Of a stretch of 36,393 bases of DNA, positions 1 to 36,393 are shown in pieces. The first letter of the stretch is position 1. The number at the start of each line of letters is the position of its first letter. The position numbers and the translations under genes were made by a program. Below the pieces are notes generated by a model. It did no database searches. It worked only from the letters and a program-made list of their open reading frames with translations, and was not told the DNA's origin. The stretch lies in NCBI GenBank assembly GCA_021808405.1, contig JAKBBQ010000007.1:1-36393 (forward strand), in the 5' to 3' direction. This DNA comes from Pseudomonadota bacterium (GTDB lineage Bacteria; Pseudomonadota; Gammaproteobacteria; Burkholderiales; Burkholderiaceae_C).

Positions 1-1933
1 TCTCTTGCCCGCGGGCGGCGCGCCCGGGCGCGGTTCCCATGAGGATCCTGCGCACGGGAATCTCCATCTTCTTGCCGGTCAGGGTGTAGGGAATCTCCCG
101 TACCTGCAGCATCGCGTCGGGAACGTGGCGCGGGCTGCCCTGGCGCCGCAGCGCGTCGGCGATGCGGCCGCGCAGCGCGTCGTCGAGCTCGCCGCCCGCG
201 CGCAGCTTGACGAACAGCGGCATGTAGAAGCCGCCGCCCGGCAGCTCGCAGCACACGACCAGGCTGTCGGCCACTTCGGGGACCGCCTCGACCACGCGGT
301 AGATCTCGGCCGCGCCGATGCGCACGCCGTGGCGGTTGAGCGTGGAATCCGAGCGCCCGTAGATGTAGCAGCCGCCGCGCCGGTTGATCTTCATGAAGTC
401 GCCGTGCCGCCAGACCCCGGGGAAATGCTCGAAATACGCCTCTCGGTACAGCGCCCCGCCGGGGTCGTTCCAGAATGCGATGGGCATCGACGGACAGGGC
501 TTGCGCACGACCAGTTCGCCCACCTCGTCGATCACCGGGCGCCCCTGCTCGTCCCACACCTCGACGGCCATGCCGAGCATGCGCGCCTGGATCTCCCCCG
601 CGTACACCGGCTGGGTCGGCGCCGAGCCGACGAAGCCGCTGCAGATCTCGGTTCCGCCCGACTGCGAGGTCACCCACAGGTCGCGCTTGACCGACTCGTA
701 GAACCAGGCGAAGGTCTCCGGGGTGCACGGCGCGCCGCTGAGCACGATGGTGTCCAGCGCCGACAGGTCGAAGCCGCGGCCGGGCTGCAGCCCGGCCTTT
801 TCCATGATCTGCACGAAGGTCGGGCTAGCGCCGAAGCAGCTGGCCCGCGTCGCCTCGGCCAGCCGCCAAAGGCATTCGGGGCCGCCGTGCAGCGGACTGC
901 CGTCGTACAGCACCGCGCTGGCGCCGGTCATCAGAGCGGCGACCAGCAGGTTCCACATCATCCACCCGGTGGTGCTGTAGAAGAACATGCTGGAGCCCGG
1001 CCCCAGGTCGATGTGCAGGTGCATCAGCTTGAGGTGCTCGACCAGCACGCCGACATGGCTGTGCACGATCGGCTTGGGCAGTCCGGTCGTCCCCGACGAG
1101 AACACCACCCACAGCGGGTGGCCGCTGACCACGCGCTCGTAGTGGAAGTCGCGCGGCGCGACCTCGGGCCCGGCCAGCGTGTCGGCCCACGCGTACTGCG
1201 CCACCTCGCCCGCCGCGGGGACGCCCGCGCCCAGCGTGGGCAGCCACACCAGCGCCTCGAGCGAAGGTAGCGACGAGACGATCCGCGCCACCTCGTCGCG
1301 GCGGTCGTAGGGCTTGCCGCCGAAGCGGTAGCCGTCGGCGGCGATCAGCACCTTGGGCTCGATCTGGCGGAAGCGGTCGACCACCGTGCCCACGCCGAAC
1401 TCGATCGACGCCGCCGACCACACCGCGCCGATGCTGGTCGCCGCCAGCATGGCGACCGCGCAGGCCGGAACGTTCGGCAGGTAGGCGACCACGCGGTCGC
1501 CCGGGCCGACTCCGAGCGCACGCAGCCACTGCGCCAGCCGGCGCACCTGGCTGGCGAGTTCGCGCAGCGCCAGCGCGCGCGGCGGCTCGGTCTCGCTGGC
1601 GTGGTGGAACGCGACATGCGCGGGGTCGGCGCGCTCGGCGTGGCGCAGCACATGCTCGGCGTAGTTCACGCGGGCGTCGGGGAACCAGCGGGTGTGCGGC
1701 ATCGCCGCGCCGTCGGTGACCCGCTCGGCGGAGCCGTCGTGCAGCACCTCGCACCATTGCCAGATCGAGCCCCAGAAGGCGTCGGGCTGCTCGACCGACC
1801 AGCGCCACAGCGCGGCGTAGCCGTCGAGCGCCTGCCCGCGCTCGCGCGCCAGCCAACCCAGGTAGTCCGTCAGCCTGGAGCTGCGAACCCGCGCCTCGCC
1901 GGGCGACCACAGCCAATCCCCTTCCTGCACCAT
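1..1933 (-). CDS. bal: Acetoacetyl-CoA synthetase family ligase, probable benzoylacetate-CoA ligase (3' end cut by window)
   Basis: An AMP-forming acyl-CoA ligase that activates a 3-oxo acid with ATP and CoA. Seen: 644 codons from ATG 1933, beginning MVQEGDWLWSPGEA, with the adenylation motif VFSSGTTGLPKPIVHSH near 1060-1130 and the C-terminal catalytic-lysine segment EIPYTLTGKKMEIPV near 65-110. The reading continues off the left edge, probably lacking only the last few dozen residues. A perfect AGGAGG lies 11 nt before the ATG, and the preceding gene ends 16 nt upstream. The family includes acetoacetyl-CoA synthetase (AacS). Because it is the last gene of an apc1-5-like operon, it is inferred to activate the carboxylase product (benzoylacetate or a similar aroylacetate). 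A plain AacS serving ketone-body or polyhydroxybutyrate metabolism is the alternative; sequence alone does not settle the substrate. Confidence 0.85.
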   Translation of the reverse strand, partial: MVQEGDWLWSPGEARVRSSRLTDYLGWLARERGQALDGYAALWRWSVEQPDAFWGSIWQWCEVLHDGSAERVTDGAAMPHTRWFPDARVNYAEHVLRHAERADPAHVAFHHASETEPPRALALRELASQVRRLAQWLRALGVGPGDRVVAYLPNVPACAVAMLAATSIGAVWSAASIEFGVGTVVDRFRQIEPKVLIAADGYRFGGKPYDRRDEVARIVSSLPSLEALVWLPTLGAGVPAAGEVAQYAWADTLAGPEVAPRDFHYERVVSGHPLWVVFSSGTTGLPKPIVHSHVGVLVEHLKLMHLHIDLGPGSSMFFYSTTGWMMWNLLVAALMTGASAVLYDGSPLHGGPECLWRLAEATRASCFGASPTFVQIMEKAGLQPGRGFDLSALDTIVLSGAPCTPETFAWFYESVKRDLWVTSQSGGTEICSGFVGSAPTQPVYAGEIQARMLGMAVEVWDEQGRPVIDEVGELVVRKPCPSMPIAFWNDPGGALYREAYFEHFPGVWRHGDFMKINRRGGCYIYGRSDSTLNRHGVRIGAAEIYRVVEAVPEVADSLVVCCELPGGGFYMPLFVKLRAGGELDDALRGRIADALRRQGSPRHVPDAMLQVREIPYTLTGKKMEIPVRRILMGTAPGRAARGQE

Positions 1934-1949
1934 GACGATCGCTGCCTCC

Positions 1950-2807
1950 TCAAGCGTTGCGCAGCCGATCCAGGCTCGCCAGCACGTCCTCGGGACGCGC
2001 CGCGACCGGAATCGACGCGAAGTCGAAGGAGCGCTCCGGCGCGGCCTGCCGCGCGCCGCCGCTCCACACCGCGGCATCGACCTCGATTCCCTGCAACCCG
2101 GGAAATCCGCCGGGCTCCGGGACGATGACGAAGTCCGCGCTCAGCGCGGCCGGTGCGGCCAGCCCCGCCGGCAGCCTGGCTCCCCAGTCCCAGCCGTAGT
2201 GGCGCGCCACGTTGGCCAGCGGACGCGACATCTCGGCCCACACGCCCAGGTCATCGCCGAACCAGGGCCGCGTCTCATGCAGCGCGAGGACATCGACGCC
2301 GCAGCTGGCGAAGGCTCGCAGCAGGTCGGCCATGCAGGCCGCGGCGGAATCGACCGCGTCCTCGTCGTCGGCACGGGTGGGGTCCGCGCCGGCCCGCTCC
2401 AGCGCCCACGCCAGCCAGTCGCGCGGCGACGGCACGACCAGCGCCAGCAGCTCGGCGCGGCACGCCGCGCGCAGCGCCAGCGCGAGCTCGGCCAGATGGC
2501 CGCGCAGCGCGGCCCGGCCGAGGAGCTCCTTCAGCCCGCCGTGCGCCTGGCGCGACTTCGCCGCCAGCGCTTCGCGCAACGCCGGGTCGCCGTCCAGCCA
2601 GGCCGCGACGACCGACGCCAGCGGCAGCTCGACGACGTCCGAGCGCAGCAGCGCCTGCGCCCGGCGCAGCCGGGACACCGCGCTCGCCGCGTCGAGCCAG
2701 GCGTAGGCGCCGCCCGGCAGCCCGCCGCTGTAGGCGAGGTGGTCGAGCCACAGCAGCCGCGTGTCGGCCGCGCGTTCGAGCAATCGCATCGCCGTCGCCT
2801 GCCGCAC
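1950..2807 (-). CDS. apc5: Apc5-like acetophenone carboxylase epsilon subunit (putative)
   Basis: A 285-residue soluble protein, leucine/alanine-rich and mostly helical by composition, with no signal peptide, membrane segment or cofactor motif that I recognise. The assignment rests on position and size. It sits between the HyuB-type subunit gene (6 nt gap) and the ligase gene, exactly where apc5 (a protein of about 34 kDa) lies in the characterised acetophenone carboxylase cluster, in which it is a separate component added to the core complex. The first possible start is GTG 2807, preceded by AAGG; ATG 2789 would remove six residues and is equally plausible. The C-terminal half contains SADFVIVPEPGGFPG and ends DVLASLDRLRNA. 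Family membership was not tested by alignment, so the function is inferred from synteny. Confidence 0.62.
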   Translation of the reverse strand: MRQATAMRLLERAADTRLLWLDHLAYSGGLPGGAYAWLDAASAVSRLRRAQALLRSDVVELPLASVVAAWLDGDPALREALAAKSRQAHGGLKELLGRAALRGHLAELALALRAACRAELLALVVPSPRDWLAWALERAGADPTRADDEDAVDSAAACMADLLRAFASCGVDVLALHETRPWFGDDLGVWAEMSRPLANVARHYGWDWGARLPAGLAAPAALSADFVIVPEPGGFPGLQGIEVDAAVWSGGARQAAPERSFDFASIPVAARPEDVLASLDRLRNA

Positions 2808-2813
2808 GCGCGC

Positions 2814-5072
2814 TCAGGCCTTGGCCGCGGCCAGCGCGAGCTGCGCCTCGAGCTCGGCGATGCGCACGTCCTTGGGGTCGATCATGAACGCGCCCTGCAA
2901 CTGCTCGGAGTCCATCTTGATGCGCTGCCCCATGGTCGTCGCGTAGACCTCCCGCGGGTTGTCCCAGCTGCCGAAATACGGCAGGTGCGCCGGCGGCTCG
3001 GCGCTGACCCATTCCCGGCAGAACTCGGCGAAGGGCTTGCCGCGGGCGATGCGCTCGCGCCGGCAGGCGGCGCGCAGCTCGGTGGTGGCCTCCTCGTCGA
3101 CCACCAGGGTCTGCTCGTCGTAGACCACCTTGTAGATGTCCCGCGCGTTGTCGTGGGACATCAGGTCCTCCCGCAGGTCCTTCATCACCAGCTGGGGATC
3201 GCGCTCGATGACGTCGCCGTAGCCCCCGCCCGAGCCCTGGCAGATCATGTAGACCTCGCCCTCGTTGCACAGCTCGAAGGTCATGCCCATGTCCTGGCTG
3301 CTGTAGGTCGCGCCGGGGATCGGGCGCTTGTTCATCAGCTCGACGATGTCGAACACCTCGACCGCCTTAGGGTTGTCCTTGAGCACCTCGAAGACGTTGA
3401 TCCCCTTGATCTTCATCAGCTGGTAGCTGGGGCACGAATAGCCGCCGAACAGGCCCTGCGCGGAGGGGAACTTGGAGCCCTCGCAGCCCGTCATGAACCC
3501 CCACAATCCGCTTCCGCGCGCGGTGGCGATCTGCTCGTAGCCCATGCCCCCGCGGTACTTGCCCCAGCCGATGCGGTCCTTGGCCAGGCGTTGCGCGCCC
3601 AGGCGGATGATCGGCGTGTCCTCCTCGGCGATCTCGTGCTCGCCGGTGTCGCACATGAAGCCGAACACCGGGGAGATCGAGTGCTCGCCGTCGGCGTGGC
3701 TGCGCGCGCCCTGGCCGTTGCCGTTGATGTCGGCGCAGAAGTTGCCGGTGACGTCGCCGTGCTGGGTCAGGCCGCCGTAGATGAAGGTGGCGGCCTGGTC
3801 GTACTGGGAGGCGATGACCGCCGAGTAGCGGTGCGGCAGGCTGTAGCTGAGCTTGTTCATCGGGATGGTCCACACCACGCAGGCCTTGAACAGCGGCATC
3901 AGGCTCATCGCCTGAGGCATCTCGCCCTCGGCGTCGACGATGGAGTTTCGATCGGTGATGATCTCGATGGGCGACAACACGGCCATGGTGTGCGGGAGGT
4001 CGGGCCAGATGTTCTGCAGCAGCCCGGTGCACAGCGCGGCCTTGAACGAGGCCACGTTGGTGTTGACCGAACGGTTGAGGAACTGGGGGGCCGAGCCGCG
4101 GAAGTCCATGATCAGCCGCTCGCCCTTGACGGTGATCGAGCAGGCGATCTTCTGCAGCGCGTTCTCGCGCAGCGTCGAGTCCATGAACTGCAGTACGCGC
4201 GTCGTGCCGTCCGGCAGTTCGCCGATGCGCCTGCGCATCTCGGCCTCCACGTCCTCGAGGTGGCCGCGCAGCGTGCCCACCAGCGCGTCGCGGCCGTACT
4301 GGTCGAGGAGGGCCACGATGCGCTCGCGCAGCCGCAGCACCGCGTGCAGCTTGACCTTCATGTCCTCGAGCTGCAGCCGCGGGTCGCGAACCGAGTTCTG
4401 CAGGAAGGTCACGAGGTCGCGCTTGAGCTCGAAGTCCTCGACGATCTTGAAGGGCGACATCTTGATGCCCTCGTCGTACTTGCTCTCGGCCTTCGCCGGC
4501 ATGCCGCCGGGCTCGGTGGCGCCGTTCTCGCCCTCGTGGATGGTCGACGACAGCCAGCACACCAGCTCGCCCTTGTAGAACAGCGGCATCATCATCGACT
4601 GGTCGGTGTTGTGGATGCCTCCATAGCGGGCGTCGTTGTGGATGAAGCCGTCGCCGTCGCGCACGCCCACCGTGGGGTCGTCGACCCAGTTCTTGAGGAT
4701 GAAGCGGATGGGGTAGAAGCAGCAGGCGGCGAAGGCGATGATGCCGTGCGGGGCGATCATCGCCAGGTCCCCCTGGGCGGTGTAGATCGCGGTCACCAGG
4801 TCGCCCCACTTGGCGCCCGGCGCCGCGCCCATCTGGTTGACCATCGTGAAGGCCTCGGACAGCGCGGCGTTGATCAGGCCGCGCACATGGTGGGTCTGGT
4901 GGGGGTCGAGCCCCTTGGCCAGCACCTCCTCCTCGACGCGCGAGCGCGGCAGCACCGAGTGGTTGCGCATGATCTCGGGGTCCGGACCGAGGAACAGGGT
5001 GTTGTCGGCGATGAACTTGTCGAGCAGCGCCCGGTCTTCCTGCGACATGGTTTGCGTCATGGTTTGCGACAC
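2814..5072 (-). CDS. apc4: HyuB-type carboxylase subunit (Apc4-like, acetophenone carboxylase beta)
   Basis: Hydantoinase B/oxoprolinase-family subunit of about 750 residues. In acetone and acetophenone carboxylases this family forms the part that carboxylates the enolate of the ketone, working with ATP-hydrolysing HyuA-type partners. Seen: family-typical stretches such as HHVRGLINAALSEAFTM, DGFIHNDARYGGIHNTDQ, LIMDFRGSAPQFLNRSVN and GGMGYEQIATARGSG, with no interruption. GTG 5072 is chosen because GGGAGCGGGAC precedes it with about 6 nt spacing after GGGAG. The in-frame ATGs at 5060 and 5048 have no ribosome binding site at a normal distance but are possible. The gene begins 15 nt after the end of the upstream HyuA gene. 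The resemblance is closer to ketone carboxylases than to ATP-independent hydantoinases by operon make-up; the exact ketone is inferred. Confidence 0.85.
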   Translation of the reverse strand: MSQTMTQTMSQEDRALLDKFIADNTLFLGPDPEIMRNHSVLPRSRVEEEVLAKGLDPHQTHHVRGLINAALSEAFTMVNQMGAAPGAKWGDLVTAIYTAQGDLAMIAPHGIIAFAACCFYPIRFILKNWVDDPTVGVRDGDGFIHNDARYGGIHNTDQSMMMPLFYKGELVCWLSSTIHEGENGATEPGGMPAKAESKYDEGIKMSPFKIVEDFELKRDLVTFLQNSVRDPRLQLEDMKVKLHAVLRLRERIVALLDQYGRDALVGTLRGHLEDVEAEMRRRIGELPDGTTRVLQFMDSTLRENALQKIACSITVKGERLIMDFRGSAPQFLNRSVNTNVASFKAALCTGLLQNIWPDLPHTMAVLSPIEIITDRNSIVDAEGEMPQAMSLMPLFKACVVWTIPMNKLSYSLPHRYSAVIASQYDQAATFIYGGLTQHGDVTGNFCADINGNGQGARSHADGEHSISPVFGFMCDTGEHEIAEEDTPIIRLGAQRLAKDRIGWGKYRGGMGYEQIATARGSGLWGFMTGCEGSKFPSAQGLFGGYSCPSYQLMKIKGINVFEVLKDNPKAVEVFDIVELMNKRPIPGATYSSQDMGMTFELCNEGEVYMICQGSGGGYGDVIERDPQLVMKDLREDLMSHDNARDIYKVVYDEQTLVVDEEATTELRAACRRERIARGKPFAEFCREWVSAEPPAHLPYFGSWDNPREVYATTMGQRIKMDSEQLQGAFMIDPKDVRIAELEAQLALAAAKA

Positions 5073-5086
5073 GTCCCGCTCCCGAT

Positions 5087-7216
5087 TCAGTTGCGAAGGA
5101 ACCAGGCGGCACCCTGCGCGACTGCGCGGTAGGTCCAGCCCGGTTCGACCAGATAGGTGGTGGCCCGCGTCGTGATGACCGCGGGCCCGACGATGCGCGT
5201 GCCCTCGGCGCGCGCCGCCTCGTCGTACACCGGGGTGTCGACGACCCCGTCGTGGCCGACGAAATGGCAGGCCCGATGCGCCACCGGCGCCGGCGGCGCC
5301 TTGGCCTGCCCCTCGATGGCCAGCCTGGCGAAGGGGATCGTCGGCTGCTCGACGAAGGCGCAGACGCGGATGGTGTTGATGCGCACCCCGGTTTCCGGCG
5401 ACTGCGAGCCCTCGCCGAAGCGCTCGCCGTAGCGGGTGTGGAACTGCTCCATGAGCTGCAGCACGTCGCGCTGGCTGCGCAGCCGCGACAGCGGGGTCAC
5501 CACCGCGGTCTGCACCCGCTGGTTGCCGTAGCGCATGTCCAGCTCGAGGCGGTAGCGGATGCCCGCCGCGTCCATGCCCTGGCGCTCGAGGTCGGCGCGC
5601 CCGCGCGCCTCGAGGACCTCCACGCACTGGTTGAAGCTGTCGTAGTCGTCGAAGAAGGACCTGGTGTTGGGGTTGTAGAGCACGGTCCAGGTGTTCATCT
5701 CGTGGATGTGCATCTGGCTGACGTTGCCGGCGCCGCAAGCCGAGAAGGTCGACGCGTACGGTGGCGCCAGCACCTTGCCCACGCCCAGCGCGGTGGCGAT
5801 TCCGCAGGCATGCAGAGGGCCGTTTCCCCCATAGGCGAGCACGGTGAACTCCCGGGGCTCGTAGCCGCGGGTGCGCAGCTCGGTGGCGATGCCGTTGGCC
5901 ATCGACGCATCGACCTGGCGCTTGATCAGCTTGGCCGCCTCGATGTCGTCGACCCCCAGTTCCTCGCACAGTGCGTCGCGGATGGCCTGGCGCGCGCGCC
6001 GGGGGTTGAGGACGATGCGTCCGTTGGCGTAGTTCTTCGGGTCCAGGTAGCCGAGCAGCAGGTCGGCGTCGGTCACCGTGGGATCCTGGCCGCCGCGGTC
6101 GTAGCAGGCCGGACCGGGGTCGGATCCGGCGGACTTCGGGCCGATCTCGACGGTCTTGAACATGCGCTCGTAGCGGGCGATGGAGCCGCCGCCGGCGCCC
6201 AGCGCGACCAGGTGCACCATCGGCACGCTGACCAGCCAGCGGTCGATCACCGGATTGAAGTCGTAGTACTTGAGGCCGCCCTGCACGACGATACCGATGT
6301 CGAAGCTGGTGCCACCCATGTCGGTGGCCACCACGTTGCCGAGTTCGGAGGCGGCGGCGAGGAACTCGCTGGCGGCGATTCCGGCCACCGGCCCGGAGTG
6401 CACCGTCTGCAGCGCGTCGGTGGAGTTGAGCTGCGCCATGCCGCCCGAGTTGTGGTTGACCAGCATCGGCTTGAGGTACCCCTGGCGCCGCAGGTTCAGC
6501 TCCAGCGTTCCCAGGCCGTGGTACATGATCTGGTGCAGGTAGGCGTCGACGATGGTCGAGGTCGCGCGCGCATATTCGCCCTTGCGGCCGACGACCTGGT
6601 GCGACAGCAGCATGGGGATCGACCCCAGCAGGTGCGCCGGGTACTCCTCGAGGAAGATCTCGCGCACCCGCAGCTCGTGGCTGGGGTTGACCACACTGTT
6701 GGTGAACATCACGACCAGCGCCTCGGCGCCGGCGTCGACGAGTTCGCGGATGCGCAGCCGCACGTCGTCCTCGTCGAGCGCCCAGAACACCGTGCCCAGG
6801 TAGTCGACGCGCTCGCGCACCTCGCGGATCATCGGGATGGGGACGATCGGGTCCGGGCGCGCGCCGTTGGGAATGTCCATCTGCTCGGGCTCGCTCAGCC
6901 CCTCGCCGTAGCCGCGGGCGCGCGACAGCGGCACGGTGTGCTGAAAGCCGGTGGTCACGAGCAGCCCGACACGCGGGCCGTTGCGCTCGATCAGCGCGTT
7001 CGTCCCCAGCGTGGTCGCGTAGCGCACGGAGTCGGCCTTCGACAGCAGCTCGCCGGCTTCGATGCCCAGTTGCCGGCACGCGTCGGCCAGCGCCTCGTTG
7101 AACCCCATGGCCAGGTTGTGGTGGGTGGTCAGCGCCTTGCCCTCGACCACCTCGGCGCCCCAGGCGACGAAGCAGTCGGTGAAGGTGCCGCCGATGTCTA
7201 CCGATACACGGTTCAT
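5087..7216 (-). CDS. apc3: HyuA-type ATP-binding carboxylase subunit (Apc3-like, alpha')
   Basis: A 709-residue hydantoinase A/oxoprolinase-family subunit of the ASKHA fold. It is expected to bind and split ATP and pass activated phosphate or carboxyphosphate to the HyuB partner. Seen: the N-terminal phosphate loop SVDIGGTFTDCFV at residues 4-16, TTLGTNALIERNGPRVGLL, the second nucleotide-binding segment ATDMGGTSFDIGIV near the middle, GGGSIARY, SDPGPACYDRGG and AYGGNGPLHACGIA. ATG 7216 is preceded by GAGGTGA at good spacing and lies 2 nt after the stop of the small-subunit gene. A second, only distantly similar HyuA gene lies two genes upstream. Two unlike HyuA subunits plus one HyuB is the make-up of acetophenone carboxylase, whereas acetone carboxylase has a single HyuA type. 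Confidence 0.86.
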   Translation of the reverse strand: MNRVSVDIGGTFTDCFVAWGAEVVEGKALTTHHNLAMGFNEALADACRQLGIEAGELLSKADSVRYATTLGTNALIERNGPRVGLLVTTGFQHTVPLSRARGYGEGLSEPEQMDIPNGARPDPIVPIPMIREVRERVDYLGTVFWALDEDDVRLRIRELVDAGAEALVVMFTNSVVNPSHELRVREIFLEEYPAHLLGSIPMLLSHQVVGRKGEYARATSTIVDAYLHQIMYHGLGTLELNLRRQGYLKPMLVNHNSGGMAQLNSTDALQTVHSGPVAGIAASEFLAAASELGNVVATDMGGTSFDIGIVVQGGLKYYDFNPVIDRWLVSVPMVHLVALGAGGGSIARYERMFKTVEIGPKSAGSDPGPACYDRGGQDPTVTDADLLLGYLDPKNYANGRIVLNPRRARQAIRDALCEELGVDDIEAAKLIKRQVDASMANGIATELRTRGYEPREFTVLAYGGNGPLHACGIATALGVGKVLAPPYASTFSACGAGNVSQMHIHEMNTWTVLYNPNTRSFFDDYDSFNQCVEVLEARGRADLERQGMDAAGIRYRLELDMRYGNQRVQTAVVTPLSRLRSQRDVLQLMEQFHTRYGERFGEGSQSPETGVRINTIRVCAFVEQPTIPFARLAIEGQAKAPPAPVAHRACHFVGHDGVVDTPVYDEAARAEGTRIVGPAVITTRATTYLVEPGWTYRAVAQGAAWFLRN

Positions 7217-7218
7217 GT

Positions 7219-7695
7219 TCACCTCGCTGGGTTGGCTGCGGACTCGTCGTGCTGCGCACCATGCTGGTGGCCATGATGGACCGAGGCGTGCAGCGCGCGA
7301 GCGCGCAGCACGCGCTCGAGCGAAAGGTCCGGCGCCTGGGCCGGCTCGGGCATCTCCGGCCTGTCCTTCCACTGCGCCTTCAGCGCGTCGATGTCGAGCT
7401 CGATGTCGTGCAGCGGAGGATGTCCCGGCGGCAGGTACTCGGCCTCGACCAGCGTGCCGCACTGCGGGCAGTAGTACTCGAGGATGCGGCACCATGCCGG
7501 ATCGGGCGAGTAGGTGCGTTCGTACAGGCGGGTGTCGAGCAGCGGCTTGTGCACCTCGCGCGGGTCGCGGTCATGGACCAGAAGCCCTGCCTTGTAGTTC
7601 TGCCGCGCGCCGATGTGCGCGTGGCCGCAGCGCCTGCACTCCCACATCTCGGTGTCCAGGTCGATGCGCAGGGTCTCGGTGATCAGGACTTTCAT
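7219..7695 (-). CDS. apc2: Small Cys/His-rich carboxylase subunit (Apc2-like, gamma; related to acetone carboxylase gamma)
   Basis: A 158-residue protein matching the small third subunit of acetone/acetophenone carboxylases. Seen: the N-terminal half begins MKVLITETLRIDLDTEMWEC and carries two CxxC pairs (WECRRCGH and YYCPQCGT) suited to one zinc site, followed by a PPGHPPLHDIELDID segment. The last part is unusual: a histidine-rich tail containing HASVHHGHQHGAQHDES. ATG 7695 overlaps the stop of the upstream HyuA gene by 4 nt (ATGA), suggesting translational coupling. The ribosome binding site therefore lies inside the upstream gene. The core length fits the roughly 15-kDa subunit of the known enzyme; the tail accounts for the extra length. 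The zinc-binding role is known for the family, and the role of the His tail is unknown. Confidence 0.82.
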   Translation of the reverse strand: MKVLITETLRIDLDTEMWECRRCGHAHIGARQNYKAGLLVHDRDPREVHKPLLDTRLYERTYSPDPAWCRILEYYCPQCGTLVEAEYLPPGHPPLHDIELDIDALKAQWKDRPEMPEPAQAPDLSLERVLRARALHASVHHGHQHGAQHDESAANPAR

Positions 7696-9701
7696 GGCTG
7701 TGCCTCCGCGCCGCGGCTGAGCAGGACGTCGCCCGCGGCATTGATTTCGATGTTCCACCCGGGATCGACGCGACCGGTGAAGTACGCTTCCTCGAGCACC
7801 GCGGGGCCCGCTGCGCGCACGGCGCGGCCGCGCGGCTGGTCCTCGACGCGGTACAGCGGGAGATCGCGACGCACGCCGCCGAGCATCACGCTGCGCGTGC
7901 CCCGGGGCGTCGCGGGCTGCGCGGCCGAGCCGAACGCTCCGCGCATGCTGGCGTGCTGCACCGGCTTGACGGCGAGCAGGTGCAGCGTGGCCACGGCACC
8001 GGCTTGCAGGCCCGCGGGAAGGCCGTCGCCGGCGAGGGCGTGGGTGCGCAGCACGTTGCCGTCGACGCTCTCCTCGATGGACCATGCGAGCCGGCAGTCC
8101 TCGAGCTCGGCACCCTCGCCGTACATGGCGCGTGCCGCCTGCTCGCGCAGCACCCCCATCGTCTCGGCCAGCGCCGCGTCGTCGGGGCGCTCGAGTTGCC
8201 GCGCGAAGCCGTGGCCGATGTCGGAAAAGCCGATGCCATACGCCGAGAACACCGCGGCCAGCCCCGGGACGAGAACCTGCCGCGCGCCGATGGCTTCGGC
8301 GACGCGGCAGGCGACCAGCGGCCCGGCGCCGCCGAAGGCGGCCAGCGTGGTGTCGGGGCCGATCCCGGTGTACTGGCGCAGGCTGTCCGCGACCCTGGCC
8401 ACCCACGCGTCCTCCATCGCGGCCACGGCCGCGTCCTCGTCGAGTTGCAGCGGCTGCGCGACGTGGGTCAGCACCGCCTGGCGCGCGCGTTGCGCGTCCA
8501 GCGGCAGGTCGCCGCCGAAGAACGCCTGCGGGTCGAGCAGTCCGGCGAGGACGAAGGCGTCGGTGATGGTGGCCTGGGTGCCGCCGAGCGCGAAGCAGGC
8601 CGGCCCGGGCGCGCTGCCGACGCTCTGCGGCCCGACCGCGACGCGCCCGCCCTCGGCCCGGATGATGGAGCTTCCGCCGACCCCGGCGCTGACCACGTCG
8701 CACAGCGCGAACGAGGTCTCGATGGCCTCGATGCGCCCTCTGCGCTGCGCGCGCACGCCGCCGGCGTCCACCAGCCCGATGTCGGTCGTCGTGCCGCCGA
8801 TGTCCATCGACAGCAGGCGAGGCAGTGCGTAGTGGCGCGCCAGTTCACGCGCACCCTCCATGCCGCCGCGCGGCCCCGAGCCGTAGGTCTGCACGGCGAT
8901 GGTCTTGGCCACCCGCCCGGCATGGCCGTCGTTGCGGAACACCAGCAGCGGGCTCTGCGAGTGCGCCTCGCGCAGCTTGTGCTCGGCGCTGTAGAGGAAG
9001 CGCTCCATCGCCGGATGCAGGAAGGCGTTGAAGATCGCGGTCCAGGTGCGGCGCCGGTCATCGGTGTCGTCGACGAGCTCGCCGGCATACAGCACCGGCA
9101 GCGCGCCGAGCAGATGCGGCGGAAAGGTGCGCAGCAGCCGCCGCTTGACCTGCGCCTCCTGCTCGCGCCTGCGGGGCCCGCCGAAGGACACGACCAGGCG
9201 GTTGGCGCCTGCGGCGGCGAGCTCACCCACCGCCTGCACCGCGGCCGCCTGCAGCGCCTGTGCGTCGAGCGCTGCGTCCAGGCGCACGACGCGCGCACCG
9301 AGGATGGCGTCGAGCAGGTCCCCCGAAGCGTCCGCCAGGCTCACCGCGTCGGCGTCGAGCGTCCCGCCGACGATCAGCCCCAGCCGCGGCCCCTTGCGCT
9401 CGACCAGCGCGTTGGTGCCCTGGGTGGTGGAATAGCGGATGGCCGCGGTGGACAGCAGCAGCGCCTGCAGGTCCTCCTTGCCGAACACCGCCGCCGAGGC
9501 CTTGCGCAAGCCGTCGAACAGGCATTGCGACAGGTCGTGCGGAGTGGTCAGCGTCTTGGCGCGATAGACCTTGTCGGCGTCGATGACGCAGATGTCGGTC
9601 AGGGTGCCGCCGTTGTCGATGTTGACCAGGCGGGTTCGTGCGGCGTGCGGCGGGGACGCGCCCGGCGTTGCCGCCGCCTCGGGGTCGTGGGACAGGGTCA
9701 T
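7692..9701 (-). CDS. apc1: HyuA-type ATP-binding carboxylase subunit (Apc1-like, alpha)
   Basis: First structural gene of the carboxylase operon: a 669-residue hydantoinase A/oxoprolinase-family protein. Seen: RLVNIDNGGTLTDICVI, a DxGGTxTD phosphate-loop variant with Asn after the Asp; TTQGTNALVERKGPRLGL; MDIGGTTTDIGLVDAGG for the second nucleotide-binding site; VGGSSIIRAEGG; GSAPGPACFALGG; and FGGAGPLVACRVAEAIGA. These place it in the same fold as the second HyuA protein of the operon, but the two are clearly diverged. ATG 9701 is chosen as start; AGG lies about 8 nt upstream. An in-frame ATG at 9737 would add 12 residues without a better ribosome binding site. A leader ORF and palindrome lie 70-130 nt upstream. 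Confidence 0.85.
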   Translation of the reverse strand: MTLSHDPEAAATPGASPPHAARTRLVNIDNGGTLTDICVIDADKVYRAKTLTTPHDLSQCLFDGLRKASAAVFGKEDLQALLLSTAAIRYSTTQGTNALVERKGPRLGLIVGGTLDADAVSLADASGDLLDAILGARVVRLDAALDAQALQAAAVQAVGELAAAGANRLVVSFGGPRRREQEAQVKRRLLRTFPPHLLGALPVLYAGELVDDTDDRRRTWTAIFNAFLHPAMERFLYSAEHKLREAHSQSPLLVFRNDGHAGRVAKTIAVQTYGSGPRGGMEGARELARHYALPRLLSMDIGGTTTDIGLVDAGGVRAQRRGRIEAIETSFALCDVVSAGVGGSSIIRAEGGRVAVGPQSVGSAPGPACFALGGTQATITDAFVLAGLLDPQAFFGGDLPLDAQRARQAVLTHVAQPLQLDEDAAVAAMEDAWVARVADSLRQYTGIGPDTTLAAFGGAGPLVACRVAEAIGARQVLVPGLAAVFSAYGIGFSDIGHGFARQLERPDDAALAETMGVLREQAARAMYGEGAELEDCRLAWSIEESVDGNVLRTHALAGDGLPAGLQAGAVATLHLLAVKPVQHASMRGAFGSAAQPATPRGTRSVMLGGVRRDLPLYRVEDQPRGRAVRAAGPAVLEEAYFTGRVDPGWNIEINAAGDVLLSRGAEAQP

Positions 9702-9772
9702 GGTGGGCCTGCGATGGATGTGCGGAGCCCGCGACATCCCGCGCAGGGCGTCGTCGGGGTGGATCGGTGGAA

Positions 9773-9794
9773 GGGCACGCCGGCCGGCGTGCCC
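9773..9794 (-). promoter_or_regulatory. Perfect 22-bp palindrome in the apc leader
   Basis: The half-site GGGCACGCCGG is followed directly by its exact reverse complement. It could fold as a very stable hairpin in the leader RNA or serve as a protein-binding dyad. It begins 3 nt after the stop codon of an 11-residue leader ORF and lies about 70 nt before the first carboxylase gene. No T-run follows, so it is not a classical terminator. Confidence 0.5.
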
Positions 9795-9797
9795 GCG

Positions 9798-9833
9798 CTA
9801 GCCGGCGCGGTGCCGCGGGGGTGGATGGCGCAT
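9798..9833 (-). CDS. Candidate leader peptide upstream of the apc operon
   Basis: A 12-codon ORF encodes MRHPPPRHRAG. It has the best ribosome binding site in the leader: AGGAGA six nt before the ATG. The peptide contains three consecutive prolines, a sequence known in general to slow ribosomes in the absence of EF-P, and the stop codon is immediately followed by a 22-bp palindrome. The layout fits a translation-sensing attenuation or RNA-exposure switch for the carboxylase operon. This is inference: a tiny ORF with a good ribosome binding site can also arise by chance in GC-rich DNA. Confidence 0.4.
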   Translation of the reverse strand: MRHPPPRHRAG

Positions 9834-9890
9834 GGCGGGTCTCCTGGGGTCGGGCCTGGGGCGTGCTGCGCGGGCGCTGCTGGGGCGCAC

Positions 9891-9917
9891 TGCGTGCTCT
9901 GCGTGCAGTGCGTACTC
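9891..9917 (-). promoter_or_regulatory. Three tandem 9-bp repeats, candidate activator site of the apc operon
   Basis: On the plus strand the units read TGCGTGCTC, TGCGTGCAG and TGCGTACTC without gaps. The core TGCGT is kept in all three. They lie about 190 nt before apc1 and between it and the LAL regulator gene, which is transcribed in the same direction. MalT-type regulators bind short directly repeated sites, so these are candidate operators. No binding motif for this particular regulator is known to me. Confidence 0.35.
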
Positions 9918-9922
9918 TAGGA

Positions 9923-9942
9923 GCGGCGGGCCCGCCCGCCGC
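9923..9942 (-). terminator. GC-rich hairpin after the LAL regulator gene
   Basis: GCGGCGGG pairs perfectly with CCCGCCGC across a 4-nt loop, 34 nt past the regulator stop codon. It lacks a T-run, so factor-independent termination is uncertain. It may partly separate the regulator transcript from the apc operon. Confidence 0.35.
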
Positions 9943-9976
9943 CACCCATGCGGGTAGGCGGCTCCCCAGACAAACC

Positions 9977-12751
9977 CTAGCGTGCCGCTCCAGTGCGCCC
10001 TGCCTGCCGGGCGTTGGCCGCCGCGATGGCCTGGCCGCGGCTGCCGACGCCCAGCTTGGCGTACAGGTTCTTCAAGTGGAACTTGACGGTGTTCTCCGAC
10101 ACCAGCAGGGTCGCGGCGATTTCCCGGTTCGCCGCGCCCGCGCACAGCAGGTGCAGGATTTCCACTTCCCGCTCCGACAGCAGCTCGAGAGGCGCGGCGG
10201 CGGCCGCCGGCCGGGACACCTGCGCCGACAGGCCGGCCGCGCGCAGCAAGCGGCTGCCGAAGTCCCTGCAGCCGTCGCCCGCCCTGCCGGGCTCGTCGAG
10301 CGCGAGGATCGAAGGGGCGATTTCCTGGAGCAGCGAGACCACGGTCGGCCCTTCGTCGACCAGCGCGCGTACGCAGCCGCCCTCGGCAGCCAGGCGCGCA
10401 GCGTCGAGCAGGGCGCGCTGCGCGTCGCCAGCGCGCTGCCTGGCTTGGTGCATCAGCGCTTCGAGCACGCGCAGCCGGATCGCCAGCAGCCTGCGCGTCT
10501 GGCGCAGGGGCTGCGCGGCGGCCAGCCAGCGCGCGGCATCGCTCCAGTCGCGGCGGTGCACCGCCAGGCGCACCCGCCCCAGCAGGTCGCCTTCGAGCAG
10601 CTCGGAAATCGGCAGCATCGCCGAGGCGTCGACGACCCCGCCGCCCAGGCGCGCGACGATGGCCTCGGCGCCGGCCACGCGGCCGGCGAGAAGTTCGCGG
10701 CGCACCCGCTCCCAACCGACCATGCGCGCGACGCGTTCCCAGGCACTGCCCAGCGCGATGCGCTCGAGCGCGTCCAGCGTGTCCTGCGAAGCGCCGTCGC
10801 GCCCGGCGTGGGCGTGGGCGCGCGACATCGCCACGTACGCCAGCGCGAGGAAGTCGGGCACCGTGCCGCGCGAGATCTCCTCGACGAAGCGCTCGCCGAG
10901 TTGTTCGACCAGGTCGAGTTCATCGGCTTCGTAGGCGGCCCAGATCCTGGCCGCCGCCTGCGCCGCCGATGCCATGGCCAGCGGCAGTCGCGGCGCGGCC
11001 GCGTCGCCGCGTCCCGGCCGGCCCAAGGCCCTTTGCGGCAAGCCGCCGATGACCAGCGCCAGATCCTCCACCGCCTCGGTGTAGCCGCGACTGAACGCGG
11101 CCCCGGCGCGCTCGTTGTGGCTCCACGCCAGCGCGATCATCGCCCGCGCATCCTCGAAACGGCCGCGCGCCAGATGCCAGAAAGCCAGCAGGTTGCAGGC
11201 CGCTCCCAGTTCGAAGGAAGCGAAGCGGCTCACCCCCGGATCGCCGGTGGGCGCGGCCTCGGCCAACGCGGCTCCGCCGGGCAGGTCGTCGCGAAACAAC
11301 GCCGCCATCGACAACACCACCGCCGGGTTGTCGACCACGGGTTCACCAGGGCCTTGGCGCGCAGGCGCTGCCTGCGCGCCGCGCTGCAGGGCGGGCAGCA
11401 ACGCGGCGAGCTTGTCGCGGTGGCGCAGGAAGATCAGTGCCCACGCCACCTTGATCGCCAGGCTCGGCCGCTGCGCCACCCGCTCCAGCGGCAGGCGCTC
11501 GTACCAGCGCTCCACGGTCACCAGCTCGGCGCCGGCGATCAGGTCGCCGGCCCAGCGGTCCAGGGCCTGCGCCGCGAGGTCGAGGTCGTGGCAGCCCAGC
11601 GCGTGGTACACCGATTCCTCCAGCGAGCCTTGCTCGAAATGCCAGAGCGCAGCGGCGCGATGGGCCTGCAGCAAGGCCTGCGGGTCGGTGCGCTCGAGGG
11701 TGTCGCGCAAATGGGCGGCAAACAATCCGTGGTAGCGAAACCAGCTGAAGGCCGGGTCGATCGGCGACAGGAACAGCCCCTCGCGTTCGATGCGTCGCAG
11801 CACTTCACCGGCAGCGCAACCGCCGCCGAGCACGGCGTCGCACAGCGGCGCGCTCAGGCGCCGCAGCACCGAGGTGCGCAGCAGGAAGCGGCGCAGTTGC
11901 GGCTCCTGGCGCGACAGCACGTTGTCGGCCAGGTACTCGGCCAGCTCCCTGGAGCCGTGGCCGACGAGGTCGTGCAGCGACCCGCGCAGCGCCGGGTTGG
12001 CCAGCGCCAGGCGGAACAGCTGCAGCCCGGCGGGCCAGCCCTCGGTGCGCTGGTGGATCAGGTCCAGCTCCAGCTCGGTCAGCGCCGGAGCCGTCGCCGC
12101 GGCGAACAGCGCGCAGGCCTCGCCGTTCGAGAAGTACAGTTCCTCGGAGCGCAGCACCGTCGCCTGGCCGGCGACCAGCAGCGTGGACACGCCGATGTCG
12201 GGGGTCGAGCGCGAACCGATGTACAGGCGCAGCCAGGCCGGCCAGGCGCGAAACAGCTCGCGGAAGAATTGCTGCAGCGACGCCTCGCGCAGCAGGTGGA
12301 AGTCGTCGAAGAACAGCGCGACTGGCCGCTCGACCGCGTCCAACTGTTCGGCGGCCCACTCGTGCAACGCCACACCGGGGGCGCGTGCCGCAGTCGGCAC
12401 CCCTTCGCCCCGCACGCTGGCCAGCATGGCCTGCAGGTGCGACTCGAAGCGCCGCGGGTCGTTCTCGCCTTCGTCCAGGCTGAGCCAGGCAGTGGCCCAG
12501 CCGCGCGCAGCCTGGGCCTGCAGGATCTGCGCCATCGCGGTCGACTTGCCGCTGCCGGCGGGGCCCAGCAGCAGGGTGACGCGGACCGCGCCCAGGCGCA
12601 CGACCCGCTCGAGGATCGCGTCGCGCTGCACGGTGCCCGGCTGCAGGCGCGGCGGATAGAGCTTCTGAGCGCGCACGCGTGCGCGCGGATCGCCGTCCGC
12701 CCCGGCTGCCGCCGTGCGTGCCTGCAGATGCCCAGCTTGGTGACGCTCCAT
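9977..12751 (-). CDS. LAL-type (MalT-like) LuxR family transcriptional activator
   Basis: Large ATP-binding LuxR regulator of 924 residues. Seen: N-terminal Walker A LLLGPAGSGKST (residues 61-71) and Walker B VALFFDDFHLL (144-154) of a STAND-type ATPase; a long helical middle part of the TPR-like type found in MalT; and a C-terminal LuxR helix-turn-helix LLSEREVEILHLLCAG through NREIAATLLVSENTVKFHLKN in the last 75 residues. Proteins of this family bind an inducer and ATP, oligomerise and activate neighbouring catabolic operons. ATG 12751 is chosen because the ATPase region starts about 25 residues later; an in-frame ATG at 12796 would add a low-complexity extension. The apc-like operon follows on the same strand, so control of ketone carboxylation is the natural inference. 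In Aromatoleum a two-component system does that job instead. Confidence 0.9.
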   Translation of the reverse strand: MERHQAGHLQARTAAAGADGDPRARVRAQKLYPPRLQPGTVQRDAILERVVRLGAVRVTLLLGPAGSGKSTAMAQILQAQAARGWATAWLSLDEGENDPRRFESHLQAMLASVRGEGVPTAARAPGVALHEWAAEQLDAVERPVALFFDDFHLLREASLQQFFRELFRAWPAWLRLYIGSRSTPDIGVSTLLVAGQATVLRSEELYFSNGEACALFAAATAPALTELELDLIHQRTEGWPAGLQLFRLALANPALRGSLHDLVGHGSRELAEYLADNVLSRQEPQLRRFLLRTSVLRRLSAPLCDAVLGGGCAAGEVLRRIEREGLFLSPIDPAFSWFRYHGLFAAHLRDTLERTDPQALLQAHRAAALWHFEQGSLEESVYHALGCHDLDLAAQALDRWAGDLIAGAELVTVERWYERLPLERVAQRPSLAIKVAWALIFLRHRDKLAALLPALQRGAQAAPARQGPGEPVVDNPAVVLSMAALFRDDLPGGAALAEAAPTGDPGVSRFASFELGAACNLLAFWHLARGRFEDARAMIALAWSHNERAGAAFSRGYTEAVEDLALVIGGLPQRALGRPGRGDAAAPRLPLAMASAAQAAARIWAAYEADELDLVEQLGERFVEEISRGTVPDFLALAYVAMSRAHAHAGRDGASQDTLDALERIALGSAWERVARMVGWERVRRELLAGRVAGAEAIVARLGGGVVDASAMLPISELLEGDLLGRVRLAVHRRDWSDAARWLAAAQPLRQTRRLLAIRLRVLEALMHQARQRAGDAQRALLDAARLAAEGGCVRALVDEGPTVVSLLQEIAPSILALDEPGRAGDGCRDFGSRLLRAAGLSAQVSRPAAAAAPLELLSEREVEILHLLCAGAANREIAATLLVSENTVKFHLKNLYAKLGVGSRGQAIAAANARQAGRTGAAR

Positions 12752-13137
12752 GCCCCGACCGTGCCACAGGGAGGACGCTGCGCCGCGCGGCGCCATCGAT
12801 CCGCGCGGCTGGCGGGCGCCACGGCGATCAGCCGAATCGCCGCAGTATCGCAGAGCGCCCGCGCGGGCTCAAGGCGCGCCGAAGCCGCCGGCGCTGCCGG
12901 CGGCGCGCAGGAGGGCATTCGAGCGGCGTGGCGCGGCGCCAGGCGCCGGCCTGGGGCCCGGTCCTTCCTGCCGCGGCGCGGCGGCAAAACCCCACCGGAT
13001 GCGGCGGACCTTGGCATGGCCCGAGTTGTCACAAAGCCCTGATACCTTGCCCGGGTGTGTCGGGTCGGCCGGGCCTGCGAGCCGGCTGTCCCGCGCCGCC
13101 GCCGCGCGCCGCTCGCGCCTGGGTCGCCCTGCCTGCC
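12752..13137. other. Divergent intergenic region between regulator and cytochrome b561 genes
   Basis: 386 bp without a convincing gene. It must hold the promoters of the LAL regulator (leftward) and the cytochrome pair (rightward). A perfect hairpin, GCCGCCGGC against GCCGGCGGC with a 3-nt loop, lies at 12884-12904, and a short palindrome TTGTCACAA at 13027-13035. No promoter matching the sigma-70 or sigma-54 consensus at proper spacing was found. Confidence 0.4.
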
Positions 13138-13818
13138 ATGTCCGTCCGCATCCGCGTCTGGGACCTTCCGGTCCGACTGTTCCACTGGAGCCTGGTCGCC
13201 GTCGTGGCGACCTCGCTGGCCACCGGCTGGGCTGGCGGCCGGTGGATGACCTGGCACCTGCGCAGCGGCTACGCGCTGGTCGCGCTGCTGGTGTTTCGCT
13301 GGGCCTGGGGGCTGGTCGGCAGCCACCACGCTCGCTGGGCGCATTTCCTGGCCGGGCCGCGCAGGGTCGTCGCCTACCTGCGCGGCGAGGCGCCGCAGCA
13401 CTGGCTGGGCCACAACCCGGCCGGCGGGTGGTCGGTGCTGGCGATGCTGGTGGCGCTGAGCCTCCAGGTGGGCAGCGGATTGTTCGCCAACGACCAGGTC
13501 TTCACCGAGGGGCCGCTGGCGTCGTGGGTTCCCGATCGCGTCAGCGAGGCGCTGACCCGCTACCACGTCGACATCGGGCTGCCGCTGCTGTACGGGCTGC
13601 TCGCGCTGCACTTGGCGGCGCTCGGCTACCACCTGCTGATCCGGCGCGAGGACCTGTTGCGGCCGATGCTGCATGGCGACAAACACCTGCCCGACGACGG
13701 CGCTGCCGCTCGTCCCCCCGCGTCGCGCGACGACTGGCGGCTGCGCCTGCTGGCCGCGCTGCTGCTGGGCTGCGGCGCTGCGCTGGCGCTGTGGCTGCGC
13801 TGGCTGGGGCGCGCCTGA
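13138..13818 (+). CDS. Cytochrome b561 family membrane protein
   Basis: Di-heme b-type cytochrome of the bacterial inner membrane, expected to pass electrons from the quinone pool to a periplasmic c-type cytochrome. Seen: 226 residues with about four hydrophobic segments plus a C-terminal one (LRLLAALLLGCGAALALWLRW). The usual N-terminal signature VRVWDLPVRLFHW-type is present as RIRVWDLPVRLFHW. Candidate heme ligands are His16, His40, His143 and His158. The start at ATG 13138 is fixed by this signature, although no good ribosome binding site precedes it. The gene for a cytochrome c' follows 58 nt downstream on the same strand. This b561/c' pairing is common in proteobacteria and implies a shared electron path; the physiological oxidant is not evident. 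Confidence 0.9.
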   Translation: MSVRIRVWDLPVRLFHWSLVAVVATSLATGWAGGRWMTWHLRSGYALVALLVFRWAWGLVGSHHARWAHFLAGPRRVVAYLRGEAPQHWLGHNPAGGWSVLAMLVALSLQVGSGLFANDQVFTEGPLASWVPDRVSEALTRYHVDIGLPLLYGLLALHLAALGYHLLIRREDLLRPMLHGDKHLPDDGAAARPPASRDDWRLRLLAALLLGCGAALALWLRWLGRA

Positions 13819-13876
13819 GCGCCGCTGCGCGACGCCGTGCCTGCAGCCGTTTTCTCCTCCGACCCGTGACTCCACG

Positions 13877-14332
13877 ATGAAAGCCTTCCACCGCGTCGCC
13901 CTCGCCCTCGCCCTGGCGCTGGCCGCGACCGCAGTCAGCGCCCAAACCTCGTTCCGCCGCCCGGCCGACGCCGTGCACTACCGCCGCGCCGCGCTGCTGG
14001 TGATGGCCCACCACACCGCCGACCTGGGGGCCATGCTCCGGGGAGCGACTGCGTTCGACCCCGCGCGCGCGCGGCTCGACGCGCAGGTGATCCACACGCT
14101 GGCGCGCCTGCCGTGGCCAGCCTTCGGACCCGGAACCGACGTCGCCGGCACGCAGGCCCGGCCCAGCGTGTGGACCGAGCACCCCCGCTTCCTGCGCGAC
14201 GCCGAGCGCCTGCAGCAGGCGACCCCGCAACTGGTCGCGGCTGCGCAGCGCGGGAACATCGACGCGTTGCGCGCGGCCTTCTTCCGCACCGTGAAGACCT
14301 GCAAGGCCTGCCACGACAGCTTCCGTCGCTGA
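13877..14332 (+). CDS. Cytochrome c' (periplasmic, C-terminal CxxCH)
   Basis: A 151-residue secreted c-type cytochrome. Seen: a signal peptide MKAFHRVALALALALAATAVSA with probable cleavage after residue 22, a mature part rich in helix-forming residues, and a single heme-attachment motif CKACH at 142-146 just before the C-terminus, the hallmark of the four-helix cytochrome c' fold. ATG 13877 gives a complete signal peptide. The family binds NO and CO at a five-coordinate heme and has been linked to NO tolerance and to electron transfer. The adjacent b561 gene is the likely electron donor. No terminator with a T-run was seen downstream. Confidence 0.92.
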   Translation: MKAFHRVALALALALAATAVSAQTSFRRPADAVHYRRAALLVMAHHTADLGAMLRGATAFDPARARLDAQVIHTLARLPWPAFGPGTDVAGTQARPSVWTEHPRFLRDAERLQQATPQLVAAAQRGNIDALRAAFFRTVKTCKACHDSFRR

Positions 14333-14483
14333 GCGACGCCCTGCGGTCCGGCATCCCGCTCGCGGCCCAGCCTGCGCGCAGTTCCCGCAGGCATCGCCAA
14401 GGCAGCTTCCCATCGCGTTCGGACAACCCGGCGGTCTGCGGCGGCAGGTCCTCGGCACCCCGGACGCGCAGCGGCGCGACGTC

Positions 14484-14621
14484 ATGGCGCGAGACAACCT
14501 GGCCTGGGACGACCCGGATCGCCCGATCGTCCCGGGCTCGCCGCGGAGCATGGAGTCGAATCCCTTGCGCGTACTCAAGAGCCGCGGCGCGGTGCCGCTG
14601 TCCCGTGCCGCCGACAGCTGA
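14484..14621 (+). CDS. Possible small protein, 45 residues
   Basis: ATG 14484 opens a frame beginning MARDNLAWDDPDRPIVPGS and ending VPLSRAADS before TGA. The amino-acid composition (many Asp, Pro, Asn, few Arg runs) and the third-position G/C bias look more like a real protein than the other frames here, and the same open frame extends upstream without a start. It could therefore be the tail of a decayed longer gene. There is no clear ribosome binding site and I do not recognise the family. Confidence 0.25.
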   Translation: MARDNLAWDDPDRPIVPGSPRSMESNPLRVLKSRGAVPLSRAADS

Positions 14622-14712
14622 GGGTTCGTCGGGCCGTCGCGGGGCGCAGGCACCGCAGCGAGCGCGCCGGCGGCTGCTGGCAATGACCGAATCCTGCACA
14701 TTCGGCAACATT

Positions 14713-14734
14713 TTTTCACGCCAAACGGTGAAAA
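14713..14734. promoter_or_regulatory. Inverted repeat TTTTCAC-N8-GTGAAAA upstream of the permease
   Basis: A perfect 7-bp dyad with 8-bp spacing, in the only AT-rich patch of the intergenic region and 78 nt before the permease start. Size and symmetry fit a dimeric repressor or activator site. The protein that would bind it is not evident. Confidence 0.45.
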
Positions 14735-14811
14735 TTCACGCTAGAACGTAGCCAGAACCAACTGTGGAGTTCGCGACCCGAGCGAACCGGACATCCCACC
14801 AGGAGACCTTC

Positions 14812-16464
14812 ATGGCCAGCGTTCAAGCCCCCTCGGCGGCGACCCCGTCGGACAACCCGCATCACATCCGCAAGGTGGCAGGGATCTGGAGCCTGCTGTT
14901 CGCCAGCCTGACCGCGATCGTCGGCTCGGGCTGGCTGTTCGCTCCGCTGAACGCGGCGCAGCAGGCCGGCCCGGCCAGCGTGTTCTCCTGGGTCATCGGC
15001 GCGGTGGCCATCCTGCTGCTGGCCTTTGTCAACGCCGAACTGACCACCGCGTTCCCCGGCATGGGCGCGGTGATCACCTTCCCCAAGCTCAGCCACGGCA
15101 GCCTGATGGCCGCGGTGATGAGCTGGGTGGTGTTCCTCGGCTACGTGACCGTCGCGCCGGCCGAGGTGCTGGCGGTGGTCACCTACGCCAACAACTACCT
15201 GCCGGGCATGGTGCATACCCACAGCCACCTGCTGACCCCCATCGGCTTTGTCATCAGCGTGGTGCTGCTGGGGTTGTTCGTGGTCATCAACGCCCTCGGG
15301 GTCAAGGTGCTGCTACGGGTGGGCAACACGGTGATGATCTGGAAGCTCATCGTCCCTGCACTGACCGTGCTGGTGCTGCTGGGGGTGGCCTTCCACGGCT
15401 CGAACTTCAGCTCCAGCGGCTTCGCGCCGATGGGTGTGCAGGGGGTGGTCGGCGCGGTGGCCGCCTCGGGCATCGTGTTCAGCTTCCTGGGCTTTCGCCA
15501 GGCCGTCGAGTTGTCGGGCGAGGCCCGCCGGCCGCAGCGCGACCTGCCGATCGCCATCGTCGGCTCGGTGCTCATCTCGGCGGTGCTGTTCATCGGCCTG
15601 GAGGTGGCCTTCGTCGGCGCGGTCAGCCCGTCGGCTCTGGTCAACGGCTGGGCCAAGCTGCACTTCGCCGGTTCGGCGGGCCCCTTCGCCGGGCTGGCGA
15701 TGCTGGTCGGAATGAGCTGGCTGGCGGTGCTGCTGTACATCGACGCGGTGGTGTCGCCGGCCGGCACCGGGCTGGTCTACGGCGGCACCACGGCGCGCGT
15801 GATCTACGCCACCGGGCGCGGCGGGCTGTCGTTCCCCTGGCTGGCCTCGCTGAACAAGCGCGGGGTACCGGCCGCCGGGCTGTGGGTGACCTGGATCGTC
15901 GGCCTGCTGTTCTTCATGCCGTTTCCGTCGTGGCAGAAGATCGTCACGTTCATCTCTTCGGCGACGGTGCTCGGCTACGGCGTCGGTCCGGTCGCGTTGA
16001 TGACCTTGCGGCGCACGATGCCGCTGTCGGACTTCAAGCGCCCGTTCACGCTGCAGGGCGCAGGCCTGTGGGCGCCGCTGGCCTTCATCATTTCCAACTT
16101 CATCATCTACTGGTCGGGCAGGGCCACCGACGACTTCCTGTTCGGAGCGCTGCTGGTGATTTTCATCCTGTACATCATCTCGCAGGCGGTGTCGGGCAAG
16201 ATGGCGCAACTGCAATGGGGCGGAGCGTGGTGGCTGCTGCCGTACTTCCTCGGCATGTGGGCGATCACCCACTTCGGCCCGAACGACGCGGTGATCGGCG
16301 GCGTCGGCCTCTACGGCTTCTACACCGGAATGGTGCTCGTGGCCCTGCTCAGCCTGGGGGTGATGTGGATGGCGGTGAAAAGCGGTCTGCCCGACCCGCA
16401 GGAAGCCAAGGCGGTGATCCAGGCCTCCGACCCCGAGCGCATGGCGGCCGAGGCGATCGAGTAA
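14812..16464 (+). CDS. APC superfamily amino-acid permease
   Basis: A 550-residue inner-membrane transporter of the amino acid-polyamine-organocation superfamily. Seen: about twelve or more hydrophobic segments; an N-terminal segment VAGIWSLLFASLTAIVGSGW holding the small-residue G-S-G break of helix 1 used for substrate binding; and IVFSFLGFRQAVELSGEARR, typical of helix 6 and its following loop. ATG 14812 follows AGGAGA at normal spacing; an upstream in-frame ATG at 14764 lacks one. Long aspartate:proton-symporter-like members of the family look similar, but substrate cannot be read from the sequence. The gene stands alone on the plus strand, preceded by an inverted repeat, and its stop codon is 6 nt from the convergent epimerase gene. 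Confidence 0.88.
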   Translation: MASVQAPSAATPSDNPHHIRKVAGIWSLLFASLTAIVGSGWLFAPLNAAQQAGPASVFSWVIGAVAILLLAFVNAELTTAFPGMGAVITFPKLSHGSLMAAVMSWVVFLGYVTVAPAEVLAVVTYANNYLPGMVHTHSHLLTPIGFVISVVLLGLFVVINALGVKVLLRVGNTVMIWKLIVPALTVLVLLGVAFHGSNFSSSGFAPMGVQGVVGAVAASGIVFSFLGFRQAVELSGEARRPQRDLPIAIVGSVLISAVLFIGLEVAFVGAVSPSALVNGWAKLHFAGSAGPFAGLAMLVGMSWLAVLLYIDAVVSPAGTGLVYGGTTARVIYATGRGGLSFPWLASLNKRGVPAAGLWVTWIVGLLFFMPFPSWQKIVTFISSATVLGYGVGPVALMTLRRTMPLSDFKRPFTLQGAGLWAPLAFIISNFIIYWSGRATDDFLFGALLVIFILYIISQAVSGKMAQLQWGGAWWLLPYFLGMWAITHFGPNDAVIGGVGLYGFYTGMVLVALLSLGVMWMAVKSGLPDPQEAKAVIQASDPERMAAEAIE

Positions 16465-16470
16465 GTCGGC

Positions 16471-17511
16471 TCAGCCGGCTGCGCGCGACTGCAGGTACCA
16501 CTGCACCGAACGCTGCATCGCGCTGGCATAGGGCACCGCGCCCAGCGGTGCGCCGGCGCGCTGCAGGCGGCCCAGGTCGTGGCCGCAGGTGCGCCCGAAC
16601 ATGCGCACCAGCAGCGGGTGCAGCAGCGGTTCGCGACGCAGCCGCAGCAGCCGGTGGCCGCCCTGCAACAGGTGGGCGGCCGAGTCGGCGAGCGGGAACG
16701 GCAGGTCGAGCAGCCGGCCACGCCCGCCGACTCCCTCGCGCAGGTCGTCGAGGAAGCGCCGCCAGCTGACCTGCTCGGGATCGCGCACGTTGAAGCAGGC
16801 GGCGTGCGCCTGTGGCGCGTGCCGCGCCCACAGCATGCAGTCGACCAGGTTGTCGACGTAGAGGAAACCGCAATCGGCGCGACCGCCGCCGACGCGCAGC
16901 ATCAGCCCGGCGCGCAACTCGTCGCCGATGCGGTCGATGAACGGGCTGTGCGGCCCCATCACGTTGGTCGGCCGCAGCACGCACCACGAAAGACCGATGC
17001 GCGCGGCCTCGCGCCTGAGCAGCGCCTCGCCCTGCGCCTTGCTGCGGCCGTAGCCGAACGCGCCTCCGTCGCTGCGCGCGTCCTCGGCGCTGGGCCGGCG
17101 CGGGTAGCCGTAGACGTCGACGCTGGACAGGTGCACCCAGCGCCGCGGCAACGCGCCGCCGGCCGCGGCGGCTTCGGCGACGGCCTGCAGCAGGTTGGAC
17201 ACTCCGTCGACATTGGCACGCCGGTAGGACTGCCAGCTGTCCCAGGTGGCGACGTTGCCGGCGCAGTGGAACACCGCGCCGCAACCGCGTACCGCGGCGC
17301 GCAGGCTGGCCGGCTGCAGCAGATCGCCCTGCACCACCTCGGCGCCGGCGCGCAGTTCGGGATCGACTCGCGCGGGGTCGCGCACCAGCAGCCGCGGCAC
17401 GCTGCCCTCGCGCAGCAACCGAAGCGCGAGGTGGCGGCCGATGAAACCGCTGGCGCCGGTGACCAGCACCGGCGCGCCGGGGTCGTGGGGGCGGGCGTGC
17501 ATGCCCGCCAT
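16471..17511 (-). CDS. NAD(P)-dependent epimerase/dehydratase (extended SDR)
   Basis: A 346-residue extended short-chain dehydrogenase. Seen: nucleotide-binding TGASGFIG at residues 18-25, FHCAGNV, a catalytic Ser in HLSSVDVYG (about 129-130) and the catalytic YGRSK pair Tyr154/Lys158. The middle and C-terminal parts resemble the 3-beta-hydroxysteroid dehydrogenase/NAD-dependent epimerase branch (RPTNVMGP, FLYVDNLVDCM, FNVRDPEQVSWRRF). ATG 17511 is used; ATG 17502 is also possible. It follows pilY1 by 23 nt on the same strand and is probably the last gene of the pilin operon transcript, but nothing in the protein ties it to pili. Substrate unknown: sugar nucleotide, sterol-like or other alcohol. 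Confidence 0.88.
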   Translation of the reverse strand: MAGMHARPHDPGAPVLVTGASGFIGRHLALRLLREGSVPRLLVRDPARVDPELRAGAEVVQGDLLQPASLRAAVRGCGAVFHCAGNVATWDSWQSYRRANVDGVSNLLQAVAEAAAAGGALPRRWVHLSSVDVYGYPRRPSAEDARSDGGAFGYGRSKAQGEALLRREAARIGLSWCVLRPTNVMGPHSPFIDRIGDELRAGLMLRVGGGRADCGFLYVDNLVDCMLWARHAPQAHAACFNVRDPEQVSWRRFLDDLREGVGGRGRLLDLPFPLADSAAHLLQGGHRLLRLRREPLLHPLLVRMFGRTCGHDLGRLQRAGAPLGAVPYASAMQRSVQWYLQSRAAG

Positions 17512-17534
17512 GCTAAACGCCGGCGCCGCGGAAC

Positions 17535-20500
17535 TCAGGGCTGGGTCATCCACATCGGCTGCCAGCCCACGACGCCCGGGCCGACATGCAGCCCGCTGGT
17601 GGCGGCGACCTGGAAGCCGATCTTGCCCTGCTGGTTCTGCGCCGCGGTGCCGTAGACCAGCGCCGAGCCGCCGGCGTCCTGCGAGATCTGCGGCGAAAAC
17701 GCGATGCCGAGGCCGATCACCGGGTTGCTGGTGAGATAGTTCTTGTTCAGGTCGTAGAACTTCTTCTGCGGGAAGGTCCCGCCGGCGAGGTCGAAGAAGT
17801 CGTACTGCGCGGTGCTCAACGAACACGACGAGGCCGAACTGATGCTGACCGGAACGATCAGCGTCGAGGCCTCGACCTTCGACGCGTCGGTGATGGTGCT
17901 GCCCGAGTCGAGCCAGTACGGCGCGCTGGTCGAGCCGACCCCCGGGTTGCTGCTGGTGTCGACCATCGTGGCGGTGGTCGTGCCATTGCTGTTGGTGGTG
18001 ATGCTGGCCGCGCCCGAGCCAGCGGTCGACGACCACCACCACGGGGTCCAGCCGGTGCTGGAGGTCGTGGAGACGGCGCCGCCGGTGAACTTGAACACGT
18101 TGACCTGGTGGTCGTTGGTCGCCCACAGGTAGATTCCGCTGGAGGTCTGCGCTTCGCCCAGGTAACGCACGGCGCCGGCGGTGGAGGCGTTGGGCTCGGT
18201 GGCCACCTCTTGCGCGGTGGCGACGATCGACTTGGCGCTGAGCGACGCGACGCTGCTGCCCGCGGTGACGTCGAAGCTCCACAGGTTGCCCGCGCTGTCG
18301 CCGACGTACAGCTGCCCTGCCGGCACGTTGACGTAGACGGTCGACGACGGCGTGAAACTCACCGGGTAGCTGCTGGTCGCGCCGTCGTACAGCCGCATGA
18401 CGTGGAGGTAGGACGTCGCGGTGGAGCCGCTGCCGGTGGTCGTGAAGTAGTAGGCGTAGGCGACGTCGCCCGCGTCCCACCAGATCTGCGGCGCCTGCGG
18501 CGCGACCTGCGGAGCCGAGGTGGCGCCGCTTTGCTGGTCGAGCCACACCTTGCCGACCTGCGGCGTGCAGCTGGTCGGAACGCCCGGCGTCGTCGACGCG
18601 CTGCAGCTGGTGAGCCGCAGGTCGTAGTGCAGCGCGCCGCTTTGCGCGGTGCCCGCGACGTAGGTGGCCCAGTTGCCCGTGGAATCGGCGCTGTCGACCG
18701 TGAGCAGGCCACCGTTCATCGGCTGGGTCTTCTGGAAGCTCGTGTAGTTCTGCAGCTGCGGCAGCAGCACCGAGGGCATCCAGGCCCATTGCAGCGTTCC
18801 CGCGCTGCTGCTCGACGAGATCGCGTAGAGGAATCCGTCGTTGCTGGTGAACAGCACCAGCGGCTGGCGCCCGGCGTTCGTCTGCGCGAAGGTGCGGTAG
18901 CTGGTGCTGCCGATGAAATACGGGTTGTTCGGCGTGCCCAGGATCACCGGCTTGTCGGCCTGCGAGGTGATGGTGCCGAGGAAGCTGGTGCTGGAGCGCC
19001 CGGCCAGGTAGGCACCGCTGCCGTAGTCGGGGTTGATCGTGTAGCCGATGATGGTCTGCGCGCTGGGGCTGCTCGGGTTGCCGAAGGCGCTGGCCGACTG
19101 GCCACTGAGCAGCGACACGCCGGTGCCGCTGCCGCCGTCGGTGTACAGCGCCACCTGGCGCTGCGCCTGGGTCATCTGCAGCTGCCAGACCGGGCTGCTC
19201 GACACGTTGCCGTTGGCATCGGTGCTGAAGGCGTCGAACAGTCCGTGCTCGCTTCCGTACTGGTTGTTCGAGCCCAGCACGTAGGCCAGCGTGCCGTTTT
19301 GCACGTAGCCGGGAACGGCAGGTGCCGACGCGATGACGTCGCCGTAGATCGACGCCGCGATGGTGCCGAGCGCCGAGGCGAAGGTGGGGACGTCGTTGGC
19401 CGGGTATTCGTGCAGCGTGCCGCCGGCGATGGCCATCGCGTTGAGCGCGTAGTGGGCGGCCGGGTTGGTGCTCGCGTCGACCCCGGCGCCCAGGCCGATG
19501 ACATAGGTCTTGATGCCCTTCTTGGCCAGCGCCTGGATCGCGCTGATGGTGTCGGCCAACGCCTGGTCGTTGGTGTTGGCGGCGTCGAGCGCGCCTTGCG
19601 TCTGCCCCGACGGCAGGTTGCCCGAATCGTCGACGATGCCGTAGGCGGAGTTGCCGGCGACGCCGTAGAACGCCGCGGTCACGCCGTAGCCGTGCCCGGC
19701 CGCGCTGCCCAGCGGAGGCCAGGCGCGCCCCTTCAGGTCCATCGTCGGCAGGCCGTCGGTGACCAGGATCACGTACTGCCCGCTGCACGACGGGGTCAGC
19801 GCCGACAGCACGCTGCCGGCGCCCTGCAGCAACCCGGCGGTCGCGGCCTGGCCGGCGGCGGCCTTGATCTCGCTGGTCGACGTGCTGTCGGTCTCGGCAG
19901 CCAGCGCGCTGGTGAACAGCGCCTGGTCCGCGCTCAGTGTCGATGCGAAGCTCGACGAGCCCGGGGTCAGGCTGTCGAGGTTGGTGGTCATGCCGACCAC
20001 CGAGTTCCCGCCGGTCGCGCTCTGGCCGCCGTAGTAGCCGAAGCCGCGCTGGGCGTACATCACCTGCGGGGTGTAGGCGACGTAGCCGGCGTTGGTCGGC
20101 GTGGTCGCGCTGGAGTAGTAGTCGGTATAGCCGGTGTAGCCCACCGCGACCTGGCCGGTCTCGTAGCCACTGAGCGAGAAATAGGTATAGGGGGTCTTGC
20201 TGGCGGTGATCGGCCCGAGCACCGCTTTGGTCTGCGCATTGAGCGCGTAAGGGCCGGCGTAATCCAGCGACAGCGGGTCGACACCCTGGGCGTACAGCAC
20301 GTCGTTGATGTCGGGGTCGTCGCTGGACGCGGCGATCTGCATATAGCGGTTGCCCGACAGCGTGCCCGCGGGGTAGACGCCGAAGCTGTCGATGTACTGG
20401 CAGTAGGCCTGGACGTCGCTCGACGCGTTGTTGTAGTCGTAGCAGGGATTGACCACCCAGCGCGTGGCCGCCGGGCTGGCGCCGGCGTTGGCCGGCTTGC

Positions 20501-21059
20501 CGACGAAAGCCTGGTAGGCGGCGTAGCTGGTGAAGCCGTTGGCCGGCAGCGAGTCGGCGAACTGGAAGCCGTTCGCCGGCGACATGTAGTAGACCAGCGT
20601 GGTGTCGAGCGCGACCCCCGAGGTCTGGTAGTCCTCGAGCGCGAAGTCCATGCTCCCCAGATACTGGCCGAGCACGCTGCCGATTCCGGCCTTGGCGACG
20701 TTGAGCCGGCTCGCGCTGTTGTCGTAGAGCACGCCGTTGCTCGACACCGTGTAGGGCGCCGAGGCGGTCTGCGTCGGGGTCAGCGGCGGCTGGAACCCGG
20801 TGGGCACCGTGTAGTCCTGCGGCGAGCTGCTTTGGTACAGGCTTTGCAGGCTGTCGGGCAGGTGGCCCGAGCCGGTCATGATCGCGCCGCCGAGATCGCC
20901 GTCCATCGACTGCGAATTGCCGATCGCGATCACCACCTGCGGGCGCGACGAGGCGCTGCTGGCGGCAGCCGCTGCGGGCAGCGCCCACGGCTGCAGCACC
21001 AGTCCGAGACAGGCGGCGGCCAGCGCCGAAGCCCGCGCGATGCGTTGCGTCTTGTTCAT
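17535..21059 (-). CDS. pilY1: PilY1-type type IV pilus tip adhesin/assembly factor
   Basis: A large secreted protein of 1174 residues. Seen: signal peptide (MNKTQRIARASALAAACLGLVLQPWALPAAAAA); a von Willebrand A-like N-terminal half starting QVVIAIGNSQSMDGD (residues 41-55) with the later strand YVILVTDGLPTMD; and a C-terminal beta-propeller half with PilY1-type repeats such as LVLFTSNDGFLYAISSS and LYVGDSAGNLWSFDV. In the metal-ion site DxSxS the first Asp is Gly (GNSQS), so the site may be altered. Serine, threonine, tyrosine and glycine are abundant, as usual for adhesins. It lies 16 nt downstream of pilX in the fimT-pilV-pilW-pilX-pilY1 order. The family primes pilus assembly with the minor pilins and mediates surface sensing and adhesion. 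Confidence 0.92.
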   Translation of the reverse strand: MNKTQRIARASALAAACLGLVLQPWALPAAAAASSASSRPQVVIAIGNSQSMDGDLGGAIMTGSGHLPDSLQSLYQSSSPQDYTVPTGFQPPLTPTQTASAPYTVSSNGVLYDNSASRLNVAKAGIGSVLGQYLGSMDFALEDYQTSGVALDTTLVYYMSPANGFQFADSLPANGFTSYAAYQAFVGKPANAGASPAATRWVVNPCYDYNNASSDVQAYCQYIDSFGVYPAGTLSGNRYMQIAASSDDPDINDVLYAQGVDPLSLDYAGPYALNAQTKAVLGPITASKTPYTYFSLSGYETGQVAVGYTGYTDYYSSATTPTNAGYVAYTPQVMYAQRGFGYYGGQSATGGNSVVGMTTNLDSLTPGSSSFASTLSADQALFTSALAAETDSTSTSEIKAAAGQAATAGLLQGAGSVLSALTPSCSGQYVILVTDGLPTMDLKGRAWPPLGSAAGHGYGVTAAFYGVAGNSAYGIVDDSGNLPSGQTQGALDAANTNDQALADTISAIQALAKKGIKTYVIGLGAGVDASTNPAAHYALNAMAIAGGTLHEYPANDVPTFASALGTIAASIYGDVIASAPAVPGYVQNGTLAYVLGSNNQYGSEHGLFDAFSTDANGNVSSSPVWQLQMTQAQRQVALYTDGGSGTGVSLLSGQSASAFGNPSSPSAQTIIGYTINPDYGSGAYLAGRSSTSFLGTITSQADKPVILGTPNNPYFIGSTSYRTFAQTNAGRQPLVLFTSNDGFLYAISSSSSAGTLQWAWMPSVLLPQLQNYTSFQKTQPMNGGLLTVDSADSTGNWATYVAGTAQSGALHYDLRLTSCSASTTPGVPTSCTPQVGKVWLDQQSGATSAPQVAPQAPQIWWDAGDVAYAYYFTTTGSGSTATSYLHVMRLYDGATSSYPVSFTPSSTVYVNVPAGQLYVGDSAGNLWSFDVTAGSSVASLSAKSIVATAQEVATEPNASTAGAVRYLGEAQTSSGIYLWATNDHQVNVFKFTGGAVSTTSSTGWTPWWWSSTAGSGAASITTNSNGTTTATMVDTSSNPGVGSTSAPYWLDSGSTITDASKVEASTLIVPVSISSASSCSLSTAQYDFFDLAGGTFPQKKFYDLNKNYLTSNPVIGLGIAFSPQISQDAGGSALVYGTAAQNQQGKIGFQVAATSGLHVGPGVVGWQPMWMTQP

Positions 21060-21075
21060 CGTGCGCTCTCCGCGG

Positions 21076-21624
21076 TCAGCCCGATTGCAGGATGCAGGCG
21101 CGGTAGACGGCCTGCGTGGTCGCCGAACCCGCGGCCGGGTTGGCGCTGGCGCTGGCCTGCACCCACACGTTGTAGAACACCGCGATGTAGCCCGGGTTGC
21201 ACAGGGTGTCGTCGACCACCCCGGTCGGCGTGACCAGTTGCAGCACCTGGAAGCTGGTGCGGCCGCTGCCGTTGGCCAGGGTCACGTTGCCGGACTGGCA
21301 CAGGTTCTGGCTCGCGCAGGTGTTCCAGAAACCGGCCGACGCGGGCTGCACGTTGGTGGTCGTCGCGACGTACCACGCGGGCGGCGAGGCCTGGTATTCC
21401 AGCAGGCCGTAGGTCCCGATGCTCTGCGCGATGTTCGAGCGCAGCGTCGCCATCGCCCGGTTGGCCGCGTCGCGCGCCTGCGCGCGCCACAGGTAGGAGC
21501 TGGAGAAGGTGTCGTTCTGCAGCGTGCGCCCGTAGATCGCCAGCAGCGCCAGCGGCAGGATGATCAGGAACAGCGCCACCACGACCAGCAGCACCGCGCC
21601 GCGCTGGTTTCGTCCGGACTTCAT
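21076..21624 (-). CDS. pilX: Minor pilin PilX
   Basis: A 182-residue minor pilin-like protein. Seen: a short basic leader MKSGRNQRG, then the hydrophobic helix AVLLVVVALFLIILPLALLAI. The processing site would be Gly9/Ala10. Glu at mature position 5 is absent, as is usual for PilX. The body has Cys pairs (CASQNLC and a C-terminal C) that could form disulfides. ATG 21624 overlaps the pilW stop by 4 nt (ATGA), indicating coupled translation. PilX works with PilV, PilW and PilY1 in the priming complex at the pilus tip. Confidence 0.88.
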   Translation of the reverse strand: MKSGRNQRGAVLLVVVALFLIILPLALLAIYGRTLQNDTFSSSYLWRAQARDAANRAMATLRSNIAQSIGTYGLLEYQASPPAWYVATTTNVQPASAGFWNTCASQNLCQSGNVTLANGSGRTSFQVLQLVTPTGVVDDTLCNPGYIAVFYNVWVQASASANPAAGSATTQAVYRACILQSG

Positions 21625-22835
21625 GATTGGTTCCACGCGACGTTGCGCAGATAGACCACCTGGCTGAACACCTGGTACTGGTAGGCGTTGCCGGCAGGCG
21701 GGGTGTAGGTCTCGTCGAGCACGCTCAGGCTCGCCGGGTTGCCGGTGCGCCCGGCGGTGTTGGGCCGGCGCAGCACGTAGGCGAACTCGACCGCGCCGAC
21801 CTGGTTCTGCTGGTTGTTTCCGACAATGCTCGACGAGCTGCCCGACCACGGAACGAAGGCCTGCAGCTGGCCGTTGACCAGCGGCGCGAACAACGCGTGC
21901 AGCAGCACCACGTTGTGCGCCACCGTGGTGTCGCTGACCACGTGGCCGAGCGCGTCGACGACGGTGCGCCGCAGATCGGGAGTGCCCGGCGACGCGGCAT
22001 CCGGCTGGATGCTGTAGGTCACCGTCAGCGGGCCGTTGGGGCCCGCGGTGGAGCCGAAGTCCTCGACGTAGGCCTGCGCCAGGTCGGCGGTGCTCAGCGC
22101 CGGGGCGAGCGCGGGGTTGGCCAGGCTGGACACGCCGTTGAATCCGTTCGGGGGGTTGATCAGCGAGGTGTTGGCACCGGAGTTGTGGACGATGTTGCCG
22201 GCCCCGCCGCCCCCGGTCTGCGTGACCTGGAAGCGGATGCACACGCTGCGCGACGGCAGCACGACCATGTCGATGTCGCCGACGTGGAAGCCGGCGGTGT
22301 TGGCGACGAACAGCGAGGCGTTGCTCAGCGTGCCGTTGGTGGCCTTGACCACCCGCACGCCGCCCGCGGCGGCCGGGCTCGACAACCCGAAGTCGGCTGC
22401 GTAGGCCACGGTGATCGCGTCGGTTGCGGCGCCGCCGGGGTTGGCGTAGCCGAAGCTCAGCCCGGTCGTCCCCGGCAGCGTGCCGCCGCTGGTCTGCACG
22501 ATGCTGGAGACCGGCCACTGGTTGGTCATCTGGCTGGGCGCCAGCTGGCTGTTGTAGGTCAGCAGCCGAGCGCAGCGGCTTTGTCCCGACGGACCGTAGA
22601 GCATGAACCCGGCGCGCGACAGGTCGTCGGCGAGCAGGGTCATGCCGATGCGCGCGTTGTTCTGCAGCTGCGCGGAGTCGCTGGCGCGGATGCCGTTGGA
22701 CTCCAGGCTGCCGAGGGACAGGAAGATCACCAGCCCGAGCATGGTCGCCAGCGCCAGCGCGACCAGCAGCTCCACCAGGGTGAAGCCCCGCGCGGGATGC
22801 GGGCCCCGCGCTCCGGGCGTCGGCAGGCGTTTCAT
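21621..22835 (-). CDS. pilW: Minor pilin PilW
   Basis: A 404-residue prepilin-like protein. Seen: leader MKRLPTPGARGPHPARG followed by the type IV signature FTLVELLVALALATMLGLVIF with Glu5, then a long globular part including NNARIGMTLLADDLSRAGFM, a segment typical of PilW (early helix followed by a D/E-rich turn). ATG 22835 lies 1 nt after the pilV stop codon. In the pilus it acts with PilV, PilX and PilY1 as the initiating tip subcomplex. Length is within the family's range of roughly 250-400 residues, at the long end. Confidence 0.9.
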   Translation of the reverse strand: MKRLPTPGARGPHPARGFTLVELLVALALATMLGLVIFLSLGSLESNGIRASDSAQLQNNARIGMTLLADDLSRAGFMLYGPSGQSRCARLLTYNSQLAPSQMTNQWPVSSIVQTSGGTLPGTTGLSFGYANPGGAATDAITVAYAADFGLSSPAAAGGVRVVKATNGTLSNASLFVANTAGFHVGDIDMVVLPSRSVCIRFQVTQTGGGGAGNIVHNSGANTSLINPPNGFNGVSSLANPALAPALSTADLAQAYVEDFGSTAGPNGPLTVTYSIQPDAASPGTPDLRRTVVDALGHVVSDTTVAHNVVLLHALFAPLVNGQLQAFVPWSGSSSSIVGNNQQNQVGAVEFAYVLRRPNTAGRTGNPASLSVLDETYTPPAGNAYQYQVFSQVVYLRNVAWNQS

Positions 22836-22836
22836 G

Positions 22837-23340
22837 TCAGAACCCGTCCTGCAGGATGAAGGTGTGCCGGATGCTGCCGCCGAAGGCCGAGCGCACGGTG
22901 ATCACGGCGTCGATCTCGCACGGCGAGCCGGCGCTGCAGGCGCCGTGGCTGGCGCTGCCCGAGGGGATGGTCGACACCGCCAGCGAAACCAGGTCGGGGT
23001 AGGCCGCCACCTGGGTCTTCCACCAGTCGAGCACCGGGGCGACTCCGCTCGCGCTGCTCGTCGGGTTGCTGGCGCTCAGGCTCAGGCCGTCGAGCGAGCC
23101 CAGCACCGAGGAGTTGCCCTCCACGGTGGCGAGCAGGCTTTGCGCGGTGGTCGTCGCGGCGAAGCTGCGCAACGCCTGCGCGTCGGCGATGTAGGACTGG
23201 TTGATCAGCAGCACCAGGCCGCTGGCGGCGGCCAGGAACAGCAGCATCGCCACCAGCACCTCGAGCAGCGTGAGTCCGCGCTGCGAGCGGGCCGGCACGC
23301 GGGCCGGCATGCGGGGCGCAAGGATCGGCGCGGTCTTCAT
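22837..23340 (-). CDS. pilV: Minor pilin PilV
   Basis: A 167-residue prepilin-like protein. Seen: leader MKTAPILAPRMPARVPARSQRG, then LTLLEVLVAMLLFLAAASGLVLLI with Glu5, matching the PilV-type signature. A 25-residue hydrophobic helix is followed by a globular tail with a probable disulfide (GACSAGSPC). ATG 23340 overlaps the stop of the upstream fimT-like gene by 4 nt. Part of the minor-pilin priming set. Confidence 0.9.
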   Translation of the reverse strand: MKTAPILAPRMPARVPARSQRGLTLLEVLVAMLLFLAAASGLVLLINQSYIADAQALRSFAATTTAQSLLATVEGNSSVLGSLDGLSLSASNPTSSASGVAPVLDWWKTQVAAYPDLVSLAVSTIPSGSASHGACSAGSPCEIDAVITVRSAFGGSIRHTFILQDGF

Positions 23341-23825
23341 GACGGGTTGGTCGAGACCAGGCCGCCGGAGCTCAGCGCAATCGTCCAGCTGCTGCCGCCG
23401 CCGCTGATCACGGCCGGCGCGATCGGCGAACTCGCAGCCGAGGCCGGGCTGCAACTCAGCCCGTTGACGCCCTGGGTGCACAGCGACACCGAGCCGTCGC
23501 CCAGGAACGACACGGACTTGGCCAGCGGCTGGCAACTCACGCCGTGGCCGGCCGCCGAGCCGCTGCTCAGCAGTTGCGTGCCGCTCGCGGTGGCGACCGT
23601 GTAGCCGCATCCGCTGGGGGTGAAGGTCACCAGGTTGGAGGTGTTCAGCGCGTACTGCCGGGCGTACTGCAGCGCGTCAGCCATGCCGCTGGCCACCGAC
23701 TTGGCGTCCATGGCGGCGACCTGCGGACGCAGGTCGGGCAGCGCGACCAGCAGCACGATGGCGGCGATCGCGAGCACGACCATCAGCTCGACCATGGTGA
23801 ATCCGGCGGCCCTTGCGAGTTTCAT
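23337..23825 (-). CDS. fimT: FimT/GspH-like pseudopilin
   Basis: A 162-residue prepilin. Seen: a seven-residue leader MKLARAAG ending in the processing Gly, then FTMVELMVVLAIAAIVLLVALP with Glu5. The globular part contains SVASGMADALQYARQYALNTSN, the helix-and-strand pattern typical of GspH/FimT (where it reads ARSEAIKRN). ATG 23825 gives the standard short leader; an upstream ATG at 23879 would add an unlikely extension. It is the first gene of the pilin operon. FimT-type pilins can bind DNA in some species; that role is not shown here. Confidence 0.85.
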   Translation of the reverse strand: MKLARAAGFTMVELMVVLAIAAIVLLVALPDLRPQVAAMDAKSVASGMADALQYARQYALNTSNLVTFTPSGCGYTVATASGTQLLSSGSAAGHGVSCQPLAKSVSFLGDGSVSLCTQGVNGLSCSPASAASSPIAPAVISGGGSSWTIALSSGGLVSTNPS

Positions 23826-23989
23826 GGGAACCCTTGCGCATCGAAGGCGATGACTGCACGCGAATGCTGCGGCAACCACCCGTCACGCAACAAGGGTTTC
23901 CCGGCGAAAGGTAGCAACCGGCCGACGAGCGGTAGGCGCGGAGCGCCGGCCGCGGCAGCCGGTGCGTTCGCCCGCGCGCGGCGACGCGG

Positions 23990-25258
23990 TCAGTGGGCCG
24001 CGCCGGCGCCGCGCTGCATCGAGGCGATCAGCTCGGAGGCGGCGCAGGCGCGCGCCACCGCGGGCCCCTGCCCGACCTCGCAGCCCTCCCAGCGCAGGAA
24101 CTGGGCGTCGGCGTCGCAAGCCACCCCCTCGGCGATGGTGGTCGCGCCCAGGGTCTGCGCCAGCGCGATCAGCGAGCGCGCCATCGCGGCGCGCTGCGGC
24201 TCCACGGCCACGCCCTCGACGAACAGCCGCGGCAGCTTCAGCGATTCGAAGGCCAGACTGCTCAGGTAGGGCAGCGCGATGGTCGCGGCGCCGAAGTCGC
24301 GGAACACGAAGCCGATGCGCGCCTGGCGCAGCCGGGTCAGCGCGTCGACCAGGCTGGACTCGGCGCGCAGCACCACCGACTGGCCGAGCGGCAGGTCGAG
24401 CTGCAGGCCCGGCGCGGCGGCATCGCCGATCACCTGCAACAGCTCGCGCAGGTACTGCGGGTCGTCGAGGAACTCGCCGATCAGCGGCAGGCTCACGCGC
24501 AAGCCGCTGCCGAATTCGCGCTGCCACTGGCGGGCCCACGAAACGCCCTGCGCGAGCAGCCAGCGCATGGTCTGCAGCCGAGCCGGGCCGGGGCCCAGCC
24601 GGGCGGCGACCTGCTCGGCCGACAGCAGGCCGCGCCGGGTGTTCCAGCCGGCGATCAGGTCGACTCCGTGCAGTCGCAGCGAATCCAGCCGCAGCTGGGG
24701 CTGCGCCTGCAGCACGATGCGCCCGGCGGCGACGGCTTCGCCCAGGTCCTCGGCCAGCTCGACATCGCGCTCCTGCGCGGCTTCGCGCCCGCCTTCGAGC
24801 GTCCGGCCGCCGCGCAGCGAGCGCGCATGGCGGTAGCCGCGCAACGCGGCGATCACCGCCGAATGCAGGCGCTGGGCGGTGATCTCGGTCTTCAGCAGGT
24901 AGCCGTTGATCTCGTAGTCGACGATCACCTCGCGCTCGGGGGCCATGCCGGGCTGGCCGGTGCGCAGGATGATCTGCATGTCGCGGTTGCCCAGCTGCCG
25001 GCGCACGAACTCGACCAGTCGCATTCCGGCTTCGTCGGTTTCCATCACGACGTCGAGCAGCACCAGCGCGATGTCGGGGTGGCGGCCCAGCAGTTCGCGC
25101 GCCTGCGCGGCCGAGGCCGCGCTCAGCAGCTCCACCGCGGCGCCCTCGAAGTTCAGGCCGCGCAGGATCAGCCGCGACACCTCGTGCACCGCCGGCTCGT
25201 CGTCGACCAGCAGCACCTTCCACTGCGCGGGCGCGGCCGCGATGGTGTCACGCTGCAT
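23990..25258 (-). CDS. Response regulator with degenerate EAL domain
   Basis: A 422-residue output protein of the adjacent histidine kinase. Seen: receiver domain at residues 13-140 with acidic pair Asp19/Asp20, phospho-acceptor Asp69 (VLLDVV) and Lys123 (LLKTEI), of the subtype with ILRTGQPGMAPEREVIVDYEINGY; then an EAL-fold domain at about 170-415. The EAL signature is lost: GVDLIAGW (198-205) replaces the EALLRW-type motif, FRDFGAAT replaces DDFGTG, and LQLDLP replaces the usual LEITE-like strand, although IAEGV and GCEVGQG remain. It probably cannot hydrolyse cyclic-di-GMP but might bind it or another partner. The start overlaps the kinase gene by 11 nt, so the two are co-translated. Confidence 0.88.
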   Translation of the reverse strand: MQRDTIAAAPAQWKVLLVDDEPAVHEVSRLILRGLNFEGAAVELLSAASAAQARELLGRHPDIALVLLDVVMETDEAGMRLVEFVRRQLGNRDMQIILRTGQPGMAPEREVIVDYEINGYLLKTEITAQRLHSAVIAALRGYRHARSLRGGRTLEGGREAAQERDVELAEDLGEAVAAGRIVLQAQPQLRLDSLRLHGVDLIAGWNTRRGLLSAEQVAARLGPGPARLQTMRWLLAQGVSWARQWQREFGSGLRVSLPLIGEFLDDPQYLRELLQVIGDAAAPGLQLDLPLGQSVVLRAESSLVDALTRLRQARIGFVFRDFGAATIALPYLSSLAFESLKLPRLFVEGVAVEPQRAAMARSLIALAQTLGATTIAEGVACDADAQFLRWEGCEVGQGPAVARACAASELIASMQRGAGAAH

Positions 25259-28022
25259 CGTCGCCCCGTCCCGCGCCCAGCCGGCGCAGCGCGGCGCCGG
25301 GCCGCGGCGAATGCCTGGCCTGGCGGGGAATGCGCAGCACGAAATGGGCGCCCTGCCACGCCGGCTCGGCCAGCTCGACGGTGCCGCCGAGCTGGCGGGT
25401 CACCACCTGGTGGACGATGTACAGGCCCAGCCCGCTGCCCCCGGCCATGCGCTGGGTGGTGAAAAAGGGTTCGAACACCCTGCCGCGCAGACCGGGATCG
25501 ATTCCGGGCCCGCTATCGCTGTAGTGCAGTTCCACGCTGTCCTCGCCGACCCGCGCCTGGATGTCGATCTGCCCGCCGCCGGCATGCACGAAGGCATGCT
25601 GCAGGGAGTTGACCACCAGGTTGCTGATCACCTGTTCCAGCGACACAGCATAGCTGTGGAGTTCGATCCCCGCGGGCATGTCCAGCCGCACCTCGACCCG
25701 CGCCGCCTGCAGCCGCGGCGCGAGTTCGCGCAGCACCTGCTCGATCTGCGGGCGCAGCTCGAAGCGCCGGCGCGGCTCGGTGATCTGGTCGACGCCGAGC
25801 TGCTTGAAGTTGCGCACCAGCTGGCCGATGCGCTGGGCATTCGACTGCAGCAGTCGCGCCGACTCGGCGGCGTCGCGCAGGTACTGCGACTGCGCCTGGG
25901 CATCGAAGCCGCCGCGGTCGACCTGCTGCTGCGCGTCGCGGGTGCGGTCGCCGAGGAACGATGCCGTGCTGATGGCGATTCCCGCAGGGGTGTTGATCTC
26001 GTGGGCGACGCCGGCGACCAGGGCGCCGAGGGCGGCGAGTTTTTCCGACTCGACCAGGTGGCGGCGCGCGCGGTCGAGGTCGTCCATCGACTCCAGCAGG
26101 TCGCGCTCGGCCTGTTCGGTGCCTTCGTGGAACAGCACGATCCACCACACCGCCAGCGACACCAGCACCAGGGTCGCCAGGTACAGGCGCCACAGCACGT
26201 TGACCAGCCCGGGGCTGGCGGCAGCCAGGTCCAGCCCCATCAGCCGGTAGGTGAGCACGAAGGCCGCGCCCAGCAGCGCCGCGGCGCCCGCGAACAGCCC
26301 GAGAAAGCGCCCGACGCGGCGCAGCACATGCGGCTGGAAGGCGGGCAGCGGCTCGGCCGCGGCTGGCGCGGCAGGCGGCGCGGCAGCCAGCGCGGCAGGT
26401 GGCGCAGCGGCCAGCGCCTGCGGCTGCTTGCACAGGTCATGGCAATGCAGGTCGAGCCCGCAGCACAGCGAACAGATCGGCCCGCGGTAGAACGGGCAGT
26501 CGGTCATGTCGGGGGCCTCGTACTCGCGCTCGCAGATGCAGCACTGCACCAGTTGCGCGGGGTCGCGATGGCGGTAGCGCAGGTCGGGTCGCGCCAGGTA
26601 GTAGCGGCCGCGGGTGGCGTAGCCGATGGCCACCGCGCTGCCGAAGGCGGTGGCCAGCGTGATGTAGCCGAAGAAGGCCGCCGCCACGCGTCCGAACAAG
26701 CCGGCGTAGGCCAGCACCCCGACCAGCGTGGCCAGCGCCATGGCCCCGCAACCCACCGGGTTGATGTTGTACAGGTGGGCGCGCTTGAACTCGATGTACG
26801 GCGGGCTGATCCCGCTGCGCTTGAGCACCACCAGATCGGCCACCAGCGCGCCGATCCAGGCGATCGCGGTGGTGGCGTAGACCGACAGCACCAGTTCCAG
26901 GGTCGCGAAAATCCCCAGCAACGCCAGCAGCAGCGCGACCACCACGTTGAACACCAGCCAGACCACCCGTCCGGGATGGAAATGGGCGAGCCGCACGAAG
27001 CAGTTCGACCAGGCCAGCGAGCCGCTGTAGGCGTTGGTGACATTGATCTTGAGTTGCGAGACGCTGACGAACACCACCGCCAGCCCCAGCGCCAGCGCCG
27101 GCGACACATCCATGGCCTGCCAGGCGTGGAAGTACATCCGCACCGGCTCGGTGGCCTGCGCCGGCGTGCTGCCCATGCGCAGCGCCAGCACCGCCAGCAG
27201 CCCGCCGGCGAGGATCTTGGCGCCGCCGATGACAATCCAGCCGGGTCCCGCCGCGACCATCGCGGCCCACCACGAGCGCTGGTTGGAGGCCGAGCGCGCA
27301 GGCAGGAAGCGCAGGTAGTCGGCCTGCTCGCCGATCTGCGCGATGAGGGCGAACAGCACCCCCGAGGCGGCGCCGAAGGTCAGCAGGTCGAAGCCGCTGC
27401 CTCCGCTGGCCCGCCCGTGGAAGTCCACCCAGGCGCGCAGCGCCTGCGGGTCCCGGGCGACGATGAACAGCAGCGGCAGCAGCATCATCAGCAGCCACAG
27501 CGGCTGCGTCCAGGCCTGCAGGCGGTTGATCCAGGTCACGCCGAAGAACACGATGGGCAGGATCACCAGCGAGCAGATCAGGTAGCCCAGCGCCAGGTTG
27601 AGGCCGAAGCCCAGTTGCAGCGCCTGCGCCCAGATGGCGGTCTCGATGGCGAAAAAGATCAGGGTGAACGCGGCGTAGATCAGCGAGGTCAGCGTGGAGC
27701 CGATGTAGCCGAAGCCGGCACCGCGGGTCAGCAGGTCGATGTCGACATTGGACGCAGCGCACCAGTAGGCGATCGGCTGGCTGACCAGGAAGATCAGCAG
27801 CGACACGGCGAGCACCGCGGCCAGCGCGCTGCCGAAGCCGTAGCTCAGCGTGATGTTGGCTCCGATGGCCTCCAGTCCGAGGAAGGAAATCCCGCCGAGC
27901 GCGGTGTTGGCGACCACCGCCGGGCTCCACCTGCGGTAGGAACTCGCCGCGTAGCGCAGCGCATAGTCCTCCAGCGACTCGTTGGCCACCCAGGACTGGT
28001 ACTGTCTGCGGCTGCGGCTCAT
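25248..28022 (-). CDS. NCS1-transporter/histidine kinase fusion sensor
   Basis: A 924-residue membrane sensor. Domains seen: residues 1-475, a full NCS1 (cytosine/purine/hydantoin permease) transporter with about twelve hydrophobic segments, including ALGGISFLGLEAIGANITLS and TRGAGFGYIGSTLTSL; 494-531, a cluster of nine cysteines and two histidines (CCICERE, MTDCPFYRGPICSLCC, HCHDLC) able to bind metal; 537-560, an Ala/Pro linker; about 571-592 and 606-630, two more membrane helices; 655-740, a dimerisation domain with His674 in VAGVAHEINTPAG; 790-905, the ATPase with N-box NLVVNSLQHAF, DSGPGID and GGSGLGLYIV. ATG 28022 follows GAAGG. The layout is analogous to CbrA, in which a sodium-solute symporter is fused to a kinase. 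A sensor or carrier of a nucleobase-like or other nitrogen compound is inferred. Confidence 0.9.
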   Translation of the reverse strand: MSRSRRQYQSWVANESLEDYALRYAASSYRRWSPAVVANTALGGISFLGLEAIGANITLSYGFGSALAAVLAVSLLIFLVSQPIAYWCAASNVDIDLLTRGAGFGYIGSTLTSLIYAAFTLIFFAIETAIWAQALQLGFGLNLALGYLICSLVILPIVFFGVTWINRLQAWTQPLWLLMMLLPLLFIVARDPQALRAWVDFHGRASGGSGFDLLTFGAASGVLFALIAQIGEQADYLRFLPARSASNQRSWWAAMVAAGPGWIVIGGAKILAGGLLAVLALRMGSTPAQATEPVRMYFHAWQAMDVSPALALGLAVVFVSVSQLKINVTNAYSGSLAWSNCFVRLAHFHPGRVVWLVFNVVVALLLALLGIFATLELVLSVYATTAIAWIGALVADLVVLKRSGISPPYIEFKRAHLYNINPVGCGAMALATLVGVLAYAGLFGRVAAAFFGYITLATAFGSAVAIGYATRGRYYLARPDLRYRHRDPAQLVQCCICEREYEAPDMTDCPFYRGPICSLCCGLDLHCHDLCKQPQALAAAPPAALAAAPPAAPAAAEPLPAFQPHVLRRVGRFLGLFAGAAALLGAAFVLTYRLMGLDLAAASPGLVNVLWRLYLATLVLVSLAVWWIVLFHEGTEQAERDLLESMDDLDRARRHLVESEKLAALGALVAGVAHEINTPAGIAISTASFLGDRTRDAQQQVDRGGFDAQAQSQYLRDAAESARLLQSNAQRIGQLVRNFKQLGVDQITEPRRRFELRPQIEQVLRELAPRLQAARVEVRLDMPAGIELHSYAVSLEQVISNLVVNSLQHAFVHAGGGQIDIQARVGEDSVELHYSDSGPGIDPGLRGRVFEPFFTTQRMAGGSGLGLYIVHQVVTRQLGGTVELAEPAWQGAHFVLRIPRQARHSPRPGAALRRLGAGRGDDAA

Positions 28023-28114
28023 GGGCCTTCGGAGGGGGCTGGGGGGTTCGGATGGGCGCGCCGCGCCCGCCCGGGGCGGGCGCGGCTGCACCGGGAGCAA
28101 GTGTCGCCTGCCGG

Positions 28115-28129
28115 GTTGCGCCACGCAAC
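28115..28129. promoter_or_regulatory. Dyad GTTGCG-CCA-CGCAAC in the divergent promoter region
   Basis: A perfect 6-bp inverted repeat with 3-bp spacing lies midway between the kinase gene and the divergent LuxR gene, about 50 nt upstream of the rightward -35 box. A related half GGGTTGCC follows at 28154-28161. Candidate operator for either regulator. Confidence 0.35.
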
Positions 28130-28166
28130 ATCCGTATGGGTGAACCTTGCTCGGGTTGCCACGGGT

Positions 28167-28195
28167 TTGACAGCGGCGAGGCTTGACCAAATAAT
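28167..28195 (+). promoter_or_regulatory. Sigma-70 type promoter of the LuxR gene
   Basis: TTGACA at 28167-28172 and AATAAT at 28190-28195 are separated by exactly 17 bp: a perfect -35 box and a five-of-six -10 box, striking in such GC-rich DNA. A start near 28202 would leave a leader of about 90 nt before the LuxR-type gene. Confidence 0.7.
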
Positions 28196-28293
28196 CGGCG
28201 AAACTCAATACGGTGGCGTCGGCGCTGGGCCGGCAGCTGCCCAAGCGCTGGCACGGCGCGCCACGACCCAGGCGTGGCGATGGAGACCAAGGC

Positions 28294-29439
28294 ATGGACG
28301 GTACGCACTTGCCCGACCCGGAGCAGTCGTCGCTGGTCGCCCTTGCGCGCTCGATCCATGCCGCCAGCATCGACCCGCAGGCCTGGCCGGCGGCGCTCGA
28401 GGGCATGCGGCAGCGGCTGGGCGCCAGCGTGGTCACCATCGGCCACCACGACTTCGGCAGCGGCGCCGAATCGGCGCTGTTCGAGGCGCCGCTGGACACC
28501 GACCTGTGCGTGCAGATGGCCGCCTTCTCGGCGCGCAACCCCTGGTTCCTGTCGAGCGAGGACTATGTCGCCGGGCGGGTGGTGGCCGGCGACGACGTGA
28601 TCAGCCCGCGCGACCTGCGGCGCACCGACTTCTACCGGGATTTCCTGCAGCCCCGCGGGCTGTTGCACCGCCTGTGCGGGGTGGTCAGCCGCGACCGCCA
28701 GGGCATGCATTTCCTGTGCGCGCTGCGTTCGGAGTGCGAACGGGGCTTCGGCGAGGGGGAGCGCAGCGACCTGCAGCAGATGCTGGCGCATGTCGCGCTG
28801 TCGCTGGAAAGCCAATGGCGCTGGCAGGAGGCGGCCGACATGTCGCACGCCCTGCTGGAACTGAGCGACGGCGAGTCGCAGGCGCTGATGCTGGTCACCG
28901 CGGAGGCACGGCTGGTGCACCGCAACCGCGTCGCCGGGCAACTGCTCCAAGGCCCCGGCGGGCTGGCCCTCGAGGACCACACGCTGCGCGCCGGCAACCC
29001 GGCCGAGCAGCGTCTGCTGCGCGAGGCGATCTCCCGCGCCTGCGGTGACCCCGCGTCGGCCGACCAGCCGCAGGTGCTGAGCCTGGCCGGCGCTGCCGGC
29101 GGGGCGCCGCTGGTGGTGGTGGTGCGGCGCACCGGGCCGGTGTTCCAGCGCGGCGCCAGCGGCCGCCGCCCGCTGGCGCTGCTGTCGGTGCGCTGCGGCA
29201 GCGCGGCCCACGACGCCGCGCGCTGCGTGTTCGCCCGCCACTACGAGCTGACGCTGGCGCAGGCTCGGGTCAGCTCGCTGATCTACGGCGGGCGCTCGCT
29301 GGCGGCGATCGCCGCGTCGCTGCACGTGTCGGAGAACACCGTGCGCAGCCACCTCAAGCAGATCTTCCAGAAGACCGGCACCCACAGCCAGATGGACCTG
29401 GTGCACCTGCACGCCCGCATCTGCCCCGGCTGGACCTGA
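28294..29439 (+). CDS. LuxR family transcriptional regulator
   Basis: A 381-residue regulator. Seen: an N-terminal sensory part of about 300 residues without recognised cofactor motifs (it has the LARSIHAASIDPQAWPAALE start seen in a group of proteobacterial LuxR proteins) and a C-terminal helix-turn-helix ELTLAQARVSSLIYGGRSL through ASLHVSENTVRSHLKQIFQK. The ATG at 28294 is preceded by AAGG and GGAG; a GTG at 28213 could extend it but lies only about 10 nt after the predicted transcription start. It is divergent from the NCS1-kinase gene, so it may regulate that operon or itself. The ligand is unknown; there is no receiver domain and no acyl-homoserine-lactone domain that I can recognise. 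Confidence 0.85.
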   Translation: MDGTHLPDPEQSSLVALARSIHAASIDPQAWPAALEGMRQRLGASVVTIGHHDFGSGAESALFEAPLDTDLCVQMAAFSARNPWFLSSEDYVAGRVVAGDDVISPRDLRRTDFYRDFLQPRGLLHRLCGVVSRDRQGMHFLCALRSECERGFGEGERSDLQQMLAHVALSLESQWRWQEAADMSHALLELSDGESQALMLVTAEARLVHRNRVAGQLLQGPGGLALEDHTLRAGNPAEQRLLREAISRACGDPASADQPQVLSLAGAAGGAPLVVVVRRTGPVFQRGASGRRPLALLSVRCGSAAHDAARCVFARHYELTLAQARVSSLIYGGRSLAAIAASLHVSENTVRSHLKQIFQKTGTHSQMDLVHLHARICPGWT

Positions 29440-29449
29440 GACTGGCCCC

Positions 29450-29494
29450 GGCCTCACCCATTCGGGTGAGGCCGCACTGACCCGAAGGGGTCAG
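29450..29494 (+). terminator. Two tandem hairpins after the LuxR gene
   Basis: The first is a perfect 10-bp stem, GGCCTCACCC with GGGTGAGGCC around loop ATTC (29450-29473); the second a perfect 7-bp stem, CTGACCC with GGGTCAG around GAAG (29477-29494). They start 10 nt after the stop codon and lack a T-run. The CTCACC-CATTC core recurs in the hairpin at 30338-30366, so they may belong to a dispersed repeat family. Confidence 0.55.
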
Positions 29495-29604
29495 GCCGCG
29501 CTGCCCCATCGCGGCCGCCCGGCTGCCTCGGGCGCGGGATTCGCCCGCGCCGGCGGCGTCCTACGATGCCCCGACCTCGTTGCGCATTCGCGGAGGACGC
29601 CGCC

Positions 29605-29985
29605 ATGACCCTGCTGTCGATCGCTGTCTTCGCCGTGCTCGGCGCTTTCGCGCGCTACGGACAGACCCTGTTCGTGCAGGGCGTGCTGGGTCGCCAGTTC
29701 CCCTTCGCCACACTGTCGATCAACGTGCTGGGATCGTTCCTGATGGGGCTGCTGTTCTTCCTCACGCTGGAGCGGCTGTCGATCTCCCCGGCGCTGCGCA
29801 CGGGCATCCTGACCGGCGGACTCGGCGCCTACACCACCTTCTCCACCTTCTCCCTCGAATCGCTGAGCCTGTTCGAGCAGGGCGAGCCGGCGAAGGCCCT
29901 GCTCTACATCGTGGGCTCGTGCGTGCTGGGCATCAGCGCCGCGGCGCTGGGCGCGTACCTGGCCCGCGGCATCGGGGGGGCATGA
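29605..29985 (+). CDS. crcB: Fluoride ion channel CrcB/Fluc
   Basis: A 126-residue inner-membrane protein with four hydrophobic helices. It exports fluoride as a dual-topology dimer. Seen: LGAFARYGQTLFV, SINVLGSFLMGLLFF with the conserved Asn and Gly, and the family signature GGLGAYTTFSTFSLE. GGAGGA sits at normal spacing before ATG 29605. A hairpin GGCGCGGG/CCCGCGCC is seen about 50 nt upstream, but the conserved elements of the fluoride riboswitch were not found. The stop codon overlaps the start of the DUF190 gene, so the two are co-translated. Confidence 0.93.
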   Translation: MTLLSIAVFAVLGAFARYGQTLFVQGVLGRQFPFATLSINVLGSFLMGLLFFLTLERLSISPALRTGILTGGLGAYTTFSTFSLESLSLFEQGEPAKALLYIVGSCVLGISAAALGAYLARGIGGA

Positions 29986-30299
29986 TGAGCGACGTGACCA
30001 TGGTGCGCATCTACCTGCGCGAAGGCGACCACCGCGAGCACCACAACCTGGTGCGCGAGCTGTTCGCGCTGCTGCACGGCGAACTCGGCGTGCGCGGAAT
30101 CACCGTCTACCGCGGCGTCGCGGGCTACGGCAGTCGCGGCGAGGCGCATGCCGACGACCTGCTGCGACTGGGGGTGCACCTGCCGCTGGTGGTCGAGTTC
30201 TTCGACTCCCCCGAGGTGGTGCGGGACGCCCTGCCGCGGCTGGCGCCGCTGCTGCCCAGCGGCCATATCGTCTGCTGGGACGCGCGCTGCCCCGATTGA
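29982..30299 (+). CDS. DUF190 family protein, CrcB partner
   Basis: A 105-residue small soluble protein of the DUF190 family, frequently encoded next to crcB. Seen: KVLRIYL-like start (VRIYLREGD), a helix HNLVRELFALLHGELGVRGITVYRG, and a second half LPLVVEFFDSPEVVRDALPRL with the ferredoxin-like PII-type pattern. ATG 29982 overlaps crcB by 4 nt (ATGA); ATG 29985 is the alternative. Its molecular role is not established; a regulatory part in fluoride export is inferred from linkage. Confidence 0.88.
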   Translation: MMSDVTMVRIYLREGDHREHHNLVRELFALLHGELGVRGITVYRGVAGYGSRGEAHADDLLRLGVHLPLVVEFFDSPEVVRDALPRLAPLLPSGHIVCWDARCPD

Positions 30300-30337
30300 G
30301 CGCGGCTCGACCGCCTTCACCCATGCGAGCGCGCGGC

Positions 30338-30366
30338 GCCGCCCTCACCCATTCCGGTGAGGCGGC
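30338..30366 (+). terminator. Hairpin after the crcB-DUF190 pair
   Basis: GCCGCCCTCACC pairs with GGTGAGGCGGC, an 11-bp stem with one bulged C and loop CATTCC. It lies 39 nt after the DUF190 stop. There is no T-run. It shares CTCACCCATTC with the hairpin at 29450-29473. Confidence 0.45.
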
Positions 30367-30501
30367 ACCGCAGTCGCGAGGGAGGAGCGATTCCCCGCGG
30401 CGAGGGATTCCAGTCCGGCCGGGGCTTCCTAGCATCGGTTCCAGGCTGGGAATCGGCCGCAGCAGCCGATGCCGCGGCGGCCCCATCGACCGGAGGAATC
30501 C

Positions 30502-30789
30502 ATGGCCCTGTACGAATACGCCTGCCGCACCCACGGTGCGTTCGAGATCCTGCGCCGCCTCGGCGAGGCCCCGCCCGACACCGCCTGCCCGGTCTGCGGC
30601 GGCGCCGCGCCGCGGGTGATTTCGGCTCCGGCACTCGTGACCGGGCGCCGCGCCGCGGTGTTCGCGGCGATCGACGGCGCCGAGAAGAGCCGCCACGAAC
30701 CCGAGGTGGTGACCTCGCTGCCGCGGTCCGGGGCGCCCAGGCGGCAGGTGCGCATGACCCCCGAACTGTGGAAGCTACCCAGGCCCTGA
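30502..30789 (+). CDS. FmdB-like zinc ribbon protein, CxxH variant
   Basis: A 95-residue small protein of the FmdB regulatory family found in formamidase operons. Seen: MALYEYACRTHGAFE, in which the first metal pair reads CRTH rather than CxxC, then TACPVCGGAAPRVISAP with the second pair CxxC, so the metal site would be Cys3-His. A basic tail follows. GGAGGA precedes ATG 30502. It is the first gene of the group leading to fmdA, 163 nt upstream of it. FmdB-type proteins are thought to regulate amidase expression or handle metal; neither is proven. Confidence 0.82.
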   Translation: MALYEYACRTHGAFEILRRLGEAPPDTACPVCGGAAPRVISAPALVTGRRAAVFAAIDGAEKSRHEPEVVTSLPRSGAPRRQVRMTPELWKLPRP

Positions 30790-30952
30790 AGCCGCCGGCG
30801 GCGGCCAAGCAGCAGCGCAACACGCCATCCCGCGACGCCGGCGGCGCAGGGTCGAGGCGGACCGGGGAAAGGAGGCACCAGGCCACGCGACCCTAGGCAT
30901 GCAGTTCGGCAAGCGCCATTCCCGTCATCCAACACCTGACTGAGGTATCGAA

Positions 30953-32209
30953 ATGCCCAAGAACCTGTTTCCTCTCGACAACAGCAAGAAGTTCAAGGAC
31001 CAGAAAATCGTCGGCCACAACCGCTGGCACCCCGACATCCCGGCTGCGGCGCACATCAAGCCCGGCGACACCTTCCGTGCCGACTGCCGCGAGTGGTTCG
31101 ACGGCGCGATCAAGAACGACGACTCGGCCGAGGACATGCGCCATGCCCCGCTGGCCGGGGTGCACGTGCTGTCCGGACCCTTCCACGTCGAGGGAGCCGA
31201 GCCGGGCGACCTGCTGGTGGTCGACATCCTGGAAATCGACTCCTGCGACCAGGAGGACTCGGGGCCGTTCTCCGGCATGGGCTGGGGCTACACGGGGGTG
31301 TTCGCCAACAAGAACGGCGGGGGCTTCCTGACCGAGCGCTTCCCCGACGCCTACAAGGTGATCTGGGACTTCAACGGCGACGTGGCGACCTCGCGCCACA
31401 TCCCCGAAGTGTCCTACGTGGGGATCCACCACCCGGGGCTGATGGGCACCGCGCCGTCGGCCGAGCTGCTGGCCAAGTGGACCGCGCGTGAAAAGGCGCT
31501 GATCGCCACCGACCCGATGCGCGTACCGCCGCTGGCGCTGCCTCCGCTGCCCGACAGCGCGATCCTCGGGTCGCTGAGCGGAGCCGAGTTCGACCGCGTG
31601 GCGCGCGAGGCCGCGCGCACCGCGCCGCCGCGGGAGAACGGCGGCAACCAGGACATCAAGAACCTGACCGCCGGCAGCCGGATCTTCTATCCGGTGTTCG
31701 TCCCCGGCGCCAAGCTGTCCTTCGGCGACCTGCACTTCTCCCAGGGCGACGGCGAGATCACCTTCTGCGGGGCGATCGAGATGGGCGGCTTCATGGACCT
31801 GCACGTCGACATCATCAAGGGCGGAATGGCCAAGTACGGCATCCGCGAGAACGCCATGTTCATGCCGGGCCTGCGCGATCCGCAGTACTCGGAATGGCTG
31901 GCGTTCTCCGGCGTGTCGGTGCACCCGAACGGCAAGCAGCACTACCTCGATTCGTGGCTGGCCTACCAGAACGCCTGCAACCACGCGATCGACTACCTGA
32001 TGAAATTCGGCTACACCGACATCCAGGCCTACATGATCCTGGGAACGGCTCCGGTCGAAGGTCGCCTGTCGGGAGTGGTCGACATCCCCAACGCCTGCTC
32101 GACCATCTACATCCCGCGCTCGATCTTCGAGTTCGACGTCCGGCCGACCGCCAAGGGGGCGCTGCACCAGGTCAAGCAGGGGCTGCAGGTACCGCGCTCG
32201 GCGAACTGA
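30953..32209 (+). CDS. fmdA: Formamidase/acetamidase FmdA
   Basis: A 418-residue cytoplasmic amidase of the FmdA/AmdA family, which hydrolyses formamide (and in some members acetamide) to ammonia and the acid. Seen: family stretches HNRWHPDIPAAAHIKPGD, DSGPFSGMGWGYTGVF, PGLMGTAPS, YPVFVPGAKLSFGDLHF, SQGDGEITFCGAIE and MILGTAPVEGRLSGVVDIPN. Length and start agree with the Methylophilus-type enzyme. GAGGT lies 6 nt before ATG 30953. It is followed by an AmiS/UreI channel gene and preceded and followed by FmdB-like genes: a complete formamide uptake and hydrolysis set, probably providing nitrogen. Confidence 0.93.
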   Translation: MPKNLFPLDNSKKFKDQKIVGHNRWHPDIPAAAHIKPGDTFRADCREWFDGAIKNDDSAEDMRHAPLAGVHVLSGPFHVEGAEPGDLLVVDILEIDSCDQEDSGPFSGMGWGYTGVFANKNGGGFLTERFPDAYKVIWDFNGDVATSRHIPEVSYVGIHHPGLMGTAPSAELLAKWTAREKALIATDPMRVPPLALPPLPDSAILGSLSGAEFDRVAREAARTAPPRENGGNQDIKNLTAGSRIFYPVFVPGAKLSFGDLHFSQGDGEITFCGAIEMGGFMDLHVDIIKGGMAKYGIRENAMFMPGLRDPQYSEWLAFSGVSVHPNGKQHYLDSWLAYQNACNHAIDYLMKFGYTDIQAYMILGTAPVEGRLSGVVDIPNACSTIYIPRSIFEFDVRPTAKGALHQVKQGLQVPRSAN

Positions 32210-32230
32210 GCGCGGCGTCGCGGGGATGCG

Positions 32231-32253
32231 GCGGGGATGCGCCGCATCCCCGC
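32231..32253 (+). terminator. Hairpin after fmdA
   Basis: GCGGGGATGC pairs perfectly with GCATCCCCGC around a 3-nt loop, 21 nt past the fmdA stop. No T-run, so it is more likely an mRNA-stabilising or attenuating element between fmdA and amiS than a full terminator. A direct repeat of CGGGGATGCG precedes it. Confidence 0.45.
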
Positions 32254-32273
32254 GCAACGAGGCCAGGCCTCAC

Positions 32274-32304
32274 CCGGGTCGCACCGCATTGCGCTGCGAC
32301 CCGG
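32274..32304 (+). promoter_or_regulatory. Second hairpin, just upstream of amiS
   Basis: CCGGGTCGCA (32274-32283) pairs with TGCGACCCGG (32295-32304), a perfect 10-bp stem with an 11-nt loop, ending 33 nt before the amiS start. With the preceding hairpin it may set the expression ratio of fmdA to the channel gene. Confidence 0.4.
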
Positions 32305-32337
32305 ATCATGGTGACAATCACTTGAGGGGAGTCCGTC

Positions 32338-32850
32338 ATGCTGGGTTTGGTCTTGCTCTACGTGGGCGCCGTGCTGTGCCTGAACGGCCTGTGGCTGATC
32401 GGGCAGATCGGCGACAACGAAATCGCGGTGATCGATATCTTCGTCGGGGGCATCACCCTGCTGGTGTCGCTGTACCTGGCCTTCGGCCCGGGATCCAACG
32501 ACGCCAACATCAAGGCCGCCGCGCTGACCCTGCTGTTCACCTTCACCTACCTGTGGGTCGCGATCAACCGCTACAACGGAGCCGACGGACGCGGGCTGGG
32601 CTGGTTCTGCCTGTTCGTGGCGATCACCGCGGTTCCGGTGTCGGTGTCGACCCTGCAGGGCGCGTCGACGCTGTGGGGCACGTGGTTCGGGCTGTGCTGG
32701 GCGGCATGGGCGTTCCTGTGGCTGCTGTTCTTCATCCTGCTGGTGATGCAAAAGCCCATTGGCCGCTTCGTGGGCATCGTCACCGTGCTGGAGGGCATCC
32801 TCACCGGCTGGCTGCCAGGCTACCTGCTGCTGACCGGGGCGCTGCACTGA
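32338..32850 (+). CDS. amiS: AmiS/UreI family amide or urea channel
   Basis: A 170-residue inner-membrane protein with about six hydrophobic segments, of the AmiS/UreI family of short-chain amide and urea channels. Seen: MLGLVLLYVGAVLCLNGLWLIG, a start typical of the family, then the polar loop GSNDANIKAAALTLLFTFTYLWVAINR and a C-terminal PIGRFVGIVTVLEGILTGWLPGYLLL. ATG 32338 follows GAGGGGAG. In the fmd group it would pass formamide or another short amide into the cell for FmdA. Confidence 0.92.
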   Translation: MLGLVLLYVGAVLCLNGLWLIGQIGDNEIAVIDIFVGGITLLVSLYLAFGPGSNDANIKAAALTLLFTFTYLWVAINRYNGADGRGLGWFCLFVAITAVPVSVSTLQGASTLWGTWFGLCWAAWAFLWLLFFILLVMQKPIGRFVGIVTVLEGILTGWLPGYLLLTGALH

Positions 32851-32866
32851 CCGCGGGGAGCCGACC

Positions 32867-33112
32867 ATGCCGCTGTACGACTACTTCTGCGCGGACTGCG
32901 GGGGCTTTCGCAAGATGGTGCGCATGGCCGACTCGGCGGCCGACCAGCCTTGCCCGCGCTGCGCGACACCGGCGCGCCGGGTCCTGGTGAGTCCTTTCCT
33001 CGCCGGTCGCGGCGACAGCGCGGACGCGCCCGCCCAGCGCGTCCCGGGCGGCGCAGGCTCATGGCGCCGCATGTGCGGCTTCGGTTGCTCGCACTGCGCG
33101 GCCTCCGGCTGA
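32867..33112 (+). CDS. fmdB: FmdB-like zinc ribbon protein with extra C-terminal cysteines
   Basis: An 81-residue protein. Seen: the canonical FmdB pattern MPLYDYFCADCGGF with CxxC, then QPCPRCATPARRVLVSP with the second CxxC, a flexible Gly/Ala/Asp middle and an additional CGFGCSHC motif near the C-terminus, which many short FmdB proteins carry in a similar place. GGGGAG precedes ATG 32867; the gene starts 16 nt after amiS. A strong terminator follows immediately, so it is the last gene of the formamide operon. Function as regulator or metal chaperone is inferred. Confidence 0.87.
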   Translation: MPLYDYFCADCGGFRKMVRMADSAADQPCPRCATPARRVLVSPFLAGRGDSADAPAQRVPGGAGSWRRMCGFGCSHCAASG

Positions 33113-33117
33113 TCGGC

Positions 33118-33149
33118 GCGGCCCGCCAGGCAGCGGGCCGCGTTTTTTT
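33118..33149 (+). terminator. Rho-independent terminator of the formamide operon
   Basis: GCGGCCCGC pairs perfectly with GCGGGCCGC across a 6-nt loop and is followed after one G by seven Ts. It lies 5 nt past the stop codon of the last zinc-ribbon gene. This is the clearest intrinsic terminator of the window. Confidence 0.92.
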
Positions 33150-33189
33150 GCGACCGGGCCGAGCGCGCCCGGCCAAGCCCCGGACCGCC

Positions 33190-33468
33190 TCACCCGACCC
33201 GGAAACCCGGCGGGCAGTCGGCCTGCTCCAGATCCTGCACCCGCAGCGCCTGCACCCGCGCCCGCGGCGGGCCGCTGCGCAGCCGTTGCCGCAGTTCGGC
33301 CAGCGCGGCCGGCTCGCCGCAGGCCAGCACCTCGACGCTGCCGTCGGGCAGGTTCAGCGCGTGGCCGCGCAGCCCCAGGAGCCGCGCCTGCTCGAGCACG
33401 AAGTAGCGAAAGCCCACCCCCTGCACGCGTCCGCTGACCAGCATGCGCTGGCAGGCCGTCGCGAGCAT
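33190..33468 (-). CDS. acyP: Acylphosphatase
   Basis: A 92-residue enzyme that hydrolyses acylphosphates. Seen: the signature VSGRVQGVGFRYFVLEQA with the phosphate-binding loop and its catalytic Arg, and LNLPDGSVEVLACG with the second catalytic residue Asn. The length is typical for the family. ATG 33468 is chosen; the ATG at codon 9 (MLVSGRVQ) is also possible. It lies 11 nt after the amidase stop and is probably co-transcribed with it. Confidence 0.92.
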   Translation of the reverse strand: MLATACQRMLVSGRVQGVGFRYFVLEQARLLGLRGHALNLPDGSVEVLACGEPAALAELRQRLRSGPPRARVQALRVQDLEQADCPPGFRVG

Positions 33469-33479
33469 CGGCGCTGTCC

Positions 33480-34994
33480 TCAGGCCGCCGCGGCAGCCGC
33501 CGGCAGGCGCTGCGCCCAGGGGCTGGCGGCCTCGAGCTGGGCGGCCAGCCGGATCAACAGGTCCTCGCGGCCCCAGGCGGCGATGAACTGCACTCCCACC
33601 GGCAGGCCGTCGTCGCCCCAATGCAGCGGCACGCTCATCGCCGGCGTGCCGGTGAGGTTGGCGAGCTGGGTGAAGGGCGTGCGAGCCAGGTTGCGCCGCG
33701 CCAGCTCCTCGACCACCCCGCTGCGCCGCAGCACGCCGCCCAGGCGCAGCCCCAGCAGCGCGCGCAGCGCCAGCTGCTGCCAAGGCGGCGAATCGAGTTC
33801 GCCGATGCGCGCAGCAGGCGCTGCGGTGGTCGGGCTGAGGTAGAGGTCGAAACGGGAGTGGAAAGCGGCCAGCGCGCGCGCGAAGTCGTTCCAGCGCTCG
33901 CGCAGCTCCACGTAGGCGCCGGCCGGCAGGCTTTCGCCGATGGCCGCCAGCGCGCGGGTGTCGAGCTCGAAGTCCGCCGCGCGCGCGCCGTACTCGCGCA
34001 CGCAGTGTCGAAGCGTCGCCGCGACATGGCCGAAATAGATCCCCAGGTAGCTTTGCGCCAGCCGCTCGCCGTCGACCGCGGGAGCCGCCTCCTCGACCTG
34101 GTGGCCGAGTTCGCCCAGCAGCGCGGCCGCCTGGCGTACCGCCTCGGCATGCCGCGGATGCACCTCGGTGCCCAGCGGCGAGGCCACGCCGAAGCCGATG
34201 CGCAGCCGGCCCGGGTCGGCGCCCACCTCGGCGGCGTAGGGCCGCGCGGGCGGCGCCACCGCGAAAGGGTCGCCGGGCTCGGCGCCGCAGGCCAGGTCGA
34301 GCAGCGCGGCGCTGTCGCGCACGCTGCGGGTGAGCACATGGGTGGAACTGGCGCCGTCCCAGTATTCGTCGGCCTCGGGCGCGTGGCTGACCCGGCCGCG
34401 CGAGGGCCTCAACCCGAACAGCCCGCAATAGGCGGCGGGGATGCGGATCGAGCCGCCGCCGTCGGAGGCGCCGGCCACCGGAACGATGCCCGCGGCCACC
34501 GCGGCGGCCGCGCCGCCCGAGGAGCCGCCCGGGGTGCGCCGGGTGTCCCAGGGGTTGCGACAGGCGCCGAACAGGCGCGGCTCGGTCACCGCCTTGAGCG
34601 CCAGTTCGGGCAGGTTGGTCTTGCCCAGCGCCAGCAGGCCGGCCGCCTGCCAGCGCGCGACCACGCTCGAGGTCGCGGCCGCGCGCACGCCGGCGCGGGC
34701 GCGGCTGCCCCAGGTCGCCGGCAGGCCCTGCAGGTCCTGCCCGAGGTCCTTGAGCAGCAGCGCAACCCCGGCGAAAGGCGCTGCGCGCCGCGGGTCGCCG
34801 GCGGCCAGCGCGTCGAATTCCCGCGCCTGCTGCCTCGCCTGCTCGCGCCAGTCGAACACCACGGCGTTGAGCCGGGGGTTGACCTCGTCGAGGCGGGCCA
34901 GCGCCGCGTCGAGCACCTCGACCGCGGTGACCTCGCGCCGCGCCACCAGGCGCGCGATCGCGCTGGCGTCCAGCTTGGGGTATTCGACGAACAT
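33480..34994 (-). CDS. Amidase of the amidase-signature family
   Basis: A 504-residue hydrolase of amides. Seen: the Ser-cisSer-Lys triad as Lys82 (LLLKDLG), Ser158 in [16 protein letters not shown] and nucleophile Ser182 in [27 protein letters not shown] stands before ATG 34994. It ends with a typical C-terminal [25 protein letters not shown]. Individual specificity cannot be read: amides, nitrile-derived amides, 6-aminohexanoate-type oligomers or others are possible. It is not GatA because no gatB or gatC is adjacent. The gene is divergent from the dehydrogenase operon, with 257 bp between them. Confidence 0.92.
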
Positions 34995-35087
34995 CGGTGG
35001 TTCCTCCCAGCCCCGATCATGCCTGAAGCGAAGGGCACGCGGCCGATGCGCGGGCCTGCGCAGCGTCGCGCCCGGGCGGCCGTGCCG

Positions 35088-35148
35088 CTGTCGCGCGGGC
35101 TGTCGCGCGGCGAGACAGCTGTCTCGCCCGCGCCGGGCCGCGAGACAG
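35088..35148. promoter_or_regulatory. Array of CTGTCKC/GAGACAG elements, probable enhancer for a sigma-54 activator
   Basis: Five half-sites occur: CTGTCGCG at 35088 and 35100, the perfect 16-bp palindrome CGAGACAGCTGTCTCG at 35111-35126, and CGAGACAG at 35141. They lie about 60-120 bp upstream of the start expected for the sigma-54 promoter, where enhancer-binding proteins such as AcoR or related activators bind. The identity of the protein is inferred from the downstream gene. Confidence 0.7.
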
Positions 35149-35180
35149 CGCCGCCGCTCCGGCGCGGGCGCGCCGACGCC

Positions 35181-35196
35181 TGGCATGCGCCTTGCA
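35181..35196 (+). promoter_or_regulatory. Sigma-54 promoter of the E1 operon
   Basis: TGGCATGCGCCTTGCA matches the -24/-12 consensus TGGCAC-N5-TTGCW at all but one position, with exactly 10 bp between the GG and GC doublets. A start near 35208 would give a leader of about 45 nt. Confidence 0.8.
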
Positions 35197-35251
35197 GGCG
35201 TGGGTTTCGATACGGCAGGCCGCGCGCGGTCCACGACAAGGAGGAAAGGAC

Positions 35252-36259
35252 ATGAATCCAAGCACCCAGCAATTGCTCTGGATGTACGAGAAGATGATCG
35301 AGATCCGGGAGTACGAAGAGACCATGGCCAAGGTCTACCTCGAGGGCAAGCTCCCGCCGAACATCCAGAAGGGACTGGCCTTCGACATCGGCTCCGGTCC
35401 GGTGCCCGGCGAGATGCACCTGGCGGCCGGCCAGGAGCCGGTGGCGGTCGGGGTCTGCGCCCACCTGCGCGACGACGACACGGTGGTCGGCACCCACCGG
35501 CCGCACCACTTCGCCATCGCCAAGGGGGTCGACCTGCAGGCGATGACCTCGGAGATGTTCGGCAAGGCCGACGGCCTGTGCCGGGGCAAGGGCGGCCACA
35601 TGCACCTGTTCGACCTGGCACGCCGCTTCAGCTGCAGCGGAATCATCGGCGCCAGCCTGCCGCCTGCGTGCGGCGCGGCGCTGGCGGCGAAAAAGCGCGG
35701 AACCGACGCCATCGCGGTGGCCTTCTTCGGCGACGGCGCGGCCAACCAGGGCTCGTTCCACGAGTCGCTGAACCTGGCGGCGGTGTGGCGGCTGCCGGTG
35801 GTGTTCGTCTGCGAGGACAACAAGTACGCGATCTCGGTGGAGAAGGCCGACTCCACCGCGGTGGCGTGGAACACCGATCGCGCCGCCGCCTACGACATGG
35901 CCAGCGCGCTGGTCGACCACAACGACGCGCTGGCGGTGTTCGAGGCCGCCTCGGCAGCGGTGCAGCGCGCGCGCAGCGGCCAGGGCCCGACGCTGATCGA
36001 GGTCAAGACCGACCGCTACCTGGGGCACTTCCAGGGCGACCCGGAAACCTACCGCCCGAAGGGCGAGGTGGCCGAACTGCGCGCCCACGACCCCATCCCC
36101 AAGCTGGGCGCCCACCTGCGCTCGCTGGGCGCGCTCGACGACTCCGCCGACGGCGCACTGCGCCAGCGGGTGTCGGCGCGGGTGGCCCAGGCCTACGCCC
36201 ACGCCCGCGCCGGCGCCTACCCGCGCGGCGAGGACGCGCTGCTGCATGTCTTCCATTGA
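35252..36259 (+). CDS. acoA: Thiamine-diphosphate dependent dehydrogenase E1 alpha (acetoin/pyruvate type)
   Basis: A 335-residue E1 alpha subunit of a 2-oxo acid or acetoin dehydrogenase complex. Seen: the thiamine diphosphate motif [22 protein letters not shown]-type from residue 160 to Asn190, and [17 protein letters not shown], the segment conserved in acetoin and pyruvate E1 alpha. Residues 34-52 ([18 protein letters not shown]) form an extra loop before [15 protein letters not shown] compared with usual E1 alpha, where GKIPGF-like residues run directly into this strand. GAGGAAAGGA precedes ATG 35252. The E1 beta gene follows after 24 nt. Sigma-54 control, as for acetoin operons, supports acoA, but the exact substrate is inferred. 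Confidence 0.78.
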
Positions 36260-36283
36260 TCCGACGACCGCGGAGATCCGAGC

Positions 36284-36393
36284 ATGAATGCACAGACCGA
36301 ACGCAAGCTGACCATGGCCCAGGCGATCGCCGAGGCCATCGGCCAGGAAATGGAACGCGACCCGGAAGTCTTCGTGATGGGCGAGGATATCGG
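36284..36393 (+). CDS. acoB: E1 beta subunit of the same dehydrogenase (5' end only)
   Basis: The first 36 codons only; the gene leaves the window at the right edge. Seen: [20 protein letters not shown] and [16 protein letters not shown], which match the N-terminus of transketolase-like E1 beta subunits. GGAG lies 8 nt before ATG 36284. Remaining complex genes (E2, E3) would be expected just beyond the edge. Confidence 0.85.

Follow-up and report, generated by a model that had tools for sequence, protein, structure and literature searches.

Permease, cysteine module and histidine kinase form one conserved chain

The locus raises two questions: whether a membrane permease and a histidine kinase are truly parts of one protein here, and what such a protein might sense. 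The window (the whole 36,393-nucleotide stretch of DNA analysed) holds on its minus strand a single open frame (924 codons and a stop), in which the following parts were recognized:

25248–28022, minus strand: permease–Cys module–histidine kinase, 924 aa (one open frame; single chain kept in relatives)
26583–28022, minus strand: predicted NCS1-related permease domain, residues 1–480 (AlphaFold2 model, Foldseek, profile comparison; without Pfam match)
26427–26555, minus strand: eight-cysteine module, residues 490–532 (Cys invariance; treble-clef-like secondary structure in the model)
26103–26330, minus strand: two additional hydrophobic helices plus the linker to the kinase, residues about 565–640 (by eye; outside the models)
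25308–26090, minus strand: kinase core, residues about 645–905, with H-box HEINTP and H674 (PF02518 and PF00512 scores; invariant boxes)

The order permease, Cys module, kinase was found in the same frame in all 19 aligned proteins (the window protein and 18 relatives). In a separate genome scan, frames of at least 866 aa were kept at 74 of 80 loci (best 80 of 578), while two of the other six are cut by contig ends (L083, L086), two are stand-alone permeases (L098, L104) and two stop early (L036, L063). Open frames of at least 890 aa contain 42 of the 45 sensor matches obtained from 299 genomes. An earlier interpretation of this DNA (the sequence-only reading) had assumed one 924-residue chain and had named a frameshift joining two genes as an objection; the conserved frame bears out the chain, and we rejected an assembly or frameshift artefact, whose probability is practically negligible, as contradicted by the relatives. 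A survey of the architecture, also proposed there, found the sensor in 40 of the 299 genomes sampled from the host phylum (own genome included) and in 12 of 244 from the phylum of a cyanobacterial relative; the permease–Cys module–kinase layout is not rare.

The permease domain has a predicted NCS1-type fold

Sequence searches gave nothing for the permease part: phmmer and profile searches against PDB sequences returned no match, Pfam and NCBIfam scans were empty over the approximately 480 N-terminal residues, and PF02133 (Transp_cyt_pur, at the Pfam gathering score) was matched neither in the window protein nor in any of the 19 members nor in its own genome. Structure comparison was therefore used. 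For the AlphaFold2 model of residues 1–540 (pLDDT 86.7, pTM 0.87), Foldseek ranks 1–5 were all CodB and Mhp1 structures from the PDB, with an E-value of 1.2e-10 and TM of 0.79–0.81 (by target) for CodB and TM of 0.68–0.69 for Mhp1. We also aligned the permease profile by hhalign with 26 NCS1 proteins, namely CodB, a C-terminally cut AllW and 24 of the 25 fetched PF02133 loci (frames chosen by hydrophobicity; L163, which has no frame, was left out). The probability was 99.5–99.8 over 414–449 columns, the single-target E-values being uncalibrated. According to the model, the domain is a LeuT-type fold nearest to CodB and Mhp1, i.e., an NCS1-type permease. Thus, the NCS1 assignment of the sequence-only reading stands on predicted fold and profile comparison and goes without Pfam support; in the Pfam search suggested there, HATPase_c was matched above its cut-off and Transp_cyt_pur was not.

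The kinase core is intact and the outputs are exchanged

HATPase_c (PF02518) scored 80.9 bits against a cut-off of 26.4, and HisKA (PF00512) remained below its own (19.3 vs 26.9 bits). H674, N805, D836/G838/G840 (DxGxG) and G862/G864 (GxGLGL) are invariant in 19 of 19 proteins, in agreement with the intact kinase core claimed before. The genes around it are:

23990–25258, minus strand: REC-EAL response regulator (PF00072, PF00563; 11-nt overlap of its start with the kinase stop)
28213–29439, plus strand: divergent LuxR-type (GerE) transcription factor (PF00196; exact start uncertain)
29566–29985, plus strand: CrcB-like protein (PF02537), which we take to belong to the fluoride channel family
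29970–30299, plus strand: DUF190 protein (PF02641)
30502–30789, plus strand: FmdB-type zinc-ribbon protein (PF09723; 40% to plasmid FmdB over 67 aa)
30953–32209, plus strand: FmdA formamidase/acetamidase (PF03069, 573.7 bits)
32338–32850, plus strand: AmiS/UreI amide/urea channel (PF02293, 203.6 bits)

At all 14 loci of the window clade the REC-EAL gene adjoins the kinase gene, and the LuxR-type neighbour is likewise present at 14 of 14, in one case cut by a contig end. In the partner regulator the REC domain is well conserved and the EAL catalytic residues are degenerate: the window protein has DLI in place of EAL and RDFG in place of DDFG, the first D of DD is missing in 15 of 15 REC-EAL sequences, and the E of EAL is kept in several relatives. 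Presumably, both this E and the DD motif serve catalysis in EAL phosphodiesterases. With catalytic residues missing from the EAL domain, the output step is obscure.

The same sensor is joined to several unrelated outputs, and the neighbourhood is kept while the kinases change. In the window clade, a HEINTP kinase has been swapped in and is accompanied by a REC-EAL regulator, and in Sulfurimonas the Cys module is followed by GGDEF-EAL outputs. Output labels were assigned by script, the H-box pattern being silent in 38 of 99 rows, where 'hybrid' was then assigned by length; Pfam confirmed the outputs for six fused loci and the window.

Amide and urea genes accompany the sensor

The FmdB, FmdA and AmiS/UreI genes lie 2.5–4.8 kb from the kinase gene, a context absent from the earlier account. 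With matches counted from 40% identity upwards and covering no less than half the marker, we found FmdA, a Urt-type transporter, urease, an AmiE-type amidase or AmiS at 70 of 80 homologue loci (best 80 of 578). The ten without a marker comprise four loci shorter than 9 kb (L026, L029, L039, L102) and six spanning 11–14 kb (L032, L033, L035, L062, L073, L090). L215, with its upstream side cut, had no marker in the 17 kb read. The markers were found in none of 20 control regions of 13.6 kb from five genomes having the sensor family, and at none of 25 PF02133 loci, a weak control of only about 4 kb each. Within the window clade, FmdA and AmiS are both nearby, in differing arrangements, at 11 of 14 loci (10 of 13 when L217 and L025, on one contig, are counted once), and the remaining three (L026, L029, L215) are truncated upstream by a contig end. 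All six annotated plasmid regions that carry a fused homologue contain formamidase, urt or urease genes. In Klebsiella, the plasmid region has in addition a creatininase family protein and more ABC genes. Sinorhizobium meliloti 1021 has a copy on pSymB near 1.622 Mb, close to urt-type genes.

These neighbours suggest that urea, formamide or similar small amides may be sensed as nitrogen food in many bacteria. Given the three contexts (formamidase, Urt, urease), ligands may differ between subfamilies.

A proposed transporter-derived receptor for small amides

The chain, the partner genes and the pocket are conserved, amide/urea genes are linked to them, and the NCS1-type fold is predicted. We consider it probable that the protein is a transporter-derived membrane receptor for short-chain amides or urea, signalling via the Cys module and the kinase to REC-EAL and controlling FmdA, FmdB and AmiS. 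The ligand, formamide in the first place and urea or acetamide as alternatives, would be bound directly by the NCS1-related permease, at the counterpart of the CodB and Mhp1 pocket. The ligand-induced change would then pass through the presumably cytoplasmic and probably zinc-filled eight-Cys module and the two helices to the HEINTP kinase, which would phosphorylate the co-encoded REC-EAL regulator; the latter, perhaps with the divergent LuxR-type protein, would switch on FmdA, FmdB and AmiS.

CodB residues R216 and Y285, reported to be constant in the excerpt of PMC9379551, map to R238 and Y332. Both are the same in all 95 fused rows, a count from which L083 and L086 (contig ends) were left out and in which L036 and L063 (short frames) were retained as fused. 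The same holds for Q229, E232, K325, N327, T329 and N330, so the loss of substrate-binding residues, a further objection raised in advance, does not apply to the predicted pocket. The CodB Na+ ligands T278/T279 (Na2 side chains) correspond to the invariant K325/I326, in an alignment of 17% identity but ungapped from T278 to the N280/Y285 anchors. Because of this replacement, Na+ coupling of the fused permease appears unlikely.

Stand-alone permeases allow a comparison. L098 and L104 lie directly before fmdA and the Acinetobacter lwoffii protein adjoins a urease operon; these three form one clade of the tree (81 of 102 rows, 21 near copies dropped beforehand), and a Rhodococcus pair, one annotated as allantoin permease and another beside hydantoinase genes, forms a second. 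The K325 position is K or R in stand-alone permeases too. The TM1 glutamate E51 and F47 occur throughout the 95 fused rows, which include many near copies (L005 and L025 share a contig), and are changed in five of five stand-alones, E51 being in none; since the stand-alones form two clades, this may reflect only one or two events.

According to a variant of the receptor reading, amide or urea would still be transported by the domain, whose transport cycle would give the signal, as proposed for CbrA (excerpts of PMC13022988 and PMC7096432). The strictly conserved predicted pocket would suit such a transceptor, as would the stand-alone relatives beside formamidase or urease, which look like working transporters, but the lysine at the Na+ site (albeit K or R in stand-alones too) and the E51/F47 contrast make it rather unlikely, and other uptake proteins are often nearby (AmiS in the window and, in the sister HELRNP clade, at four of six loci; Urt genes at 55 of the best 80 of 578 loci).

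Nucleobases, hydantoins and allantoin are the usual substrates of NCS1 proteins. Together with the Rhodococcus annotations, this would favour a different small nitrogenous ligand (ureide, nucleobase, hydantoin, ammonium), or nitrogen status as the signal, with the sensor co-regulating the amide genes. We regard this as improbable, since the plasmid regions described above point to amides and urea. The nucleobases, hydantoins and allantoin put forward in the sequence-only reading agree less with the neighbourhood than formamide, urea or short-chain amides do, and allantoin or nucleobase sensing was ranked lower because of these neighbour genes. It may be added that control of the neighbours need not require the permease itself to bind an amide; it could act, e.g., via nitrogen status.

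The cysteine module is probably structural

The module was originally described as containing nine cysteines. Eight of them (C494, C497, C509, C517, C520, C521, C527, C531) do not vary in any of the 95 fused rows, which removes the objection that they might not be conserved, whereas only 51 of the 95 have Cys at position 495. All eight are also present in the 30 phylum-survey loci fetched (best matches, window among them); the 80 of 80 count in the genome scan is biased, as the best 80 of 578 loci were ranked by a query including the module. Nor is the module a hinge specific to permease–kinase joints, as it also ends the stand-alone L098 and L104 with all eight Cys and precedes GGDEF-EAL in Sulfurimonas. 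The A. lwoffii protein retains only four of the eight.

In the model, the secondary structure fits a treble-clef/cross-brace zinc finger (CxxC knuckle, hairpin, helix with a second Cys pair). The cysteines were grouped in two sets, 494/497/517/520 and 509/521/527/531, and two zinc ions per chain would be expected. Foldseek gave no significant match for the module, none having E <0.5 among the matches listed; RING, FYVE, PHD and ZZ entries were numerous among these. C2H2 zinc finger profile matches were rejected as repeats of the short CxxC stretch, and CRIPT and Zn_ribbon_11 were sub-threshold in the Pfam scan. Treble-clef fingers are usually structural. Because of the strict invariance of all eight Cys and the treble-clef-like model, we favour a probably structural, two-zinc module coupling sensor to output. 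A metal or redox sensor, in which the module is the signal input that gates or replaces ligand sensing, might explain the eight invariant Cys that separate permease from kinase and their partial loss in A. lwoffii, but it is quite improbable considering the amide/urea genes at 70 of the best 80 of 578 loci, the intact module of the two kinase-less permeases, the likeness to a usually structural finger and the lack of a significant structural match.

Beyond the window protein, it is possible, though we hold this only tentatively, that a widespread receptor domain exists for the smallest amides (formamide, urea), with an invariant Lys at the former Na+ site, the TM1 glutamate E51, an eight-Cys two-metal module and swapped outputs. 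These outputs would be hybrid kinases, several plain kinases and GGDEF-EAL proteins, and the hosts would be Proteobacteria, Cyanobacteria, Myxococcota and Campylobacterota.

Comparison with known systems

No description of the permease–Cys module–kinase architecture was found in open-access PMC full text, among the matches listed, in agreement with the earlier statement that no characterised protein of this layout was known. With CodB and Mhp1 the window protein shares the predicted fold, a collinear profile match and equivalents of R216/Y285 and of TM8 N280, but it differs in its low identity, in the missing PF02133 match, in Lys-Ile for the Na+-ligand threonines and in the added C-terminal Cys module and output domains. 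Sensor genes lie within or beside Urt/FmdDEF-FmdA urea and amide clusters. A urtABCDE operon with LuxR-family two-component genes has been reported, with a hybrid kinase listed in a figure legend, and the excerpt of that account (PMC13296017) describes neither a permease domain nor a Cys module. In a term search of a formamide review (PMC10781810), 'two-component' and 'sensor' did not occur. If our reading is true, the protein fills a gap by accounting for the perception of formamide, urea and related amides at the bacterial membrane.

The 5TMR/S-component sensor kinases are also receptor kinases whose membrane domain has the fold of transporter parts (excerpt of PMC11109136). Their six-helix S-component core is, however, a different fold. 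To our knowledge, they have no Cys module.

Further precedents are CbrA, CrbS and RpuS, in which a secondary-transporter domain precedes a histidine kinase with a linker between (excerpts of PMC13022988, PMC5715377 and PMC9100948). These have an SLC5 domain and a STAC four-helix bundle, whereas the window protein has an NCS1-type domain, the eight-Cys module and two helices, and a neighbourhood of amide/urea rather than histidine, acetate or pyruvate; SSF and STAC were absent from a Pfam scan of it at E up to 10, which gave only HATPase_c, HATPase_c_2 and HisKA. The swapped outputs on one sensor and the natural stand-alone permeases would offer a direct test of the change from transporter to receptor, and, if the proposal is true, the protein shows a second way in which a transporter of LeuT fold was turned into the input of a kinase, beside SLC5/STAC proteins such as CbrA.

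The permease-kinase chain is real and recurs in relatives

The following genes are central to the analysis:

25248-28022, minus strand: permease-Cys module-kinase of 924 aa, a single open chain
23990-25258: REC-EAL gene, downstream of the kinase and overlapping its stop by 11 nt
29566-30299: CrcB and DUF190 genes, flanked by the LuxR-type gene on one side and the formamidase genes on the other

The sequence-only reading had taken permease, cysteine module and kinase for one continuous protein, and this was confirmed: the 924-aa chain is real. In 60 genomes (its own and those of relatives) the best matches are nearly full-length and lie in one open frame, and an alignment of 19 proteins shows no variation in the kinase boxes or in eight of the cysteines. 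We scanned an alignment of the permease and Cys module against a collection of 84,980 genomes, which gave at least 578 confirmed relatives; the best 80, kept for counts, belong to Proteobacteria, Cyanobacteria, Polyangium and Sulfurimonas. Of 299 genomes sampled from the phylum, 40 have the sensor (42 of 45 matches in open frames of at least 890 aa); for the phylum to which a cyanobacterial relative belongs, the figure is 12 of 244, with open frames of 963-1072 aa for 13/13 match rows.

Amide and urea genes accompany the sensor

Divergent from the window kinase lie, in order, genes for a LuxR-type protein, CrcB, DUF190, the zinc-ribbon protein FmdB, the formamidase FmdA and an AmiS/UreI channel. 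At the 14 loci of the window clade, two of which (L217 and L025) are one and the same contig, the LuxR-kinase-REC-EAL trio is always present, and FmdA with AmiS occurs at 11 in differing arrangements, the upstream side of the remaining three ending at a contig end. CrcB was seen at 9/14. At least one amide/urea marker was found at 70/80 scan loci versus 0/20 control regions of 13.6 kb (urt 55, FmdA 38, AmiS 9, AmiE-type amidase 6, urease 2). The ten loci with no marker were L026, L029, L032, L033, L035, L039, L062, L073, L090 and L102, four of them shorter than 9 kb.

Annotated plasmid records carry urt genes, formamidase or urease in 6/6 regions, some additionally with FmdB, amidase or AmiS. 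In all six a response regulator follows the kinase; one record names it as LuxR family, and the regulators resemble that one or its neighbour, except at L109. Klebsiella accounts for 342 of 530 records among the plasmid matches; in the one examined (L110) the version is of hybrid length and neighbours a urt cluster. A Klebsiella urea ABC transporter cluster, UTS, is discussed in a 2026 preprint (PMC13060141), whose text gave no hits for the terms histidine kinase, two-component or sensor. Beyond the REC-EAL gene, 21621-22835 and 22837-23879 are Type IV pilus-type genes, recognised by Pfam matches to PilW and the N-methylation motif, the adjoining pilin-like frames being judged by eye.

The permease is classed as an NCS1-related sister family

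The permease had been assigned to the NCS1 family, with Transp_cyt_pur and HATPase_c as the Pfam domains to be sought. The kinase is the sole Pfam match in the chain (HATPase_c 80.9 bits; HisKA, at 19.3 bits, under the cut-off), and PF02133 (Transp_cyt_pur) gave no match. Residues 1-480 reached no Pfam family above threshold, nor did the same region of 19 family members scanned singly, and a profile search found PF02133 absent from the window's own genome. An AlphaFold2 model of residues 1-540, built with 59 sequences (pLDDT 86.7, pTM 0.87), had the NCS1 transporters CodB and Mhp1 as its Foldseek top five for the permease, with TM by target of 0.68-0.81, ahead of further families of the LeuT fold. 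Against 26 NCS1 proteins (24 genome matches of PF02133, CodB and AllW), hhalign aligned the 59 rows alone over 414 columns (probability 99.5), and over 449 columns (99.8) after three stand-alone, kinase-less relatives were added, at 17% sequence identity. The NCS1 assignment rests on predicted structure and profile, but because neither the Pfam threshold is reached nor the sodium site kept, we call the permease an NCS1-related sister family and not an NCS1 member.

In the 449-column alignment, CodB R216 and Y285, which PMC9379551 reports as constant across diverse sequences, correspond to R238 and Y332; N280, W108 and Q105 correspond to N327, F123 and T120, and the sodium ligands T278 and T279 to K325 and I326. 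Q229, E232, K325, N327, T329 and N330 are invariant in 95/95 fused rows. Since these residues are invariant while T278/T279 became K325/I326, the predicted pocket is conserved, yet not of the standard sodium-coupled type. TM1 residues E51 and F47 occur in 95/95 fused rows and 0/5 stand-alone permeases, which cover only two clades, and this contrast may mark a change from transporter to receptor; the five carry F, F, F, L and F at position 51. F47 aligns with CodB F33, whose ring may stack on cytosine (PMC9379551).

The cyanobacterial stand-alones L098 (542 aa) and L104 (537 aa) end directly after the Cys module and adjoin fmdA on its upstream side, while the stand-alone gene of A. lwoffii adjoins a urease operon. 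The L104 genome additionally encodes a HEINTP version, apparently cut by the contig end. Two stand-alone sister permeases without the module, L172 and L112 (mutual identity 51%), adjoin amidase- or nitrilase-like genes; near L172 lies a protein with 28% identity to a urea-type binding protein, and a Pfam scan of the L112 permease gave no PF02133 match.

Eight cysteines of the module are invariant

Of the nine cysteines originally counted in the module, eight are invariant in 95/95 fused rows, but C495 is Cys in just 51/95. The motif C-x2-C ... C ... C-x2-CC ... C-x3-C recurs in 80/80 (the best 80 of at least 578 relatives), a count obtained with search patterns placed in the permease and with a ranking by the whole query, Cys module included. 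In the model a CxxC knuckle, strands and, from the CSLCC stretch on, a helix are arranged in a treble-clef-like order. Foldseek with the module gave no significant match; many of the 50 matches listed were RING, FYVE, PHD and ZZ domains. Because the A. lwoffii permease keeps only C494, C497, C517 and C520, the other four of the eight being missing, this one protein suggests two sets, an inner site of these residues and a second of 509, 521, 527 and 531. Zinc is expected in the module.

The sensor is joined to different outputs

Long, hybrid-type kinases, called by length, stand behind the sensor at 53/80 scan loci, and their usual companion, a LuxR-type regulator, adjoins at 47/80. By H-box sequence, HEINTP kinases occur in the window clade and cyanobacterium L044, HELRNP in Alphaproteobacteria and HEINNP in cyanobacteria. 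At three Sulfurimonas loci (L073, L090, L102) the permease and 8-Cys sensor is fused to GGDEF-EAL in place of the kinase (PAS in 2/3), so the same input may there drive a c-di-GMP enzyme.

A tree built from 81 sensor-part rows requires at least two changes for the HEINTP label and places the HELRNP Alphaproteobacteria, which carry FmdA at 6/6 loci and AmiS at 4/6, as sister to the window clade (support 100/99). The window kinase core shares 41-42% identity with kinases outside the sensor family, and at most 31% with family kinases, its own clade and L044 set aside. Given this closeness to outside kinases, together with the tree, the kinase was most likely exchanged while sensor and neighbours remained. 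Two outside kinases resembling that of the window, L017 and L019, adjoin REC relatives of 54% and 48%.

Proposed mechanism and known transporter-kinases

The most likely arrangement is an amide-binding permease that signals through the Cys module and helix pair to the kinase, where we infer ligand, metal, phosphotransfer and targets. The permease would bind a small amide and alternate or close, which would move the module and helix pair and so set kinase activity toward REC-EAL. In this partner the REC domain is well kept and the EAL domain is degenerate in 15/15 sequences; because the catalytic residues are lost, the EAL part probably acts through binding.

A genome paper mentions LuxR-family two-component genes together with a urtABCDE operon, and one of its figure legends names a hybrid kinase (PMC13296017). 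Among the matches listed in open-access full text we found no NCS1-type sensor kinase, and within that literature the earlier remark that no characterised protein of such layout was known holds; the transporter-kinase proteins met there were SLC5/STAC kinases.
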